NCBI RefSeq assembly: GCF_014218805.1 | Contig: NZ_JACJUV010000001.1 | Location: 310,001 to 374,000, forward strand | Length of the DNA stretch: 64,000 bases | Direction of reading: 5' to 3' | Origin: Teredinibacter franksiae | Lineage (GTDB): Bacteria > Pseudomonadota > Gammaproteobacteria > Pseudomonadales > Cellvibrionaceae | Shown: one piece after another, positions 1-64,000 of the stretch | Position numbering within the stretch: position 1 is the stretch's first letter | How the letters are laid out: each line of letters begins with the position of its first letter | The notes under the pieces: model-generated | Told to the model about the DNA's origin: nothing | The model's database searches: none | The model's input: only the letters and a program-made list of their open reading frames with translations | Program-made: the position numbers and the translations under genes

Positions 1-973
1 CCCTCCAGTCAAGGAGCAACTCCTCCACTACTAGGGCCACATTCAAATTGGGGTTTGCCTGTAGCTGCCCTTTACGGTGACAAAGACTATCGCGGTAGCG
101 GAAAAGTATTGTCAGTGGAACTTTCTCTGCCTGAGCGAATAACCCGCGCCATGCCTCGGTACCACTAACCGGCTCTCCAGTAGAAACAGCCTTTATCAAA
201 CGCTCCACCCAGACCAACATCGTCGACAATACATCCAGTGCTCCTAACCGACTCCAATCGGATACGGCTTTTGACATAGGTAGCTGGCCAGAAGATACGG
301 CAACCAATTGAGCGCACATTTCTTCGCGTTGCTGAAAATGCTCATTTTGCCACCAGTCCATAGCCAACAAGGGGCCCCCGAAAGCCGCATCCAGCAATGG
401 CTCAACATTTTCGACAACCCCCATTTCTGTCAACCATTCGACAGAGTCTTTACGGGAAGGAACAGGTAGGTTCCACTTGCTACAGCGACTTCTAATTGTT
501 GGCAACAACTGACTGGTAACCAAACTAACAAGAATGATTACTGTGTTGCCGGCCGGCTCTTCAAGGCACTTAAGTAGACTGTTGGCTGCATTGATATTCA
601 TCGCCTCAGCCGGCTGAATTTTTATCAGCTTTCGGCCTCCCTGCTGGGCCGTTTTATACACAAATTCGGTGACCTGGCGAACCTGATCAACTTTTATCTG
701 TTTTCCAACCTCTTCCGGCGCAACGTTAAGCATATCGGGGTGGCTACCCGCCCGAAACAACTGACAGGTTTTACAGCTACCACAGGCCGAACCTTCCATT
801 GGCGATCCACAAAGCAGGTAATGCGCCATACTCGCTGCGAATTTTTCTACACCCGTGCCAGCCGCCCCCGTCAGCAGCAGCGCATGCGGTAAGACATTAG
901 AGGTAACCTGGCTAATAAACGCCGCCCAGAGGTCGGCCTGCCATTGATACGGCGGCATGATTATTTTGCTCAT
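1..973 (-). CDS. holB: DNA polymerase III subunit delta' (5' part; runs off the window)
   Basis: This is the clamp-loader subunit that, with tau/gamma and delta, loads the beta sliding clamp onto DNA. The frame opens with ATG at 973 and stays open to base 1, so the C-terminus is missing. Visible are an AAA+-like N-terminus with a degenerate P-loop (LLTGAAGTGVEK), a zinc module with cysteines in CGSPMEGSACGSCKTC, and the family motif NAANSLLKCLEEP followed by the SRC arginine-finger region. The degenerate P-loop fits delta', which does not need ATP. The gene usually follows tmk directly; here rluA lies between them on the other strand, so holB probably has its own promoter in 974-1099. Identification is firm; the total length is unknown. 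Confidence 0.9.
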   Translation of the reverse strand, partial: MSKIIMPPYQWQADLWAAFISQVTSNVLPHALLLTGAAGTGVEKFAASMAHYLLCGSPMEGSACGSCKTCQLFRAGSHPDMLNVAPEEVGKQIKVDQVRQVTEFVYKTAQQGGRKLIKIQPAEAMNINAANSLLKCLEEPAGNTVIILVSLVTSQLLPTIRSRCSKWNLPVPSRKDSVEWLTEMGVVENVEPLLDAAFGGPLLAMDWWQNEHFQQREEMCAQLVAVSSGQLPMSKAVSDWSRLGALDVLSTMLVWVERLIKAVSTGEPVSGTEAWRGLFAQAEKVPLTILFRYRDSLCHRKGQLQANPNLNVALVVEELLLDWR

Positions 974-1033
974 TGGCGCCTTGCCTGACGTACAATAGGC
1001 CCGCTGTTGGACGAAACCATTGACAACACCGGC

Positions 1034-1093
1034 ACTAACACCCGAATTAACACCCGAACTAACGCCCGCACTAATACTAGTAATAACACTCGC
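1034..1093 (+). repeat. 12-bp tandem repeat, five imperfect units
   Basis: Five 12-base units of the type AMYAACRCYCGM lie directly before the rluA ATG. If translated from the TTG at 1007 they encode Asn-Thr-Arg-rich repeats (NTRINTRTNARTNTSNNTR) in frame with RluA. The units decay toward the 3' end. I read this as a short minisatellite in the intergenic region between divergent holB and rluA; translation is possible but not needed. Confidence 0.7.
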
Positions 1094-1099
1094 TTACCC

Positions 1100-1717
1100 A
1101 TGCAAATAATTCACGAAGATTCCGACCTGATTATTATCAATAAACCAGCAGGTCTGCTGACAGTACCCGGTTTAGTCTCGCCTGAAAATGCCTTTGACAA
1201 ATTATTGCGACACCACCCGAACTCAAGAGTTGTACATCGGCTCGACATGGCCACTTCGGGCTTAGTAATTTTCGCGCAAAACCACGCAAGCCAAAAACAG
1301 CTGGGAAAACTTTTCGAAAACCGATCAATAACTAAACATTATACTGCCGTTGTTGAGGGTTTGGTTAAACCCGATACTGGCGAAATTGCCTCTCCGCTGC
1401 TTTGCGACTGGGAAAACAGGCCAAGGCAAATTGTTGAATGGTACAACGGAAAACATGCGCATACGTTTTTTAAAGTATTAGCGCGTAACCTAGCCACAAA
1501 TCAAACCCGACTATTGCTCAAACCGTTTACTGGCCGGTCCCACCAACTTCGGGTGCACTGCCAACAAATAGGGCACGCTATTACCGGTGACACACTCTAC
1601 TCAAGCCCGGAAAAATCCGCCCAGCAATCACGTATGCTGCTGCATGCTTCCCGCCTATTGTTCACCCACCCCATCAATCATACCGAAATGGATATACGCT
1701 GTGAGCCAACTTTTTAG
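1100..1717 (+). CDS. rluA: Dual-specificity rRNA/tRNA pseudouridine synthase RluA
   Basis: Predicted to make pseudouridine at position 746 of 23S rRNA and position 32 of some tRNAs. The protein is 205 residues from this start (E. coli RluA is 219). It has the RluA-family catalytic motif VHRLDMATSG (Asp nucleophile in HRLD), the RluA-specific stretch CDWENRPRQ, and the RNA-binding motif KPFTGRSHQLRVH. There is no S4 domain, as expected for RluA rather than RluC/D. I chose ATG 1100 because homology begins at MQIIHEDSDL; an in-frame TTG at 1007 would add 31 repeat-derived residues. Its TAG overlaps the tmk stop codon, so the two genes converge with no room for a terminator. Confidence 0.9.
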   Translation: MQIIHEDSDLIIINKPAGLLTVPGLVSPENAFDKLLRHHPNSRVVHRLDMATSGLVIFAQNHASQKQLGKLFENRSITKHYTAVVEGLVKPDTGEIASPLLCDWENRPRQIVEWYNGKHAHTFFKVLARNLATNQTRLLLKPFTGRSHQLRVHCQQIGHAITGDTLYSSPEKSAQQSRMLLHASRLLFTHPINHTEMDIRCEPTF

Positions 1718-2352
1718 CGAGCCAGCCAACGGTCTAATAGCGGCTCAAACTTTGTCAAAATACTGCTTTGTACTTCTTCGAGCGGTTTACCGGCATCTAC
1801 CACAAGAAATTTTTCAGGACGTGAATTCACACGTGATTTGTACCCTGCCCTAACCCGTTCGAAAAACTCGATTTTTTCCGATTCAAATCTGTCCAATTCG
1901 GCCCTGGCACTTGCGCGCTCCAAACCCGTACGAACATCAATATCAAGAAAGATCGTCATATCGGGCTGACGCCCCTGCTGAACGATAGACTCTAATCCCG
2001 CGATAACATCCAAAGACAAACCTCTACCAGCGCCCTGATAGGCAAAAGTAGCATCCGTAAAGCGATCACATAACACCCACTTACCTTGAGCAAGGGCCGG
2101 CAAAATAACGGAATTTAAATGCTGGGCCCGGGCAGCGAACACGGTTAATAACTCAGCCGTAGGATCAAAAAGCTCATCACGTTTATTAAGCAGTATTTCA
2201 CGTAACTCTTCTGCCAGAGGCGTTCCGCCTGGCTCCCTGGATATAACCAGCTCCACTCCACGAGATTCAATAAGTTTTTGTATAAAAGCAATGTTGGTAG
2301 ACTTACCAACGCCTTCAGTGCCCTCTACGGTTATAAATTTACCCCCGCTCAC
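1714..2352 (-). CDS. tmk: Thymidylate kinase
   Basis: Phosphorylates dTMP to dTDP in dTTP synthesis. It is a 212-residue P-loop kinase with Walker A EGTEGVGKST near residues 10-18, the DR motif (VLCDRFTDAT) and a LID region with DIDVRTGLERA followed by RFE. The start is GTG; the mltG stop TGA overlaps it as GTGA, which implies translational coupling. It is the last gene of the fab-type operon as laid out here, because rluA intervenes before holB. Confidence 0.95.
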   Translation of the reverse strand: MSGGKFITVEGTEGVGKSTNIAFIQKLIESRGVELVISREPGGTPLAEELREILLNKRDELFDPTAELLTVFAARAQHLNSVILPALAQGKWVLCDRFTDATFAYQGAGRGLSLDVIAGLESIVQQGRQPDMTIFLDIDVRTGLERASARAELDRFESEKIEFFERVRAGYKSRVNSRPEKFLVVDAGKPLEEVQSSILTKFEPLLDRWLAR

Positions 2353-3434
2353 TCTTTTGACTCTCCAATCGTGCTATCACTCTGCTCTGTTACAGGCTCC
2401 TGCTTAAGCGGCGCCGAACGATAATCTGAACGCCTTTTCTTTTGAAATTTTGTCACAGCCGCTTCATGCTCTTTCAACGTTGACGAAAACTGATGGGTTC
2501 CATCGCCCTTTGCAACGAAATACAACGTATTGCCCGATGCCGGGTGAAGTGCGGCATGAATGGCTTCTCGGCCTGGCATTGCTATAGGGGTTGGCGGCAG
2601 CCCATGATTCGTATACGTGTTATACGGGGTTGGTGTTTTTAAATCGCGCTTCCGTATATTACCTTTGTAGCTATCACCCATACCATAAATTACGGTCGGG
2701 TCAGTCTGTAGCCGCATACCTTTCTGTAAGCGACGAACAAAGACACCGGCGATCTGTTTACGCTCGAACGCTGCCCCCGTTTCCTTTTCGACAATGGACG
2801 CCATAATTAGCGCTTCATAAGCACTTTTATAGGGTAAACCCTCGGCTTTATTTATCCATTCCTGATGCAGGACTTCGTTCATCCTTAAATACGCCCGCAA
2901 TAATATGCCTTGGTCACTGTCACCGCGAATAAAGCGATAGGTATCGGGGAAAAAATAGCCCTCTGGGTGCTTGATCGTCAAACCAAGCTCCGCCAGAATT
3001 TCATCGTATGTTTTATTTTCTAGGGTACGCTGTATTTTTGAATGGCGATGCAGCGTATTTAAAAACTCTTTTAGCGTTCTTCCTTCTACTAGTGTTATCT
3101 GATGCTGTAGCTGTTCACCTTTTTGAAAACGCGCCAGCAATGACACGGGTGATTCCTTTTGAGCCAGCCGATACTCACCCGCCTTAATGTTCGATAGATT
3201 TAAAACACGAGCATAACCCACCCACACTCTAGGCCAGCGAACCAAACCGTGGGAATTTAATTCCTGCGCTACAGAATGAAGTGACGAGCCGCGCTCTATC
3301 ACATAGACGCTGTCAGGCAACTTTACCGGTTGCGGAGTATTCAACCAACTCCATATATAATAGCCGGAGGCCGCCGTCATCAGCAGGACCCACACAGCTA
3401 TAGCTGTTACAACCCGTAACGGATTTACATTCAT
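2349..3434 (-). CDS. mltG: Endolytic murein transglycosylase MltG (YceG)
   Basis: An inner-membrane lytic transglycosylase that cleaves nascent glycan strands and is thought to end their polymerisation. It has 361 residues: one N-terminal membrane helix (residues about 8-28), a LysM-like subdomain (VYVIERGSSLHSVAQEL), and the YceG catalytic domain with IVEKETG containing the catalytic Glu, then QTDPTVIYG and TPYNTYTNHGLPPTPIAMPG. The length is normal for the family. It sits between pabC and tmk in the usual order and overlaps tmk by four bases. Confidence 0.95.
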   Translation of the reverse strand: MNVNPLRVVTAIAVWVLLMTAASGYYIWSWLNTPQPVKLPDSVYVIERGSSLHSVAQELNSHGLVRWPRVWVGYARVLNLSNIKAGEYRLAQKESPVSLLARFQKGEQLQHQITLVEGRTLKEFLNTLHRHSKIQRTLENKTYDEILAELGLTIKHPEGYFFPDTYRFIRGDSDQGILLRAYLRMNEVLHQEWINKAEGLPYKSAYEALIMASIVEKETGAAFERKQIAGVFVRRLQKGMRLQTDPTVIYGMGDSYKGNIRKRDLKTPTPYNTYTNHGLPPTPIAMPGREAIHAALHPASGNTLYFVAKGDGTHQFSSTLKEHEAAVTKFQKKRRSDYRSAPLKQEPVTEQSDSTIGESKE

Positions 3435-3457
3435 CGGTTTAATACCAGGCTAAAATT

Positions 3458-4306
3458 TTATCGAAGATTTGTCGCCAACAACTGGGCGAATGTTTTCGCA
3501 ACAACGTGATCATCTATATCTCGCCCATTAAAACAGTTTACTGGGACTATGCCACGTACGGCATTGGTTAAAAATATTTCATCGGCTGCAAGTAAATCCT
3601 TTAGCTTATATCGGCCAACATCAACTGGGCCGACAGAAACCAGACTAGAGTTTTCCAGTAAATACTGCCGCATAACACCCTTTACACCTGCGGTCTTTAA
3701 ACAGGGAGTATATAAACGCTGACGCTTCCGCCAAAAAATATTATGGTGTGGTGTATCGATAACGCAGTCGGTTTCATCACACAACAACAGCTCTTCATGC
3801 GGTAAAAGCGCATCGTGCTTTGTGGCGGTCAAATAGTCCACTCGACTCAGCATCTTTACAGCAGCATGCTCCGCTTTCGAAAATAGCATTCCGCTCGCGG
3901 GCCTAAGTGATACAGGCTGTTGCTGCCAATTTTGAAGCTCACATGGGCTGAGCGTACAAAGCACATCAACAGCCGTGTTTAATGGATAGCTGGCGCGCTC
4001 ACTTTCACGGCGATAAATAATTATTTTTAAAATGCCATCAAAGCCTGTTTCGCTATTCAGTTGATCGACTAAACTCTCAACCGCAGACAAAACAACCTTT
4101 GTATCAAGCGCAAAATTTAAAAAATCGGCTCCACATTTTAATCGCTTGAGGTGGCCTAACATCAGAGGTAATTTTGAAGCCGAAACTCGGACAGTTTCAA
4201 AAATACCGTCACCATACATAAAACCGCGATTATTAACGGAAATGCTGGTTTCGCTGGCCAACTGGCCATTTAAAGAAACGAATGTACGTATGTTCCCGGC
4301 TGCCAT
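3458..4306 (-). CDS. pabC: Aminodeoxychorismate lyase
   Basis: A PLP enzyme of fold type IV that converts 4-amino-4-deoxychorismate to p-aminobenzoate and pyruvate for folate synthesis. It has 282 residues. Family landmarks are GFMYGDGIFETVRV (30-43), the probable PLP lysine K151 in AAVKMLSRVDYL, and the phosphate-binding AGVKGVMRQYLL. The usual RG-GGRGY segment is replaced by RRESERASYP, so the active-site loop is somewhat divergent. It sits between fabF and mltG as in many gammaproteobacteria. Confidence 0.9.
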   Translation of the reverse strand: MAAGNIRTFVSLNGQLASETSISVNNRGFMYGDGIFETVRVSASKLPLMLGHLKRLKCGADFLNFALDTKVVLSAVESLVDQLNSETGFDGILKIIIYRRESERASYPLNTAVDVLCTLSPCELQNWQQQPVSLRPASGMLFSKAEHAAVKMLSRVDYLTATKHDALLPHEELLLCDETDCVIDTPHHNIFWRKRQRLYTPCLKTAGVKGVMRQYLLENSSLVSVGPVDVGRYKLKDLLAADEIFLTNAVRGIVPVNCFNGRDIDDHVVAKTFAQLLATNLR

Positions 4307-4321
4307 TACTCTGAATGCAAA

Positions 4322-5554
4322 CTACACTTTCGAAAACAGAAGTGTTCCATTAGTACCACCAAAGCCGAAGGAATTACTAATGGCCTTATCAATTTTCATT
4401 TCTTGCGCCGTATGAGGTACGAAATTTAGATCGCAGCCTTCATCCGGGTCATCTAGGTTGATAGTGGGTGGAGCAACCTGATCGCGAATAGATAACACGG
4501 AAAATATCGCCTCTACAGCTCCCGCGGCCCCGAGCAAATGACCAATCATCGACTTAGTAGAACTTACCGCCAACTGATGTGCGTGATCACCAAATACAGA
4601 CTTCACCGCACCCGCTTCTGCGGCGTCGCCTGCGGGAGTTGAAGTTCCGTGGGCGTTGATATAGTCCACCGCACTTGCATTGATTTTTGCATCCAGTAAC
4701 GCATTGCGCATTGACAATGCTGCGCCATCACCACTAGGAGACGTTATATGAAAAGCATCTCCGCTAGTACCAAAGCCCGACAATTCCGCATAAATTTTTG
4801 CGCCGCGTTTTTTTGCATGTTCGTATTCTTCTAGCACCATAATACCTGCGCCGTCACCCAAGACAAATCCATCTCTACCTTTATCCCAGGGGCGGCTTGC
4901 GGCTTCGGGGTCATCGTTGCGCTTAGACAAAGCGCGTGCCGCACCAAAGCCACCAATACCAACGGATGTTGTCGCCATTTCTGAACCACCGGCAACCATG
5001 GCATCGGCGGTACCATACATAATTTCCCGAGCCGCAAGGCCAATACTGTGGGTTCCCGTTGTACAGGCCGTAGTGACAGCAAGGTTAATACCTTTAAAAC
5101 CGTAGCGAATGGAGAGATTCCCTGCGATCATATTAATAATCGCACCGGGCACAAAAAATGGCGATACACGGCGTGGGCCGCGTTCTTTTATGGTTATGGC
5201 AGTGTCTTCAATAGACCCCAGCCCACCAATACCAGAACCAATCACACAGCCGATACGAGCTGCATTTTCGTCGGTTATGACAAGGCCAGAATCCTCTACA
5301 GCCTGAACGCCCGCGGCCATGCCATACTGAATGAACAAATCCAGTTTTCGAGCTTCTTTTTCCTTCAGATACGGCGAAATATCCAAGTTTTGAACTGACG
5401 CGCTAATTTTTGTCGAAAAAGCAGAAATATCAAAAGACGTGATAGGTCGGATACCGCTTTTGCCTGCAAGAATGGACTGCCATGTCTGATCTACGCTGTG
5501 ACCAACGGCGGTCACCATACCAAGACCCGTTACTACAACTCTTCTTCGACTCAC
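4322..5554 (-). CDS. fabF: Beta-ketoacyl-ACP synthase II
   Basis: Condenses malonyl-ACP with long acyl-ACP in fatty-acid elongation. It has 410 residues with the KAS I/II triad C164 (TTACTTG), H302 ([11 protein letters not shown]) and H339 ([12 protein letters not shown]), and the C-terminal GFGGTNG motif. The start is GTG with a GGAG ribosome site 11 bases upstream. It lies 147 bp downstream of acpP, and the hairpin at 5641-5668 may cut transcription between the two so that acpP is made in excess. Confidence 0.96.
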
Positions 5555-5640
5555 AAATATTCTCCAGTTTTACTCTCTACGTCACCAGCATTGAAATAAA
5601 CCCCAGCCGCTTCGGAAACTTGAATTCCAAATACGACAAA

Positions 5641-5668
5641 AGCCGTACTATGCAAGATAGATACGGCT
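5641..5668 (-). terminator. acpP-fabF intergenic hairpin, possible attenuator
   Basis: An inverted repeat AGCCGTA/TACGGCT with a 14-base loop is followed on the minus strand by TTTTG. It is a weak intrinsic terminator placed just after acpP. It would allow abundant acpP message with partial read-through into fabF. Confidence 0.5.
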
Positions 5669-5701
5669 TCTGTAGATAGGGTCAATCGAAAGACCGGCTA
5701 A

Positions 5702-5941
5702 TTAAGCCAGGTTTTCGTTGATATAGTTGATCGCCAGCTGAACAGTGGTGATTTTTTCAGCTTCTTCATCAGGGATTTCGGTTTCGAATTCTTCTTCAAG
5801 AGCCATTACCAACTCAACAGTATCAAGAGAATCAGCACCCAGATCTTCAACAAAAGATGCTTCGTTCTTCACCTCTTCTTCTTTAACACCGAGCTGTTCC
5901 GCGACAATTTTCTTTACGCGTTCTTCAATGCTGCTACTCAT
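5702..5941 (-). CDS. acpP: Acyl carrier protein
   Basis: A 79-residue acidic carrier of acyl chains in fatty-acid synthesis. The phosphopantetheine attachment site is S38 in the motif [21 protein letters not shown]. The SD is a clear TTAGGAG. It lies between fabG and fabF. The 254-bp gap toward fabG is larger than the other gaps in this cluster and probably carries an acpP promoter. Confidence 0.97.
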
Positions 5942-6139
5942 AGTCTTAATTAACTCCTAATGATAACCGTTCTGTGAAGCCGTTAACGAACACTTCCAAA
6001 CCGCAAATAGTCTCTAAGTTGCGGGTGAAAATAGTGTTCCGGTCCACACGTGCCGCGCATTTTAACGCGATTTTCTCCGCGTTGTAACGCATGGAGGCAA
6101 ATTTATTGTAACACTGCAATTTTTTTCTTATAAAACAAA

Positions 6140-6169
6140 GGGTTAGAAACAAAAAAATGCCTCTAACCC
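6140..6169 (-). terminator. fabG-acpP intergenic hairpin
   Basis: A GGGTTAGA/TCTAACCC inverted repeat has a T-rich loop on the minus strand (a run of seven T inside the loop). It lies 27-56 bases after the fabG stop. It could be a terminator or an mRNA-end stabiliser. A TACAAT box lies just downstream on the minus strand and may be the -10 of an acpP promoter, but I see no good -35. Confidence 0.4.
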
Positions 6170-6195
6170 ACAACAAAAACCCGCAATTAGGCCTG

Positions 6196-6939
6196 TTAGC
6201 ACATATACATACCGCCATTTACGTGCAGTGTTTCGCCCGTAACGTAGCTGGCATCATCGCTGCACAAAAACTTCACCACCCCGGCAATCTCCTCAGGCTG
6301 CCCTAGACGGCCCAGCGGAATAACGCCCAACATTGCAGCTTTCTGGTCTTCTGCGAGCCCCTTGGTCATATCCGTATCAATAAAACCCGGTGCAACTGAG
6401 TTGACCGTAATATTGCGTGAACCCACCTCTTTGGCTAAAGATCGTGCAAAGCCCATTACACCGGCTTTAGTAGCTGCATAGTTCGACTGCCCGGCATTAC
6501 CCATTTGACCAACAATGGAGCTGATATTCACAATGCGCCCCCAGCGTGCTTTCATCATGCCACGCAAACAGGCTTTACTCAGGCGGTAAATCGCACTGAG
6601 GTTCGTATTAATAACGTCAAACCACTCATCTTCGCTCATGCGCATAAGTAGGTTATCTTTCGTTATGCCGGCATTGTTCACCAAAATTTGAGGCGCACCA
6701 AACTGTTCGTTGATAGCCTTCAATAAGGCCGCCACGGATTCGGCATCCGTTACATTTAACTGCATGCCAGCGCCATTAATACCTTTTTCTGCGAAACGCG
6801 CACTGATAGCCGCGGCGCCAGACTCTGAAGTTGCCGTACCAATAACCGTTGCGCCAGCCTCACCCAAGGTATCGGCAATTGAAGCGCCAATTCCACGACT
6901 TGCGCCCGTTACCAGAGCTATTTTTCCTTCAAATGACAT
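6196..6939 (-). CDS. fabG: 3-oxoacyl-ACP reductase
   Basis: NADPH-dependent reduction of 3-ketoacyl-ACP in each elongation cycle. It is a 247-residue classical SDR: GASRGIG nucleotide-binding motif (13-19), NNAG (88-91), and catalytic residues around S141, Y154 and K158 (SNYAATKAG). The ending HVNGGMYMC is the usual tetramer C-terminal tail. It lies 13 bp after fabD. Confidence 0.96.
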   Translation of the reverse strand: MSFEGKIALVTGASRGIGASIADTLGEAGATVIGTATSESGAAAISARFAEKGINGAGMQLNVTDAESVAALLKAINEQFGAPQILVNNAGITKDNLLMRMSEDEWFDVINTNLSAIYRLSKACLRGMMKARWGRIVNISSIVGQMGNAGQSNYAATKAGVMGFARSLAKEVGSRNITVNSVAPGFIDTDMTKGLAEDQKAAMLGVIPLGRLGQPEEIAGVVKFLCSDDASYVTGETLHVNGGMYMC

Positions 6940-6952
6940 CGAATATCCCCTG

Positions 6953-7900
6953 TTATTTTAGTTCTGCCAAGCTGGATTCCAGCGAAGCCGTAGTTTCAAT
7001 ATTGCTAGCATTAAGGCTCTTAACAATTCGCTTGTTGAGGCCAGACAGCACTTTGCCGGGGCCACACTCCAGCGTACTGCCCACACCCAACTGCACCAGC
7101 TCTTGGACACATTCCACCCAACGCACCGCAGAATAGATTTGCTCCACCATCAGCGCCTTAATCTTCGCCGGGTCACGCTCTGTTTTAGCCGTTACATTAT
7201 GCACAACGGGAACGGTAGGCGATAAGAACGTCGTCGCCTCAATTTCCGCCGCCAACCTATCCGCCGCAGGCTTCATCAAAGACGTGTGGAATGGCGCACT
7301 AACCGGAAGCGGCAGTGCACGCTTGGCGCCAGCCTCCTTGCAGCCAGCCATGGCCCGCTCGACGGCAGATTTATGCCCGGCTATCACCAACTGACCCGGG
7401 GAGTTGTAGTTAACCGGCGACACCACCTCCTCCGCCGAACACGCCTGACCGCAAGCCTCTTCTACCTTTTCATCGGCTAAGCCAATAATGGCAGCCATCG
7501 CGCCTAGGCCTGCTGGCACAGCTTCCTGCATATATTTTCCTCTCGCACGCACAAGCTTAACGGCATCGGAAAAATCCAGCACACCCGCACAAACAAGTGC
7601 AGACCACTCACCCAAACTATGACCGGCCATATACTCGGGCATTACACCACCCTGGGCCTGCCAGACACGCCAAAGCGCAACACTCGATGTTAACAATGCC
7701 GGTTGGGTTACTTCTGTCATATTCAGGTCTTCCTGCGAACCGGCTTGCACCAGCTCCCACAGGTCATAGCCCAACGCAGTAGATGCTTCACTAAAGGTAT
7801 CAATGACCTGCGGATGATGCTCTGCCATTTCCGCTAGCATCCCAACCTTTTGAGAGCCTTGACCAGGAAAGACAAAAGCGAGTTTATTGCTACTATTCAT
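6953..7900 (-). CDS. fabD: Malonyl-CoA:ACP transacylase
   Basis: Loads malonyl onto ACP for chain elongation. From ATG 7900 it has 315 residues, the family length; an upstream start at 7957 would overlap plsX and adds a tail with no homology. Motifs: FPGQGSQ (11-17), nucleophile S95 in GHSLGEWSA, catalytic H205 in APFHTSLM. It lies 34 bp after plsX. There is no fabH between plsX and fabD, the arrangement known from Pseudomonas aeruginosa, where FabY initiates synthesis instead. Confidence 0.96.
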   Translation of the reverse strand: MNSSNKLAFVFPGQGSQKVGMLAEMAEHHPQVIDTFSEASTALGYDLWELVQAGSQEDLNMTEVTQPALLTSSVALWRVWQAQGGVMPEYMAGHSLGEWSALVCAGVLDFSDAVKLVRARGKYMQEAVPAGLGAMAAIIGLADEKVEEACGQACSAEEVVSPVNYNSPGQLVIAGHKSAVERAMAGCKEAGAKRALPLPVSAPFHTSLMKPAADRLAAEIEATTFLSPTVPVVHNVTAKTERDPAKIKALMVEQIYSAVRWVECVQELVQLGVGSTLECGPGKVLSGLNKRIVKSLNASNIETTASLESSLAELK

Positions 7901-7934
7901 ACATGGACCACTCAAATTAATCGATTTACAGAAA

Positions 7935-8960
7935 TCAGTTGTGCGAAACTTTCTCACTCAAACTCGATTCAATGCGCTGAGGAATACGCTGACGAACTTG
8001 CTGAACAGCCGTATCAAGAGCCTGCTCAAAACCTAATTGGTCGGCCCCGCCATGGCTCTTAACCAACGTACGTCGTAAACCTAACAATGCTGCACCATTA
8101 TATCGCGACGTAGTAAAGAGTCTTCTCCAATTTCGCAACACCGGCTTTGCCAGCCAACCAATCAGGCTGTGCCAGACACTTCTATTGAAGGTCTGCGCTA
8201 GGCTACTCAACACAAAATTAACAGCACCTTCGCTCACTTTAAGGGCAACGTTACCGATCAGGCCATCACAAACGATGACATTAAACTCTCCGGAATAAAG
8301 GTTGTGCCCCTCTACAAAACCGGCGTACTTAATATCGCCCCGCTTATTTAAAGCCTGTGCAGCAAGCTGAATTTCTTCACCGCCCTTACTGCGCTCTGTG
8401 CCAATATTTAACAAAGCAACCGATGGCGCTTTTATGCCACCCAACTCTGCCAACGCAGCACCCATTACCGCAAACTGCACAAGCTGTTCGGCTGAGCAAT
8501 TTATGTTGGCGCCAAGATCCAACAGAACACTATAGCCCTGGGAGGTTGGAATACGCTTACAAATTGCCGGACGACGGATGCCATCAAAGGTTTTAACAAG
8601 CTTGCAGCCGATAGCCATAAAGGCTCCGGTATTACCGCCACTAACACAGGCATCGGCTTTTTCTTCTGCCACTAAATTGACAGCCTGCCACATAGACGAT
8701 GTTTTTTTAGTGCGCAATACATCGCTGGCTTTATCGGCCATATCGACGGTTTCTTCCGCATGAAGTAGTGCCACACGCGAGCGAAGTGCCTTATCGACAT
8801 TTTGGGATTCAAGAAGGGGTTGGACAATGTCCCGGTCACCGACAAGGGTAACTGTTACATCGGAATGAGCTTTCAGATAGGCGAGTGTAGCCTGAACGAC
8901 AAGGCGGGAACCTTGGTCCCCGCCCATCGCATCAATCGAGAGATGAATTGGTTGTGACAA
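7935..8960 (-). CDS. plsX: Phosphate acyltransferase PlsX
   Basis: Makes acyl-phosphate from acyl-ACP as the first step of phospholipid synthesis. It has 341 residues with the N-terminal signature SIDAMGGDQGSR, the central GANINCSAEQLVQFAVMG and SRYNGAALLG toward the C-terminus. The start is TTG (reading MSQPIHLS), with GAG six bases upstream inside the end of rpmF. Only two bases separate it from the rpmF stop, so the genes are coupled. It is a membrane-associated soluble enzyme. Confidence 0.93.
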   Translation of the reverse strand: MSQPIHLSIDAMGGDQGSRLVVQATLAYLKAHSDVTVTLVGDRDIVQPLLESQNVDKALRSRVALLHAEETVDMADKASDVLRTKKTSSMWQAVNLVAEEKADACVSGGNTGAFMAIGCKLVKTFDGIRRPAICKRIPTSQGYSVLLDLGANINCSAEQLVQFAVMGAALAELGGIKAPSVALLNIGTERSKGGEEIQLAAQALNKRGDIKYAGFVEGHNLYSGEFNVIVCDGLIGNVALKVSEGAVNFVLSSLAQTFNRSVWHSLIGWLAKPVLRNWRRLFTTSRYNGAALLGLRRTLVKSHGGADQLGFEQALDTAVQQVRQRIPQRIESSLSEKVSHN

Positions 8961-8962
8961 CC

Positions 8963-9145
8963 TTACTCGTCGTCGGCAATATCAATCACTTTAGTACCAC
9001 GATAAAAACCATCTGCCGTCACGTGGTGACGAAGGTGTTTTTCACCGGTAGTAGGATCTACCGAAAGGGTTGGACCGGTAAGCGCATCGTGCGAACGACG
9101 CATGCCACGTCTTGAACGGGTTTTCTTGCTCTTCTGAACTGCCAT
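8963..9145 (-). CDS. rpmF: 50S ribosomal protein L32
   Basis: A 60-residue basic ribosomal protein beginning [19 protein letters not shown], the L32 signature. It lacks the C-terminal CxxC zinc knuckle of some phyla, as in other Proteobacteria. The SD AGGAG is well placed. It is in the conserved order yceD-rpmF-plsX, which ties ribosome production to lipid synthesis. Confidence 0.97.
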
Positions 9146-9203
9146 GATCTACTCCTGCATACACTGCAAATCGATACAAAGTGAGTGTAGTATCGATTCG
9201 GGT

Positions 9204-9779
9204 TTAATCAGATTTTTTCAAAGTCTGCTTTAAACTGGCAAGCGCGTTAAAGGGGTTACCCTCTTCATCGTGCTCAACCTCATCTACTGCTTCAACGACA
9301 TCACCAATACTTAACTGGTCTGCGTCGATACATGCAAAGTCGTGCAAAGCAAAAGCTGGCAACGCCAACAGTAGCTCTTCCTCTAACATTGCATGCAAAT
9401 CACCCAGATCGTCTTCTACAATCCAGGGCTCGAGATGCTTCGGTAATTGCTGGGCTTTTTCTTCGTCCCGAACAACCGCTAAGCTAACCTCGGTGGTAAC
9501 GCTTTTCTCAAGAGGCCCTAAACAGCGCTGACATTGCATTTGCAACTTTGCCGAAACCTTACCGACCACAACCAACCTTCCCTGCTCATCTCTGAACAAT
9601 TCGAGTTCGGCCTGGACCAGTATGGTCGACGTGGATTCAGTACTTGAATCTAACGCTATTTCGCGCAAGCGAGATAGGGAAACCTCAGGTACAATGCCCG
9701 CCAGTTTGGCGTTCGCAAGAGCGAGTTTTCTAGGCTCTACTAGCCTCGGAAGCGGTTTCAACGGGGTACCCTCTGACAT
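9204..9779 (-). CDS. yceD: DUF177 protein YceD (large-subunit rRNA accumulation protein)
   Basis: A 191-residue member of the YceD/DUF177 family; homologues affect 23S rRNA processing or stability. The conserved CQRCLGPLEKSV zinc-like motif lies near residues 82-94 and the acidic C-terminal half carries EEELLLALPAFALHDFAC. It starts the rpmF-plsX-fab operon and diverges from maf across 96 bp, where the promoters of both should lie. Confidence 0.9.
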   Translation of the reverse strand: MSEGTPLKPLPRLVEPRKLALANAKLAGIVPEVSLSRLREIALDSSTESTSTILVQAELELFRDEQGRLVVVGKVSAKLQMQCQRCLGPLEKSVTTEVSLAVVRDEEKAQQLPKHLEPWIVEDDLGDLHAMLEEELLLALPAFALHDFACIDADQLSIGDVVEAVDEVEHDEEGNPFNALASLKQTLKKSD

Positions 9780-9875
9780 AAGCGCGCGATAATAGGGAAT
9801 TGACTAATCCCTGTCAAAGAAAACCTTGAATCTTAAGACATTTTCCCCCAATACACGGCTTATGCTGGTGATTTC

Positions 9876-10520
9876 ATGACATTTCCTTCCAACTCTGAGG
9901 CAAGCGGTTCAATACCGGCGTCGGCTCCACTCATTCTCGCCTCCAGCTCATCATACCGACGTGCTCAACTAGCTCAGCTGGGGCTAAAACATACATGCCA
10001 GCCAGCCGACATTAATGAAACCCCTTTAACCGGTGAGCCCGCCGAAAAGCTAGCCCTCAGGCTTGCCGAAGGCAAAGCGCGGGCTATCGCCAAAACAACG
10101 AATGCTGCATCGCTGATTATCGGCTGCGACCAAACCGCCAGTTGCGGCAACACGCTACTAGGTAAGCCACTAACAGAAGCCGTGGCCATAAAGCAGCTAA
10201 GCACATGTTCCGGCACCACCGTAACGTTTAACAGCGCACTTTGCGTGATCAACAACTATAGCGGCGAAGCGCTATTAGACAATATCGTTACGCGCGTTCA
10301 ATTTCGGCTTCTTAGCGAAAAAGACATCACTACCTATATAAAGAAGGAGCAACCACTAGACTGCGCCGGAAGTTTCAAGTGCGAAGGCCTAGGGATAGCG
10401 CTCTTTGACACCATTCACAGCGATGACCCTTCGGCCCTCATTGGCCTGCCGCTCATTGCACTTACCCGTATGCTGCGCCAATTCGGCGTGGACGCTATTC
10501 AACAATCGCAACCTCTATGA
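9876..10520 (+). CDS. Maf-family nucleoside triphosphate pyrophosphatase (YceF type)
   Basis: Hydrolyses modified or non-canonical nucleotides such as 7-methyl-GTP in the YceF subgroup. It has 214 residues. Motifs: LILASSSSYRRAQLAQLG near residue 20, DINETPLTGEP, and the catalytic-site IIGCDQTA near residue 86, with CAGSFKCEGLG typical of the YceF branch. The ORF has about 18 extra N-terminal residues. It overlaps the following ABC-F gene by four bases (ATGA). Confidence 0.88.
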   Translation: MTFPSNSEASGSIPASAPLILASSSSYRRAQLAQLGLKHTCQPADINETPLTGEPAEKLALRLAEGKARAIAKTTNAASLIIGCDQTASCGNTLLGKPLTEAVAIKQLSTCSGTTVTFNSALCVINNYSGEALLDNIVTRVQFRLLSEKDITTYIKKEQPLDCAGSFKCEGLGIALFDTIHSDDPSALIGLPLIALTRMLRQFGVDAIQQSQPL

Positions 10521-12403
10521 TTCAACTAAACAAAATAGGCCTGCAGCGCGGGCACAAGGTACTACTGGAAGATGCCGACCTAACAATATACCCCGGACAA
10601 AAATGGGGCATCGTCGGTGGAAATGGCAGCGGCAAAACAACCCTCTTCAAACTGTTACTGGGCGAAGTAAGCGAGGACTCGGGCCAACTCCAAATTCCAG
10701 GCCATTGGCAACTGTCACACATGGCACAGGAAGTCGGTGCAACGCAGCGAACAGCCCTCGATTATGTGATCGACGGCGATCAGCCATTGCGAAAAATTGA
10801 AGAGAAGATATTACAAAACGCCGATAAAGGAGAACAACTCGCCCTGCTCTATCAACAGCTAGAAGCTATTGATGGCTACACCGCTTCCACACGGGCCGAG
10901 CGCCTACTATACGGGCTGGGGTTTTCGGCCAACGACAGCGGCAAACACGTAAAAGACTTTTCCGGAGGCTGGCGAATACGCCTAAACCTCGCGCGCGCAC
11001 TTATGTGTCGCTCTGACCTACTACTACTAGATGAGCCGACCAACCACCTCGATTTGGATGCAACACTATGGCTCGAACAGTGGCTGAAAAATTATAAAGG
11101 CACACTGCTTATTATTTCTCACGACAGAGATTTCCTCGATAATTTAGCCGAAGGCATCGTGCACGTAGATCAACTGAAACTCAACGCGTACAACGGCAAC
11201 TATTCCGCGTTCGAGCGACAGCGCGTCGAACGGCTTGCACAGCATAAGGCCGAATTTGATAAACAGCAGGTTCGTATTGCCGAAATAGAAAATTTTGTTC
11301 GCCGGTTTCGTGCAAAAGCAACCAAGGCCAAGCAAGCGCAAAGCCGACTTAAAGAGCTAGAGCGCATGGAGAAAATTTCTCCCGCCCACATAGACTCGCC
11401 TTTTAGCTTTTCTTTTCCCGAGCCAGATCGAATCCCACAAACCATGATTACGTTGGATAGCGCCAGCATTGGCTACAATCAAACGCCGATTGTGTCGGGT
11501 ATCGAACTCAGCGTTCTTGGCACCAGCCGTATTGGGCTACTGGGCCACAATGGCGCAGGTAAAAGTTCACTTATTAAAGCACTCTCGGGCGAGCTTGCAT
11601 TAATGAGTGGCGAAAAAGTCGATGGCACTCACCTTCGATGCGGCTACTTCGCCCAACACCAACTAGAAGCGTTGGATCTTAATGCTTCCTGCGCGCTGCA
11701 TTTACAACGGCTCACACCAAAAGCAACAGAACAAGAAGTTCGGAATTTCCTCGGCGGCTACGGCTTCCAAGGAGATCGCGCCTTTGAAACAATCGAGCAT
11801 TTTTCAGGTGGTGAAAAAGCGCGACTAGCTTTGGCTATTCTTGCGTGGCAAAAACCCAATCTTCTTTTACTTGACGAACCCACCAACCATCTCGACCTAG
11901 AAATGCGCCACGCGCTTACGCTCGCCCTGCAAACATGGGAAAGCGCACTGGTAATCGTATCGCACGACAGGCACCTACTGCGCTCAACCGTCGATCAATT
12001 TATGTTGGTCGATGGCGGAAAAATAACAGACTTCGATGGCACGCTTGATGACTACCAAAACTGGCTACTTCAAGATGCCCCACAGGACATAAGTGCAGGC
12101 AGCAAACCGTCAGCAAAACAAGACAAAAAAGAACTGCGACAACAACAAGCCGCCATCCGCAATCAGCTCGCGCCCTTCACCAAACAAATAAAACAACTTG
12201 AAAATAAGCTCGCGAAACTTGCCGATGAGCTTACAAAAATAGAAACCAGACTAGCAGAGCCAGCCTTATACGAAAGCCAGTCCGCACAACTCCCCCCACT
12301 ACTCAAACAGCAGGGTGAAATCAAGAACGCCATGGAATCCATAGAAATAGAATGGCTGGAATTGAGTGAAGAAAAAGAGTCACTAGAAGCGCAATTACAA
12401 TAA
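10517..12403 (+). CDS. yheS: ABC-F family ATPase (YheS type)
   Basis: A soluble protein with two ABC domains and no membrane part; ABC-F proteins act on the ribosome. It has 628 residues, close to E. coli YheS (637). Walker A motifs GGNGSGKTT and GHNGAGKSS, signature motifs FSGGWRIRLNLARAL and FSGGEKARLALAIL, and twin Walker B DEPTNHLDLD/DEPTNHLDLE are visible. The linker (ARLAQHKAEFDK...RAKATKAKQAQSRLK) and the coiled-coil C-terminus rich in Lys/Gln match YheS. It is translationally coupled to maf. Confidence 0.93.
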   Translation: MIQLNKIGLQRGHKVLLEDADLTIYPGQKWGIVGGNGSGKTTLFKLLLGEVSEDSGQLQIPGHWQLSHMAQEVGATQRTALDYVIDGDQPLRKIEEKILQNADKGEQLALLYQQLEAIDGYTASTRAERLLYGLGFSANDSGKHVKDFSGGWRIRLNLARALMCRSDLLLLDEPTNHLDLDATLWLEQWLKNYKGTLLIISHDRDFLDNLAEGIVHVDQLKLNAYNGNYSAFERQRVERLAQHKAEFDKQQVRIAEIENFVRRFRAKATKAKQAQSRLKELERMEKISPAHIDSPFSFSFPEPDRIPQTMITLDSASIGYNQTPIVSGIELSVLGTSRIGLLGHNGAGKSSLIKALSGELALMSGEKVDGTHLRCGYFAQHQLEALDLNASCALHLQRLTPKATEQEVRNFLGGYGFQGDRAFETIEHFSGGEKARLALAILAWQKPNLLLLDEPTNHLDLEMRHALTLALQTWESALVIVSHDRHLLRSTVDQFMLVDGGKITDFDGTLDDYQNWLLQDAPQDISAGSKPSAKQDKKELRQQQAAIRNQLAPFTKQIKQLENKLAKLADELTKIETRLAEPALYESQSAQLPPLLKQQGEIKNAMESIEIEWLELSEEKESLEAQLQ

Positions 12404-12529
12404 CCCCTTTAAGGGCACCGATGGACAGCGAAAGAAAGTACCATTCAATATAATGGCGTATGAGCGTAGCGCATTTACTGCTGTGAATAAGCTCCGCTTT
12501 ACGCCAAAATTAACGGGGATTCCACAACG

Positions 12530-13024
12530 CTATACTATTTTCTTTTGCCAAAAAAGCGCCTGGCCAGCCTCACCCGACAGCTCGTACGGCTCAAACCCTA
12601 CCCTTCTATAAAGTGATTGCGCCGAGTGGTTATTGCTCAACACTTCAAGTGTTAACTTACAGCAACCCAGCTCCCGCGCCACCCGCTCACTCTCCTTTAA
12701 AAGAGCAGCACCAACGCCCCTGCGGCGCCAACCTTCATCCACATAAACATCATGTAAATTTAACAGCGGTTTAAGCATAAACGTAGAAAAAGAACGCAAC
12801 GACGTAGCCAAGCCAACAGCCTTCTCACTACTATCAAAAGCCAACACCGTTACCGCGCCACCATAGCGCTTTAGCTCACCTGCGATACGCTTACAGTGCT
12901 CATGAGTAAGCGGTTCACCGCCGCCCATCACATCGGCAGAATAATCTCGCATTAAACAGCCAATGGCTTCAACATGCGCGGTATTATCGTAATCGGCAAC
13001 AACCGTTGAGAATGAGGCTAACAT
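12530..13024 (-). CDS. GNAT-family N-acetyltransferase
   Basis: A 164-residue Gcn5-related acetyltransferase. The acetyl-CoA motif A is LHDVYVDEGWRRRGVGAALL, followed by LTLEVLSNNHSAQSLYRRVGFEP, the usual motif B. The substrate is not evident. It abuts the HAD gene (start and stop adjacent at 13024/13025) and probably shares the rluC-HAD-GNAT operon. Confidence 0.85.
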   Translation of the reverse strand: MLASFSTVVADYDNTAHVEAIGCLMRDYSADVMGGGEPLTHEHCKRIAGELKRYGGAVTVLAFDSSEKAVGLATSLRSFSTFMLKPLLNLHDVYVDEGWRRRGVGAALLKESERVARELGCCKLTLEVLSNNHSAQSLYRRVGFEPYELSGEAGQALFWQKKIV

Positions 13025-13660
13025 TTAGGGTTTCCATTCCAATATTTGACTGAACTCATCCACACACAATACAGGCTTATACGGCTTCAACCTATCAATA
13101 TGATGAGCGCCAAAACTCACGGCAATACGCGGCATATCAATAGCCTGAGCCATCGCCATATCGTACTCAGTATCACCAATCATTACCGCCTCTGCAGCAG
13201 AACAATTAAACTCTGCCAACAACTCCGTTAACATTTTAGGGTCTGGCTTGGATACCGTTTCGTCCGCACAACGACTACCGTGGAAAAAGGCGTGCAAATC
13301 AAGTTTCTTTAATACCCTATCTAGCCCACGACGGCTTTTACCTGTAGCAACCGCAAGTGAGTGCCCGGCATCCGCCAGCGCCTGCATGGTTTCCATCGCA
13401 CCATCAAAAAAGGGTGACGGCGTAACATCAGCCCCAAGGAAAAAGGCTGAATACCCTTGCCGAACATGCTCCAACTTTTCGTCCAAAATATCGGGGTAAA
13501 GCAAACGAATCGCCTCAGGCAAACCCAGGCCAATAATATTTTTTATCTCGTCGTCGCTTCTACTGGCAAGGCCAGCATCATCAGTGGCGGCACGCATGCA
13601 ACTGACAATTTTAGCGGCAGAGTTACTAATTGTTCCATCCCAATCAAATATATAAAGCAC
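13025..13660 (-). CDS. HAD-superfamily hydrolase (Gph-like)
   Basis: A 211-residue HAD subfamily IA phosphatase. Motif I is FDWDGTISNS with the nucleophile D6 and D8, motif II AVATGKSRRG, motif III K in VSKPDPKML, and motif IV MIGDTEYDMAMA. It starts with GTG directly after the rluC stop. In Pseudomonas a similar HAD gene also follows rluC. Related enzymes hydrolyse phosphoglycolate or nucleoside monophosphates, so the substrate remains open. Confidence 0.87.
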   Translation of the reverse strand: MLYIFDWDGTISNSAAKIVSCMRAATDDAGLASRSDDEIKNIIGLGLPEAIRLLYPDILDEKLEHVRQGYSAFFLGADVTPSPFFDGAMETMQALADAGHSLAVATGKSRRGLDRVLKKLDLHAFFHGSRCADETVSKPDPKMLTELLAEFNCSAAEAVMIGDTEYDMAMAQAIDMPRIAVSFGAHHIDRLKPYKPVLCVDEFSQILEWKP

Positions 13661-13662
13661 AA

Positions 13663-14676
13663 CTACTCCAGCACATCGATAAAGTTTTGTAATTCTTCAG
13701 GTAAAGGCGCCTGCACCAACAATGACTGCCCATCCGGCAACATAAACTGCAACGACGCCGCATGCAGAAACAAGCGGCGACAGCCCTGTTTTTTCATTTG
13801 CTTGTTGAAATCATCGTTACCATATTTGTCATCACCCACTAGCGGGTGACCCTTATGAAGCGCATGAACACGTATCTGATGGGTACGGCCGGTTATAGGC
13901 TTGGCCTGCACTAGCGTAACCTCTTCAAAACGCTTAACAACGTCAAACTCTGTCTTCGACGGTTTACCTTCCAAGCTAACCCGTACCATTCGCTCACCAC
14001 TAGACAGCTCATTTTTTTGCAAGGATGCGTCGATAACTTTCGCACGGTTAGGCCAACGACCCCGAACAAGGGCCAAGTAGCGCTTGTCAATCTGCTTTAC
14101 TCCCCGAAACAACCCTTGCAAATACACCAGCATGGAGCGTTTTTTAGCCACCAGTATGCAGCCAGAGGTATCGCGATCCAAACGGTGAACCAGCTCCATA
14201 AAACTGTTCTCCGGGCGCATTTGCCGCAAAGACTCAATCAAACCCAAGCTAATACCGCTTCCACCGTGCACCGCTAGCCCCGAGGGCTTATTAACGACCA
14301 TTAATTCTTTGCTCTCATATAAAACCGAGGCCTCTAACAGGCTGCGCAGGTTACCGCTGGGCTTTACTTCAGGCTTTTCCTGAGAAACGCGAATAGGCGG
14401 AACACGCACGGAATCACCGGCCTGTAATTTTCGCTCTGGCTTGGCGCGGCCTTTATTAATGCGCACCTCGCCCTTTCTAATGACGCGGTATATAAGCGAC
14501 TTAGGCACACCCTTTAGCTTTGACAGCAGGAAATTATCCAGGCGTTGACCTTCTGAATCCTCATCAATAACTAAGTATTGAACTTTGGCACTATGGGTAC
14601 TTTTGGTACTACCGGCGGGAATGGTCACAACAATTAGAACTCTTGGCGGGTAGATTGGCTTGAACGGGCCGGACAT
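13663..14676 (-). CDS. rluC: 23S rRNA pseudouridine(955/2504/2580) synthase RluC
   Basis: An S4-domain pseudouridine synthase. It has 337 residues: S4 domain at about 43-105 (QRLDNFLLSKLKGVPKSLIYRVIRKGEVRIN), catalytic D167 in ELVHRLDRDTSG, and TGRTHQIRVHALHKGHPLVGDDKYG. About 30 residues precede the homology to E. coli RluC; in-frame GTG codons downstream make the exact start uncertain. It diverges from rne, the classic gammaproteobacterial pairing, and leads an rluC-HAD-GNAT operon. Confidence 0.93.
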   Translation of the reverse strand: MSGPFKPIYPPRVLIVVTIPAGSTKSTHSAKVQYLVIDEDSEGQRLDNFLLSKLKGVPKSLIYRVIRKGEVRINKGRAKPERKLQAGDSVRVPPIRVSQEKPEVKPSGNLRSLLEASVLYESKELMVVNKPSGLAVHGGSGISLGLIESLRQMRPENSFMELVHRLDRDTSGCILVAKKRSMLVYLQGLFRGVKQIDKRYLALVRGRWPNRAKVIDASLQKNELSSGERMVRVSLEGKPSKTEFDVVKRFEEVTLVQAKPITGRTHQIRVHALHKGHPLVGDDKYGNDDFNKQMKKQGCRRLFLHAASLQFMLPDGQSLLVQAPLPEELQNFIDVLE

Positions 14677-15489
14677 GATAACAACACTCAGCGCTCACAC
14701 AAGCTGAGGACAGCCAGCCCCACACAGAAAAACAGCCTAAATCTTCGAAATTGCGCCAAACAAGTGGCTAAATTACCCCAAACGAGAGTAATCGCTAACA
14801 TCGAAGCCCCCATAAATTGCATGCTTCAGACAAGAGTGCTATATTCCGACCAGGCTGAAAGCCGCTCCTGTAACGAGAATTTCAACAAGAGAGCCCTTTC
14901 ACTCTAAAACCGAGCCAGAGTTACCTGCTTCTAAAGAACAGCGCTCAAAGGCAAAGAATATTACAAATGGTGCTTTAGCCCTTAGGGCTTGAGCGATTTT
15001 TTTTGAAACCAACGCGCGAATATTTCGTGCTTTGCGAAAGAAACAACTGATCGGCGAACATGCCGGCAGAAGACCTTTTTAAGATCGTTACACTGACTGC
15101 TACTACTGGCTGCCGACAACAAGCAGCAATGCGATAACAGTAATCCCATATAACGAGGCGAAGCTGCTCAATTACGGCGCACTCCTCTAAGGGATAGCAT
15201 AATTGGCAACGATCAAAAAAGGTATAAACAGAACGGATGCGTTGAATCGCCAGTTTGCGAAAAAAAGTTGCTATTGCAACCTCAACCAAACCACTGCACC
15301 TCTGCCCGCATAAAATACTTACGCCACTGAATAGATAATTAAATAAACGCTGTACCTGGAAACACTCAATTGCCACGTACGCGCTTATCGGATGACACAG
15401 GTAATCGATGGGCCCTGCCAGTAAAATACTCAAACCCAAGCAGCCAATTGTGCTGCGGGTTACAGTTGCCCAACAGCCTCAAGTGAATA
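14677..15489. other. Long gap between rluC and rne, upstream part
   Basis: An 813-bp stretch with no supported gene. A 154-codon minus-strand frame (14975-15439) is rich in Cys, has no family resemblance and no clear ribosome site, so I do not call it. The stretch should contain the rluC promoter and the start of the rne transcript. Confidence 0.6.
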
Positions 15490-15707
15490 GTTTTGGCCCT
15501 ACACGCACATCGTGTAGCGGCCGCTAGAGAGCAGCTATCGTAAAGTAATTCACATTCCCCGGCTCATTCGCTTGGGTCAAATGCTATTTACTTTACCCAC
15601 AAGCTCTTCTCTTCACAGCGATTCATCCAAATTATCCCTTCAGCCCCATCGATTGTTTCCCTCCGTACTAGCATTGATGTTGACGCGCAACATCGAGAAT
15701 AACTTAC
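15490..15707 (+). promoter_or_regulatory. Structured rne 5' leader
   Basis: Two strong inverted repeats lie before the rne ATG. The first is CTACACG-cacat-CGTGTAG (15499-15517), flanked by GGCC/GGCC that could lengthen it. The second is GTAAAGTAA (15540-15548) pairing with TTACTTTAC (15588-15596), enclosing a C/G-rich inner stem. In enteric bacteria, the rne 5' UTR hairpins mediate feedback by RNase E; similar function here is inferred from position and structure only. Confidence 0.5.
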
Positions 15708-18590
15708 ATGAAAAGAATGCTAATCAATGCTACGCAACCTGAAGAGTTACGCGTAGCGTTAGTGGACGGCCAATGGTTGTACGACCTAGATATCGAAAAC
15801 CGGCACAGGGAACAGAAAAAAGCCAACATCTACAAAGGCAAAATCACCCGCATTGAACCCTCTTTAGAAGCCGCCTTTGTTGAATATGACAATGGCCGCA
15901 ACGGGTTCCTCCCACTCAAAGAAATTTCCCGCGAATACTTCGTAAAACAGCCTAAAGAAATTGAAGGCCGCATCCGAATAAAAGATGTTGTCCGAGAAGG
16001 CATGGAAGTTATTGTCCAAGTCGATAAAGAAGAGCGTGGCAATAAAGGCGCCGCACTGACGACCTTTATTAGCCTTGCCGGTCGCTACCTGGTCCTTATG
16101 CCCAACAACCCACGCGCTGGCGGCATCTCCCGCAGGATCGACGGCGATGACCGTACCGAACTTAAAGACGCCCTCAATGAGATCGATATACCCGACGGCA
16201 TGGGCATTATCGTCCGCACGGCAGGTGTAGGCCGCTCAGCAGAAGAACTACAGTGGGACATGAACTACCTAACGCTGCTTTGGGGCAACGTCAAAAAAGC
16301 CGCCGATGAAACAAAAGCCCCGGCTTTTTTGTTTCAGGAAAGCAATGTAATCATTCGCGCAATTCGAGACTACCTACGCCCTGATATCGGCGAAGTCATT
16401 GTAGACAACCAAGAGGCCTTCGACCTTGCCACGACGTTTGTCCAGCAGGTTATGCCCAACTACCGCAGCAAGGTTAAACTCTATAGCGAAGATGTACCCC
16501 TGTTTAACCGCTTCCAAATCGAAGGGCAAATCGAAACCGCCTTTGAGCGCGAAGTTAAATTACCCTCCGGTGGCTCCATTGTTATCGATGTTACCGAAGC
16601 ACTCATTAGTATCGATATCAACTCGTCTCGCGCGACCAAAGGCGGCGATATTGAAGAAACCGCCGTACAAACCAACCTTGAAGCCGCCGATGAAATTGCT
16701 CGTCAGCTCCGCCTTCGAGACATGGGCGGCCTAGTCGTTATCGACTTTATCGATATGCAGCCTGTGCGCAATCAGCGTGCAGTTGAAAACCGTATGCGCG
16801 AAGCCCTGAAAATGGACCGCGCCCGTGTACAAGTCGGGCGCATTTCCCGGTTTGGCTTACTTGAGATGTCGCGTCAACGTTTACGCCCTTCGCTGGGTGA
16901 AACAATGTCGAAAGTCTGCCCACGCTGTAGTGGTCAGGGTACTATTCGTGGCACCAAGAACATCGCACTCTCCATTCTTCGCCTTGTAGAAGAAGAAGCC
17001 CAGAAAGAGCGCAGCGCAGAAATCCGAGCCATCGTACCTGTGCATGTCGGCACTTATCTGCTAAATGAAAAGCGCGCGGCCATTTCCGGTATCGAAAAGC
17101 GACACGAAACTCGCGTCGCCATTTTACCTAACACCGAAATGGTAACCCCCCACTTTGATGTGCATCGCCTACGCGATGACGATTCAGGTACAAGCGAAAT
17201 CAGTTACCAGATAGACCTGTCCGCCGAGGAAAGCTCTGAATCAGGGCTTGATATAAGCAGTGAACCCATTGACCTACCTAAACCCGCTGTAGAGCAAGTA
17301 GCCCCTGAACAGCCTGCCCCTAAACCGCCCAAGCAACCCGGTTTATTAGCCCGCATACTCAAAGCTATTGAGGGCTTCTTCACCAGTGATAGCAAGCCTG
17401 CCAAGAAAGAGTTCAAAGGTAAAGGTAGAGGCAAAGGCCACCAGAAACGCACCAACTCGAATCGCAATCGTAACCGTAAGGGTAGCCGCCAAGGCGAAAA
17501 AGAGACTCCTCGTGAGCGTGAAGAGGAACCCGCTAACAAGACAAACAACCGCAATAATCAAGAAAAAACGCGTCGCGACCAGAACCGTCCTGAGCGCCGC
17601 CGCCGCAGTCGTCGCCCCGACGAGAAGCCTGAAGATAAAAACGTTGCTCAGACCGAAAGCAAACCTAGTAGCGAGCCGCAAACTGAGACTAGTAATGAAA
17701 ATCGTCCGAACAAACGACCATCCAATCGTCGTGGCCGTCCTCAACAGAGACAGCGTGGTCCATTACCCGAAGTGGAAGCAGGCCTAACGCAAACAGCCGA
17801 TGACGCACTCGAGCCTACGGAAGAAAAATCAGCCGGCAGCCCTCAGGCAACAGAAACGGACAAAAATGCCGACAATCGTGGCGAAGGCCGTAACCGTCGC
17901 AACAGAGGCCGCAACCGCAACCGCACCAGAGACGCGGAACGCTCAGCAGACTCAACTACCGATACCGCTCAGGCGCAAGAAAAACCTGTAACCGACGCAC
18001 CGACACAAACAGCTGCCCAGGAAACACCCGCACAGGCACCTGCTGTTGATGCGCCAGCCGAAAAACCAGCCGCTGCCGCTATTGAAACAGCAGCTATTGC
18101 ACAAGAACCCCAAGCGTTAAAAGCAGAGTCGGCTAAAGCCGACGCTAACGCAGTAGTAGCAACCCAGAAAGTAGTCACTACTGAAGAAGCTGCACCAGCC
18201 GTTAACGCAGAGCCTAGCAGCCCGCCAGCGGCAAAAGAAAGCAAGCCAACTGTTGTTGCCGAAAAACCTGCCGCTAAACCAGCAGCGACAGAAGTGAAGG
18301 CCGGCACCGAGGAAGCAGCGGTAATACCCGCACCCGCTGCTCCCAAAAGCTCACAGAAACCCGCTGCCAAAGAGGAAGTAGCCCCACGAGATGTTTCTCG
18401 TCCGTCTAACGACCCTCGCTACAGCCCCAAGCCAGTAAAGAATACGCTGGTTTCAAGTGTGGACGCTGATAGCCGTATGGGGCGCCCATTAGACACATCT
18501 GCACCGGCAAAAATCGAACATAAGCCTCGAGAACTCAAACGCCCTACCAATGACCCCAGGAAGAAGCGTGAAGCCGAGCAAGATTCTTAA
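15708..18590 (+). CDS. rne: Ribonuclease E
   Basis: The endonuclease that initiates mRNA decay and matures rRNA and tRNA, and scaffolds the degradosome. The 960-residue protein has an S1 domain (about 36-119), 5' sensor, catalytic D303 ([10 protein letters not shown]) and D346 (VVIDFIDM), and the Zn-link CPRC at 404-407; the numbering is the same as in E. coli. Residues beyond 510 are disordered: Pro-rich, then Arg/Asn-rich blocks ([35 protein letters not shown]) likely to bind RNA, then a long Ala/Pro/Glu-rich stretch and a conserved basic tail. Partner-binding sites cannot be assigned by eye. It ends in a strong terminator. Confidence 0.97.
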
Positions 18591-18611
18591 TAATTAACAA
18601 GTACTCTATGT

Positions 18612-18637
18612 AAAGGGGCCGATTGGCCCCTTTTTTT
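18612..18637 (+). terminator. rne intrinsic terminator
   Basis: The stem AAGGGGCC/GGCCCCTT with a 4-base loop is followed by seven T. It lies 22 bases after the rne stop. Confidence 0.9.
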
Positions 18638-18820
18638 ATGCTTTGCTATTTCTGATTACCCTCCTCGGTTGGCGGCTACCGCGCACTTGTCCGCTTTTGC
18701 AATAAGGCTTTAACGCTTTAATGGTACTCACTGAAGCATGCAGCCTACGGCAGCTCCATTGGCTTTTTGGCTAATTGATCGAGTTAGGAGACCCTAATAG
18801 GTCATTTACAAACTGAACAA

Positions 18821-18856
18821 AAAAGGCCTGCCCCATTGGGGGGCAAGCCTTTTTTG
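18821..18856 (-). terminator. Stranded tRNA-Ser terminator at the left island edge
   Basis: A hairpin of GGCTTGCCCC/GGGGCAGGCC type is followed on the minus strand by six T. It stands next to the tRNA-Ser 3'-end copy exactly as the terminator at 27752-27783 stands next to the complete tRNA gene. I infer that this is the original chromosomal terminator of the tRNA, displaced by insertion of the island. Confidence 0.75.
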
Positions 18857-18858
18857 TG

Positions 18859-18880
18859 TTTGGCGGTGGGCTAGGGATTC
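18859..18880 (-). repeat. Left attachment-like repeat (tRNA-Ser 3' end copy)
   Basis: These 22 bases are identical to 27785-27806. Twenty of them are the 3' terminal part of tRNA-Ser(UGA): the CCA end, the discriminator base, the 3' acceptor strand and part of the T arm. The match ends inside the T arm. It is the expected footprint of site-specific integration into a tRNA gene. Confidence 0.85.
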
Positions 18881-19157
18881 ATGAATTACCTATAAATTAT
18901 TGATATTATTAATAATAAATAAATATAAAATTGTATATACCCCCATTTATACCCCCTACATTAACGGACTATTTACCGCCAACATCTTGCCCGCGAGCCC
19001 AGTATGGACTGGAGACACAAAACAAATTAATCTTTGTGATTGCGATGCCTACATTTACACATAAAAGGATAGATATTCCCCCTTTTCTCGTTGTGTGATT
19101 TAAAGCCTGACCCCATTGACCCCATGGTTCATGCAGAGTCTGAATGTGGACATTTTT

Positions 19158-19190
19158 TCTTATATGTAGACATAATGTCTACATATAAGA
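19158..19190. promoter_or_regulatory. 33-bp perfect palindrome, likely operator
   Basis: Two arms TCTTATATGTAGACAT and ATGTCTACATATAAGA, 16 bases each and fully complementary, are separated by one A. It ends 55 bases before the start of the membrane-protein gene at 19246. TATAAG at its right end could serve as a -10 box. Its length, perfection and position suit an operator bound by a dimer, for example an autoregulating antitoxin. Confidence 0.75.
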
Positions 19191-19245
19191 TGACGCATAT
19201 TCAAATGCTGGAGCACCACGTCAGAATTAGGATGTAGAAATAAGA

Positions 19246-20124
19246 ATGGAAATAGCGTTGGAAGAGCTTCCTTGGTATAAACGGTGGTCATATAAAATTG
19301 CTGGCGCCAGCCTTGTGCCAACTATTGTTAGCGCCATAGGCTTTGCTTACATAGGTATACCGGAAAGCTTGCAGATAACTGTTAGGCGGTGGCTTCCAGA
19401 AACTGCTAGAGAGCACCTACTTCTTCTATGTACCACAGGTACTTGGCTAATTGTAGTTCTCGTTATAAGTGTTGTTTGTTTGATTTGGGGCGGCCTTGGA
19501 AGTCATGTGACTTTGACCCTAGTGGAACGCAAGTGCAGAGAAGTTTATGATTCTTATGTGTCTTTAAGGCAAGAAAGTGAAAGTAAATCAATCAATTGTT
19601 ATAGGCTTTTTAGTAACTGGTTGTATTCATATAGTAACCATCTTGGTCTGACAGTAGATGAAAGGGTAAGCCTCTACAAGCTGGACATGGATTTATTTTC
19701 TTGTATTGGTAGATATTCAGAGAATGAACTGTTTAATAGCAAGCCCAATCGTCTTTATCCAAGGGAGCAAGGCGGTATATCTCGTGCCTGGGAAATGGGC
19801 AAATTTCAAGATACGGAAGCGCCAGACCCAGTGGATGATATGCAAGCTTGGGTTGACTACAATGTTAATAAATACTCGTTCACGGAAGAGGCGCTGTCAA
19901 ACATAAGAATGAAGAGTCGGGCCTTTTATGGGGTTCGGCTAAAAAACTCTCGAAATGAAACTATAGCAGTGATTCTTTTCGAGTCGTTGAAACCAAATGG
20001 CCTGCCATTTGGAAAACTTGCGCGTCTATTAAATGAACAGGAAAAGACGAATTTAACAACACTTATTGAATCTTTGGATGAGCATATACCAACTCTAAAA
20101 TCAGCCAGAGAGGAGGGGTTTTAA
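19246..20124 (+). CDS. Two-helix membrane protein with GAF-like C-terminal domain
   Basis: A 292-residue protein of unknown function. Two hydrophobic helices are visible, about residues 18-38 (IAGASLVPTIVSAIGFAYIG) and 58-86 (LLLLCTTGTWLIVVLVISVV), then a charged soluble part. Residues about 150-275 look GAF-like, with GISRAWEMGK and FYGVRLKNSRNETIAVILFES in the positions of the GAF core strands; this is a resemblance by eye. Its TAA overlaps the ATG of the Panacea gene by one base, so the two form an operon. By guilt of association it may be the toxic or effector partner of a Panacea-type pair, acting at the inner membrane. Base composition is clearly more AT-rich than the core genes. Confidence 0.7.
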   Translation: MEIALEELPWYKRWSYKIAGASLVPTIVSAIGFAYIGIPESLQITVRRWLPETAREHLLLLCTTGTWLIVVLVISVVCLIWGGLGSHVTLTLVERKCREVYDSYVSLRQESESKSINCYRLFSNWLYSYSNHLGLTVDERVSLYKLDMDLFSCIGRYSENELFNSKPNRLYPREQGGISRAWEMGKFQDTEAPDPVDDMQAWVDYNVNKYSFTEEALSNIRMKSRAFYGVRLKNSRNETIAVILFESLKPNGLPFGKLARLLNEQEKTNLTTLIESLDEHIPTLKSAREEGF

Positions 20125-20633
20125 TGAAAACTGTTATATCAAATATCATCAAGTATTTATTAAAAGAGTATCCACATAAATCTGAACTTTCAGCTTCACG
20201 GCTAACCAAAATGATTTACCTCATGGATTGGAAAAGCTCAATTGATTCTGGCCATCAGATAACTAATGCTCAGTGGCACTTCGATCACTATGGCCCTTAT
20301 GTCGAAGATTTTGTGAAATTGGCGAAAGAAGATAAGGATATATCCGTTGAGAATACATCAAATTACTATGGCGGAAAAAAACAACTATTTAAGCTTAAAA
20401 AGAAATTTGAGGGAAGCTTTGACTTAACTAAAGAGCAAAAAGATATCGCTAACTTTGTTATCGATGCCACTAAGAAAAAAAACTACGAAGATTTTATTCA
20501 ACTTGTTTATTCAACTTACCCCGTGATATCAAATGATCGATATAGCCATTTAGATTTAGTTGGCTCCGCTGAAAAATATAAGGAATTACTGGCCAACAAC
20601 TCTACTAAAGCATTGTACCGGACAAGCCAATGA
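20124..20633 (+). CDS. Panacea-domain (DUF4065/SocA-like) protein, likely antitoxin
   Basis: A 169-residue protein with the hallmarks of the Panacea domain: the N-terminal helix with LTKMIYLMDW, then QWHFDHYGPYVEDF near residues 50-64, and a C-terminal helical part with LVYSTYPV. Panacea proteins are antitoxins that pair with many unrelated toxins, and relatives (SocA, GepA) act as protease adaptors. It has a strong SD (AGGAGGGG) and a TAATG overlap with the membrane-protein gene, giving it good expression. The palindrome upstream of the operon may be its target or that of a complex. Function is inferred from family and context. Confidence 0.82.
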   Translation: MKTVISNIIKYLLKEYPHKSELSASRLTKMIYLMDWKSSIDSGHQITNAQWHFDHYGPYVEDFVKLAKEDKDISVENTSNYYGGKKQLFKLKKKFEGSFDLTKEQKDIANFVIDATKKKNYEDFIQLVYSTYPVISNDRYSHLDLVGSAEKYKELLANNSTKALYRTSQ

Positions 20634-20977
20634 ATTATTAAGTCCCATAGTAGCAGAAAAAAATCTTAATGAAATTCAAGAAGGCGTTCAAGTAGCAATA
20701 GACGAGACTAATCTAAATTATATTAATGGAGCAATCAACCTTAGTTGGGGCACCAAAATTATGCATACTGGCCTTATTCAAAACAATCAGTTTTATATTG
20801 CAGTCACGGCTTCAGATGCAGATAAATCTGGATTGAAAGGTGGTATTAAAGTTGTTGGTGCTGCATTGGTGGTGAAGGTTCATCTGAAACTAACGCTAGT
20901 AGAGTGTAAGCCGTATTCAGTTTTCTATCCCTGAAATACCGCCATCATCAATGGCTAAAATACCTTTACCTAAATAA
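20634..20977 (+). pseudogene. Frameshifted fragment, Trypco2-like
   Basis: Directly after the Panacea gene an open frame without a start encodes NELLSPIVAEKNLNEIQEGV... and ends in SDADKSGLKGGIKVVGAA. One base off, it continues as GGEGSSETNASRV, and a third frame gives QFSIPEIPPSSMAKIPLPK and a stop. Joined, the three parts read like one small protein, similar in pattern to the trypsin-co-occurring domain 2 family. At least two frame changes and no start codon mark it as decayed. Family assignment is tentative. Confidence 0.45.
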
Positions 20978-21124
20978 GCGCCTCACAAAAGTGATGCCCT
21001 TTCACCCCAAAGGAATCCATCACACCCTTAGACCGTTCAGTGCAAAAAAAGTTACGCCCCTCTCCAGTGATGACTTAAACACAATCTGCTTATCCTTCGC
21101 AGGTTACGTAACCAGGTTGTTGGC

Positions 21125-21156
21125 CCACATCGCCACATCGCCACATCGCCACATCG
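21125..21156. repeat. Four tandem copies of an 8-bp unit
   Basis: CCACATCG occurs four times head to tail, followed by a partial fifth copy. It lies in a non-coding stretch downstream of the immunity remnant. No spacers are present, so this is a simple repeat and not a CRISPR array. Confidence 0.9.
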
Positions 21157-21202
21157 CCATCATATTCAACTCCAGGCGCAGCCGGGTCATCCCCTCCCAA
21201 GC

Positions 21203-21529
21203 TTAAACAATTAAATACTTGATACTCTTCAGACCCAACCTTGACCGGTAAAACTCACCACACCCTGCAGTTGAATCTTCAACTGCCCTGAAAGCTTTGG
21301 GAGAAAGGATTAAGGTACCTCCAACCCACTGACAGATCTCAGGAATATCCACACACCTGTCGCCTGAATCATCATAAAGATTGGTGATGATGGGTTGCCA
21401 CCAGTCGGCCATGGATGTATTCAACTCAGAAAACCAGATGACATCATCTATCGAGACGCCATCAGGCGAGTAGCGCGCTGTGTCCATCACATCCACTTCC
21501 AGCTCACGAAAACACGGCTGCGTTGAGCG
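21203..21529 (-). pseudogene. Imm11-like (DUF1629) immunity protein, C-terminal remnant
   Basis: About 108 codons are open from a stop at 21530-21532; a GTG at 21496 would give 97 residues. The segment VDIPEICQWVGGTLILSPKAF with a following GEFYRS matches the DUF1629/Imm11 pattern, in which such proteins protect against polymorphic toxins. Family members are nearly twice as long, so the N-terminus is lost. It lies 20 bp downstream of the AHH-type toxin tip on the same strand, the usual order of toxin and immunity genes. Confidence 0.55.
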
Positions 21530-21549
21530 TCATATTGCGTAGACTTTAC

Positions 21550-21921
21550 TTACAGCCTCATCCCCCTCATCTTTGTAAATACGGGTTTAGGTTCATGCTG
21601 TTGTAGCAACCGCCCAATCGCTTGAAGCTGGGTTTTAATAACGTCCTGATTGGGGAGCGTACCGATACGAGCAGCCACAAGCTTTTCGTATTCACGGGTA
21701 TGGTTCTTCAGGTGCCATCTTGAGCTAGGCATTAAGTGGTGAGGCGTGTAATCATCTTTGTGCACCAAGTAGACTCCGTTTGCAGGGTCGTTGATTATTA
21801 TGCCGTGAGAATGTATGTGGATACGGGTATTACGGACCATGTTCTTTTCCCACCGACCTCTACCAAGACAAATGTGGTGCGCCGTGTGCTTAGAGCTCTG
21901 CTTAGGAGCTCCCTCAGCGTG
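21550..21921 (-). pseudogene. AHH-family nuclease toxin tip, detached C-terminal domain
   Basis: An open stretch of 123 codons after a TAA at 21922-21924. It carries TAHHI, the motif for which the AHH predicted nuclease family is named, then IINDPANGVYL and HHLMPSSRWHLKNHTREY with further histidines. The first ATG (21840) lies after the AHH motif, so any protein started there would lack it. AHH domains are normally the C-terminal tips of large secreted polymorphic toxins. Here the tip stands alone without delivery domains, so I call it a displaced remnant. Confidence 0.6.
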
Positions 21922-22010
21922 TTAGTGTGGGTGCCCCAAGTAAGTAAGTGGTCCGCGCGCCCACTTAGTGATTACGTGGAACAAAATGCTGTATATTTAA
22001 GCAGTTCTTC

Positions 22011-22038
22011 TTGACCTTCAAGGTCAATAATGTATTAT
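22011..22038 (+). promoter_or_regulatory. Methylase promoter with overlapping palindrome
   Basis: TTGACC (22011-22016) and TATTAT (22033-22038) are spaced by 16 bases, a good sigma-70 promoter. The palindrome TTGACCTT-C-AAGGTCAA (22011-22027) covers the -35. M.EcoRII and M.SsoII relatives repress their own genes through an N-terminal helix-turn-helix; this palindrome would suit such control. The binding is inferred. Confidence 0.65.
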
Positions 22039-22052
22039 TTCTGGGAATAAAA

Positions 22053-22085
22053 ATGGAAATAATTCCCCCCAAGGTTCCCGTATGA
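22053..22085 (+). CDS. Ten-codon leader ORF overlapping the methylase start
   Basis: ATG at 22053 opens MEIIPPKVPV and ends with TGA at 22083, overlapping the methylase ATG as ATGA. GGGA lies seven bases before it. The short, proline-rich peptide and stop-start overlap could couple or tune translation of the methylase. Expression is unproven. Confidence 0.35.
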   Translation: MEIIPPKVPV

Positions 22086-23338
22086 ATAATGTACAAAAGC
22101 TGGAAAAACTACATGGCTTGATTGGTGAGGATCAGCTTACAGAGTTATTAGACATTACAAATAAGACATTCAAAAACTGGCTGAAGGAAGAAAGCATCCC
22201 TAAAGAAAGTACGGTTTCGGCCAAGTTTGATCAAATATTGGCCAGCATAGTAAACCCAGTAATATTACCTGCTTCTGATTTTACCTTCATTGACCTATTT
22301 GCCGGTATTGGCGGAATTCGTCGTGGATTTGAGTCAATTGGTGGTCAATGTGTATTTACTTCGGAATGGGATAAGTATTCTCAGAAGACTTATCGCACTA
22401 ATTATCCTGATCATCATCCTGTAGTGGGGGATATCACCAAAGTCGATACAGCGCTAATCCCCGATCATGACGTGCTTCTGGCTGGTTTTCCATGTCAGCC
22501 TTTTTCTCTTGCTGGTGTATCCAAGAAAAACTCTTTGGGTCGTGCCCATGGTTTCGATTGCAGTACCCAAGGTACTCTTTTCTTTGATGTAGAGCGAATT
22601 ATTGAAGCAAAGCATCCTAAAGCATTTTTACTGGAAAATGTTAAGAACCTTATGAGTCACGACAAAGGAAAGACGTTCAAGGTAATCACTCATTCTCTTC
22701 AAGAGAAGCTTGGGTATAAGATTTTTTACAGGGTAATTGACGCAAACGGATTTGTTCCGCAAAACCGTCAGCGTATATTTATAGTTGGGTTTCGTGATGA
22801 TGTTTCGTTTGATTGGGGTGAATTCAGGCATCCGGGCAAGGGGACGGTAACAATGAAGGATATTTTGCACCCGGAAGATGGGAAAGAAAAATTTGAAAAC
22901 CCTTTTACAGAAGGGAAAAGAGCAACTGTATCAAAAAACTTTATAATCACCACAAAGCTATGGAAATATCTAAAAAATTATAAGAAAAAGCATGAAGAGA
23001 AGGGGAATGGCTTTGGCTTTGGCATTGTGACTGGGGATGATACTTGCCGAACTTTGTCAGCTCGTTATCACAAAGATGGCTCTGAGGTTCTGATTTACAG
23101 GGGGAAAGGGAAAAACCCAAGACGATTAACCCCGCGAGAATGCGCTAGATTAATGGGTTATCCTGATTCGCTAAAAATTGGAGTGTCGAACACCCAGGCT
23201 TACCGCCAGTTTGGAAATTCTGTTGTTGTTCCGGTTGTTAATGAAATTGCACGTATTATGCAACCTCATATTCTGGACCTCGTTGAGCGTGATCGTGAAG
23301 TTATACCGGATCGACAAGACTTGTGGAAAATAGCCTAA
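22082..23338 (+). CDS. EcoRII-type DNA (cytosine-5) methyltransferase
   Basis: Predicted to methylate the inner cytosine of CCWGG, protecting against the partner nuclease. It has 418 residues. Motifs: I IDLFAGIGGIR (70-80), IV with the catalytic C138 in FPCQPFS, VI LENVKNL, VIII PQNRQRIFIVGF, and X QFGNSVVVPV. The stretch LAGVSKKNSLGRAHGF and GNGFGFG are shared with M.EcoRII/Dcm and argue for the same target. The N-terminal 60 residues include a helix-turn-helix-like part (LTELLDITNKTFKNWL) that may repress its own promoter. It is shorter than M.EcoRII (477) at the N-terminus and in the variable region. Confidence 0.93.
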   Translation: MNNVQKLEKLHGLIGEDQLTELLDITNKTFKNWLKEESIPKESTVSAKFDQILASIVNPVILPASDFTFIDLFAGIGGIRRGFESIGGQCVFTSEWDKYSQKTYRTNYPDHHPVVGDITKVDTALIPDHDVLLAGFPCQPFSLAGVSKKNSLGRAHGFDCSTQGTLFFDVERIIEAKHPKAFLLENVKNLMSHDKGKTFKVITHSLQEKLGYKIFYRVIDANGFVPQNRQRIFIVGFRDDVSFDWGEFRHPGKGTVTMKDILHPEDGKEKFENPFTEGKRATVSKNFIITTKLWKYLKNYKKKHEEKGNGFGFGIVTGDDTCRTLSARYHKDGSEVLIYRGKGKNPRRLTPRECARLMGYPDSLKIGVSNTQAYRQFGNSVVVPVVNEIARIMQPHILDLVERDREVIPDRQDLWKIA

Positions 23339-23511
23339 AGCAGGAACGGCTTAGTAAAAAAACAACTTCTATCAATGGGAATGATGCGAATCTTGAAATG
23401 ATCGGTAGAGCGGAATTTTTGAAAGTGGCTCCAGAGTGATTATATTGAGGGAGCACTATGTAATAAGTAATTGATGTGACCGAAAATCACTTTTGGGGGG
23501 GGATGGGTAGC

Positions 23512-24708
23512 ATGGAGTTTAAAGACTGGGTATTTGATATTGCTAACGACGACTGGATTATTTACATAAAACGACTTTCCGCAAATGACACGGGCGCAAC
23601 CAAAAGCCATCAGGTAGGTATTTACTTTCCAAATTCAGTGCTGGGCACAGTATTTCCGACAATAAATCGCATTGATGTAAAAAATCCAGATGTTAATTTC
23701 AGAGCGGTAGTTGATTCAGACGATGTTCCAGAACAAAGCCTTCGCGCAGTTTACTATAATGGTAAGGTTCTAAAGCAATCGACAAGAAATGAAAAAAGAA
23801 TTACACGCTGGAGCACTGGAGTAGATTACACCCCGCTTCAGGATAAAGAAAAAACTGGGGCTATTGCAGTTTTTGCTTTTAATAACAGTGCAGGCGATTC
23901 TGAATACATGAGGTCTTGGGTTTGCCGAAACATAGAAGAAGAAAACTATTTGGAGGAACGTGTTGGTGAGGTGGACCCGAAAAGTTCGTATTTTGAGCGT
24001 GGAGATATAATTTTTGGAGGTGTACTTCCTGCCGGTTCGCTCAAAGTTGAAAAATATCCGCCCGAGTGGAACGATGCATTTCCCTCTGGTTCAGAAATCA
24101 TCAACCACCTCTTCGCACAAGGTTTTCATGCTGAATTGGGTGTGGATTCTCGAATCTTGAAAAGGCGTGATCACGAATTTGATTTGTTCAAGCTTGTCGA
24201 GCACCACCACTCCTTTCCTTTGATAAAAAAGGGATTCGAAAATGTGGAAGGATTTATAAAATTAGCAAATTCTATTTCTAACAGGCGAAAATCACGATCA
24301 GGCAAATCTCTTGAATTACATCTTGAAAACATATTCAAAGAAGAGGGCCTTGATGACTTCGGTGTTCAGTGTACAACAGAAGGAAATAAAAAACCTGATT
24401 TTTTATTTCCTGACTGCGCTTCTTATCATGATCCCGAATACCCTGAAAATAAGCTACGTATGCTTGCGGTAAAAACAACAGTAAAAGATCGATGGCGACA
24501 AATTTTGAATGAAGCAAATCGTATTGATTTCTCCTACCTTTTTACCTTACAGCAAGGTGTTTCTGAAAATCAGTTCAAGGAAATGCAGGAAGAAAAGGTG
24601 AAATTGGTTGTTCCCAAGCCGTTGCACAAAGCTTTTCCTAAGGGGATACGTGGTGACATATATTCGCTTTCAGGGTTTATTGAAGAAACAAAAACTTTGT
24701 ATTTGTAA
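23512..24708 (+). CDS. EcoRII-type restriction endonuclease
   Basis: A type IIE enzyme predicted to cut at CCWGG when two sites are bound. The 398-residue length matches EcoRII (404). The effector domain has YIKRLSANDTGATKSHQVG near the start, as in EcoRII; the catalytic part has NRRKSRSGKSLELHLEN, then EGNKKPDFLFP and LAVKTTVKDRWR, which supply the PD-(D/E)XK residues. I chose ATG 23512 because homology starts there; a GTG at 23476 and an ATG at 23503 are in frame, with a run of eight G between. It lies 173 bp downstream of the methylase in the same direction. No Vsr gene accompanies the pair. Confidence 0.94.
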   Translation: MEFKDWVFDIANDDWIIYIKRLSANDTGATKSHQVGIYFPNSVLGTVFPTINRIDVKNPDVNFRAVVDSDDVPEQSLRAVYYNGKVLKQSTRNEKRITRWSTGVDYTPLQDKEKTGAIAVFAFNNSAGDSEYMRSWVCRNIEEENYLEERVGEVDPKSSYFERGDIIFGGVLPAGSLKVEKYPPEWNDAFPSGSEIINHLFAQGFHAELGVDSRILKRRDHEFDLFKLVEHHHSFPLIKKGFENVEGFIKLANSISNRRKSRSGKSLELHLENIFKEEGLDDFGVQCTTEGNKKPDFLFPDCASYHDPEYPENKLRMLAVKTTVKDRWRQILNEANRIDFSYLFTLQQGVSENQFKEMQEEKVKLVVPKPLHKAFPKGIRGDIYSLSGFIEETKTLYL

Positions 24709-24804
24709 GTAAGGGCTGGAGTCAGGCCTGAATGGTACTTACTTAAGGCAACAAGTTCAGTAAACATGGGACTTTCAAGCCAATAAGGCAAAAACGCAAT
24801 ATAG

Positions 24805-24882
24805 GACACCCACACTAACACTTGAACCCAACAAAAAATCACTGCACATTATCCCAGTATCCAGAAACTCAAGGAATGAGCC
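24805..24882 (+). repeat. Transposase leader repeat, copy A
   Basis: This 78-base leader begins GACACCCACAC and ends CAAGGAATGAGCC directly before the transposase ATG. It recurs in diverged form at 27160 and 27279. The shared start suggests the left end of the mobile unit. Confidence 0.75.
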
Positions 24883-25850
24883 ATGCCCCGCCCAAGGAAG
24901 CAACAAATCTCCCTAGATGCTACCCCCTACTACCACTCGGCTTTGGCATCCTGCGTCGCTCTGCGTCCTGCAGTCGTGTACCTCTCGCTGTGTACGCAGA
25001 GCCTTTCTCTGTGGACTGGATTCGTTAACGGGCAAGGATTACGAGCATCGTCGGCAATGGGTTGAAGACCGTATTCTATTTTTGGGTGAGATTTTCTGCA
25101 TTGACGTGTGTGCCTACGCCGTAATGAGTAACCACCACCATGTGGTGCTACACATCAATATGGCTGATGCCCAAAGCCTGACGGACCTAGAAGTATGCGA
25201 ACGCTGGCACAAGCTTTACAAGGGCACCCTCTTAACTCAGAAATTTTTAAAGGGTGAGCTACTCGACGAAGCCCAATGGCTTGCCGTTAAAGAAAAACTG
25301 GACCACTGGCGCCTTGAGCTGGCCAATATCAGCCGCTGGATGTGGGCCTTAAACGAACCCATTGCCCGTATGGCCAACGCCGAAGACCAATGTACAGGAC
25401 GCTTCTGGACAGGTTTTTGCTCCTGCAAAACCTGCATTTCCAACATCCATGTTGGTCAGCGCCGGTTTAAATCACAAGCGTTGCTCGATGAAAAAGCCTT
25501 AGCCGCCTGTATGGCCTATGTGGATTTGAACCCCATTCGAGCCAGAATGGCCAAGACACCAGAAAGCTCTGACCACACCTCAATAAAACGCCGTATTGAA
25601 AACCAAGAGACTAATAACCCACAACCGTTAAAGCTCGCCGAATTTGTGGGTAACCCAAGAGAACCCATGCCCCAAGGCCTACCCTTTCATCTACAAGATT
25701 ACGTGCAGCTTGTGGATATTACCGGAAGGGCTATTCGTGAAGACAAGCGTGGCTTTATCGACAATAACTTGCCTTCCATTCTTGAGCGCCTCAATATCTC
25801 CAGCCGTGAATGGCGTGTACTGACCACCCAGTTTGAATCTAAATTCAAAA
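24883..25850 (+). pseudogene. HUH (Y1/REP-associated type) transposase, disrupted
   Basis: The gene starts MPRPRKQQISLDATPYYH, then shifts frame at a 40-bp insertion (24937-24976), and resumes as CTSRCVRRAFLCGLDS. Removing the 40 bases restores the family sequence, and copy C at 27279 shows the uninterrupted order. Later motifs are present: HUH-like SNHHHVVLH near 25127-25153 and the tyrosine region AYVDLNPIRARM. The 3' end stops resembling the family after FESKFKSLAG near 25850 and runs into unrelated sequence. Both defects make it inactive. Start assigned by SD AAGGAATGAG and by the repeats. Confidence 0.85.
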
Positions 25851-26049
25851 GCTTGGCTGGGAGTATGGAAACGACGAAGAGTTTCCTGCCTGGGAGTTCG
25901 CTGATTTTGGTGAGCGTAATGTTGCGGAATCGAATCCTCCGAGACCTTATGATTTGATGAAAGAAAAGATAGATTCGCCGGAGGGACGTGACATATACGG
26001 TGGTAAAATGGGTGCTGTAGAGCCGACATCAAGCATAACATTGGATTAA
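25843..26049 (+). pseudogene. Orphan C-terminal coding fragment
   Basis: A 68-codon open stretch without a start overlaps the broken end of the transposase in another frame. It encodes a protein-like tail including GNDEEFPAWEFADFGERN and PPRPYDLMKEKIDSPEGRD, ending at 26049, about 100 bases before a terminator. The composition looks like genuine protein. I do not recognise the family. It seems to be the end of a gene whose front was replaced by the transposase insertion. Confidence 0.4.
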
Positions 26050-26150
26050 AGTGGCTGAGCCTACGAGGCTTAGAAAAGGTCACGGGTTAATGGTTGCTAT
26101 TCACAATGGTACATAATATGGTAAAGATTCAAAAATACCGCGAATATGAG

Positions 26151-26168
26151 CCCCTGCAGGGGTTTTTT
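26151..26168 (+). terminator. Intrinsic terminator
   Basis: CCCCTGCAGGGG forms a compact palindromic stem followed by six T. It lies downstream of the orphan fragment and upstream of the PEP-CTERM gene. Confidence 0.7.
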
Positions 26169-26338
26169 GTCGTTTTTTAATGTTAGGGCATTGCTTTTCC
26201 ATTATGGATAAATAAATGTTCCTCGATTAGTGAAAATTAAACAGTAAAGGCTAGTTGAGTTTATTCGGCCTGATAAGTGAGTAATTCGACAGCCTCGTTA
26301 TGCACAAAATTTGTTAAACAGAGAGAAGGGTTAAAACA

Positions 26339-26950
26339 ATGAAATACTTTATATGCACATTGTTCGCTATTGTGTTCGCAAGTAGTTCGGTTCACGCCAT
26401 TATTTTGGATTTTGATGAACCGTTGGTCGGCTTCCAAACTAGCTATGGTGATGGTGATGCATTTTCAGAGGACGGTTTTTCATTAACAAACCATTCAGAT
26501 AAGTATGGGTCATTTATCCGTTTCAACCCAAATAATCAAAACGCAATTGTTCCAAACAATGGGACAACGCATGTGGGAATAACGCTTGGTGGTGGTCCGA
26601 TTTTAACACGCGATAACGGTGGCGTATTTTCATTTGTTTCGTTAGATATTGCTGAATATAGTGAACATGTAATGTTCATAGATACATTTAATTTGGCTGG
26701 GTATCAAGCAGATGGTGGAGTACTTTTGGCTGAACTATCAATTGATAAAATATTAGACGATGCCGGTGGGCATGATGATTTTCAAAGTTATCTATTAAAC
26801 TGGAAAAACTTAACAAGCGTGGAATTTTTGTCTAGTGGTGTAGCTTTTGACAATGTAATTGTTAATACTGTTACGGAGCCATCAACCGTGTATTTGCTAT
26901 TATTTTCAATGGTAGCAGTACTCATTTGGCGTAAGAAAAACATTGCTTGA
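26339..26950 (+). CDS. PEP-CTERM sorting-domain exported protein
   Basis: A 203-residue protein with an N-terminal signal peptide (ends near VHA at 18-20), a Gly/Asp/Asn-rich extracellular part, and a C-terminal PEP-CTERM element: TEPSTVYLLLF, a hydrophobic helix and a short basic end RKKN. PEP-CTERM tails are cut by exosortase EpsH, and such proteins are linked to exopolysaccharide and biofilm. No exosortase or polysaccharide gene is in the window, so its partner must lie elsewhere if it works. The domain pattern of the mature part (DFDEP..., GGGPILTRDNGG) recalls other small PEP-CTERM proteins. It has its own upstream region of about 170 bases after the terminator. Confidence 0.85.
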   Translation: MKYFICTLFAIVFASSSVHAIILDFDEPLVGFQTSYGDGDAFSEDGFSLTNHSDKYGSFIRFNPNNQNAIVPNNGTTHVGITLGGGPILTRDNGGVFSFVSLDIAEYSEHVMFIDTFNLAGYQADGGVLLAELSIDKILDDAGGHDDFQSYLLNWKNLTSVEFLSSGVAFDNVIVNTVTEPSTVYLLLFSMVAVLIWRKKNIA

Positions 26951-27090
26951 ATAAACCCTAATTATGCATAAATATGGCTAACTTAGGCACGCGAAATACT
27001 TATCCATATCATTTTTCAGTGTGTCATTTGAGTTCATGCTCAGCACTAACTGGCCATTTGGACGAATCAATCTTCCCGCGTAACTCAACA

Positions 27091-27138
27091 ACCACCAGCT
27101 AAAGCTGGTGGGTTAGCATTACGGGCTGAAAGTCCGGA
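27091..27138. repeat. Paired hairpins, IS200/IS605- or REP-like end
   Basis: CCACCAGCT-AA-AGCTGGTGG gives a 9-bp perfect stem, followed after about 10 bases by a smaller imperfect stem (CGGGCT/AGTCCG). Such short hairpins are recognised by HUH transposases at IS200/IS605 ends or as REP sequences. It stands 46 bp left of transposase leader copy B, which supports an origin in the same element family. Confidence 0.5.
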
Positions 27139-27159
27139 TACGGGTCAACGAACTCTCGA

Positions 27160-27269
27160 GACACCCACACCTACACTTGAACCCAACAAAAAAATACTGT
27201 GCATTACACCAGCAAATAGCAACTCAAGGAATGAGCCATGCCCCGCCCAAGGAAGCAACAAATCTCCCC
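27160..27269 (+). repeat. Transposase leader repeat, copy B
   Basis: The leader and the first ten or so codons of the transposase (ATG at 27238, MPRPRKQQIS) are nearly identical to copy A. The copy is cut off at about 27269 and followed within ten bases by copy C. Confidence 0.8.
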
Positions 27270-27278
27270 ATTTTTTCA

Positions 27279-27470
27279 GACACCCACACCAACACTTGCA
27301 CCCAACAAAATATCACTGTGCATTAACACAGACATCAGCTTCTGAAGGAATGAGACATGCTGCGCCCAGAGCAGCAACAAACCTCCCTATGAAGCCACGC
27401 CCTACTTACATTATACCTCTCGCTGCGTACGCCGAGCATTCCTGTGTGGGTTTGATGCACAAACCCAAAA
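27279..27470 (+). repeat. Transposase leader and 5' gene fragment, copy C
   Basis: The leader is repeated again, then a diverged gene start (ATG 27357). A one-base shift near 27390 breaks the frame. Beyond it TPYLHYTSRCVRRAFLCGFD can be read without the 40-bp insertion of copy A. Similarity ends soon after. The remaining stretch to 27748 holds nothing I can identify. Confidence 0.75.
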
Positions 27471-27751
27471 CGGCCCAGTACCTTCAGCTAACTATTGTGA
27501 CGCGCTGAGTAAAACTGTTGGTTTTTTAAGCTACAACAGCAAACCTATGCGCCCATTCTGTAGTCACCAGGAATAAAAAGGCTTAGAGATCCCTCACCAG
27601 ACACAATTCAACACTCATGAGCTCAGGGGCAAAACTAGTGTTTTTACGTAGCCAGATAGGCAGAAGGTAGGCGTTACGGGCCATGCAGCGCTACAGAGCG
27701 TGCGCATAAAGGTAGTGGCTTCAATGATCAGACTTTCACGAGAGCAATAAA

Positions 27752-27783
27752 AAAGGCCCGTCCATAGGGACGAGCCTTTTTCT
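27752..27783 (-). terminator. tRNA-Ser terminator
   Basis: The stem AGGCTCGTCC/GGACGGGCCT on the minus strand is followed by a run of T. It sits just after the tRNA 3' end, inside the island side of the attachment repeat, so the present tRNA ends on a terminator supplied by the island. Confidence 0.85.
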
Positions 27784-27784
27784 A

Positions 27785-27806
27785 TTTGGCGGTGGGCTAG
27801 GGATTC
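27785..27806 (-). repeat. Right attachment-like repeat (3' end of tRNA-Ser)
   Basis: Identical over 22 bases to 18859-18880. Bases 27787-27806 belong to the intact tRNA-Ser gene. Confidence 0.85.
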
Positions 27807-27874
27807 GAACCCCAGGAGCTATTACACTCAACGGTTTTCAAGACCGCCGCTTTCGACCACTCAGCCAGCCCACC
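27787..27874 (-). tRNA. tRNA-Ser(UGA)
   Basis: An 88-base class II tRNA. The acceptor stem is GGTGGGC/GCCCACC, the anticodon loop CTTGAAA gives anticodon UGA (Ser UCA), and the variable arm (TTGAGTGTAATAGCTCC region) is long as in tRNA-Ser. The T arm has GGTTCGAATCC and the CCA end is encoded. It is the integration target of the island: its last 20 bases are duplicated at 18861-18880. Confidence 0.95.
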
Positions 27875-27886
27875 GGAAGGGGCCGA

Positions 27887-27914
27887 ATTATACATATGAT
27901 TCCGCTTCTCGCAA
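27887..27914 (-). promoter_or_regulatory. tRNA-Ser promoter
   Basis: On the minus strand TTGCGA (-35) and TATAAT (-10) are 16 bases apart. A GC-rich discriminator (CGGCCCC) follows, as in stringently controlled stable-RNA promoters. Confidence 0.7.
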
Positions 27915-27997
27915 GTGCTTGAGCAAAAAATTGCTGAATTAAGTCAAAGGCTTAGCGTTGCCGGGTGTAATGAGCCTGAACCTTCTACACTTAGCCC

Positions 27998-28630
27998 TCA
28001 CAGTTCTTCTTCTAATATTCGCCAAACCGTTTCCAGTATGATGGGCTGTGCCTCGGCCGTTGGGTGTAAACGATCAGCCTGCATCAGCGCATTGTTGCCG
28101 GCTACGCCCTCCAGTAGAAAAGGCACGAGGGGCAATTGATATTTTTCCGCGAGTTGTGCGTATTGGTTATAGAAGGGGGCGGTGTAGCGTTTACCGTAGT
28201 TTGGCGGAAGCTGTATGCCTACCATTACAACTCGAATGCCGCGCGCCAGACAAAGTTCTATCAAGTGCTTAAGGTTGGCGCTTATATAGCTAACAGGCTT
28301 GCCCTGCAGACCATCGTTGGCGCCCATCTCTAATATAACCAGAGCCGGCTTATGAAGGTCTAAAAGCGATGGCAGGCGCTGTAGGGCCGCCGCACTGGTG
28401 GCGCCGCCCACCGATGCGTTAATTGCCTGATAGCCACTTTCACGCTCTTGTAGGCGTTTTGCCAACAGGGCAACCCAGCCCTGCTCTTCTGCTAGGTTGT
28501 AGGCGGCGCTCAGGCTGTCACCTACTACAAGGAGCTTTTTGTAGGGTTCAATGGCTGCATGGGCGCTAGCGCTGTATAGCGGCACAAGTATGGTTACGCA
28601 CAAAATCACTCGATACAGAGTCGTTCTCAT
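27998..28630 (-). CDS. tesA: Acyl-CoA thioesterase I / lysophospholipase (SGNH)
   Basis: A periplasmic GDSL-type esterase that cleaves acyl-CoA and lysophospholipids. It has 210 residues from ATG 28630: signal peptide to about HAA, then the nucleophile in VVGDSLSAAYNL, block III GANDGLQG, and the Asp-His pair in DRLHPTAEAQ. The open frame runs much further upstream, but that part is antisense to ybbA and is not used. It diverges from ybbA with 16 bases between starts, the arrangement also found in E. coli. Confidence 0.93.
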   Translation of the reverse strand: MRTTLYRVILCVTILVPLYSASAHAAIEPYKKLLVVGDSLSAAYNLAEEQGWVALLAKRLQERESGYQAINASVGGATSAAALQRLPSLLDLHKPALVILEMGANDGLQGKPVSYISANLKHLIELCLARGIRVVMVGIQLPPNYGKRYTAPFYNQYAQLAEKYQLPLVPFLLEGVAGNNALMQADRLHPTAEAQPIILETVWRILEEEL

Positions 28631-28646
28631 TTTAAGTAGGTAGTAC

Positions 28647-29336
28647 ATGATTAAAACCGTAAACCTCCACCAAAGAGTACCCGTTTTTGATGGGCACTTA
28701 GATATTCTTAAAGGTATAAACCTGGAAATCGCATCGGGCCAATCGGTAGCCATAATAGGCGCCTCTGGCTCCGGCAAGTCCACTCTGCTGGGTATGCTCG
28801 CAGGTTTAGATGTTCCCTCGGAAGGGCAAGTGTATTTAGACAATACCGAAATCACCAGCCTTGATGAAGAAGCCCGAGCACTGGTTCGCGCTCGGCTGGT
28901 TTCGTTTGTCTTCCAAAACTTCCAATTGTTGGGCAGCCTTACCGCCCTGGAAAATGTGATGCTGCCGCTGGAAGTAGCCAACCGCGCCAATATCGAACGA
29001 CAAGCCAAGGATTATCTTGCACGGGTTGGGTTGTCTGAACGTGAACGTCACTACCCCAGGCAACTTTCTGGGGGTGAGCAACAGCGGGTTGCGCTGGCTC
29101 GCGCCTTTGCTTCAGAAGCACCCATTTTATTTGCCGATGAACCCACCGGAAACTTGGATTCAGACACCGGCCACACCATTGCAGACCTGCTGTTCGACAT
29201 GAACCGTGAAGCCGGTACAACGCTAATTTTGGTAACCCACGATCAAACGCTCGCCACGCGCTGCGAACAACAATTCCGTATGGATGCCGGACGGCTCGAC
29301 ACTCAAGCTGTAAACCCCGCTGGAGCTCACGAATAA
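28647..29336 (+). CDS. ybbA: ABC transporter ATP-binding protein YbbA
   Basis: The ATPase of a MacB/LolD-like exporter. It has 229 residues with Walker A GASGSGKST, signature LSGGEQQRVALARA, Walker B ILFADEPTGNLD and the H-loop VTHD. It overlaps the permease gene by one base and works with it. YbbAP-type machines are mechanotransmission ABC systems proposed to serve TesA-like or envelope functions. Confidence 0.92.
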   Translation: MIKTVNLHQRVPVFDGHLDILKGINLEIASGQSVAIIGASGSGKSTLLGMLAGLDVPSEGQVYLDNTEITSLDEEARALVRARLVSFVFQNFQLLGSLTALENVMLPLEVANRANIERQAKDYLARVGLSERERHYPRQLSGGEQQRVALARAFASEAPILFADEPTGNLDSDTGHTIADLLFDMNREAGTTLILVTHDQTLATRCEQQFRMDAGRLDTQAVNPAGAHE

Positions 29337-31813
29337 TGAAATCCACCCTGCTGCTTCTGTGGCGAGACCTGCGTAGTGGAGAGCTGAGCATTTTGGTATT
29401 TTCACTACTGCTAGCCACCGCAACCGTTACGAGTATTAGTTTATTCACCAGCCGAATTCAAAATTCTATTCTCGACGAAGCAACTCAATTTCTCGCCGCC
29501 GATGTGCAAATTCGCAGTACCGTGCCACAACACAATCACTGGGAAGAACTAGCCGCCACGCACAATTTGCGCACAGCCAAGCTAATTTCGTTTCGAGCAA
29601 TGGCTTTTACCGAGCAAGGTATGCAATTGGTGGCCGTTAAAGCCGCGACTGAAGAGTACCCCTTAAAAGGCGCCGTTACCCTTGCGAAACAACCCTTTGG
29701 CAAGGGCGAAAAGCATCAGCGTGGCCCAGCACAAGGCGAAGTGTGGCTTGCTTCACGCCTGTTTGCCGCTTTGCATATTTCCCCTGGCGACACAATCAGT
29801 ATTGGCGACAAAGCGTTTATCGCTTCGCGTGCCTTGATCAAGGAGCCCGATAGCCCGCAATCATTTTTTGGTGTTGCCCCTCGGGCAATCATTAATCTTG
29901 CCGATGTAGAAGCCACTGGTGCGGTGCAAACGGGTAGCCGAGTGAACTATTCGTTACTGCTCGCCGGTACTAGCGAGCATATACAAGCGTTCAAAGATGT
30001 GGTGGAACCGCAACTGGGGCACCACAATCGCTGGGTGGGCGTTAAACAGGGTAATCGCAATATCGGTGATGCACTAGAACGCGCCGAAAAGTTTTTGCTA
30101 CTCGCCGGTAGCCTAAGTGTTTTGTTAAGCGGCGTGGCCATAGCACTTGCGGCCCGTCGCTATGCCATTCGCCAATCTACATCCGTTGCTTTGTTAAAAA
30201 CATTTGGCCAAACGCCTAGCGCAATTTCACGCCGCTATATTTCTATTCTGCTCATTTTAGGCATTAGCAGTGTGTTCCTGGGCAGTATTACAGGCTGGTT
30301 ATTGCATAATTTAATTCTGCAAATATTAGGCTCACTCTTACCTCGGGAGCTTTCTCAGGCCTCTACCGATGCTTTTGCTACGGGTGCAATCTCAGGGTTT
30401 GTTACCCTTTTTGCCTTTGCGGCCCCGCCTCTACTCTCGCTGCGTAATGTTCCCCCCGCCGCCGTGCTGCGACAAGGTGCTGCAAACGGTATTATTAGCC
30501 CTCGTATTGCTGCCGCCATTGGGTTTGTCTGTGTTGTTGCACTTATTTTTGGCTACAGCGAGAGCGTTCTCATTACCGCCGTATTAGCCGCGGGCGGTAT
30601 CGTTACTCTTGCCGGAGGCGGCGTACTGGCGTGGGGAATTCTCGCTCTGGGTAAATTGGTCAGTAACAAGCTTGGCAACGCCTGGCGGCTTGGCTTATCC
30701 AATTTGAAACGCCACCAGGGCTTTAACGCGGTCCAAATTGTTATTTTCTCTACGTTAATAATGCTGCTGCTAATTTTGATCGACACGCGTACTAGCTTAA
30801 TCGGTACTTGGCAAAAACAATTACCGGAAAATACACCCAACCACTTTTTGTTTAACATTTTTAACGAAGAAAAGCCGAAAGTAGAAGCGCTTCTCGCCGA
30901 GTCTAACTTTGTCCACAGCCCGTTTTACCCCATGATGCGCGGCCGACTTATCATGGTAAACGCAGAGTCCGTTAAGCCTCGCGTAGAAGCCACCAGCTCG
31001 CAAATGAACTACCAAAGAGAGCTAAATCTTACTTGGGCCACGGCTCTAGGCAAAGACAATAGCCTAGTAAAAGGTGACTGGCATGGAGATGACGAGAGTC
31101 TATTAACCGTGTCGGCCGAGGCAGAGTACGCCAACGGTATTCAACTGGCTGTTGGCGACACACTAACCTTTAGTGTTGCCGGTCAGGAAGTTACCGCAAT
31201 ACTGGGTAGTATCCGTTCAGTGCAGTGGGATTCCATGAACCCCAATTTTTTTATGATTTTTAATCAGCCTCTACTCGACAACACCGCCACAAACTGGTTA
31301 ACCAGTGTTTATCTCCCCGCAGGCCAAAAAACCTTTCTTAACCAATTGGCGAGAGATTTTCCAACCACGTCTATCATTGAGCTCGACCAGATGATTACGC
31401 AGATGCAGAGTATTATCCACCAAGTATCTCTGGCGGTGGAATTTATTCTTGTGCTGGTGCTCGCCGCAGGCATACTGGTGTTAATTACCAGTATTCAAGC
31501 AACACTGGACATTCGCTTTCAGGAAAGCGCAATTTTAAGAACCCTTGGCGCCAGAAGGCGATTTGTAAACCAAGTACTTATTATTGAATTTTGTAGCCTT
31601 GGCTGTATGGCGGGTTTGCTGGGCACCCTTGGTGCACAAATTTCACTCTATTTTATACAAACACAGGTGTTTAAACTGGACTTTACCGCCAACCCATTGA
31701 TAATACTCAGCGGCCCTGCTGGCGGCGCCATCCTCATTGGTTTAATCGGCTGGCTGTCGGCCAGAAAAGTTACCCTAAGACCACCACTCACAATTTTACG
31801 CGCGCTAGAATGA
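29336..31813 (+). CDS. ybbP: ABC transporter permease YbbP (FtsX-like)
   Basis: An 825-residue inner-membrane protein with the double FtsX-type layout: an N-terminal helix (about 16-36), a periplasmic domain, helices near 255-390 and 395-445, a second periplasmic domain (about 490-680) and helices at 690-825. The FtsX motif region ILRTLGARRRFVNQVL is seen near the C-terminus. It forms the membrane partner of YbbA. Its stop overlaps the next start (ATGA). Confidence 0.92.
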   Translation: MKSTLLLLWRDLRSGELSILVFSLLLATATVTSISLFTSRIQNSILDEATQFLAADVQIRSTVPQHNHWEELAATHNLRTAKLISFRAMAFTEQGMQLVAVKAATEEYPLKGAVTLAKQPFGKGEKHQRGPAQGEVWLASRLFAALHISPGDTISIGDKAFIASRALIKEPDSPQSFFGVAPRAIINLADVEATGAVQTGSRVNYSLLLAGTSEHIQAFKDVVEPQLGHHNRWVGVKQGNRNIGDALERAEKFLLLAGSLSVLLSGVAIALAARRYAIRQSTSVALLKTFGQTPSAISRRYISILLILGISSVFLGSITGWLLHNLILQILGSLLPRELSQASTDAFATGAISGFVTLFAFAAPPLLSLRNVPPAAVLRQGAANGIISPRIAAAIGFVCVVALIFGYSESVLITAVLAAGGIVTLAGGGVLAWGILALGKLVSNKLGNAWRLGLSNLKRHQGFNAVQIVIFSTLIMLLLILIDTRTSLIGTWQKQLPENTPNHFLFNIFNEEKPKVEALLAESNFVHSPFYPMMRGRLIMVNAESVKPRVEATSSQMNYQRELNLTWATALGKDNSLVKGDWHGDDESLLTVSAEAEYANGIQLAVGDTLTFSVAGQEVTAILGSIRSVQWDSMNPNFFMIFNQPLLDNTATNWLTSVYLPAGQKTFLNQLARDFPTTSIIELDQMITQMQSIIHQVSLAVEFILVLVLAAGILVLITSIQATLDIRFQESAILRTLGARRRFVNQVLIIEFCSLGCMAGLLGTLGAQISLYFIQTQVFKLDFTANPLIILSGPAGGAILIGLIGWLSARKVTLRPPLTILRALE

Positions 31814-32112
31814 CAGAACAGTTAACAGGGAACACCTTAAAAACCAAGCTTAACTTGGAAACGGCGACCATTGCTTGGCGAGACCTGCAACGTTTTTTTG
31901 CCGCCGGTAACGCAATAATGGTCGCCCCAGAGCTGGATCTCATCAACGTCGCCATGGCGATAAGTGAAGACAAAGCCACAGAGTTAAAAACCTGGCTCGA
32001 CGAAGCTAAAGTGCAACCGGTTCCCGACCCACAGGCTCTGCAATGGTATGAAAACGATACCCCTGTTTGGGCCGTGGTTATATCACCCTGGGTATTAGTG
32101 CAGGTAAAGTAG
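31810..32112 (+). CDS. DUF2288 family protein
   Basis: A 100-residue protein of unknown function. The sequence (LNLETATIAWRDLQRFF, APELDLINVA, PVWAVVISPWVLVQ) matches DUF2288 along its whole length. It is coupled to ybbP by a 4-base overlap. No signal or membrane helix is seen, so it is probably cytoplasmic. Confidence 0.85.
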   Translation: MTEQLTGNTLKTKLNLETATIAWRDLQRFFAAGNAIMVAPELDLINVAMAISEDKATELKTWLDEAKVQPVPDPQALQWYENDTPVWAVVISPWVLVQVK

Positions 32113-32305
32113 CTTGCCTTACCTTATCTGGGCGTAGCGCTTTGCTACATGTCAATCAAGGTGTAAATCCGAAACACCAACGCTACCGAAGCGGCTACAA
32201 TAGTGTTACCCAAAAGGTATTAAGGTAAACATCTCCGTTGAACAACAACATCGAGGTGGTCCCTCCCCCCCAACCCACTACCCCCAAGACTCGTAAGGAG
32301 ACAGT

Positions 32306-33694
32306 ATGGCCTCCGCCAATATACGTAGTTTGGCAGCTACGGTTTTACTCTTTGCAGCTATCCTATTCGTTGAACTCTTTGGTATCCCAGGTGCGAATTT
32401 AACCCATGCGCAAGAAATTACAGCAGCCATTCTCATTGTTGCCGCTGTATTATGGGTTTCAGAATGGGTTTCCCTGTTTGTCGTTAGCTTTCTTATTCTT
32501 GCGCTGGAAATTGTCTGGCTTTTACCGGCGTTTAACGAACTCAGTACAACGCCGATAAAAACTAACGTATTCTTTAGCCCGTTTTTTTCCAATATTATTT
32601 TGCTTTTCCTTGGTGGTTTTGTACTCTCAAGCCTGATGCAAAAATACGGGTTGGATATTCGTTTCGCACAAATGATTTTACGGCGTACCAAAGGTCTGCC
32701 CTCTATGACCTTGCTGGGCATTATTATTGCGTGTTCTTTTTTGTCGATGTGGATCAGTAATACCGCGACAACAGCCATGATGCTGACAATGGTATTCCCT
32801 CTAATCAAAAAGATTCCCGACGAAAATCCCTTTCGTAAAGCCTTAGTTCTGTGTATACCTTTTGCCTGTAATTTAGGCGGTATAGGCACACCCATAGGCA
32901 CGCCACCCAATGCCATTGCCCTCACCTACCTCACGCAACATGGCTATACCGTAACTTTTGCCAAGTGGATGGCGCTTACCATGCCGTTCATGATTGTATT
33001 TCTACTGATACTCTGGCAAATGTTGGTGCGTTTATTCCCCGCCGGTGACTTGCGCTTAGAAGTGCCAGAAAGGCACACCGGTAAATTTGGCGTTAAACAC
33101 TGGGCGGCGGTTGCCGTTTTCACCATTACCGCCCTTGGCTGGTTTTTCGCCAGTAAACTCGGCCTAGCAACGGGCACCGTGGGGCTATTCCCCGTTATTG
33201 TTTGCTTCTGGTTCGGACTTTTAAGCACCAAGGATTTCCGTGATTTACCCTGGGATGTGCTCTACATGGTATCCGGTGGCTTGGCTTTGGGCGTTGCGCT
33301 CAATGTAACCGGGCTGGGGGAAGTTTTAATTAGCGCTTTACCCCTCAATGGCTCGCCATTCATTCTGCTACTCATTACCGCCGCCGTTGCCGGCTTGATG
33401 TCTACGGTTATGAGTAATACGGCTACTGCTGGCTTGGTTATCCCCCTGGTAATGAACCTGCCCTTCGAAAATGAATTTATCCTTGCCCTTGTGGTAGCTC
33501 TGGCGCTAATGTGTTCCATGGCTATGGCACTGCCCGTCAGCACACCGCCGAATGCAATTGCTTTTAGTTCTCGTGCAATTAAAAGTAAAGATATGATTCT
33601 AACCGGCGGATTAATTACTATTGCTGGCTATATATGTGTCGCCTTCATTGGCCCTCCCTATTGGGAATTCATAATATCTATAATGGGCGTATAA
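32306..33694 (+). CDS. DASS/SLC13-family sodium:anion symporter
   Basis: An inner-membrane carrier of the divalent anion:sodium symporter family, likely for dicarboxylates or sulfate. The 462 residues have about 11 hydrophobic segments and both halves of the inverted repeat: SNT motifs at ISNTATTAMM and MSNTATAGL, and GTPPNAIAL and STPPNAIAF. The SD AAGGAGACAGT is excellent. A 193-bp gap precedes it with no recognisable site. The substrate cannot be told from sequence. Confidence 0.88.
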   Translation: MASANIRSLAATVLLFAAILFVELFGIPGANLTHAQEITAAILIVAAVLWVSEWVSLFVVSFLILALEIVWLLPAFNELSTTPIKTNVFFSPFFSNIILLFLGGFVLSSLMQKYGLDIRFAQMILRRTKGLPSMTLLGIIIACSFLSMWISNTATTAMMLTMVFPLIKKIPDENPFRKALVLCIPFACNLGGIGTPIGTPPNAIALTYLTQHGYTVTFAKWMALTMPFMIVFLLILWQMLVRLFPAGDLRLEVPERHTGKFGVKHWAAVAVFTITALGWFFASKLGLATGTVGLFPVIVCFWFGLLSTKDFRDLPWDVLYMVSGGLALGVALNVTGLGEVLISALPLNGSPFILLLITAAVAGLMSTVMSNTATAGLVIPLVMNLPFENEFILALVVALALMCSMAMALPVSTPPNAIAFSSRAIKSKDMILTGGLITIAGYICVAFIGPPYWEFIISIMGV

Positions 33695-33709
33695 CAATAA
33701 AACTAGCGT

Positions 33710-33745
33710 GTTGGCTCCATAAGCTTTGTGCTTATTTGAGCCAAC
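33710..33745. terminator. Long hairpin after the DASS gene
   Basis: GTTGGCTC-c-ATAAGC pairs with GCTTAT-tt-GAGCCAAC around a five-base loop. There is no T run, so Rho-independent termination is doubtful. It may protect a 3' end or block read-through. Confidence 0.45.
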
Positions 33746-33781
33746 TGACGATTCCTCGGGGGATTCATTATGGGAGAAATA

Positions 33782-34102
33782 ATGGAAGTTAAAATTCAAA
33801 AATGCCAAAATTGTCAGTCCAGAAATTTACGCAATGTTCTCGTTCGCGACGAACTACAAAAAGTTTTTGTGCAGTGTAGAGACTGCGGTGGGCTGGTTGC
33901 TCGCTACCTGCTAAGTAAAGGCGGCTATTTTCACGCAGGGCGTGGCTTTGAAAGCTTTCTTCGCTCACTGGAGCGTGATGGCGATATGATGAGTGGCCGC
34001 AACATAAATACGAATTTCGAAGATCTAGAGAATCAGATCGACGAGGAGTATAAAGAGCTGACCAACATGATGACCGATATTTACGGCGAAAAACTTCCCT
34101 AA
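33782..34102 (+). CDS. Small zinc-ribbon protein of unknown function
   Basis: A 106-residue protein with an N-terminal zinc ribbon: CQNC (8-11 region) and CRDCGG, joined by a basic strand, followed by a helical acidic tail (LENQIDEEYKELTNMMTDIYG). ATG 33782 has GGGAG in good position; an in-frame ATG at 33770 is less likely. I do not recognise the family. It lies between the DASS carrier and the GlpD-like gene with short gaps. Confidence 0.75.
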   Translation: MEVKIQKCQNCQSRNLRNVLVRDELQKVFVQCRDCGGLVARYLLSKGGYFHAGRGFESFLRSLERDGDMMSGRNINTNFEDLENQIDEEYKELTNMMTDIYGEKLP

Positions 34103-34133
34103 CCACCGGGCCCCCGGGTTTTGGAGTGCTGGT

Positions 34134-35618
34134 ATGCAAGACGTTGATATTACCGTCATCGGTGGCGGCATAAATGGCGTAAGTGTTGCCGCAGAAGCGG
34201 CAAGCCGTGGTTTAAAAACCCTATTGGTTCACACCGGCGACATCGCTTCCAGTGCTTCTGCAGCTCCAGCCACCCTCGCCGGTACACACCTGCAACATCT
34301 GTCCGCGCTCGATTACTTTCAATTAAATAGCATGCTCGATGAACTACAGCGCCTAAGAACGCAGGCGCCTCATTTAATTGAGCTACTACCGGTTACCAAC
34401 ATAGCGGGCGAAGCCATAAAGGAAAAAGGTCATAGCCTCGTCGAAAAGTATTTTCAAGGTTTAAGAGATAAGGCTTTTGCCAGTGTTTGCGGTGACAAGC
34501 TATCCCCCGCCCCCCAAAGCTTGGCCGCACGCATTAAACCTTCGAGACTCATCCTCGCAAAAGCGCAACAGGCACAAAAATACGGCGCCGAAATACTCAC
34601 CTACCACAAGGTAATAAACGCCCTACGCAACGAGAATAGCTGGCAACTCGAACTCGAATCGCAACAAGAAAAATCAGAACCCCATAAAACCCTCACCAGT
34701 AAGCTCATAATTAATTGCAGCGGCTACTGGGCCAACGAACTATTAGAAGAAGTACTCAAAGTAAAAACACGCTGCCACGCGACCAAAGAGCATCGCACAC
34801 AATTTTTTTTCAAAAACCCCCTACCAACGGCCAACAACCTTTACCCGCAAAATTTTGTACTGAAGCTTCAGGGCGAAAGCCGCCATGCCTATTATGTCTA
34901 TGCCATCGACGACCAAGTGCTCGCATTTGGGCCGCGAAAATGCGACCAGCAAGGTTACGAAGAATGCATAGACCTGATGCAGGATTTTATCGATACCTGG
35001 AATAACAACGCACTTAAAAATGGATTGGAAACTCGACTAACACGCGATCATTTTATTCACAAACGCAAAGCAAAACTTGCGCTGATTGCTGACCCCTGCT
35101 CAACCAACGATTCACCCATGACAGCCCCACTACTGGACCTAGACAACCCTGGAAAAAAAGGCGTTTTACTCAATATATTTGGCGTAGACCCGGCGCTACA
35201 CCGCAAGGTCGCGCAACAAGCCTTAGATGTTTTGCAGCCATTCACAAAGAAACGCAGGCATGCGCGTTTTACCGATGAAATACTGCCAGGGGGCGATATT
35301 ACACAAGCCAGCCTTGCTGAATTTATTGAGGCGTTATGCGATGAATTCAGTCAACTTCCTCGCGCACTACTGCATAGGTTGGCCCATAACTACGGCAACT
35401 TAACCTATGTTGTATTGGGGCACTGTAAAAGCGTCAATTTACTGGGCAAGCATTTCGGGCACCACCTTTATGAACGTGAAGTACGCTACTTAATGGATAT
35501 GGAGTGGGCGATTAATGCGGATGATATTGTGTGGAGACGTACGCTACTGGGTATCGAATTCAATCCAGCCGAAATTGAAGCTCTAAACGCTTGGATGCAG
35601 GCCAACCAATCCGTTTAA
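34134..35618 (+). CDS. GlpD-like FAD-dependent oxidoreductase, divergent
   Basis: A 494-residue protein of the glycerol-3-phosphate dehydrogenase family. The N-terminus has the FAD motif VIGGGINGVSVAAEAASRG; the C-terminal domain has LYEREVRYLMDMEWAINADDIVWRRTLLGI, typical of GlpD. In place of the conserved S-S-K-x-I/L-H-G-G-x-R-Y-L stretch after the FAD motif it reads SSASAAPATLAGTHLQHL. That segment contacts flavin and substrate in GlpD, so activity on glycerol 3-phosphate is uncertain. No glpK, glpF or glpR is nearby. It may be a paralogue with another substrate. Confidence 0.75.
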   Translation: MQDVDITVIGGGINGVSVAAEAASRGLKTLLVHTGDIASSASAAPATLAGTHLQHLSALDYFQLNSMLDELQRLRTQAPHLIELLPVTNIAGEAIKEKGHSLVEKYFQGLRDKAFASVCGDKLSPAPQSLAARIKPSRLILAKAQQAQKYGAEILTYHKVINALRNENSWQLELESQQEKSEPHKTLTSKLIINCSGYWANELLEEVLKVKTRCHATKEHRTQFFFKNPLPTANNLYPQNFVLKLQGESRHAYYVYAIDDQVLAFGPRKCDQQGYEECIDLMQDFIDTWNNNALKNGLETRLTRDHFIHKRKAKLALIADPCSTNDSPMTAPLLDLDNPGKKGVLLNIFGVDPALHRKVAQQALDVLQPFTKKRRHARFTDEILPGGDITQASLAEFIEALCDEFSQLPRALLHRLAHNYGNLTYVVLGHCKSVNLLGKHFGHHLYEREVRYLMDMEWAINADDIVWRRTLLGIEFNPAEIEALNAWMQANQSV

Positions 35619-35767
35619 ATTCCCTCCGCTATGCCGTGACGCTAGTTACAACTTGTCGGCCCGATTGCTTCTATTATTAAAACTATTCAAGCTTTTCATA
35701 ATAATTAACTTATAATTTCCCCGCTGTTATCCACTCCAAATCCCCCTTCATTTGACAAGGAAATATC

Positions 35768-36586
35768 ATGACACTGGACATCGAGGCTCTGCTTAAGCAA
35801 GCCCCCGAATTGATTGTTACCTATGGAATAAAGATCGTTCTCGCAATTGTTATTTATATTGTGGGTAAATGGCTGGCAGGGCTCTTATCTAAGCTACTTG
35901 AAAAAGGCATGAACGCCCGTAATATCGACCCAACCATTTGCAATTTTACAAAAAATATCACTTATTACGTACTCGTCGCACTCGTTTTTATCACCGTACT
36001 TGGGCAAATTGGCGTCCAAACAGCCTCTTTCGTCGCGGTTGTAGGTGCTGCGGGCTTAGCGGTTGGCCTAGCGCTTCAAGGGTCTCTAGCCAATTTTGCA
36101 GCGGGTGTTTTACTGGTGTTGTTTCGTCCGTTAAAAATTGGCGACTACGTGGAAGCTGGCGGCACCTCTGGCACGGTAAAAGAAATATCCATTTTCTGCA
36201 CCATAATGACCACCCCCGACAACAAAACCGTCATCGTGCCCAACTCCGGCATCATGGGCGGCAATATTATCAACTACTCCACCCAGGAAAAGCGCCGGGT
36301 CGATTTTATTGTCGGCGTCGCCTACTCAGCAAACCTCGATACTGTGCGTAAAGAGCTTCAAGCCATTGCCAGCGAAGATGAACGCATTCTTCAGGATCAC
36401 GATGTAACGATTGGCGTGGCTGCATTAGCCGATTCCTCCGTTAATTTCGCTTTCCGCGTATGGGTTAACAGCGCCAACTACTGGGGCGTTTTCTTCGAAA
36501 CCAATGAGAAGATCAAGAAGCGCTTCGACGCTCAAGGCATTCAAATACCCTTCCCGCAAATGGACATTCATATCGCAAAAGAATAA
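35768..36586 (+). CDS. mscS: Small-conductance mechanosensitive channel MscS
   Basis: A 272-residue inner-membrane channel that opens under osmotic downshock. It has three N-terminal helices, the pore helix rich in Gly/Ala (GAAGLAVGLALQGSLANFAAG), then the beta domain (FRPLKIGDYVEAGGTSGTV, TIMTTPDNKTVIVPNS) and an alpha/beta C-terminal cage. The length is near that of E. coli MscS (286). SD AAGGA is present. Confidence 0.93.
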   Translation: MTLDIEALLKQAPELIVTYGIKIVLAIVIYIVGKWLAGLLSKLLEKGMNARNIDPTICNFTKNITYYVLVALVFITVLGQIGVQTASFVAVVGAAGLAVGLALQGSLANFAAGVLLVLFRPLKIGDYVEAGGTSGTVKEISIFCTIMTTPDNKTVIVPNSGIMGGNIINYSTQEKRRVDFIVGVAYSANLDTVRKELQAIASEDERILQDHDVTIGVAALADSSVNFAFRVWVNSANYWGVFFETNEKIKKRFDAQGIQIPFPQMDIHIAKE

Positions 36587-36600
36587 ATTCCTCGCGCGCC

Positions 36601-36632
36601 CGGTTTAGCCGCCTGTTTTGGTGGCTAAACCG
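36601..36632 (+). terminator. 13-bp stem hairpin after mscS
   Basis: CGGTTTAGCCGCC pairs with GGTGGCTAAACCG (one G-T wobble) around TGTTTT. It lacks a following T tract, so it is a candidate terminator or 3' stabiliser only. Confidence 0.5.
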
Positions 36633-36696
36633 TATCCAAGACCACCCTCCAAGCTTTATTTTTGACACAAATTCCGATTTCTAACACCTCTGCCCA

Positions 36697-36710
36697 TTGA
36701 CTCAAGTCAA
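36697..36710. promoter_or_regulatory. FNR/Anr-like box upstream of nrdJa
   Basis: TTGACTCAAGTCAA fits the TTGAC-N4-GTCAA variant of the FNR/Anr/Dnr site (consensus TTGAT-N4-ATCAA). It is centred about 73 bases before the nrdJa ATG. A -41.5 placement would put the transcript start near 36745. Oxygen or nitric-oxide control is inferred. Confidence 0.5.
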
Positions 36711-36776
36711 CAAGCTGCGATTAAATACGCGCTTCAATAGCGGCACCTTAAAAACCACAACATATTGGGATCGGGA

Positions 36777-38924
36777 ATGACCAATACCACTACAAATAGT
36801 TCTTTGAGCACATCAATCAACAATGAAAAACACGCCAAACCCAAGCTGCAAGCGGCCTCGGCAGACATATGGGACAAGAAATATCGACTAAAAGACGCAC
36901 ACGGAACACCCGTCGATAACGATATTAAGGGCACCTACGCACGGGTGGCCAAAGCGCTGGCAGAACAAGAGCCAAAGCGCAAAAAATACTGGGAAGAACA
37001 GTTTCTCTGGGCCTTGGAAAACGGCGCAATTCCAGCCGGGCGTATCATCTCCAACGCTGGCGCCAGCCAATACAAACCGGCCACCTCCACCATCAACTGT
37101 ACGGTGTCCGGCACCATTCAGGATTCCATGCAGGGCATCTTGCAAAAGAACCTAGAAGCAGGCCTAACACTGAAGGCTGGCTGCGGCATTGGATACGAAT
37201 TTTCTACCCTACGCCCTAAGGGCGCGTACGTTTCCGGCGCTGGTGCATACACCTCCGGCCCGCTGTCGTTTATGGATATATTCGACAAAATGTGCTTTAC
37301 CGTATCCTCCGCAGGCGGGCGCCGCGGCGCGCAAATGGCCACGTTCGATGTTCATCACCCCGATGTTCAGGATTTTGTTAAGGCCAAGCGCGAAGACGGC
37401 AAGTTGCGTCAGTTCAACTTAAGTCTGCTGATAACCGACGACTTCATCACGGCGGTTAAAGAAGACACCCTGTGGCCACTGTCATTCCCTATGTCCGACA
37501 AAGACATGGAGCACATGCCCATCGATTTGAACGACGCCGAGCAGGTGCACTGGCGACGAGTGTCCAATGCAGAAAATTACATTACCAATGACGAAGGCCT
37601 AACCGCCTGTCGCATCTACCGAAAAATACCCGCGAGTCGCCTGTGGAACCAGATTATGAGTTCCACCTACGATTATGCCGAGCCCGGCTTTATTCTTATC
37701 GACAAGGTCAATCACCAGAATAACAACTGGTTTTGTGAAAACATTCGCGCCACAAACCCCTGCGGTGAGCAACCTCTGCCCGCCTACGGCAGCTGTTTGC
37801 TCGGCTCGGTAAACCTCACGCTTTTTGTCGAAAACCCGTTTACCGAAGACGCTCGCTTCGACTGGGACCGTTACCGTAAAGTGGTCGCCACGTTCACTCG
37901 CATGTTAGATAACGTCGTAGAAATTAATGGCCTCGCACTCGAACAGCAACAGGCTGAAATTAAGAGTAAGCGTCGCCACGGCATGGGTTTCCTTGGCCTT
38001 GGTTCCACTTTAGCCCTACTGGGTATTTCTTATGGTAGCTCCGCGTCTATTGCGTTCACCGAGCAAGTTAGCCGTGAATTAGCGATAACGGGCTGGCAGC
38101 AAGGTGTTGAACTGGCCAAAGAAAAAGGTATGGCACCAAAACTAGCCGAAGAAATTGAAGTAACCGAAGCCATGCTGCAGCAACGACCAGAAATGGTAAA
38201 AGACGGTATTAAAGCGGGTGATAAGGTTACAGGGCGTATTTTGCTCAGCCGCTATAGCAAGTACATGCAAAACCTAGGAGAAGAAGCGCCAGAGTTGATC
38301 AACGAGATCGCTGAACACGGCAGCCGCTTCACGCATCATTCGTCCATTGCGCCCACAGGCACTATATCGCTGTCTTTGGCCAATAACGCGAGTAACGGTA
38401 TCGAACCCAGTTTTGCCCACCACTATGCGCGCAATGTTATTCGCGAGGGCCGTAAAACCAAGGAAAAAGTGGATGTGTTTTCCTACGAGCTGCTGGCCTA
38501 TCGCCACCTTGTCGATACCGACGCAACGCCAACCAACCTTCCCGACTACTTTGTCAGTGCCGACAGCGTTACGCCACAGCAGCACGTAGACGTTCAGGCA
38601 GCCGCGCAAAAGTGGGTAGATTCCTCCATATCCAAAACCATCAATGTACCTACCAACATAGCTTACGACGCGTTCAAGGATATTTACCTGTACGCCTACG
38701 AAAAAGGCTTAAAGGGCTGTACCACCTTCCGCTTTAACCCCGAAGCCTTCCAAGGCGTTCTGGTAAAAGAAGAAGACCTAGCCAACACCACCTACTGCTT
38801 TGAGCTGGAAGACGGTACAAAACTGGAATTGAAAGGTAACGAAACAGTCGAATATGACGGCGAACAGCATAGCGCCGCCAACCTGTACGACGCCCTTAAA
38901 GAAGGCTATTACGGAAAATTCTAA
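36777..38924 (+). CDS. nrdJa: Class II ribonucleotide reductase, large catalytic part NrdJa
   Basis: An adenosylcobalamin-dependent reductase that makes dNTPs with or without oxygen. It has 715 residues from ATG 36777. Visible are the active-site cysteine in STINCTVSG, the loop NPCGEQPLPAYGSCLLG, and ATFDVHHPDVQDF. The chain ends after the barrel; the C-terminal zinc and redox-cysteine module is encoded by the next gene, as in Pseudomonas aeruginosa NrdJa/NrdJb. No cobalamin riboswitch motif is seen upstream. Confidence 0.93.
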   Translation: MTNTTTNSSLSTSINNEKHAKPKLQAASADIWDKKYRLKDAHGTPVDNDIKGTYARVAKALAEQEPKRKKYWEEQFLWALENGAIPAGRIISNAGASQYKPATSTINCTVSGTIQDSMQGILQKNLEAGLTLKAGCGIGYEFSTLRPKGAYVSGAGAYTSGPLSFMDIFDKMCFTVSSAGGRRGAQMATFDVHHPDVQDFVKAKREDGKLRQFNLSLLITDDFITAVKEDTLWPLSFPMSDKDMEHMPIDLNDAEQVHWRRVSNAENYITNDEGLTACRIYRKIPASRLWNQIMSSTYDYAEPGFILIDKVNHQNNNWFCENIRATNPCGEQPLPAYGSCLLGSVNLTLFVENPFTEDARFDWDRYRKVVATFTRMLDNVVEINGLALEQQQAEIKSKRRHGMGFLGLGSTLALLGISYGSSASIAFTEQVSRELAITGWQQGVELAKEKGMAPKLAEEIEVTEAMLQQRPEMVKDGIKAGDKVTGRILLSRYSKYMQNLGEEAPELINEIAEHGSRFTHHSSIAPTGTISLSLANNASNGIEPSFAHHYARNVIREGRKTKEKVDVFSYELLAYRHLVDTDATPTNLPDYFVSADSVTPQQHVDVQAAAQKWVDSSISKTINVPTNIAYDAFKDIYLYAYEKGLKGCTTFRFNPEAFQGVLVKEEDLANTTYCFELEDGTKLELKGNETVEYDGEQHSAANLYDALKEGYYGKF

Positions 38925-39613
38925 TGAGCACAAACACAGTCACAATCGAGAAAAAAATTACCGGCTACTCTATTCAAAAGGAAAAGGCCGAAACCGAAGT
39001 GCAAACAGAGCCCACAGAACCTGCAATCGAGCATATGCACGAGAACGTAGGTCGCCCAGAAATACTGCTGGGCTCCACCTACAAAATCAAAACCCCGCTG
39101 TCGGACCATGCGCTGTATATCACCATAAACGACATTATCCTTAACCCCGACACCAACCATGAAGTGCGTAGACCCTTTGAGATATTCATTAACTCAAAAA
39201 ATATGGATCACTTTCAGTGGGTTGTGGCACTTACCCGCGTCATTTCAGCGGTTTTCCGCAAAGGCGGCGATGTTACCTTCCTTGCGGAGGAACTTATGGC
39301 GGTGTTTGACCCAAAAGGCGGTTACTTCAAATCGGGCGGGCGCTTTATGCCTTCACTGGTTGCAGAAATTGGCGACGCCATTCAAACCCACATGAAAACT
39401 ATCGGCTTAGTGAAAACCGAAGAGCTTTCTGGGATACAAAAACAGATTCTGGCGGAAAAACACGCCGAATACGAAGCAGAACGCGGAAAGAAGTCTGTCG
39501 AGGGCGAGTTTCCTGAAAGTGCGCAGCTGTGTATGAAGTGTTATACCAAAGCCATGATTCTTATGGATGGCTGTATGACCTGCCTAAGCTGTGGCAGTTC
39601 CAAGTGTGGTTAA
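38924..39613 (+). CDS. nrdJb: Class II ribonucleotide reductase, C-terminal part NrdJb
   Basis: A 229-residue TSCPD-type protein that supplies the missing C-terminal domain of NrdJ. The body has LLGSTYKIKTPLSDHALYITIND and IGDAIQTHMKTIGL; the end has two cysteine pairs (LCMKCYTKAMILMDGCMTCLSCGSSKCG region) for zinc and for reduction of the active site. Its ATG overlaps the nrdJa stop by one base (TAATG), giving equal synthesis. Confidence 0.92.
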   Translation: MSTNTVTIEKKITGYSIQKEKAETEVQTEPTEPAIEHMHENVGRPEILLGSTYKIKTPLSDHALYITINDIILNPDTNHEVRRPFEIFINSKNMDHFQWVVALTRVISAVFRKGGDVTFLAEELMAVFDPKGGYFKSGGRFMPSLVAEIGDAIQTHMKTIGLVKTEELSGIQKQILAEKHAEYEAERGKKSVEGEFPESAQLCMKCYTKAMILMDGCMTCLSCGSSKCG

Positions 39614-39859
39614 GCGCTAAGAACGGTTAAGCCATAAGAAGATTAAACCACAGCCTCGCTTCGGGTTTAAATTTCATGCATTAGCCCCAATCTATAGCGT
39701 TAGAACAGGGAACCCAAAACAATTTCTGGTGCCTAAACACCTGAACTTTAAAGGGTTTTCTGCCCCTGCAGGCACTCATGAAATGTCTAAATTACTATAG
39801 ACAGACCCTAATGGGGCTTTGTATCATGAACCGAAAATAACCTCACTCGGAGTTGGATA

Positions 39860-40510
39860 ATGCAAGAACTTTACACACAATCCTCGGCTGGTATTTCCTC
39901 ACTGGAAGTCAGTAAGGTTTTGCGTAATACCTATGCACTGTTGGCTATGACCGTAGCCTTTAGCGCCGTTACCGCCGCTATATCCATGGCCATTAACTTT
40001 CCTTACATGGGCCTTTGGATGTTGCTCCCCTATATGGGGCTGCTCTATGCCGTTGAAAAAACTAAAAATGGCCCAGCCGGGCTTTTTTGGGTGTTTGCCC
40101 TCACCGGTTACATGGGTCTTACCCTTGGCCCCATGCTCAGTTTTTCCATCGGTATGTCTGGCTATGAGCCACTCATTATGGCCTTAGGCGGCACCGCGTT
40201 AATTTTCTTTGGTCTGTCTGGCTATGTGCTAGTTACCCGCAAAGATATGAGCTTTTTAACCGGCTTTATCATGACCGGTTTTATCGTGGCCTTCATCGCT
40301 ATGCTGGCAGCGGCCTTCCTGAACATCAGCGGCCTCTCACTGGCCGTTAGCTGTATGTTCCTAGTGCTGTCTTCACTGCTGATTATGTGGCAAACCAGCG
40401 GCATTATTCACGGCGGCGAAACCAACTACATCTCTGCAACCGTTACGCTTTATGTCAGCCTTTACAATATTTTCACCATATTGTTGAGTTTCTTGACCGG
40501 TCGCGACTAA
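39860..40510 (+). CDS. yccA: Bax inhibitor-1 family membrane protein YccA
   Basis: A 216-residue inner-membrane protein with seven hydrophobic segments, a modulator of FtsH proteolysis in E. coli. The start MQELYTQSSAGISSLEVSKVLRNTYALLA and the C-terminal SLYNIFTILLSFLTGRD are typical for this subgroup. GGAGTTGG precedes the ATG. As in Pseudomonas it lies before tusDCB, but a terminator stands between them. Confidence 0.92.
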   Translation: MQELYTQSSAGISSLEVSKVLRNTYALLAMTVAFSAVTAAISMAINFPYMGLWMLLPYMGLLYAVEKTKNGPAGLFWVFALTGYMGLTLGPMLSFSIGMSGYEPLIMALGGTALIFFGLSGYVLVTRKDMSFLTGFIMTGFIVAFIAMLAAAFLNISGLSLAVSCMFLVLSSLLIMWQTSGIIHGGETNYISATVTLYVSLYNIFTILLSFLTGRD

Positions 40511-40531
40511 TTATTTGTACCCTACTAATTA

Positions 40532-40559
40532 ACGGCTCCGCTCTTGCGGGGCCGTTTTT
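40532..40559 (+). terminator. yccA terminator
   Basis: ACGGCTCCGC-tctt-GCGGGGCCGT with five T following. A strong intrinsic terminator 22 bases after the yccA stop. Confidence 0.9.
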
Positions 40560-40584
40560 GTTTAAGCCCTGTGTGCCCTAATCA

Positions 40585-40932
40585 GTGAAATATTTAATCG
40601 TTGTTAACGCCCCCCCCGGCTCGGTTTCATCCGCGCAAGCGCTGGCCTTCGCCAACGCACTGCTGAACAAACAACACACTATCGAAACGTTGTTCTTTGT
40701 TGATGAGGGCGTAAAAAATGCTGAGGATCATCCGTGGGCACAATTTTTAAGGGAACGCCAATTAACGGCAACGATTTGCGTAAACTCTGTTGAAGCATAC
40801 CTTCCCGATTATTCCAGCAACGCCCATAACCCCTTTCAAATTGCAGGTATGGCGCAACTGGCAGCGGCATTGGCTAGCTGCGATCGCACGCTAACCTTTG
40901 GCTCACGAACAGACCAGGGTGCCGCCACATGA
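40585..40932 (+). CDS. tusD: Sulfurtransferase complex subunit TusD
   Basis: Part of the TusBCD sulfur relay that carries persulfide to TusE and MnmA for 2-thiouridine in tRNA. It has 115 residues and a GTG start. The probable catalytic cysteine lies in TATICVNSVEAY; the end FGSRTDQGAAT is slightly divergent. Overlaps tusC by four bases. Confidence 0.85.
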   Translation: MKYLIVVNAPPGSVSSAQALAFANALLNKQHTIETLFFVDEGVKNAEDHPWAQFLRERQLTATICVNSVEAYLPDYSSNAHNPFQIAGMAQLAAALASCDRTLTFGSRTDQGAAT

Positions 40933-41243
40933 ACAATACCCTTATCACCCTAAGCCCAAAAACCAGCAAGCATCAAATTCAGGCGGCCTTTGATGCTGCA
41001 ACCACCCTTCTTATTTTTGATCAAAACGTTCAGCTTTTTATACTCGCAGATTCAAACGCGGCGAGTAGCGAGGCGTTTGTGAAAACAATTGAACCAATAC
41101 TGCAGAAATTCTGCCAAAATTTCGATTCCGTGAACATCTTTTGCGTAAGCCGTAATCCAGTTGGTCTGCTAAAAACGATTCCCTGTAATAATGAACAATG
41201 GAACAACCACCTGCATGCGGCCAGTGCCGTATTAAATTTTTAG
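40929..41243 (+). CDS. tusC: Sulfurtransferase complex subunit TusC
   Basis: A 104-residue DsrF-like member of the TusBCD hexamer. The family pattern QAAFDAATTLLIFDQNVQLFIL is seen early. The protein is a little shorter than E. coli TusC (119) and divergent, so the assignment rests partly on its place between tusD and tusB. Confidence 0.75.
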   Translation: MNNTLITLSPKTSKHQIQAAFDAATTLLIFDQNVQLFILADSNAASSEAFVKTIEPILQKFCQNFDSVNIFCVSRNPVGLLKTIPCNNEQWNNHLHAASAVLNF

Positions 41244-41257
41244 GGCTCCCCCCAACC

Positions 41258-41533
41258 ATGCTTCACCTGCTAAATTTTGAACAATGCCTACCGACAAGTG
41301 AGCAACTCGTTCTGCTGGTAAATAGTATTTCGGTAGACACCGATACCGTTGTTTTTATGAATACCCCCAAAAACAACAGCGCTAACGCCTCCATAGAAGC
41401 CATTATTACCACCGGATGCGATTTTTACAGCCTGCGCGAACTGTCAGATGTCTCCTTGCCTATACCCACTATAACAATGGACGATCTGGTCAATTTAACC
41501 GAAACCCATAACCCTATTAATAGCTGGTACTAA
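41258..41533 (+). CDS. tusB: Sulfurtransferase complex subunit TusB
   Basis: A 91-residue DsrH-like subunit of TusBCD. It starts MLHLLNF at ATG 41258; an upstream ATG at 41198 overlaps tusC and adds unrelated residues. Sequence similarity is weak, as usual for TusB, so length and order carry the call. The gene is followed by trmA and not by tusE, which in Pseudomonas comes next. Confidence 0.75.
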   Translation: MLHLLNFEQCLPTSEQLVLLVNSISVDTDTVVFMNTPKNNSANASIEAIITTGCDFYSLRELSDVSLPIPTITMDDLVNLTETHNPINSWY

Positions 41534-41537
41534 CGTA

Positions 41538-42635
41538 ATGCAACCGAGCGATTCAGACAATACGAGCGCCTACCAAATACAGCTCAACGAAAAAACAGAA
41601 AAAACAACCTTAGAATTTGCAGAGTATTCAGCACCAGAACTTGAGGTTTTCCCCTCCCCGCCTTCGCATTTTCGCATGCGGGCCGAATTCAAAATGTGGT
41701 ACGACAAAGAAACAGAGCGTGTCAGCTATGCCATGCACCAACCCGGTATAGCGAACAAACACTTTACCATTAATGATTTCCCCATCGGCTCTACCACCAT
41801 TAACGCACTTATGCCGCAGCTGCTTGATAGGCTAAATACTAATGAAATATTGAAACGAAAGTTATTCCAGGGTGAGTTTTTAACTTCCACAACCGGGGAG
41901 GCGCTGATATCACTGATCTACCACAAGCCTCTCGACAACACCTGGGAAAAAGAAGCCGAGCAATTAGCCTCTCAACTTAAGTGCAGCGTGATAGGGCGTA
42001 GCCGAAAACAAAAAACGGTTATTGGTTCGGATTCGGTCACAGAAACCTTTACCGTAGATGGCCAAGCGTATCGATATCAACAGGTAGAAAATAGCTTTAC
42101 GCAGCCCAATGCTGTCGTATGCCAGCAGATGCTAAATTGGGCCGTTGATGCTGTACAGGGTATTGGAGGAGACTTACTAGAACTGTATTGCGGTAATGGA
42201 AACTTCACCCTGCCGTTATCGAAAAAATTTGACAAGGTATTAGCCACAGAGATTTCGAAAACGTCTGTAAAATCGGCGCTGTACAATATGGCGGAAAATC
42301 AGTGCCACAATATAACGGTTGTACGCATGTCGAGCGAAGAGTTCACCCAGGCGCTTAATAAAGAACGCCCGTTTCGCAGGCTTAAAGATGTCGACTTAGA
42401 CAGCTACGCATTCTCGACCATTTTCGTAGACCCCCCAAGAGCTGGGCTCGACCCCGCAACAGAAGCCCTAGCGGCTCGATTCGATAATATTCTCTACATT
42501 TCCTGTAACCCAGAGACACTCAAACAGAACGTCGCGGCATTGAATAATACCCACCGCATCTGCAAGTTGGCATTGTTCGACCAATTCCCCTATACCGAAC
42601 ATCGAGAATGCGGGGTACTACTGCAGAAAAGATAA
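41538..42635 (+). CDS. trmA: tRNA (uracil-54-C5)-methyltransferase
   Basis: Makes ribothymidine at tRNA position 54. The 365-residue length matches E. coli TrmA (366). Motifs: SFRMRAEFK-like SHFRMRAEFKMW, SAM motif ELYCGNGNFTLPL, VDPPRAGLD, and the nucleophilic cysteine in YISCNPETL. It begins four bases after tusB, so two tRNA-modification functions seem to share one transcript. Confidence 0.94.
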   Translation: MQPSDSDNTSAYQIQLNEKTEKTTLEFAEYSAPELEVFPSPPSHFRMRAEFKMWYDKETERVSYAMHQPGIANKHFTINDFPIGSTTINALMPQLLDRLNTNEILKRKLFQGEFLTSTTGEALISLIYHKPLDNTWEKEAEQLASQLKCSVIGRSRKQKTVIGSDSVTETFTVDGQAYRYQQVENSFTQPNAVVCQQMLNWAVDAVQGIGGDLLELYCGNGNFTLPLSKKFDKVLATEISKTSVKSALYNMAENQCHNITVVRMSSEEFTQALNKERPFRRLKDVDLDSYAFSTIFVDPPRAGLDPATEALAARFDNILYISCNPETLKQNVAALNNTHRICKLALFDQFPYTEHRECGVLLQKR

Positions 42636-42646
42636 AGGTTTACACG

Positions 42647-43129
42647 CTACAGCGTAAGAATATGGTCTCGGTAGCGCTGCTGTCGCTCTAAGTAAGTCTT
42701 CGCCGAAGAAACAATAAAATCGCGATACTGACGTTCCTGTTCGAGGCGTTCGCGATCAAAATTCAATTTCTTTTTCGTTGGTAGTGCTTTCCATTCGGCC
42801 AAAATGGGGATATGTGAAGTTGCCTGAGCCAACTTATAGAAAGACGCATAGCGCTGCTTTTCGTCGTCGGGCAATTGCAGGCTTTCCATCAAAACGCAGG
42901 TTCTTATGCAGGCTTCCGTGAGCGTGACCTGATCCTCTAACGTGGCCCGCAATAACACCTCAATGCTGTTGAGATTTTTCTCCCGATCAACCCGTAATTC
43001 TTTTTTTTGTACAGCGCGTTGCTTATCTCGCTGTACATTTCGCAGGTAAAGCTTCCAGTGTAAGTAGCCCGCAATACCCGCCAGCAGTAAAATGACAAAA
43101 ACGGCTGTACTTATTAAATAACTCAACAC
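42647..43129 (-). CDS. DUF2489 membrane-anchored protein
   Basis: A 160-residue protein with one N-terminal helix (about 5-25) and a helical cytoplasmic part containing TLTEACIRTCVLMESL and FYKLAQATSHIPILAEWKALP, the DUF2489 pattern. Its function is unknown. It lies two bases after rmuC on the same strand and converges on trmA. Confidence 0.8.
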   Translation of the reverse strand: MLSYLISTAVFVILLLAGIAGYLHWKLYLRNVQRDKQRAVQKKELRVDREKNLNSIEVLLRATLEDQVTLTEACIRTCVLMESLQLPDDEKQRYASFYKLAQATSHIPILAEWKALPTKKKLNFDRERLEQERQYRDFIVSSAKTYLERQQRYRDHILTL

Positions 43130-43131
43130 AA

Positions 43132-44577
43132 TTAACCCTTTTCCGTAGAGTGATCGTTCGTGGGTAGAGCCTCATCGTCCATCGGCTCTAGCGCCTCCAA
43201 CTTAATTGATTCGGGAATATTACGGCTGGTTTTCGCGCCCAAATCACGAAGGTGCTCGACCCGCCTAACAAGATTCCCCCTGCCGTCACTGAGGCGCTTA
43301 CGCGTTGTTTCATAGGCCTCCGATGCTTTCTCAAGGAACTTTCCAATATCGTCAATCGAAGCCAGCAACAGCACAAACTGGTCATAGAGCTTACCTGCGC
43401 TTTTTGCTATTTCTTCTGCGTTATTGTTTTGTTTTTCATAACGCCACAAGGTTTCCACCGTGCGCAGTGCAACCATTAAACTCGATGGACTCACCAACAC
43501 AATATTTTTATCGTAGGCTTCTTTAAATAATGCTGGAGCAGCCTGAATAGCGGCAACATACGCGGCCTCAACGGGAACAAAAATAAACACGAAATCGAGT
43601 GTGCGCACCCCCTCTAGTTGCTCATACTGTTTTAGCGACAAGCCTTTAATATGCGCGCGCAATGACTCCACATGGCGTTTTAGTGCAAGCTCCCGCTCGG
43701 CAACATCTTCCAAACTGCAGAAACGCTCGTAATCCACTAGCGATACCTTCGCATCCACCACTATATCCTTGCCCTCGGGAAGGTGAACGATAACATCGGG
43801 CTTGAATCGCTTACCAGCTTCACTTAAATGGGTTTTTTGCGTTTCATATTCACGCCCCTTTTCAAGGCCAGACTGCTCAAGAAGTCGCTCAAGAATTATT
43901 TCCCCCCAGCCCCCTTGCGCTTTATTGTCCCCTTTTAGCGCATGCGCTAAATTGTTTGCCTCGCCACTGATTTTCTGTGCTTGCTTTTGCAGTTCGGCAA
44001 TATGGCCAACCAATTGATTTCTTTCGCTATTCTCTTTGTGATACACATCTTCTACGCGCTTTTTAAAATCCTTTAATTGATCCTTAAAAGGCGTTAGTAC
44101 ATTTTCGATATTCAGCCGACTTGATTCCGAAAATTGCTTTTGCTTACTTTCGAATAACTTATTGGCCGCGAGTTCAAACTCCCCGAACAATTGGCGCTTG
44201 GTCTCCTCCAGCAGCAGCTTCTCCCGCGCTTGCTGCAATTGCTGCTCTTCAAGGCGTGTTTCCAATTGAATGCAGCGTGTCTTATACGTTGCAAAAGCCA
44301 ACAATTCTTTCCGGAGAGCGTCAAGCTGCTGCTGAGCGCCTTCCAGTGCTGTTTCGCGACGTACTGATGTTAGCTCTGTTTGCCGAAGCTGCTCTTCCAA
44401 CGTGTTCTCCCGCACCAAAGCCTGAGCCTGCAAAGAGCTAATAGCACTCGCCATATTCTGTTGGGCCGTTTTACTGGCCTGGCGTAGCCACATGAAAGCA
44501 ATTAGCAGGGTAATAAAAGCGGTTAACGCTGATACGGCCAAATAGTGGGCTAAAGGAAGTAACATTAAATCATTCAT
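43132..44577 (-). CDS. rmuC: DNA recombination protein RmuC
   Basis: A 481-residue protein with an N-terminal membrane helix (about 8-30), a long coiled coil (35-190, rich in Gln/Leu/Glu) and the RmuC nuclease-like core with QGGWGEIILERLLEQSGL, PDVIVHLPEGKDIVVDAKVSL (PD-(D/E)XK-like) and DFVFIFVPVEAAYVAA. RmuC limits inversions at short repeats in E. coli and has been linked to anti-phage activity. It diverges from murI. Confidence 0.92.
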   Translation of the reverse strand: MNDLMLLPLAHYLAVSALTAFITLLIAFMWLRQASKTAQQNMASAISSLQAQALVRENTLEEQLRQTELTSVRRETALEGAQQQLDALRKELLAFATYKTRCIQLETRLEEQQLQQAREKLLLEETKRQLFGEFELAANKLFESKQKQFSESSRLNIENVLTPFKDQLKDFKKRVEDVYHKENSERNQLVGHIAELQKQAQKISGEANNLAHALKGDNKAQGGWGEIILERLLEQSGLEKGREYETQKTHLSEAGKRFKPDVIVHLPEGKDIVVDAKVSLVDYERFCSLEDVAERELALKRHVESLRAHIKGLSLKQYEQLEGVRTLDFVFIFVPVEAAYVAAIQAAPALFKEAYDKNIVLVSPSSLMVALRTVETLWRYEKQNNNAEEIAKSAGKLYDQFVLLLASIDDIGKFLEKASEAYETTRKRLSDGRGNLVRRVEHLRDLGAKTSRNIPESIKLEALEPMDDEALPTNDHSTEKG

Positions 44578-44656
44578 AGGGTTTTTGTATCACACGTGAA
44601 AGCTTTGCTATTATCAGCGAGCAAACACTTCAGGTAAACAAGGTCTGCTTCACACC

Positions 44657-45502
44657 GTGTCCACATTACCGAAAATACTCGTCTTTGATTCTGGTGCTGG
44701 TGGCCTAAGCATTGCGCGGGAGATTACAGCCGTGCTGCCACATTGCGATCTGGTTTATGCGGCCGACAACGCCATGTTTCCCTACGGCGAAATGGAAGAT
44801 GACCAATTAATCTCACGCGTACTAGAGGTTATGGGGCATTTAATCGAAAAATTTACGCCAGATGTAGCGGTCATTGCCTGTAATACCGCCAGCACCCTGG
44901 CACTGGAAGCCCTCAGGGCTCGATTTGGCACCACTTTTGTTGGCGTTGTCCCAGCTATCAAACCCGCGGCAAAAACGTCCTCAACGAGCGTTATCGGGCT
45001 TTTAGCAACACCGGCCACCGTCGAGCGTGAATACACCAACAACTTGGTTAAGGATTTTGCAGACCACTGCCTTGTTGTCCGCGTTGGCAGTAGCAAACTG
45101 GTTGAATATGCTGAAAATGAAATAGCGGGTAACCCGGCAAGTAACGAAGAACTTGAAGCGGAACTGCAAAAATTACTCACAACAACAAATCAAACCCCAA
45201 TGGACACCGTGGTACTCGCCTGCACCCACTTCCCCCTGCTTAAAGAGCGGTTCAACAGGTTAAACGGCTGGCGTAATGTGCAATGGGTAGACTCAGGTAG
45301 CGCTATAGCCAGAAGAGTTAAATTCCATCTCGAGGAAGCGGGCAAACTGAAACCCGCACAACTGCGCCCCCAGCCCTCGCTAATGCTCTATTTCACCGAT
45401 ACTGATACACACCCCAGCATCGCTAAATGTTACCAACAACATCTAATAGCCGATAATATTTTTGGCACAATATCAGCACACACCGGGGCGGTTAAAAACT
45501 AA
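44657..45502 (+). CDS. murI: Glutamate racemase
   Basis: Provides D-glutamate for peptidoglycan. It has 281 residues and a GTG start. Motifs: FDSGAGGLSIAREI near the start, the first cysteine in VIACNTAST, the second in VLACTHFPLL. Length is normal. A strong bidirectional terminator follows. Confidence 0.95.
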   Translation: MSTLPKILVFDSGAGGLSIAREITAVLPHCDLVYAADNAMFPYGEMEDDQLISRVLEVMGHLIEKFTPDVAVIACNTASTLALEALRARFGTTFVGVVPAIKPAAKTSSTSVIGLLATPATVEREYTNNLVKDFADHCLVVRVGSSKLVEYAENEIAGNPASNEELEAELQKLLTTTNQTPMDTVVLACTHFPLLKERFNRLNGWRNVQWVDSGSAIARRVKFHLEEAGKLKPAQLRPQPSLMLYFTDTDTHPSIAKCYQQHLIADNIFGTISAHTGAVKN

Positions 45503-45536
45503 AAAACCCCGGAAAGCTTACGCCCCCGGGGTTTTC
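45503..45536. terminator. Bidirectional terminator between murI and ppiD
   Basis: AAAACCCCGG and CCGGGGTTTT form the arms, with A and T runs outside, so it can serve both converging genes. Confidence 0.92.
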
Positions 45537-45567
45537 ATTTACCTAGAATCCCTACGTGGGGTTCAGA

Positions 45568-47442
45568 TCAATGTACTTTGATGCTAGAACTACCAATAAC
45601 ATTCTCTTGGTAAGCCGAACCTTCAAACCGACTGTTCTCACGACCTAACTGAGTTGATAAGCCCACCAGCTGCTGCGATTCCATTTCGCTAACTTCACCT
45701 GGCTTGCTCGAGGTAATCCCAATAAGCCGATAACTACCATCGGAGTTTTTATTGGTTTCGAAGGTTACAGCACTGTCAGCTAAAGCCGTTGCAAAAACTT
45801 TTTGGCGTGTTTGCGGATCGGAAACGGGTGCAGACCTTGAAGCATTCTCGTGGAATGTATAGGTGTATCCAAACTCACCGGCCAACGTTTCAGCCGTTGC
45901 CCCACCTTCGACAGCGGCGATAAATCCATCGGCCTTACTTTTAAGAACCTGCTCTACCGCTTTTTCTGTAAGTGTGCCGTTGATCTGCTCGCGAACTTCC
46001 GCCAGCGCCTTGAAACGCTCAGGTTGATGCTCTTTCACTCGCAAAACAATGGCTCGGTTAGCTGCCAGCTCGATAACACGGCTGTTATGTCCATCCACCA
46101 ACACTTCTGGATCAAAAGCCGCATTTCGAATTTGTACATTGGTAGCGATTTCGGTACCGCGTACACGTTCAAACAGTGGGCTAGCTTGTACCGTTAAACC
46201 CAACTCAGCAGCTGCACTGTCCAAGTTATCAGAGTCATAGGTAAGCTCTTCTAATAACTCCAAGTTGGCCGTAAAAATCTCTTCAGCTTTCCCGCGCTTC
46301 AGGCTAATTTCGATTGCACTTTTACGGTCTTCTAACGAAGGTGCTGCACGTACGCGCTTGTCCAGAACTTTAATGAAATGCACCCCAGAGTCACTTTTAA
46401 CCGGCGACGAAATACCACCCGTTTCCAGCGCTAGCACTGTATTTTGAAACTCTTCGGGGAAAACACCGTCGAGCATCACACCTAGTGCACCGCCGTTGCT
46501 CTTACTACCGGCATCATCTGAATAGGATTTCGCCAATTCGGCAAAATCTTCACCTGCGTTTAATTTTTCTTGCACTTCAGTAATTCGAGACGCTGAGTCA
46601 TCACCCTCATTGATTAAAATATGGGCGATATCAAATTCCGGAGTAGCATCAAACGCTGCTAATTCCAGCTGATATTGAACCTCAACCTCTTCGGCAGAAA
46701 CCTTTATACCTTGCGAAAGTTTACTTACCGAGAGTTCTATATAGTTAACCGACAATTTCTCCGGCTCAAGAAATTCAGATTGGTTATCTTGGTAGTAACC
46801 CTGAACGTCTTCATCGCTTACGCTAACAGCGTCTGCGATTCCATCTGCTGGCACATCAACCGTAAAAAACGAGCGCTGCTCATTGATAATGGCAACCAAA
46901 CTCGACTTTTCCATTTCAGTAATGAAAGAAGACGACTCTATTCCCGCATTAAGCTGACTGAGCACCATATTTTCGGCCATCTCCTGCTTGTACATAGCCG
47001 GTGATGAACCAATTCGCGCTAGCAAACTGCGATACAGTTGTGCATCGAATTTACCGTCTGTATGAAAATCCTGTTGCGCAACAATCAATGCGTTAACAGT
47101 ACTTTCCGAGATAGCCATTCCGCCCTTCTCGTTAGACGACAACATAGCTTCTTTCTTGGTGAGCCTATCGAGAACAGGCTGACGCAGATTCTCCTCTTTC
47201 AAGTAGTCTGCAGATGGGTCTACCCCCTGCTGGCCCAGCAAACGCTGACGCTGCAAGTAAACCTCTCGCTCAAGCTCCTGACGCGTAATAGTTCTACCTT
47301 CCACGCTAGCGGCGTCTGTTCCTGCTACAGAACCTAACCACGAGCTGCCAACACCGGTAATGACCATTGGTAATACAAAAAACAAGACAACAACCGACGC
47401 AACGACTGTTCCCTTTAAGTTATCTCTTAACCCCTGAAGCAT
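45568..47442 (-). CDS. ppiD: Periplasmic chaperone / peptidyl-prolyl isomerase PpiD
   Basis: An inner-membrane-anchored chaperone near the Sec translocon. It has 624 residues from ATG 47442: one helix (about 15-35), a SurA-like N domain, the parvulin domain (about 265-355: DIAHILINEG, FAELAKSYSDD, GGALGVMLDGVFPEEFQ) and a C-terminal chaperone part. The in-frame TTG at 47454 would add four residues. It follows hupB, the E. coli order. Confidence 0.92.
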   Translation of the reverse strand: MLQGLRDNLKGTVVASVVVLFFVLPMVITGVGSSWLGSVAGTDAASVEGRTITRQELEREVYLQRQRLLGQQGVDPSADYLKEENLRQPVLDRLTKKEAMLSSNEKGGMAISESTVNALIVAQQDFHTDGKFDAQLYRSLLARIGSSPAMYKQEMAENMVLSQLNAGIESSSFITEMEKSSLVAIINEQRSFFTVDVPADGIADAVSVSDEDVQGYYQDNQSEFLEPEKLSVNYIELSVSKLSQGIKVSAEEVEVQYQLELAAFDATPEFDIAHILINEGDDSASRITEVQEKLNAGEDFAELAKSYSDDAGSKSNGGALGVMLDGVFPEEFQNTVLALETGGISSPVKSDSGVHFIKVLDKRVRAAPSLEDRKSAIEISLKRGKAEEIFTANLELLEELTYDSDNLDSAAAELGLTVQASPLFERVRGTEIATNVQIRNAAFDPEVLVDGHNSRVIELAANRAIVLRVKEHQPERFKALAEVREQINGTLTEKAVEQVLKSKADGFIAAVEGGATAETLAGEFGYTYTFHENASRSAPVSDPQTRQKVFATALADSAVTFETNKNSDGSYRLIGITSSKPGEVSEMESQQLVGLSTQLGRENSRFEGSAYQENVIGSSSIKVH

Positions 47443-47477
47443 AATGAACCCCAAAAATTCCTGTGTATCCTGATACG

Positions 47478-47506
47478 AAAAAAGGCGCCCGTTAACTGCG
47501 CCTTTT
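47478..47506 (-). terminator. hupB terminator
   Basis: AAAAGGCGC/GCGCC-TTTTTT stem on the minus strand followed by T. It separates hupB from ppiD. Confidence 0.8.
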
Positions 47507-47714
47507 ATTTCATTGATATCTCGTGCTTAACGATTCTTTATTATAATTATTCTGCCAATACCGAAAATCTCGATCAGTGAATAACAGTTAAATTTGACTT
47601 CCGACCCAACCAATAAATTAATTTCGGCTACTCTGAGGAGGAGTTCGATATCGTTAAAGCTAATGAACCAACCAATATTCAGAGACAGTAGAATACCGGC
47701 CAGTGATTACCCGC

Positions 47715-47987
47715 TTAGTTGACGGCGTCCTTCAACGCTTTGCCAGCTTTAAAGCTTGGGATCTTCGCGGCTGCAATCTCAATAGGCGCACCTGTTTGAG
47801 GATTGCGACCGGTACGAGCGGCTCGTTCTTTTACCAAAAACGTACCAAACCCAACTAATGCAACCTGGTCACCTTCTTTGAGGGCACTAGCGATTGATTC
47901 AGTTACGGCATCGAGAGCTCGACCGGCTGCTGCTTTAGAAATATCTGCGGAAGCTGCAATGGCTTCAACCAACTCTGACTTATTCAC
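47715..47987 (-). CDS. hupB: DNA-binding protein HU-beta
   Basis: A 90-residue nucleoid protein. The beta-arm motif [30 protein letters not shown] and the N-terminus [27 protein letters not shown] are diagnostic. The start is GTG with SD GAGGGGAT. It lies in the order lon-hupB-ppiD. Confidence 0.96.
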
Positions 47988-48293
47988 TTTAATCCCCTCT
48001 TTTTATTGGATTAGTCAAATAGACACTAAAAGACTTTACTTTTGCGCACCCCAATCGAAATGATTGGTTGTCCGCCATATTGCACCGTGCAACGACGACA
48101 CCGCAAAGAATTGCGATTTATACCAACTGGCCGTATACCGGTCAAGAATGAAATACATTATTTAGCTGAGATGCGCATATCTGGCTGTATTTCGATCAAC
48201 CTAGGGGATATAACGGCCTCAGCCTAATTTTAAACACTCACAGTCCTGAGCTTTATACCGAGACCTTAAGCACAGTAACGATAAAAACCGAAT
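47988..48293. other. hupB upstream region
   Basis: A 306-bp stretch between lon and hupB. It should hold the hupB promoter; no clear -10/-35 pair or lon terminator could be picked out. No gene is supported. Confidence 0.5.
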
Positions 48294-50717
48294 TTAGTGG
48301 GTACTGATTCGATTCCCCTCCCCACCTCTACTTTTCGCCTGCGCCTGCGCCTCCAGCTCCTCGTACTCTTCATCGCTATATGGCTTGGGCGTATACTGTA
48401 ATGCAACCTGAAGTACTTGATCTATCCATTTTACAGGTTTAATAACCAGATCTTCTTTGATGTTATCGGGAATTTCACGTAAATCTGCCTCATTTCCATG
48501 TGGAATAATCACTGTTTTGATGCCGCCTCGATGAGCAGCTAACAGCTTTTCCTTCAATCCGCCAATTTTAAGCACTTCGCCACGCAGGGTGATTTCGCCG
48601 GTCATTGCGACATCGGCCTGCACGGGTATGTCGGTGAACACGGAAACAAGCGCCGTGCACATAGCAATACCCGCGCTGGGGCCATCTTTAGGCGTAGCGC
48701 CTTCTGGCACGTGGATATGCAAATCCCTATTTTCATGAAAATCGGGCTTTATACCCAAAAATTGAGCTCTAGAGCGTACAACGGTCATCGCGGCCTGAAT
48801 AGACTCCTGCATAACATCACCTAGGGAGCCCGTCTTTACCATTCGGCCCTTACCTTTGACGGCTGAGGCTTCAATGGTAAGCAATTCTCCGCCCACCTGA
48901 GTCCAGGCCAAACCGGTTACCTGTCCGATCTGATCCTCGCTTTCGGCCTTACCGTAGTCCGATTTGCGAACACCCAGATACTCTTCAAGTTTGTCCGGCT
49001 CAATATGAATGTTTTCGTTGGCCTTTGACTTCACATTTGCAGTAACAACTTTTCTGCAAATTTTTGCAATCTCCCGATCGAGACCACGAACACCAGCTTC
49101 CCTTGTGTAATAGCGAATCACATCCAGCATCGTTTCGTCAGCAACGGATATCTCGGCTGGCTTTAAACCGTTATTTTTTATTTGCTTTGGAATCAAGTAT
49201 CGACTGGCGATATTAACTTTTTCGTCCTCGGTGTAACCGGGGATGCGAATAACCTCCATACGATCCAATAATGGACCCGGGATATTCATGGTGTTTGAAG
49301 TACAAACAAACATAACATCCGAGAGATCGTAGTCAACTTCCAAGTAATGGTCATTGAACGAATTATTCTGTTCTGGATCAAGCACTTCCAGCAGCGCCGA
49401 CGCTGGGTCACCCCGGTGATCCATGCCCATTTTGTCGATTTCATCGAGTAAAAAAAGTGGGTTTTTAACGCCGACTTTCGACATTTTTTGCACGAGTTTA
49501 CCCGGCATAGAACCAATATAAGTTCGGCGATGACCACGAATTTCGGCCTCGTCTCGCACGCCTCCCAAGGCCATACGAACAAATTTACGATTAGTGGCGC
49601 GAGCAATAGATTCGCCCAGCGAAGTCTTACCAACGCCAGGAGGACCAACCAAGCAGAGAATGGGCCCCTTAACCTTCTTTACTCGCTGTTGAACCGCTAA
49701 GTATTCGAGAATTCGCTCTTTTACTTCTACAAGACCGTAGTGGTCTTGATTCAAAATTTCTTCTGCTCGCTGAAGGTCGTGGCGCACTTTACTGCGCTTT
49801 TTCCAGGGTAGGTTCACCACCCAATCGATATAGGCACGAACCACCGAGGCTTCGGCAGACATGGGCGACATGAGCTTAAGTTTGGATAGCTCGGCCTTGA
49901 CCTTACTTTCCGCCTCCTTACTCATTCCCGCTTCAACAATTTTTTTCTCGAGTTCCTCGGCTTCGCTAACCTCTTCGCCCATTTCACCCAGCTCTTTTTG
50001 AATGGCTTTCATTTGCTCATTCAAATAGTACTCGCGCTGGCTCTTCTCCATCTGCTTTTTCACGCGGCCGCGAATCTTTTTCTCAACTTGATACAAGTCT
50101 GCTTCGGCCTCCATAAGGCCGATAAGATGTTCAAGACGCTCGCGCACATCCGAGACTTCTAATATTTCCTGCTTTTGCGCAAGCTCAAGGCTCATATGAG
50201 CGGCAACAGTATCCGCTAAGCGGCCTGGGTCATCAATTCCACTCAGCGAAGTCATCACCTCTGACGGTACCTTCTTGCTGAGGTTCACATACTGCTCAAA
50301 CCGGGAAATAAGCGAACGGGTAAGTACATCCACTTCCCGCCCCTCGGCCTCATCGCGAGCAATGACGGAAATTTCCGCCATAAAGAAGTCTTCCTCCTCC
50401 TCGATAGCGTTTATTTGGGCTCGCTGCCGCCCCTCTACTAGCACTTTGACGGTGCCGTCTGGCAACTTCAATAACTGCAGTACCGTAGCGATAGTGGCAA
50501 ACTGATACAAATCGTCAATACTCGGCTCATCCACAGAAGCATGTTTCTGTGCAACCAACAGTATTTGTTTATCTTCTGTCATTGCCCTTTCCAGAGCAGC
50601 GATCGACTTCACCCTTCCAACAAAGAGCGGAATAACCATATGTGGGTATACCACTACGTCGCGTAGCGGTAACAGTGGGAGGCGATTATCGCCAACAACC
50701 ATATCTGACTGATCCAT
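48294..50717 (-). CDS. lon: ATP-dependent protease Lon
   Basis: A cytoplasmic AAA+ protease degrading misfolded and regulatory proteins. It has 807 residues: N domain ([23 protein letters not shown]), Walker [12 protein letters not shown], and the protease domain with the catalytic serine in [11 protein letters not shown] and the catalytic lysine in [14 protein letters not shown]. Length is normal. A sigma-32-like promoter precedes it. Confidence 0.97.
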
Positions 50718-50749
50718 TTATAACCTCAAACTGGCGGATACAGGAGAGT

Positions 50750-50777
50750 ATTGGGGGCATGAACGCTAAATTACAAG
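50750..50777 (-). promoter_or_regulatory. lon: Sigma-32-like promoter of lon
   Basis: On the minus strand CTTGTAA is followed after 13 bases by CCCCCAAT, close to the heat-shock consensus CTTGAAA-N13-CCCCAT. The start codon lies about 33 bases after the -10. E. coli lon is also sigma-32 controlled. Confidence 0.7.
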
Positions 50778-50828
50778 CTCACTAGGCCTCCACAACCGCG
50801 AAAGCCACCAAACCCAAACACTACAGCC

Positions 50829-50853
50829 AAAAAAGGGCCATCGAAGGCCCCTT
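50829..50853 (-). terminator. clpX terminator
   Basis: GGGGCCTTCGATGGCCC hairpin followed by TTTTTT on the minus strand, between clpX and lon. Confidence 0.88.
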
Positions 50854-50904
50854 GTATGTACACATTATGATGCTGAGCCAAACAATTATTCGCCCAGCAG
50901 GCCT

Positions 50905-52194
50905 CTACTCTTCAGGAACGGCTTTAGCCGTGTCTAAATTTCCGTACACAACTAAGGGCTCAGACTCGCCCCTAATAACTGATTCATCAACCACTACCTT
51001 CTCTACATTTTCCTCAGACGGCAGCTTGTACATAGTTTCGAGCAAAACGTTTTCCATTATCGAACGTAAACCTCGGGCACCGGTTTTTCGCTCCATAGCT
51101 TTTTCGGCAACAGCGTCGAGCGCATCGTCGCGAAAATCGATTTCAACGTTCTCCATCTCGAACAACTTGCCGTACTGCTTAACCAGGGAGTTCTTAGGCT
51201 CTTTGAGGATAGTCACCAAAGCGTCTTTGTCCAACTCATCCAGCGTAGCAATCACCGGTAACCGGCCTACAAATTCTGGAATTAAGCCGTAACGTACCAA
51301 ATCTTCGGGCTCTAGGTCTTTTAGCGTTTCACCGACATTCTTACTGCCGTCTTTGCTCTTAACTTCTGCGCTAAAACCAATACCGCCTTTCTCTGAACGC
51401 TCTCGAATGACCTTATCCAAACCGGCAAATGCGCCGCCACAGATAAAGAGGATGTTAGAGGTATCTACCTGTAGGAATTCCTGCTGAGGGTGTTTGCGCC
51501 CCCCCTGAGGTGGTACCGATGCAATAGTGCCCTCGATAAGCTTCAGCAGCGCCTGCTGAACACCCTCACCCGATACATCTCGGGTGATAGAGGGGTTATC
51601 TGACTTACGTGAAATCTTGTCGATTTCATCAATGTAGACAATGCCCTGCTGGGCCTTTTCAACATCGTAGTCACATTTTTGCAGCAGCTTTTGAATAATA
51701 TTTTCTACGTCTTCACCTACGTAACCGGCCTCAGTGAGGGTCGTTGCGTCTGCGATGGTAAACGGTACATTGAGCAATCGAGCCAGCGTTTCGGCCAATA
51801 GGGTTTTACCGCTACCCGTGGGGCCCACCATAAGGATGTTACTCTTGCCCAACTCTACATCGTCTTTGTTCTTCTTCTGATCTCCGACGCGCAACCGCTT
51901 GTAATGGTTGTATACGGCAACAGCAAGCACCTTTTTAGCTTCTCGCTGACCAATGACGTAATCATCTAGGGTCGAGGATATCTCTTTGGGTACAGGAAGC
52001 CGATCACCACTACCTTCGGCAGCATTTTCCTGAATTTCCTCACGAATGATGTCATTACAGAGGTCTACACACTCATCACAGATGAAAACGGAAGGACCGG
52101 CAATTAACTTACGGACTTCATGCTGGCTTTTCCCGCAAAATGAACAGTAAAGCAGCTTGCCGCTATCTTCATTCTCACTACTATTGTCGGACAT
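50905..52194 (-). CDS. clpX: ClpXP unfoldase subunit ClpX
   Basis: The AAA+ unfoldase that feeds ClpP. From ATG 52194 it has 429 residues; the open frame extends 21 codons upstream without homology. It has a zinc domain with four cysteines ([18 protein letters not shown]), Walker [12 protein letters not shown], Walker [11 protein letters not shown], and the ClpP-contacting GGIGFSAEV. Order tig-clpP-clpX-lon is conserved. Confidence 0.96.
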
Positions 52195-52373
52195 TCTCGT
52201 CTCCAACCTACTTTCTTCGTTAAACCGGCCAACTCTGATACCGGTATTTGCATACAACCCGTAAAACTAGCGCCGAAACTCTTATTGTGGCCACCGCCCA
52301 CCACTAGTGTCAACTCACAGATAAGCGGTACTTTGTAAGTGATTGTGAAATTCAGCCACAACACTCACTGCCA

Positions 52374-53024
52374 TTAGGCATCTGCTAGCGAGCGATTCTC
52401 CAGTACCTGATCGATCAATCCGAATTTTTTGGATTCTTCTGCACTCATAAAATTGTCGCGCTCGGTGTCCCTTGCTACTTCCTCAACCGTACGACCTGTG
52501 TGCTTGGCCATAATGGTGTTCAAACGCTCACGAATCTTAAGGATTTCCTGAGCGTGGATATGGATATCCGTAGCTTGGCCTTGGGCACCACCCGAAGGCT
52601 GATGAATCATGGTTCGCGCATTAGGCAAACAACAACGCTTACCCTCGGCACCTGCAGCGAGCAGGAAAGCACCCATGCTACAGGCTTGGCCGATACACAT
52701 AGTGCTAACATCAGGCTTAATAAACTGCATGGTATCGTAGATAGACATCCCCGCTGTTACGGAACCCCCTGGCGAATTAATGTACAAGTGAATATCTTTG
52801 TCTGGGTTCTCTGCCTCCAGAAATAACAACTGGGCAACGACCAGGTTTGCCATGTGATCTTCAACCTGCCCAACCAGAAATATCACTCGCTCCTTTAACA
52901 GGCGCGAATAAATATCATAGGACCTTTCGCCCCGGGCTGTTTGTTCTACAACAATTGGAACCAGTGAATTCTCAACTCGGGTAGTTCCCGGTGTAGATCC
53001 ACCGTAAATGTCAATTGCGGACAT
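52374..53024 (-). CDS. clpP: ClpP protease proteolytic subunit
   Basis: The serine protease ring that pairs with ClpX or ClpA. It has 216 residues from ATG 53024, which has GGAG at 11 bases; an in-frame GTG four codons up is less likely. The nucleophile is in [12 protein letters not shown], the histidine in [10 protein letters not shown], and the aspartate in [11 protein letters not shown]. The propeptide is short. Confidence 0.96.
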
Positions 53025-53158
53025 ATTTGTTTCCACTCCAGTTTGGCTAAATATCTGTTCAAGATTCCATAGTGTGGCTTTACATAGCGCATCAGAATGA
53101 ATGACGCTCTCGTAAAAATTACCCTATCGAATAAATACGCGAATAATAGTAAAAAAAC

Positions 53159-53186
53159 ATTATAAGGGCAGATTACCCACATACAA
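53159..53186 (-). promoter_or_regulatory. clpP promoter
   Basis: TTGTAT and TATAAT on the minus strand are spaced by 16 bases, 135 bases before the start. The rest of the 409-bp gap to tig holds the tig terminator and no gene. Confidence 0.6.
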
Positions 53187-53387
53187 TGATTGTAGACCCA
53201 AATCAGGCAAGATTATTCGTTACAACAGGGAATTCCCACTACATAAAAGCGTTAATGGCACACAACTATTCCCCTTCGGCACGTAATTGACTGCATATAA
53301 GGCAATTGCGCCGTTAGCCGCCTACCGCTATGACTGCAGACGCCCCAGCATATGTGGCGGTATTGCACAGATTGTACTGATTTTCAT

Positions 53388-53424
53388 CTGCGCAAAAAAA
53401 AAGCAGCCCCAGGCTGGAGCTGCT
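53388..53424 (-). terminator. tig terminator
   Basis: AGCAGCTCCAG/CTGGGGCTGCT hairpin followed by nine T on the minus strand. Confidence 0.92.
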
Positions 53425-53445
53425 TTTATGAGTACAAATTAGTAC

Positions 53446-54762
53446 CTACTGAGGGTTTTCAGCTGGCTTAACAACCTCTTCATAGCTTACTTTCTCGTCG
53501 GTAACCTTGGCCTGCTCTAGAAGCACATTAACTACCTGCTCTTCCAGTGCAGCGGCCTCTACACCGGCTAAAAGCTGCTCATTACCATAGTAGTAATTAA
53601 TCACCTGCTCAGGATCTTCGTAGGTGGCGGCTGTTTCCTCGACCAAGGAGCGCACCAGGTCTTTGTCAGCCTTCAGCCCTTTTTCCTTAACAAGTTCGGA
53701 AATCAACAGTGCCAACGCCGTTCTACGTTCAGCCTGAGTTTTAAACATGTCATCTGGAAGCAACGCCTTCAAATCTAGGTTTGCCGCCGCCTGACCATAC
53801 TGCTGGACCATTTGCTGTCGCAACGCATTAATTTCGCTGTCCACAAGTGCCGTAGGTAACTCAACAGGGTTGGCTTCCAACAGCGCATTCATTACCTGTT
53901 CTTTTAACTTGGCCTTAACGGCACGTAGCTTTTCTCGCTCCATGTTTTCTTTAACATCTTCGCGAAACTTTTCTTCGCCGCCCTCTTCAACGCCATACTT
54001 GGCGAAAAATTCATCGTTAAGAGCCGGGAGCTTCTCACCTTTCACCTCAGTGACCGTAACCTCAAACTCAGCTTCTTTGGCCCGAAGCGCTTCCTCTTGG
54101 TAATCCTCAGGGAATGTCGCGGTAACAGTGCCGGTTTCACCGGCTTTCATACCGATAATTCCCTTTTCAAAACCTGGAATCATCGCGCCAGAACCCAGCG
54201 TGAGGTTATGGCCGGTTGCGCTACCACCTTCAAAGGTTTCGCCTTCGACTTTACCTTCAAAATCAATAATTACCTGGTCACCTTTCTTGGACTTACGCTT
54301 AACTGGCGTCCAAGTGGCCTGAGCCTTCTGTAGGGACTCAATCATTTTGTCTAGATCGGAATCAACTATATCGGCTTCGTAGCGAGTAATCGCCAGCTCG
54401 TCCAAGCCTTTCAGCTCAACTTCCGGATAAACCTCGAAAGTGGCGACATATTCGATGTCTTTACCTTCTTCTAGCTGCTTAGGCTCAATGGCCGGCTGAC
54501 CAGCAGGGCGAATAGACTCTTTACTGACGGCATCGTAGAAGGTTCGCTGGATGGTATCGCCAACAACTTCCTGGCGAACACCCGCGCCGTATCGCTGCTT
54601 AACTACTTTGAAAGGAACCTTACCCTTACGAAAACCATTGATTCGAACTGACTTAGCCGCATCTTTCAGACGCTTTTCTACTTCCTGGTCTACAACATCG
54701 GCAGGTACGCCCACTGTTAATCGACGCTCAAGGCCAGACGTTGTTTCAATGGAAACTTGCAT
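53446..54762 (-). CDS. tig: Trigger factor
   Basis: The ribosome-bound chaperone. It has 438 residues: N-terminal ribosome-binding domain with the signature GFRKGKVP, the FKBP-type isomerase domain (about 160-245: GDQVIIDFEGKVEGETFEGG) and a helical C-terminal chaperone domain. It starts the tig-clpP-clpX group. Confidence 0.96.
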   Translation of the reverse strand: MQVSIETTSGLERRLTVGVPADVVDQEVEKRLKDAAKSVRINGFRKGKVPFKVVKQRYGAGVRQEVVGDTIQRTFYDAVSKESIRPAGQPAIEPKQLEEGKDIEYVATFEVYPEVELKGLDELAITRYEADIVDSDLDKMIESLQKAQATWTPVKRKSKKGDQVIIDFEGKVEGETFEGGSATGHNLTLGSGAMIPGFEKGIIGMKAGETGTVTATFPEDYQEEALRAKEAEFEVTVTEVKGEKLPALNDEFFAKYGVEEGGEEKFREDVKENMEREKLRAVKAKLKEQVMNALLEANPVELPTALVDSEINALRQQMVQQYGQAAANLDLKALLPDDMFKTQAERRTALALLISELVKEKGLKADKDLVRSLVEETAATYEDPEQVINYYYGNEQLLAGVEAAALEEQVVNVLLEQAKVTDEKVSYEEVVKPAENPQ

Positions 54763-54871
54763 TATGTTCCTCGTAATAATTCTCGAGCTCGCTGATTATT
54801 GGCGACCACCTAATACAGGTGATGTTGTCGCCAACCGCGCTACTCATCCAAGTAGTTAAATGGGATATGTA

Positions 54872-54956
54872 TGGTGCGGTCGGAGAGACTTGAACTCTCA
54901 CACCTTGCGGCACTAGAACCTAAATCTAGCGCGTCTACCAATTCCGCCACGACCGC
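54872..54956 (-). tRNA. tRNA-Leu(UAG)
   Basis: An 85-base class II tRNA with acceptor stem GCGGTCG/CGACCGC, anticodon loop TTTAGGT (anticodon UAG), a variable arm, T arm GAGTTCAAGTCTC and an encoded CCA. It lies upstream of tig. The stretch 54957-55144 upstream of it shows no gene; the 104-codon minus-strand frame there is antisense noise. Confidence 0.95.
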
Positions 54957-55144
54957 ATAATCTGTTCAATTACAACCAAAACCGCTACAACGTCGAAAAA
55001 CTGTAGCTAACCCTTTGTTTTTTAACAATAAATTCTTGTTTTTCCACAGTGGGGGTCAATTGAAGGGTGGCAATTGTGCCACAGTCATCCCGGGGGTTCA
55101 ACACAGGATGTATTGCCCCCTGCAGATTCTTGAACGAAGGTAGT

Positions 55145-56329
<1,185 letters not shown>

Positions 56330-58492
56330 TCACCCAGCCGAGTAGTAAGTAGTTTTATTTTCCAGGTGCTGTTTCATGCCTGACGTTAGCTCGTACAATT
56401 TTCCCAAGGGCTGCAGAGGCTGAGCCAGATCGTTAAAACTTGCCATACCTATTGAATCCAACCATTTAAACACCCCCCCCCGGAATGGAGGAAAGCCCAA
56501 TCCATAAATAAGTGCCATGTCCGCTTCCTCAACAGAGGCTACAACGCCCTCCTCCAAACAGCGCGCAAGCTCGGTTGCCATTGGCGCAATCATGCGCGCA
56601 ATAATGTCTTCGTCGCTGAACTCTCGCGTTTCGGCCACGTGTGGTTTTAACAGCGCATAGCTTTCGTCAGTCACCACTTTTTGAGGCTTACCTTTTTTAT
56701 CGGTTTCATAGTTATAGAAGCCTTTACTGTTTTTTTGTCCTAGCCGACCCGCCTCATATAGCACGTCCGATGCCGCTTTAAATGTTTTAGCCATGCGGTC
56801 AGGAAAACCTTCGGCCATCACCCCTTCGGCATGCACACCCGTATCTATACCTACTACATCCATCAAATACGCCGGCCCCATTGGCCAGCCCCATCGCTCC
56901 ATAACCTTATCAACCTGCTGAAAGTCAGCGCCGTCACGCAGGAGCATGGCGAAACCTGCGAAATAAGGAAATAGCACACGATTCACAAGGAAGCCGGGGC
57001 AATCATTAACTACAATTGCTTTTTTCCCGAGCGCATTGGCATAAGCCACCGTTCGAGCAACCGCTTGATCCGATGTTTTTTCTCCGCGTATGACTTCCAC
57101 CAACGGCATGGCGTGCACAGGATTGAAAAAATGCATACCGCAGAAATTTTCTGGTCGCTTTAAAGCCTGGGCCAAATGACTAATGGAAATGGTTGAGGTG
57201 TTGGAGCACAAAATCGCATCGTCACGTATTTGAGCTTCTGCTTCCGATAAAACCGCACGTTTAATTTTTGGGTTCTCGACAACAGCTTCAACCACTACGT
57301 CCACTTCGTCAAAACTATCATAAGATAAAGAGGGGTGAATATTGTTTAACACAACCGCCATACGCTGTGCATCAATACGGCCCCGCACAACCTGTTTGTT
57401 GAGTAATTTCGACGCTTCAGCCAACCCAAGATCGAGGCCTGCCTGGGCGATGTCTTTCATTTTTATCGGTGTGCCTTTATAAGCAGACTGATAAGCAATA
57501 CCGCCACCCATAATGCCAGCACCCAGAACAGCTGCTCGTTCCACTTTTTTAGTCGCGGCCTTAGCCAAGTTTTTGGCTTTTTTGGCGACCAACTGATCAC
57601 TTAAAAACAGACCCACTAAATTGTGCGCAACATCCGTTTGAGCCAACTCAGTAAAATATTTGGTTTCTACTTTTAGAGCATCATCTCGAGAAAGTTTCGC
57701 ACTTTCTTGCATCGCCTTAATCGCGGCAACCGGCGCCGGGTAGTGCCGCCCTGCCTGCCCCCGAATAAAAGCTTTAGAACTTTCAAAAGCAAGCAATGCC
57801 TCGGTGTCATTCAACTGCAAAGGCGCCTTCTTCTGTTGGCGCCGAGGCTCGAAGAGCAGCTTTCCTTGCACCGCCTGCTGCAACACTTTTAGCGCTGCTT
57901 GAATTAATAGCTGCGGCTCAACTACACCATCAGCCACGCCCGCAATTAATGCGGTTTGAGCTTTTTGTTCTTTACCCGATGCAATCCATTCAACAGCAAC
58001 ATCAAGGCCAGCCAACCGTGGCAAGCGGACTGTACCGCCCCAGCCAGGAATAATCCCCAACTTCGTCTCGGGCAGCCCTATTTTGGCTTGAGTGCTGAGT
58101 ACGCGAAAATCGCACGCAAGCGCAAGCTCCATTCCACCGCCTAAGCAATAACCATTTATGGCCGCCACCGTAGGGAAGGGTAAATTTTCAATCCGGCTAA
58201 ATAGCACATTGGTTTTAGTTACATATTGTTCAATTTGACTGGCGCCCTGCGAAAAAACCCCACCAAATTCGCTTACGTCTGCGCCAACAATAAACACCTC
58301 TTTACCACTACGCAGGAGCATGCCTCTAATACCTGCGCGCCGCTCAAGATGGCCTACGGCTTGCTCTAATTCATCCAGCGCCATAGTGTTAAACTTGTTA
58401 ACTGAATCGCCCTGAAGGTCAAATACCAACTCGACGAACCCGTCTTTCAGCTCTTGCAGCTGAAAAGCCTGACCGTTGAATAACATGCTCAC
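56330..58492 (-). CDS. fadB: Fatty-acid oxidation complex alpha subunit
   Basis: Enoyl-CoA hydratase and 3-hydroxyacyl-CoA dehydrogenase in one chain. It has 720 residues: hydratase domain (1-190) with INGYCLGGGMELALACDFR and GLPETKLGIIPGWGG, then the dehydrogenase domain from about 315 with GAGIMGGGIAY, SNTSTISISHLA and FCGMHFFNPVHAMPLVEVI. Its operon partner is fadA. Confidence 0.96.
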   Translation of the reverse strand: MSMLFNGQAFQLQELKDGFVELVFDLQGDSVNKFNTMALDELEQAVGHLERRAGIRGMLLRSGKEVFIVGADVSEFGGVFSQGASQIEQYVTKTNVLFSRIENLPFPTVAAINGYCLGGGMELALACDFRVLSTQAKIGLPETKLGIIPGWGGTVRLPRLAGLDVAVEWIASGKEQKAQTALIAGVADGVVEPQLLIQAALKVLQQAVQGKLLFEPRRQQKKAPLQLNDTEALLAFESSKAFIRGQAGRHYPAPVAAIKAMQESAKLSRDDALKVETKYFTELAQTDVAHNLVGLFLSDQLVAKKAKNLAKAATKKVERAAVLGAGIMGGGIAYQSAYKGTPIKMKDIAQAGLDLGLAEASKLLNKQVVRGRIDAQRMAVVLNNIHPSLSYDSFDEVDVVVEAVVENPKIKRAVLSEAEAQIRDDAILCSNTSTISISHLAQALKRPENFCGMHFFNPVHAMPLVEVIRGEKTSDQAVARTVAYANALGKKAIVVNDCPGFLVNRVLFPYFAGFAMLLRDGADFQQVDKVMERWGWPMGPAYLMDVVGIDTGVHAEGVMAEGFPDRMAKTFKAASDVLYEAGRLGQKNSKGFYNYETDKKGKPQKVVTDESYALLKPHVAETREFSDEDIIARMIAPMATELARCLEEGVVASVEEADMALIYGLGFPPFRGGVFKWLDSIGMASFNDLAQPLQPLGKLYELTSGMKQHLENKTTYYSAG

Positions 58493-58925
58493 CTCTTATT
58501 AAAAATGGCGGAAATACATTAGGGAACTACCAAACAAACCTGAGCAGCTTGCTACGCACACCTTATGGAAGATCGTACACTAATGAAATGGCTCGGTAGT
58601 GGCACTATTCAATTCGACTAAGTTGCCTGTCGGAATCAACCACGAAACCATCTCTCTGATACGGTAATTAAGGGCACCTTTAATAATTAATTTTAGCCCC
58701 TAAGCGGACTGGCAAGTCTTAGTGTAAGGCGGACTGCGTAGCGGAAGGCTGGCTGGTTGCCTTTCCAAGCAGGCCAGCGCAGCAATAAGGATTACTAAGT
58801 CGCGCCCTTCGGGGCTGTAGTAGATGCGCCCCTAAAAGTATGGATCAAAATAGGCCCTGACGGTAGCGGCACTGATGGCACAAACCTCACATTGGCGGCT
58901 ATTTAATCTTTGCAGCTAAACCACG
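58493..58925. other. Gap between fadB and the XRE-cupin gene
   Basis: A 433-bp stretch without a supported gene. It must hold the fadBA promoter. It also contains a GC-rich hairpin, GCTGGC (58748-58753) with GCCAGC (58773-58778), extended by outer CTGC/GCAG. No family of repeats could be assigned. Confidence 0.5.
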
Positions 58926-59537
58926 TCAAGATCGTCTATCACTAAAGGAGACGGATATAACCACACACTCCTGGCGGGCATGGTTAGCAAGGCTGTGGGA
59001 ACGATGAAGCGAGAAGTGAAAGCCGTCACCGGCCATTAGATGGTACTCGTTGCCATCCAAACGCAGAGTGAGGGTACCCTCGACAACCATGCCACCAACA
59101 AAACCTTTGCGAATCATCCACTCCGAAGAAATATGAGCGCCAGGTTTGTAGATTTGTCGCGACATATACACACCATCTCGGCGAGCTTCCGTTAGCGGCA
59201 TAATGCTATTTTCTGTGCCATTTTTCTGCACGCGAACAAAGTCTGCCTCACGAAAAACCGGTGGCGCAATTTCGAGGTTATCGGAAAAAAATTCTTGCAA
59301 CGTCATCGGAATGGCTACCAGAATTTTTTCAAGAGAACTAATGGAAGGGCTCACCTTGCCCTGCTCAATCATCGACAGAGTGCTGTTGGTGACCTCAGCC
59401 CGACGAGCCAGCTCACGCTGAGAAAGGCCTTGCTGTTTTCTTAGGGCCTGCAAACGCGCGCCCCAGCCTAGGCTCTCTTTTTCACCACCAGAACGCTTGT
59501 CATCTTCCCTGCTATTTACAACTTCCTGGTCTGACAT
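58926..59537 (-). CDS. XRE-family regulator with cupin domain
   Basis: A 203-residue regulator: helix-turn-helix at about 29-85 (LRKQQGLSQRELARRAEVTNSTLSMIEQGK) and a C-terminal cupin (GAHISSEWMIRKGFVGGMVVEG, GDGFHFSLHRSHSLANH). Relatives such as PuuR sense small metabolites. It lies 11 bp after fabY in the same direction, so it may respond to or control that gene; its ligand is unknown. Confidence 0.87.
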   Translation of the reverse strand: MSDQEVVNSREDDKRSGGEKESLGWGARLQALRKQQGLSQRELARRAEVTNSTLSMIEQGKVSPSISSLEKILVAIPMTLQEFFSDNLEIAPPVFREADFVRVQKNGTENSIMPLTEARRDGVYMSRQIYKPGAHISSEWMIRKGFVGGMVVEGTLTLRLDGNEYHLMAGDGFHFSLHRSHSLANHARQECVVISVSFSDRRS

Positions 59538-59548
59538 GGTTCAAGTTC

Positions 59549-61402
59549 CTAGAATGAATAACCCTCATCGTCACCCAATGTAATCGGCTGAGCATAGCCT
59601 GGCAAGCTAATCGCGTCAGGCGTGATCGTTATTTGTGACTCATCAATAAGATCTGTACCAAATTCATAAATGGGATTGAGCTCGCCTTTATCGGCAGACT
59701 GCAAATAAGAAGATGCCTTCTCTACGGCCACTGATTGAGACTGTTGGAACACCGCCATTTGCTTTTTGCCGTAGTGCTTCTCCAAGTAGGTATGCACCAC
59801 ACTCGGCGAAAGCACTGTGGCCGTAGCGTTGTTTCCGCCAAAACCCTTGGAGTTAAGAAAAGCAATTTCACAACCGGCAGCCCCACGATTATTATCAACA
59901 TTTGAGATGTGCAGACGTTTTGCATATACATCATCAGCAACGCCTTCAATGGTTTTAATTCCGGGCACAATACCGTGTGCGAACGAGCCCAAACTGGCCA
60001 TCAACTGGTCGCCACTGGCGGGCCCCAATGAATGACCCAAATAGGCTTTCACCGCGGCAACTGGCCATGATTCGATGCCGAAAGTCTTGGCTATTTCATC
60101 AAAAATTTTCGCCTCCGTTACGCGGTTATGAGGCGTACTGGAGCCGTGGGCATGGACAAAGCTGCGCTGCCGTACGGCCTCCTCACCCATCAGCGTTCGC
60201 GCAAGCGATACCGCTTTGGCCATGGTGATGTAGTTTCCGGCACCGGGTGCAGAAATCGATTTCTTGTGACCATCGGCATTGATGTAGACGCCCGGCACCG
60301 CGCCAAATACCTGCGCACCCAGTTCCATCGCCAAATCGTCAGCCATTAACACCACAAATTGCGACGATTCCGCCAAAGTAAAACCACAATTTTGACCAAA
60401 TGGCCGACTTGCGCGGCGATGATTGGCCATATCGCAGGCATTCAAGCCATCAAGCTTGAGCAGGTCAGCATCTGTCGCCAAAGCACTCATGGCCGCATAG
60501 CCGTCCATAACCTCGGGGATAATCGGCGCCTCACTAGCCCCAACCAATACCACCTTACGGCGACCAGAACGAATATCCTCTACGCCCTGCCTTAAGTTAT
60601 ACAAAAAAGTAGCGCAAGCACCGGTAACGCCACCCGTAGCCCCCACACTTCCTAGCACATAAGCATTGATGAAATCGGCTGGCATGGTATTCAGACCCAT
60701 TGCCAGCTGTTTTGATGTTACCCGCGACGCCAGTTGGCGAGCTTGCATCATGCCGCCAAACCCTGTGCTATCAAGCTGGCTCATAACACTGCTGCTATAC
60801 ACGGCAATAGCGTCCGGAGAAACACTGTCGGCGACCACTTTCCAATCAATACCCATGGACTTCACAGCATCACTAGCCGCCAATACGGCGAGCTGCAAGC
60901 CTCGAGGGTGGTGCTGGGAGCGATAATGGCTTCCTGGGCTGAACCCACTAGGCAACTGCCCCGCCGCCTGCACCGCCATTTTACTGGTACAGCTCAACGT
61001 TAATGTCTGGTTACTATCAATACTGATCTGGTAGCGCTTACCACTTTCATCCATCGGCTCAGCAGCCCAATGATCAGGCAATGGATAGGGTAAGTCTTTA
61101 CCTGCAATGATGAAGCGAGCAGGTTCCTCGGGATGGGCTTCTAAGGTAATCTTTTTACCCATCGCAGTGTTTTCAACATTAAAAAAATTGCTTTCAATAC
61201 GCCGTACAAGAGTGCCATTAAGCACGGTACTTTCTTCTGCTCCAGGCTTGTCCATCAGGTACGCCAGAGAATCCACAGTGTGCTGACGTTCAGCTTGTCC
61301 CAAGCTCTCAAAAATCATTCTTCGATAGGCCTGGTGTCCCGAGCTACGACCCGCTGAGTTATAACCGCCAAAACCAACTATTAAAGGGAGAAAATTCGCC
61401 AT
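59549..61402 (-). CDS. fabY: Beta-ketoacyl-ACP synthase FabY (initiating condensing enzyme)
   Basis: A 617-residue KAS-fold enzyme matching Pseudomonas aeruginosa FabY over its length: start LPLIVGFGGYNSAGRSS, RASRPFGQNCGFTLAESSQ, and the KAS triad with cysteine in TGACATFLYNL, histidines in VHAHGSSTPHNRVTE and VKAYLGHSL. FabY condenses acetyl-CoA with malonyl-ACP and replaces FabH. The fab cluster at 4-9 kb has no fabH, which agrees with this role. Confidence 0.92.
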   Translation of the reverse strand: MANFLPLIVGFGGYNSAGRSSGHQAYRRMIFESLGQAERQHTVDSLAYLMDKPGAEESTVLNGTLVRRIESNFFNVENTAMGKKITLEAHPEEPARFIIAGKDLPYPLPDHWAAEPMDESGKRYQISIDSNQTLTLSCTSKMAVQAAGQLPSGFSPGSHYRSQHHPRGLQLAVLAASDAVKSMGIDWKVVADSVSPDAIAVYSSSVMSQLDSTGFGGMMQARQLASRVTSKQLAMGLNTMPADFINAYVLGSVGATGGVTGACATFLYNLRQGVEDIRSGRRKVVLVGASEAPIIPEVMDGYAAMSALATDADLLKLDGLNACDMANHRRASRPFGQNCGFTLAESSQFVVLMADDLAMELGAQVFGAVPGVYINADGHKKSISAPGAGNYITMAKAVSLARTLMGEEAVRQRSFVHAHGSSTPHNRVTEAKIFDEIAKTFGIESWPVAAVKAYLGHSLGPASGDQLMASLGSFAHGIVPGIKTIEGVADDVYAKRLHISNVDNNRGAAGCEIAFLNSKGFGGNNATATVLSPSVVHTYLEKHYGKKQMAVFQQSQSVAVEKASSYLQSADKGELNPIYEFGTDLIDESQITITPDAISLPGYAQPITLGDDEGYSF

Positions 61403-61544
61403 ATGGATCCCGTATGCTCTTTAACCAAAATAACCAAGTGCCTGATTTGGCACACAGTGTATTGCTTGCAGACAGTAGCCGCGCGGACAAATCGGCCAAC
61501 AAACCATGGTATATTGGCCACACACAGACAAATGGGACCTTTCA

Positions 61545-62543
61545 ATGATTAACGTCACCGTTCTTCTGCTGGATAAAATGCTGGCAACCAGCGCAACACT
61601 TCCAACGGAGTTACTGGTTGCGGCTAATACACAGGCCCGCGCTATGCGCTGCAAAAAGAAACAACACAAGCCCTTCAGCATTACGTTTGCCTCAATGGAT
61701 GGTGAGGCCGTCTCTACTCAGAGCGGACTAAAACTCTCTGCGGACTGCGCAATCCAGCAGGCACCCCAAGCCGATATTATTTATTTGCCGGCACTTTGGC
61801 GAAACCCTGAACCCACGTTACGAACAAACTCCAAAGCTATCCCTTGGCTAAAATCCCAATCGCAAAAAGGAAGCTTATTGGCCGGCGTAGGTACTAGTTG
61901 TTGGTTTTTGGCGGAAGCCGGACTGCTGGAAGGCTTGCCCGCTACCACCCATTGGTATTATTTCGACCAGTTCCAAAAACGATACCCCAACGTATTGTTG
62001 AAGAGAAATCACTTTATTACCCAGGCGGGTAACATCTACTGTACCGGCAGCGTCAATTCACTGGCCGATTTAACGGTGCAATTTATTCGCCGCTATTTTA
62101 ATGACACCATTGCCAGCCATGTTGAGCGACACTTTTTCCATGAGATTCGCCGAGCGTATGATTCTTCCCATGCATTTCTGGAATCCAACAGCGCTCACCC
62201 CGATGAAGATATTGTGCAAACACAGCTTTGGCTTCAATTAAACTACAGTATTGAAGTACGCCTAAGCGAACTCGCTGAGCAATTCGGCATGAGTACACGC
62301 ACATTTAATCGTCGATTTAAGGCAGCCACTGGCACTACACCACTGCATTATTTGCAGGATATTCGCCTAAACACAGCAACTGACCTATTGAAGAACACTA
62401 ACCTTTCGGTAAACGAATCGATGTATCGGGTGGGCTATCAGGATGGTGCTTATTTTACCAAGCTGTTTAAGCAGAAGTTCTCGGTTACGCCTAGCCAGTA
62501 TCGAACAACCGTCCGGGCTAAACTCTTTAGGCCAGAAGGCTAG
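61545..62543 (+). CDS. AraC-family regulator with DJ-1/PfpI-like N-terminal domain
   Basis: A 332-residue regulator of the GlxA/FtrA-like type. The N-terminal part (about 1-190) begins MINVTVLLLDKMLATSATLP and has AGVGTSCWFLAEAGLL, with a cysteine at the nucleophile-elbow position of DJ-1-like domains. Two AraC helix-turn-helix units follow (LSELAEQFGMSTRTFNRRFKAATG; VGYQDGAYFTKLFKQKFSVTPSQYR). I chose ATG 61545 by homology; 61506 lacks an SD. It diverges from fabY and is a candidate regulator of it. Confidence 0.87.
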   Translation: MINVTVLLLDKMLATSATLPTELLVAANTQARAMRCKKKQHKPFSITFASMDGEAVSTQSGLKLSADCAIQQAPQADIIYLPALWRNPEPTLRTNSKAIPWLKSQSQKGSLLAGVGTSCWFLAEAGLLEGLPATTHWYYFDQFQKRYPNVLLKRNHFITQAGNIYCTGSVNSLADLTVQFIRRYFNDTIASHVERHFFHEIRRAYDSSHAFLESNSAHPDEDIVQTQLWLQLNYSIEVRLSELAEQFGMSTRTFNRRFKAATGTTPLHYLQDIRLNTATDLLKNTNLSVNESMYRVGYQDGAYFTKLFKQKFSVTPSQYRTTVRAKLFRPEG

Positions 62544-62552
62544 ACCAGAACA

Positions 62553-63200
62553 TTAGCCCAGCGACGCCAGCGGCTTCCGAAACAAAAAAGCATCGGCCGC
62601 TAATACGGTGAACTCAGCTCCCCAAAGAGCAGCTAAATAGTTGAGCGTATCCATCGAATGAAAGCTTATGTGCGTTGGGTCATTTTTATAGTGCCATCGA
62701 GCAAACCTATCGCAATCGATTACCAGTTTGGTCATCAACCCCAGCGTACCACCGGGCTTTAAGCAGTGCCAAATACGCGCATACTCAGCTTGAGGTTCTC
62801 GAAAGTGCTCTACGACCTCTGTAGCAATAACAAAATCGTAGTGCTTGCCGATAAAACACTTATTGTCGGTATAAAATTGATCGTAATTTTCAACCAGCAC
62901 ACCAAACTTAGCCAACATCGTAGCCACCGCAGGACCGGGGCCACAACCGAAATCCAAGCCTTGCGCGCCTTCCGATAACAATTTTGCCAACGGGTACACT
63001 AGCCGCCCCAAAAATTCTATATAGTCTTTATTATCAGGAGAGTTAGTGTGCTTGTCGTACTCACATTTCTCGTCATTACTCTGCAAATGAAAGGCAGCAG
63101 GCACGAAAACCAATGCGCACCTCACACAGCGAAAATATTCACGCTTTTTATCACGAAAAAAAGAATCTATATGTTCGCCGAAACAAAGTGGGCAAGGCAT
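62553..63200 (-). CDS. SAM-dependent methyltransferase with zinc-finger N-terminus
   Basis: A 215-residue class I methyltransferase of the type with a leading Cys4 knuckle (CPLC, CVRC at 3-26). The SAM motif is GLDFGCGPGPAVATML, then VIATEVVEHFREP and LKPGGTLGLMTKL. The substrate is unknown. It converges on the AraC gene with ten bases between stops. Confidence 0.85.
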   Translation of the reverse strand: MPCPLCFGEHIDSFFRDKKREYFRCVRCALVFVPAAFHLQSNDEKCEYDKHTNSPDNKDYIEFLGRLVYPLAKLLSEGAQGLDFGCGPGPAVATMLAKFGVLVENYDQFYTDNKCFIGKHYDFVIATEVVEHFREPQAEYARIWHCLKPGGTLGLMTKLVIDCDRFARWHYKNDPTHISFHSMDTLNYLAALWGAEFTVLAADAFLFRKPLASLG

Positions 63201-63270
63201 TAATAAAAGTAAGCACTTAAATGAAAGGTAGAGAGAGGCCGATTATCGGCCCCTCTTGTAACAGTGTGAT

Positions 63271-63780
63271 TTAGGCTACGCGACTCTTTGCCGCAGTATC
63301 GATAGCCACTGCTGTATCAGCAGGTTTTTCATTGTGAAGGTGATTCGACGACTTGCCTCCGGAGATCTCGATGGTACGCGGCTTCATGGCATCTGGCACT
63401 TCACGAACAAGATCTACATGCAACAAACCATTTTGCAAAGATGCACTAACAACTTTCACGTAATCTGCCATCTGGAAGCGTCGTTCAAAGTTTCTGGCAG
63501 CAATTCCCTGGTGTAAAAAGTGCCTACTTTCTGTGCCTTTTACACCGTTATTACCCGTAACCACCAAACTATTCTGTTTGGTTTCAATATTTAATTCGGA
63601 CTCATCGAATCCAGCTACGGCCATCGAAATTCGGTACTGGTCTTCACCCGTCAGTTCAATATTGTATGGTGGGTAACTTGGTTGGCTCTGCTCGGTTCTG
63701 GAGATTGTATCCAGAAGATTAGCCATACGATCGAAACCAATTGCAGAACGGTAAAGGGGAGAAAAATCAAAATTACGCAT
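63271..63780 (-). CDS. Small heat-shock protein Hsp20 (IbpA-like)
   Basis: A 169-residue alpha-crystallin-type chaperone that holds unfolded proteins. It starts MRNFDFSPLYRSAIGFDRM, as IbpA does, and has the crystallin domain with YRISMAVAGFDESEL and LHQGIAARNFERRFQMAD. The C-terminal tail is longer than in E. coli IbpA and has PRTIEI as the I-x-I-like anchor. Start chosen by homology and SD TGAGGA. It has a ROSE-like leader and a sigma-32 promoter. Confidence 0.93.
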   Translation of the reverse strand: MRNFDFSPLYRSAIGFDRMANLLDTISRTEQSQPSYPPYNIELTGEDQYRISMAVAGFDESELNIETKQNSLVVTGNNGVKGTESRHFLHQGIAARNFERRFQMADYVKVVSASLQNGLLHVDLVREVPDAMKPRTIEISGGKSSNHLHNEKPADTAVAIDTAAKSRVA

Positions 63781-63784
63781 GTGT

Positions 63785-63807
63785 ATATCCTCATATTTGA
63801 GCAATAT
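63785..63807 (-). promoter_or_regulatory. ROSE-like RNA thermometer hairpin
   Basis: On the transcript AUAUU-G-CUCA pairs with UGAG-GAUAU around a 4-base loop with one bulged G. The right arm contains the ribosome site GAGGA; the left arm carries UUGCU, the anti-SD signature of ROSE elements. A second hairpin (GGCTC/GAGCC, 63816-63837) lies upstream, as in multi-stem ROSE leaders. Confidence 0.8.
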
Positions 63808-63956
63808 TATTAAGTGGCTCATTTCTTTAATCGAGCCATGGGGTACCCGTTTTGGTTTGATGTGCAACCCGTTAGGCATTGCGCACTAGAACTACAGTTA
63901 GAACTAAACCAAATCGGTATCAAGCTTCTGCTGAGTGCAGCAAGCCTTATATCAAT

Positions 63957-63982
63957 ATGAGGATCGGTTTTGAGGTTTCAAG
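63957..63982 (-). promoter_or_regulatory. Sigma-32 promoter of hsp20
   Basis: CTTGAAA and CCTCAT are separated by 13 bases on the minus strand, a near-perfect heat-shock promoter. The predicted transcript leader is about 170 bases. Confidence 0.85.
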
Positions 63983-64000
63983 GAGAAAAATAAAAAAATT

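Follow-up and report, generated by a model that had tools for sequence, protein, structure and literature searches.

A toxFtsL-D9:PanA-type toxin-antitoxin operon of Teredinibacter franksiae that looks like an immobilized integron cassette

We analyzed a two-gene operon within a 64,000-nucleotide stretch of the Teredinibacter franksiae genome (the whole of this stretch is referred to below as the window). The first gene, ORF1 (positions 19246 to 20124, plus strand), encodes a candidate toxin with two membrane helices, a long helix, and a GAF fold. The second gene, ORF2 (20124 to 20633, plus strand), encodes a Panacea antitoxin (PanA), as recognized from PF13274 and from a comparison of its tail. 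We consider it probable (at about 0.7) that ORF1 and ORF2 form a type II toxin-antitoxin module of the toxFtsL-D9:PanA kind, one that entered this genome as a cassette of an integron. This explanation is based on features read from the DNA: homology, the order of the genes, their architecture, and apparent vestiges of recombination sites at either end of the operon.

Results

ORF1 encodes a membrane protein with a GAF fold

The ORF1 product is 292 amino acids long. Hydropathy analysis revealed two hydrophobic segments, and the structural model (mean pLDDT of 89.3) comprises short helices, one long helix spanning residues 64 to 114, and a mixed domain from residue 118 onward. In this confident predicted structure, the C-terminal part of the protein has a GAF fold, and the top solved structures retrieved by Foldseek from the PDB were GAF proteins (PDE2A, 1mc0; E = 1.4e-5). 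The first-pass annotation of this DNA had described the protein as a two-helix membrane protein with a GAF-like domain, and the hydropathy, the model, and the Foldseek matches bear this out, with a Pfam match being absent. No Pfam family matched ORF1 at E ≤ 1, NCBIfam returned a chance-level match only, and none of the PDB sequences matched the ORF1 profile at E ≤ 1.

Searches with ORF1 yielded 96 homologues. Two separated hydrophobic segments were found in 51 of these using a simple hydropathy rule, which merges or misses some. The Pfam GAF family was reached, weakly, by 1 of 29 relatives (E = 0.0023). Models of the FtsL type also matched relatives weakly (2/29 at E = 0.078 and 2/32 at E = 0.0093), and a DivIC model matched 3 of 29 (E = 0.0021); ORF1 itself was matched by neither. 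No relative of ORF1 was confirmed among viral contigs and phages.

ORF1 is homologous to a described Panacea-neutralized toxin

The most distant ORF1 homologue (P0096) was used to derive a family of 128 proteins, which, among the matches listed (120 of 128), are mostly from Bacteroidota where named. This family includes P0149, a 281-amino-acid protein from Gelidibacter mesophilus. BLASTP aligned ORF1 and P0149 at 33% identity over 134 amino acids (E = 1e-18); identity over the whole length is 21%. When the profiles of the ORF1 and P0149 families were compared, 241 columns aligned with a probability of 99.7% (E = 2.6e-25). The order of structural elements in the P0149 model is the same as in that of ORF1, at a lower confidence (pLDDT of 81.1).

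A toxin of 281 amino acids from G. mesophilus, toxFtsL-D9, was published in 2023; it is reported to combine membrane helices with a GAF domain and a helical region resembling FtsL (PMC10440598). According to the same paper, a stand-alone Panacea antitoxin neutralizes toxFtsL-D9. Expression of the toxin in Escherichia coli abolished colony formation and led to filamentation and delocalization of FtsZ, effects which the authors state are not caused by depolarization (PMC10440598). P0149 is almost certainly toxFtsL-D9, the two having been equated by organism and protein length only. The first-pass annotation did not know a membrane/GAF protein as a Panacea partner. That view has to be dropped, since ORF1 is homologous to just such a toxin and, with toxFtsL-D9 already in print, the membrane/GAF combination is a described partner (PMC10440598). 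Judged by sequence, ORF1 and ORF2 are a gammaproteobacterial member of the known toxin-antitoxin kind toxFtsL-D9:PanA.

Eleven residues are invariant across both families (R140, S142, Y144, R156, G176, I178, W182, M222, S224, E246, and S247 of ORF1). All of them lie in the GAF part of the protein, which suggests that the GAF pocket, or its contact with the Panacea protein, matters.

A Panacea gene follows ORF1 relatives at all clear loci

ORF2 encodes a protein of 169 amino acids and, as noted previously, has a single base in common with ORF1, which ends where ORF2 begins (20124). The earlier assignment to the Panacea family also was correct: PF13274 matched with 47.8 bits against a cutoff of 25.7, and ORF2 is the sole PF13274 match of the genome at E ≤ 0.001. 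A family profile search of ORF2 found no DNA-binding domain match besides Panacea. No model of PADLOC 2.0.0 matched either ORF at E ≤ 1, and hence no catalogued antiphage defense system was matched.

A clear relative of ORF1 was present at seven distinct loci, which we compared: the window, a Microbulbifer locus (L006), a Vibrio harveyi plasmid (L007), and loci in genomes G107 (L012), G055 (L013), G495 (L072), and G768 (L073). The loci came from searches of 58, 369, and 390 genomes (overlapping sets, with 3, 3, and 6 matching genomes, respectively), from one scan of genome contigs, and from a plasmid collection. L010 and L070 were merged with L006 into one locus (L010 and L006 are evidently from one genome), as were L011 and L071 with L013. 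At all seven loci, a Panacea gene lies directly downstream on the same strand; by the ORF calls used, it shares 1 to 47 bases with the gene before it. The relative in G768 was recognized by a profile match (E = 6.7e-16) and gave no BLASTP match. A weak partial match in G570 (L074; 62 residues, one stop, E = 1e-4) was left out of the count; no Panacea gene was seen in the stretch examined there. No ORF1 match was present in seven other genomes of the same genus.

Contig sizes gave a second view of this association. For 35 of the 96 toxin clusters, the longest contig is exactly equal in size to that of one of the 120 listed antitoxin clusters (of 246), compared with 0 to 4 toxin clusters after the sizes were shifted by 1 to 7. 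The condition that would have refuted the first-pass proposal, ORF1 homologues lying mostly apart from Panacea genes, was not borne out at the seven loci. Together with the homology to toxFtsL-D9, the neighborhood at 7/7 loci argues, at the level of sequence, for the Panacea-paired, membrane-located toxin-antitoxin module proposed at the outset.

The same toxin-Panacea pair is carried by the V. harveyi conjugative plasmid (NZ_CP154269.1), which was the only match in the plasmid collection. Its neighbors there include a HEPN gene, a recombinase, and further toxin-antitoxin genes.

The end of ORF2 resembles a decayed attC site

In the Microbulbifer locus, a short attC site starts at the antitoxin stop codon (4668 to 4713, 38.4 bits). 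In G055, the antitoxin frame enters an attC-like sequence and stops within it, and this sequence was not reported by our attC covariance model (R1, built from ten sites). From position 20602, the window shares 28 of 33 bases with the Microbulbifer attC and 26 of 33 with the G055 sequence, diverging at the expected GCGTTA end. We therefore regard 20602 to 20646 (plus strand) as a putative short attC that has decayed and lost its GCGTTA end. The last ten or so residues of ORF2 would then be encoded by the attC remnant.

The remnant was recognized only through the comparison with Microbulbifer. Model R1 missed it, its best nearby score being 11.3 bits at a terminator hairpin (18813 to 18863), and scanning the surroundings of the operon for attC motifs yielded no usable candidate. 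The remnant also is essentially unfolded (-2.4 kcal/mol, z of -0.5, versus -9.8 and z of -2.4 for the Microbulbifer site), and no attC array follows it.

An attC-like tail (a match of at least 6/9) ends 43 of the 120 listed antitoxin homologues, where 0.065 would be expected by shuffling, and none of the 96 toxin homologues. It was found in only 8 of 35 contig-linked antitoxins, and at the plasmid and G107 loci no attC was seen by eye at the antitoxin end. Many members of the family therefore are not, or are no longer, cassettes of this attC type. Elsewhere in the T. franksiae genome, no attC of the Microbulbifer type was found with up to three mismatches; as the type occurs at this place only, the module probably came from another lineage. 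Taken as a whole, the operon looks like an integron cassette that is now immobile.

The operon lies behind a diverged copy of an attI-like element

Alignment of dispersed copies identified an attI-like element at 19143 to 19207 (plus strand) of the window. It is a diverged copy, with G^CTG for G^TTA at the core, and ends in CATATTCAAATG at the presumed cassette boundary, 19207^19208. Three other places in the genome (C1:2411332, C1:2537728, and C1:3073538) hold copies of a repeat of about 104 bp that are 96 to 98% identical to one another, and this sameness stops at ATATACAAATG^TTA. A pattern search of 76 other genomes returned no such element. At least 150 attC places were detected in the genome (150 of 2,979 candidates scored). 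The repeat is found at the 5' border of attC arrays at L032, L033, L034, and L050 (only 35 bases of it at L050), and in the 12 to 13 kb read at these loci the attC sites lie only downstream of it.

A single integron integrase of the genome scored above the family cutoff (382.3 bits, C1:1048752). The sequence beside it ends GATATACAAATG^TTAGC and is followed by the first cassette. A stretch of 123 to 124 bp from this sequence recurs, at 97.6 to 99.2% identity, at the heads of four more arrays (L075 to L078). On contig C8 there is a truncated integron integrase (L080, 2685 to 3074), adjoined by an attI-like end, GTGACGTATATTCAAATG^TTAGC, with attC sites further on; this apparently is a second, broken integron. 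The end of the window element, GATGACGCATATTCAAATG^CTGG, is close to the end beside the truncated integrase.

In total, attI-like ends were found at 10 of the 12 array borders examined. These ten heads fall into three types: A (L049 and L075 to L078), B (L032, L033, L034, and L050), and C (L080). No attI-like end was seen at the L079 border, and the match at that of L081 was weak (74% over 53 bp). The copies at L035, L036, and the window have no attC downstream, the single weak match at L035 being on the other side. In view of the copies that head arrays and the likeness to integrase-adjacent ends, the most fitting interpretation of the window element is that of an old copy of attI. The genome possibly contains a dispersed, multi-attI integron, and with ten attI-headed arrays among twelve borders, many cassettes could hold an expressed first position at once. 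Somewhat short of an even chance, in our estimate, is the fuller picture in which one integrase serves many dispersed attI copies and the window module is a fossil cassette, captured at a palindrome-bearing attI of this dispersed kind and then locked in place as its attC degenerated to become part of the antitoxin gene.

A perfect palindrome lies within the attI-like element

Inside this element is a perfect 33-bp palindrome (16+1+16, 19158 to 19190, no strand assigned), as the first-pass annotation had pointed out. Its arms of 16 exceed the best arms of 7 to 11 found at spacers of 0 to 2 in 20 Markov-generated windows, and no shuffle matched the pattern. The core of the palindrome recurs in the same genome at C1:2167399 and, with one mismatch, at C8:309077, and related versions lie at the three places given above for the 104-bp repeat. 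It did not occur within 300 bases upstream of the ORF1 relative at any of the four loci inspected (L006, L007, L012, and L013). The core was not found in viral contigs. A consensus scan placed a sigma-70-like promoter match (TGGACA-18-CATAAT, 10/12) at 19147 to 19176 on the plus strand, overlapping the palindrome. The region contains 4 sigma-70-like matches against a mean of 8.0 in shuffles, so this match is not above chance and is weak evidence for a promoter.

RAYT-like (REP-associated transposase) genes lie near three palindrome copies: in the window (24917 to 25957), at L004 (2631 to 3254), and at L005 (2846 to 3823). The window gene matches NF047646 below the cutoff, and those at L004 and L005 are similar by eye only. 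This proximity led us to consider that the palindrome might be of REP/RAYT origin; given how few copies there are, and that most of them head attC arrays, we did not adopt this idea. At L004, a 194-amino-acid gene (3372 to 3956, minus strand) starts about 44 bases behind another palindrome copy. We take its product to resemble a nuclease of the NucS/DUF91 type.

The module is part of a 9.2-kb insert

The module is held in a 9.2-kb insert (18591 to 27786) between rne and tRNA-Ser(tga). The distance between these two genes is 9,197 bp in the window and 122 to 1,099 bp in the five same-genus genomes in which both were found (G004 had the tRNA and no rne; G002 had neither in the stretch examined). 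The operon had been described as standing alone in an island. It does lie within an insert, but an EcoRII-type restriction-modification pair and an AHH nuclease gene share that insert with it. The former consists of a Dcm-type cytosine methylase followed by an EcoRII-type restriction endonuclease (22082 to 24708). The latter is a fragment (PF14412, 96 amino acids) beside an unmatched 97-amino-acid ORF on the minus strand (21203 to 21840); these two are perhaps a toxin tail and its immunity protein, the pairing being a guess. An open frame directly after the antitoxin gene (20640 to 20934) gave no family match and no DNA match in the plasmid collection and is perhaps a gene remnant. The second-longest inverted repeat of the window (13+5+13, 24381 to 24411) lies inside the EcoRII-type gene. 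A search of the window, L034, and L043 with Rfam at gathering thresholds recovered only the two tRNAs of the window.

Discussion

Proposed mechanism and alternatives

Extrapolating from the published relative, ORF1 would be anchored in the inner membrane by its two helices, with the GAF domain in the cytoplasm, and would pair through its long helix. Free ORF1 would disturb assembly of the division machinery, leading to filamentation and slow death. The Panacea protein presumably binds ORF1 directly and holds it inactive until some signal releases it; such a signal might be infection by a phage or a ligand binding to the GAF or the Panacea domain. The attI-like element may be where expression begins, as would be the case for a first cassette, and with the attC decayed the module would now be fixed. 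At a whole-length identity of only 21%, the division target is, in our analysis, borrowed from a distant relative. A different target is conceivable if ORF1 were a SLATT-like pore former, in which GAF senses a ligand of infection, the two helices open a pore, and Panacea is the brake. The PADLOC RTasSLATT models weakly match a few relatives (2/32 at E = 0.00076 and 1/32 at E = 0.0021), as does NCBIfam SLATT_5 (1/32 at E = 0.0019), and several other Panacea-held toxins depolarize membranes (PMC8832971). However, ORF1 itself has no SLATT-type match, and in the account of toxFtsL-D9 given above (PMC10440598) the division arrest does not proceed through depolarization. We consider a pore former quite improbable.

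The location of the palindrome bears on how the front end of the operon is to be read. The first-pass annotation had taken the palindrome for the module's own operator. This reading is not supported: the palindrome is absent at the four other loci examined, is also found ahead of other genes of the genome, and here sits to the attI side of the presumed boundary. As far as the sequence can tell, it seems to belong to the former capture site and not to the module. It could still be a real operator, at which a dimeric regulator (Panacea, the toxin-antitoxin complex, or a regulator encoded elsewhere) would bind and control the operon from the overlapping promoter. A perfect symmetry so far above chance would fit such a role, as would its overlap with the promoter match and its retention in the C1:2167399 copy, where both sides have changed. 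Against this, besides the missing upstream copies and the presence of the same element in front of other genes, stand the lack of a further DNA-binding domain in ORF2 and the argument, made in PMC10440598, that autoregulation by Panacea itself is improbable; we judge an operator unlikely. We hold to about the same degree of doubt the idea that the whole dispersed element is a shared promoter-operator repeat or a small mobile element instead of attI, and that the operon never was a cassette. Consistent with that idea, three copies (the window, L035, and L036) lack attC downstream, recombination at the copies is a prediction, and the window type resembles the integrase-adjacent type over a short stretch only. 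Nevertheless, the repeat borders four arrays on their 5' side with attC only downstream, the same core ends the integrase-adjacent sequence that recurs at four array heads, a core nearly identical to that of the window adjoins the intI remnant, and a relative carries attC at the end of its antitoxin gene. A former cassette behind an old attI copy is the reading we prefer.

Implications

The membrane-GAF/Panacea kind of toxin is now placed in marine gammaproteobacteria and traced to integron cassettes and a conjugative plasmid, a distribution that may explain its patchy spread. In the literature searched, which left most subscription journals outside, no paper places a toxFtsL-D9:PanA-type module on integron cassettes. 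From the attC-like tail of the antitoxins it would seem that a single sequence did double duty, in the mobility of the cassette and in the coding of the antitoxin. Scattered attI copies, if active, would change the view of the integron as one site of capture and expression, and a genome with one complete integrase and ten attI-headed arrays is perhaps more unusual than the toxin-antitoxin module itself.

Comparison with known systems

The closest described system is toxFtsL-D9:PanA. The toxins are of similar size (281 and 292 amino acids), both P0149 and ORF1 have two membrane helices and a long helix leading into a GAF domain, homology between them is significant in pairwise and profile comparisons, and in both systems a stand-alone Panacea antitoxin is encoded beside the toxin gene. 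Unlike P0149, with which it shares only 21% of its residues over the whole length, ORF1 has a longer stretch with extra helices between its two membrane helices; it also is gammaproteobacterial, and part of its family resides on integron cassettes. Other membrane-acting PanT toxins, from E. coli, Bartonella apis, and Helicobacter, likewise are membrane proteins under Panacea control, but they depolarize the membrane, and a GAF domain is nowhere mentioned in PMC8832971. The toxin-antitoxin and defense cassettes of chromosomal integrons, as reviewed in PMC12409362, resemble the operon as accessory modules at the first-cassette position and in having a 3' attC, which is present in the Microbulbifer relative. 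The window differs from them in its decayed attC, in having no array after it, and in the restriction genes of its insert.
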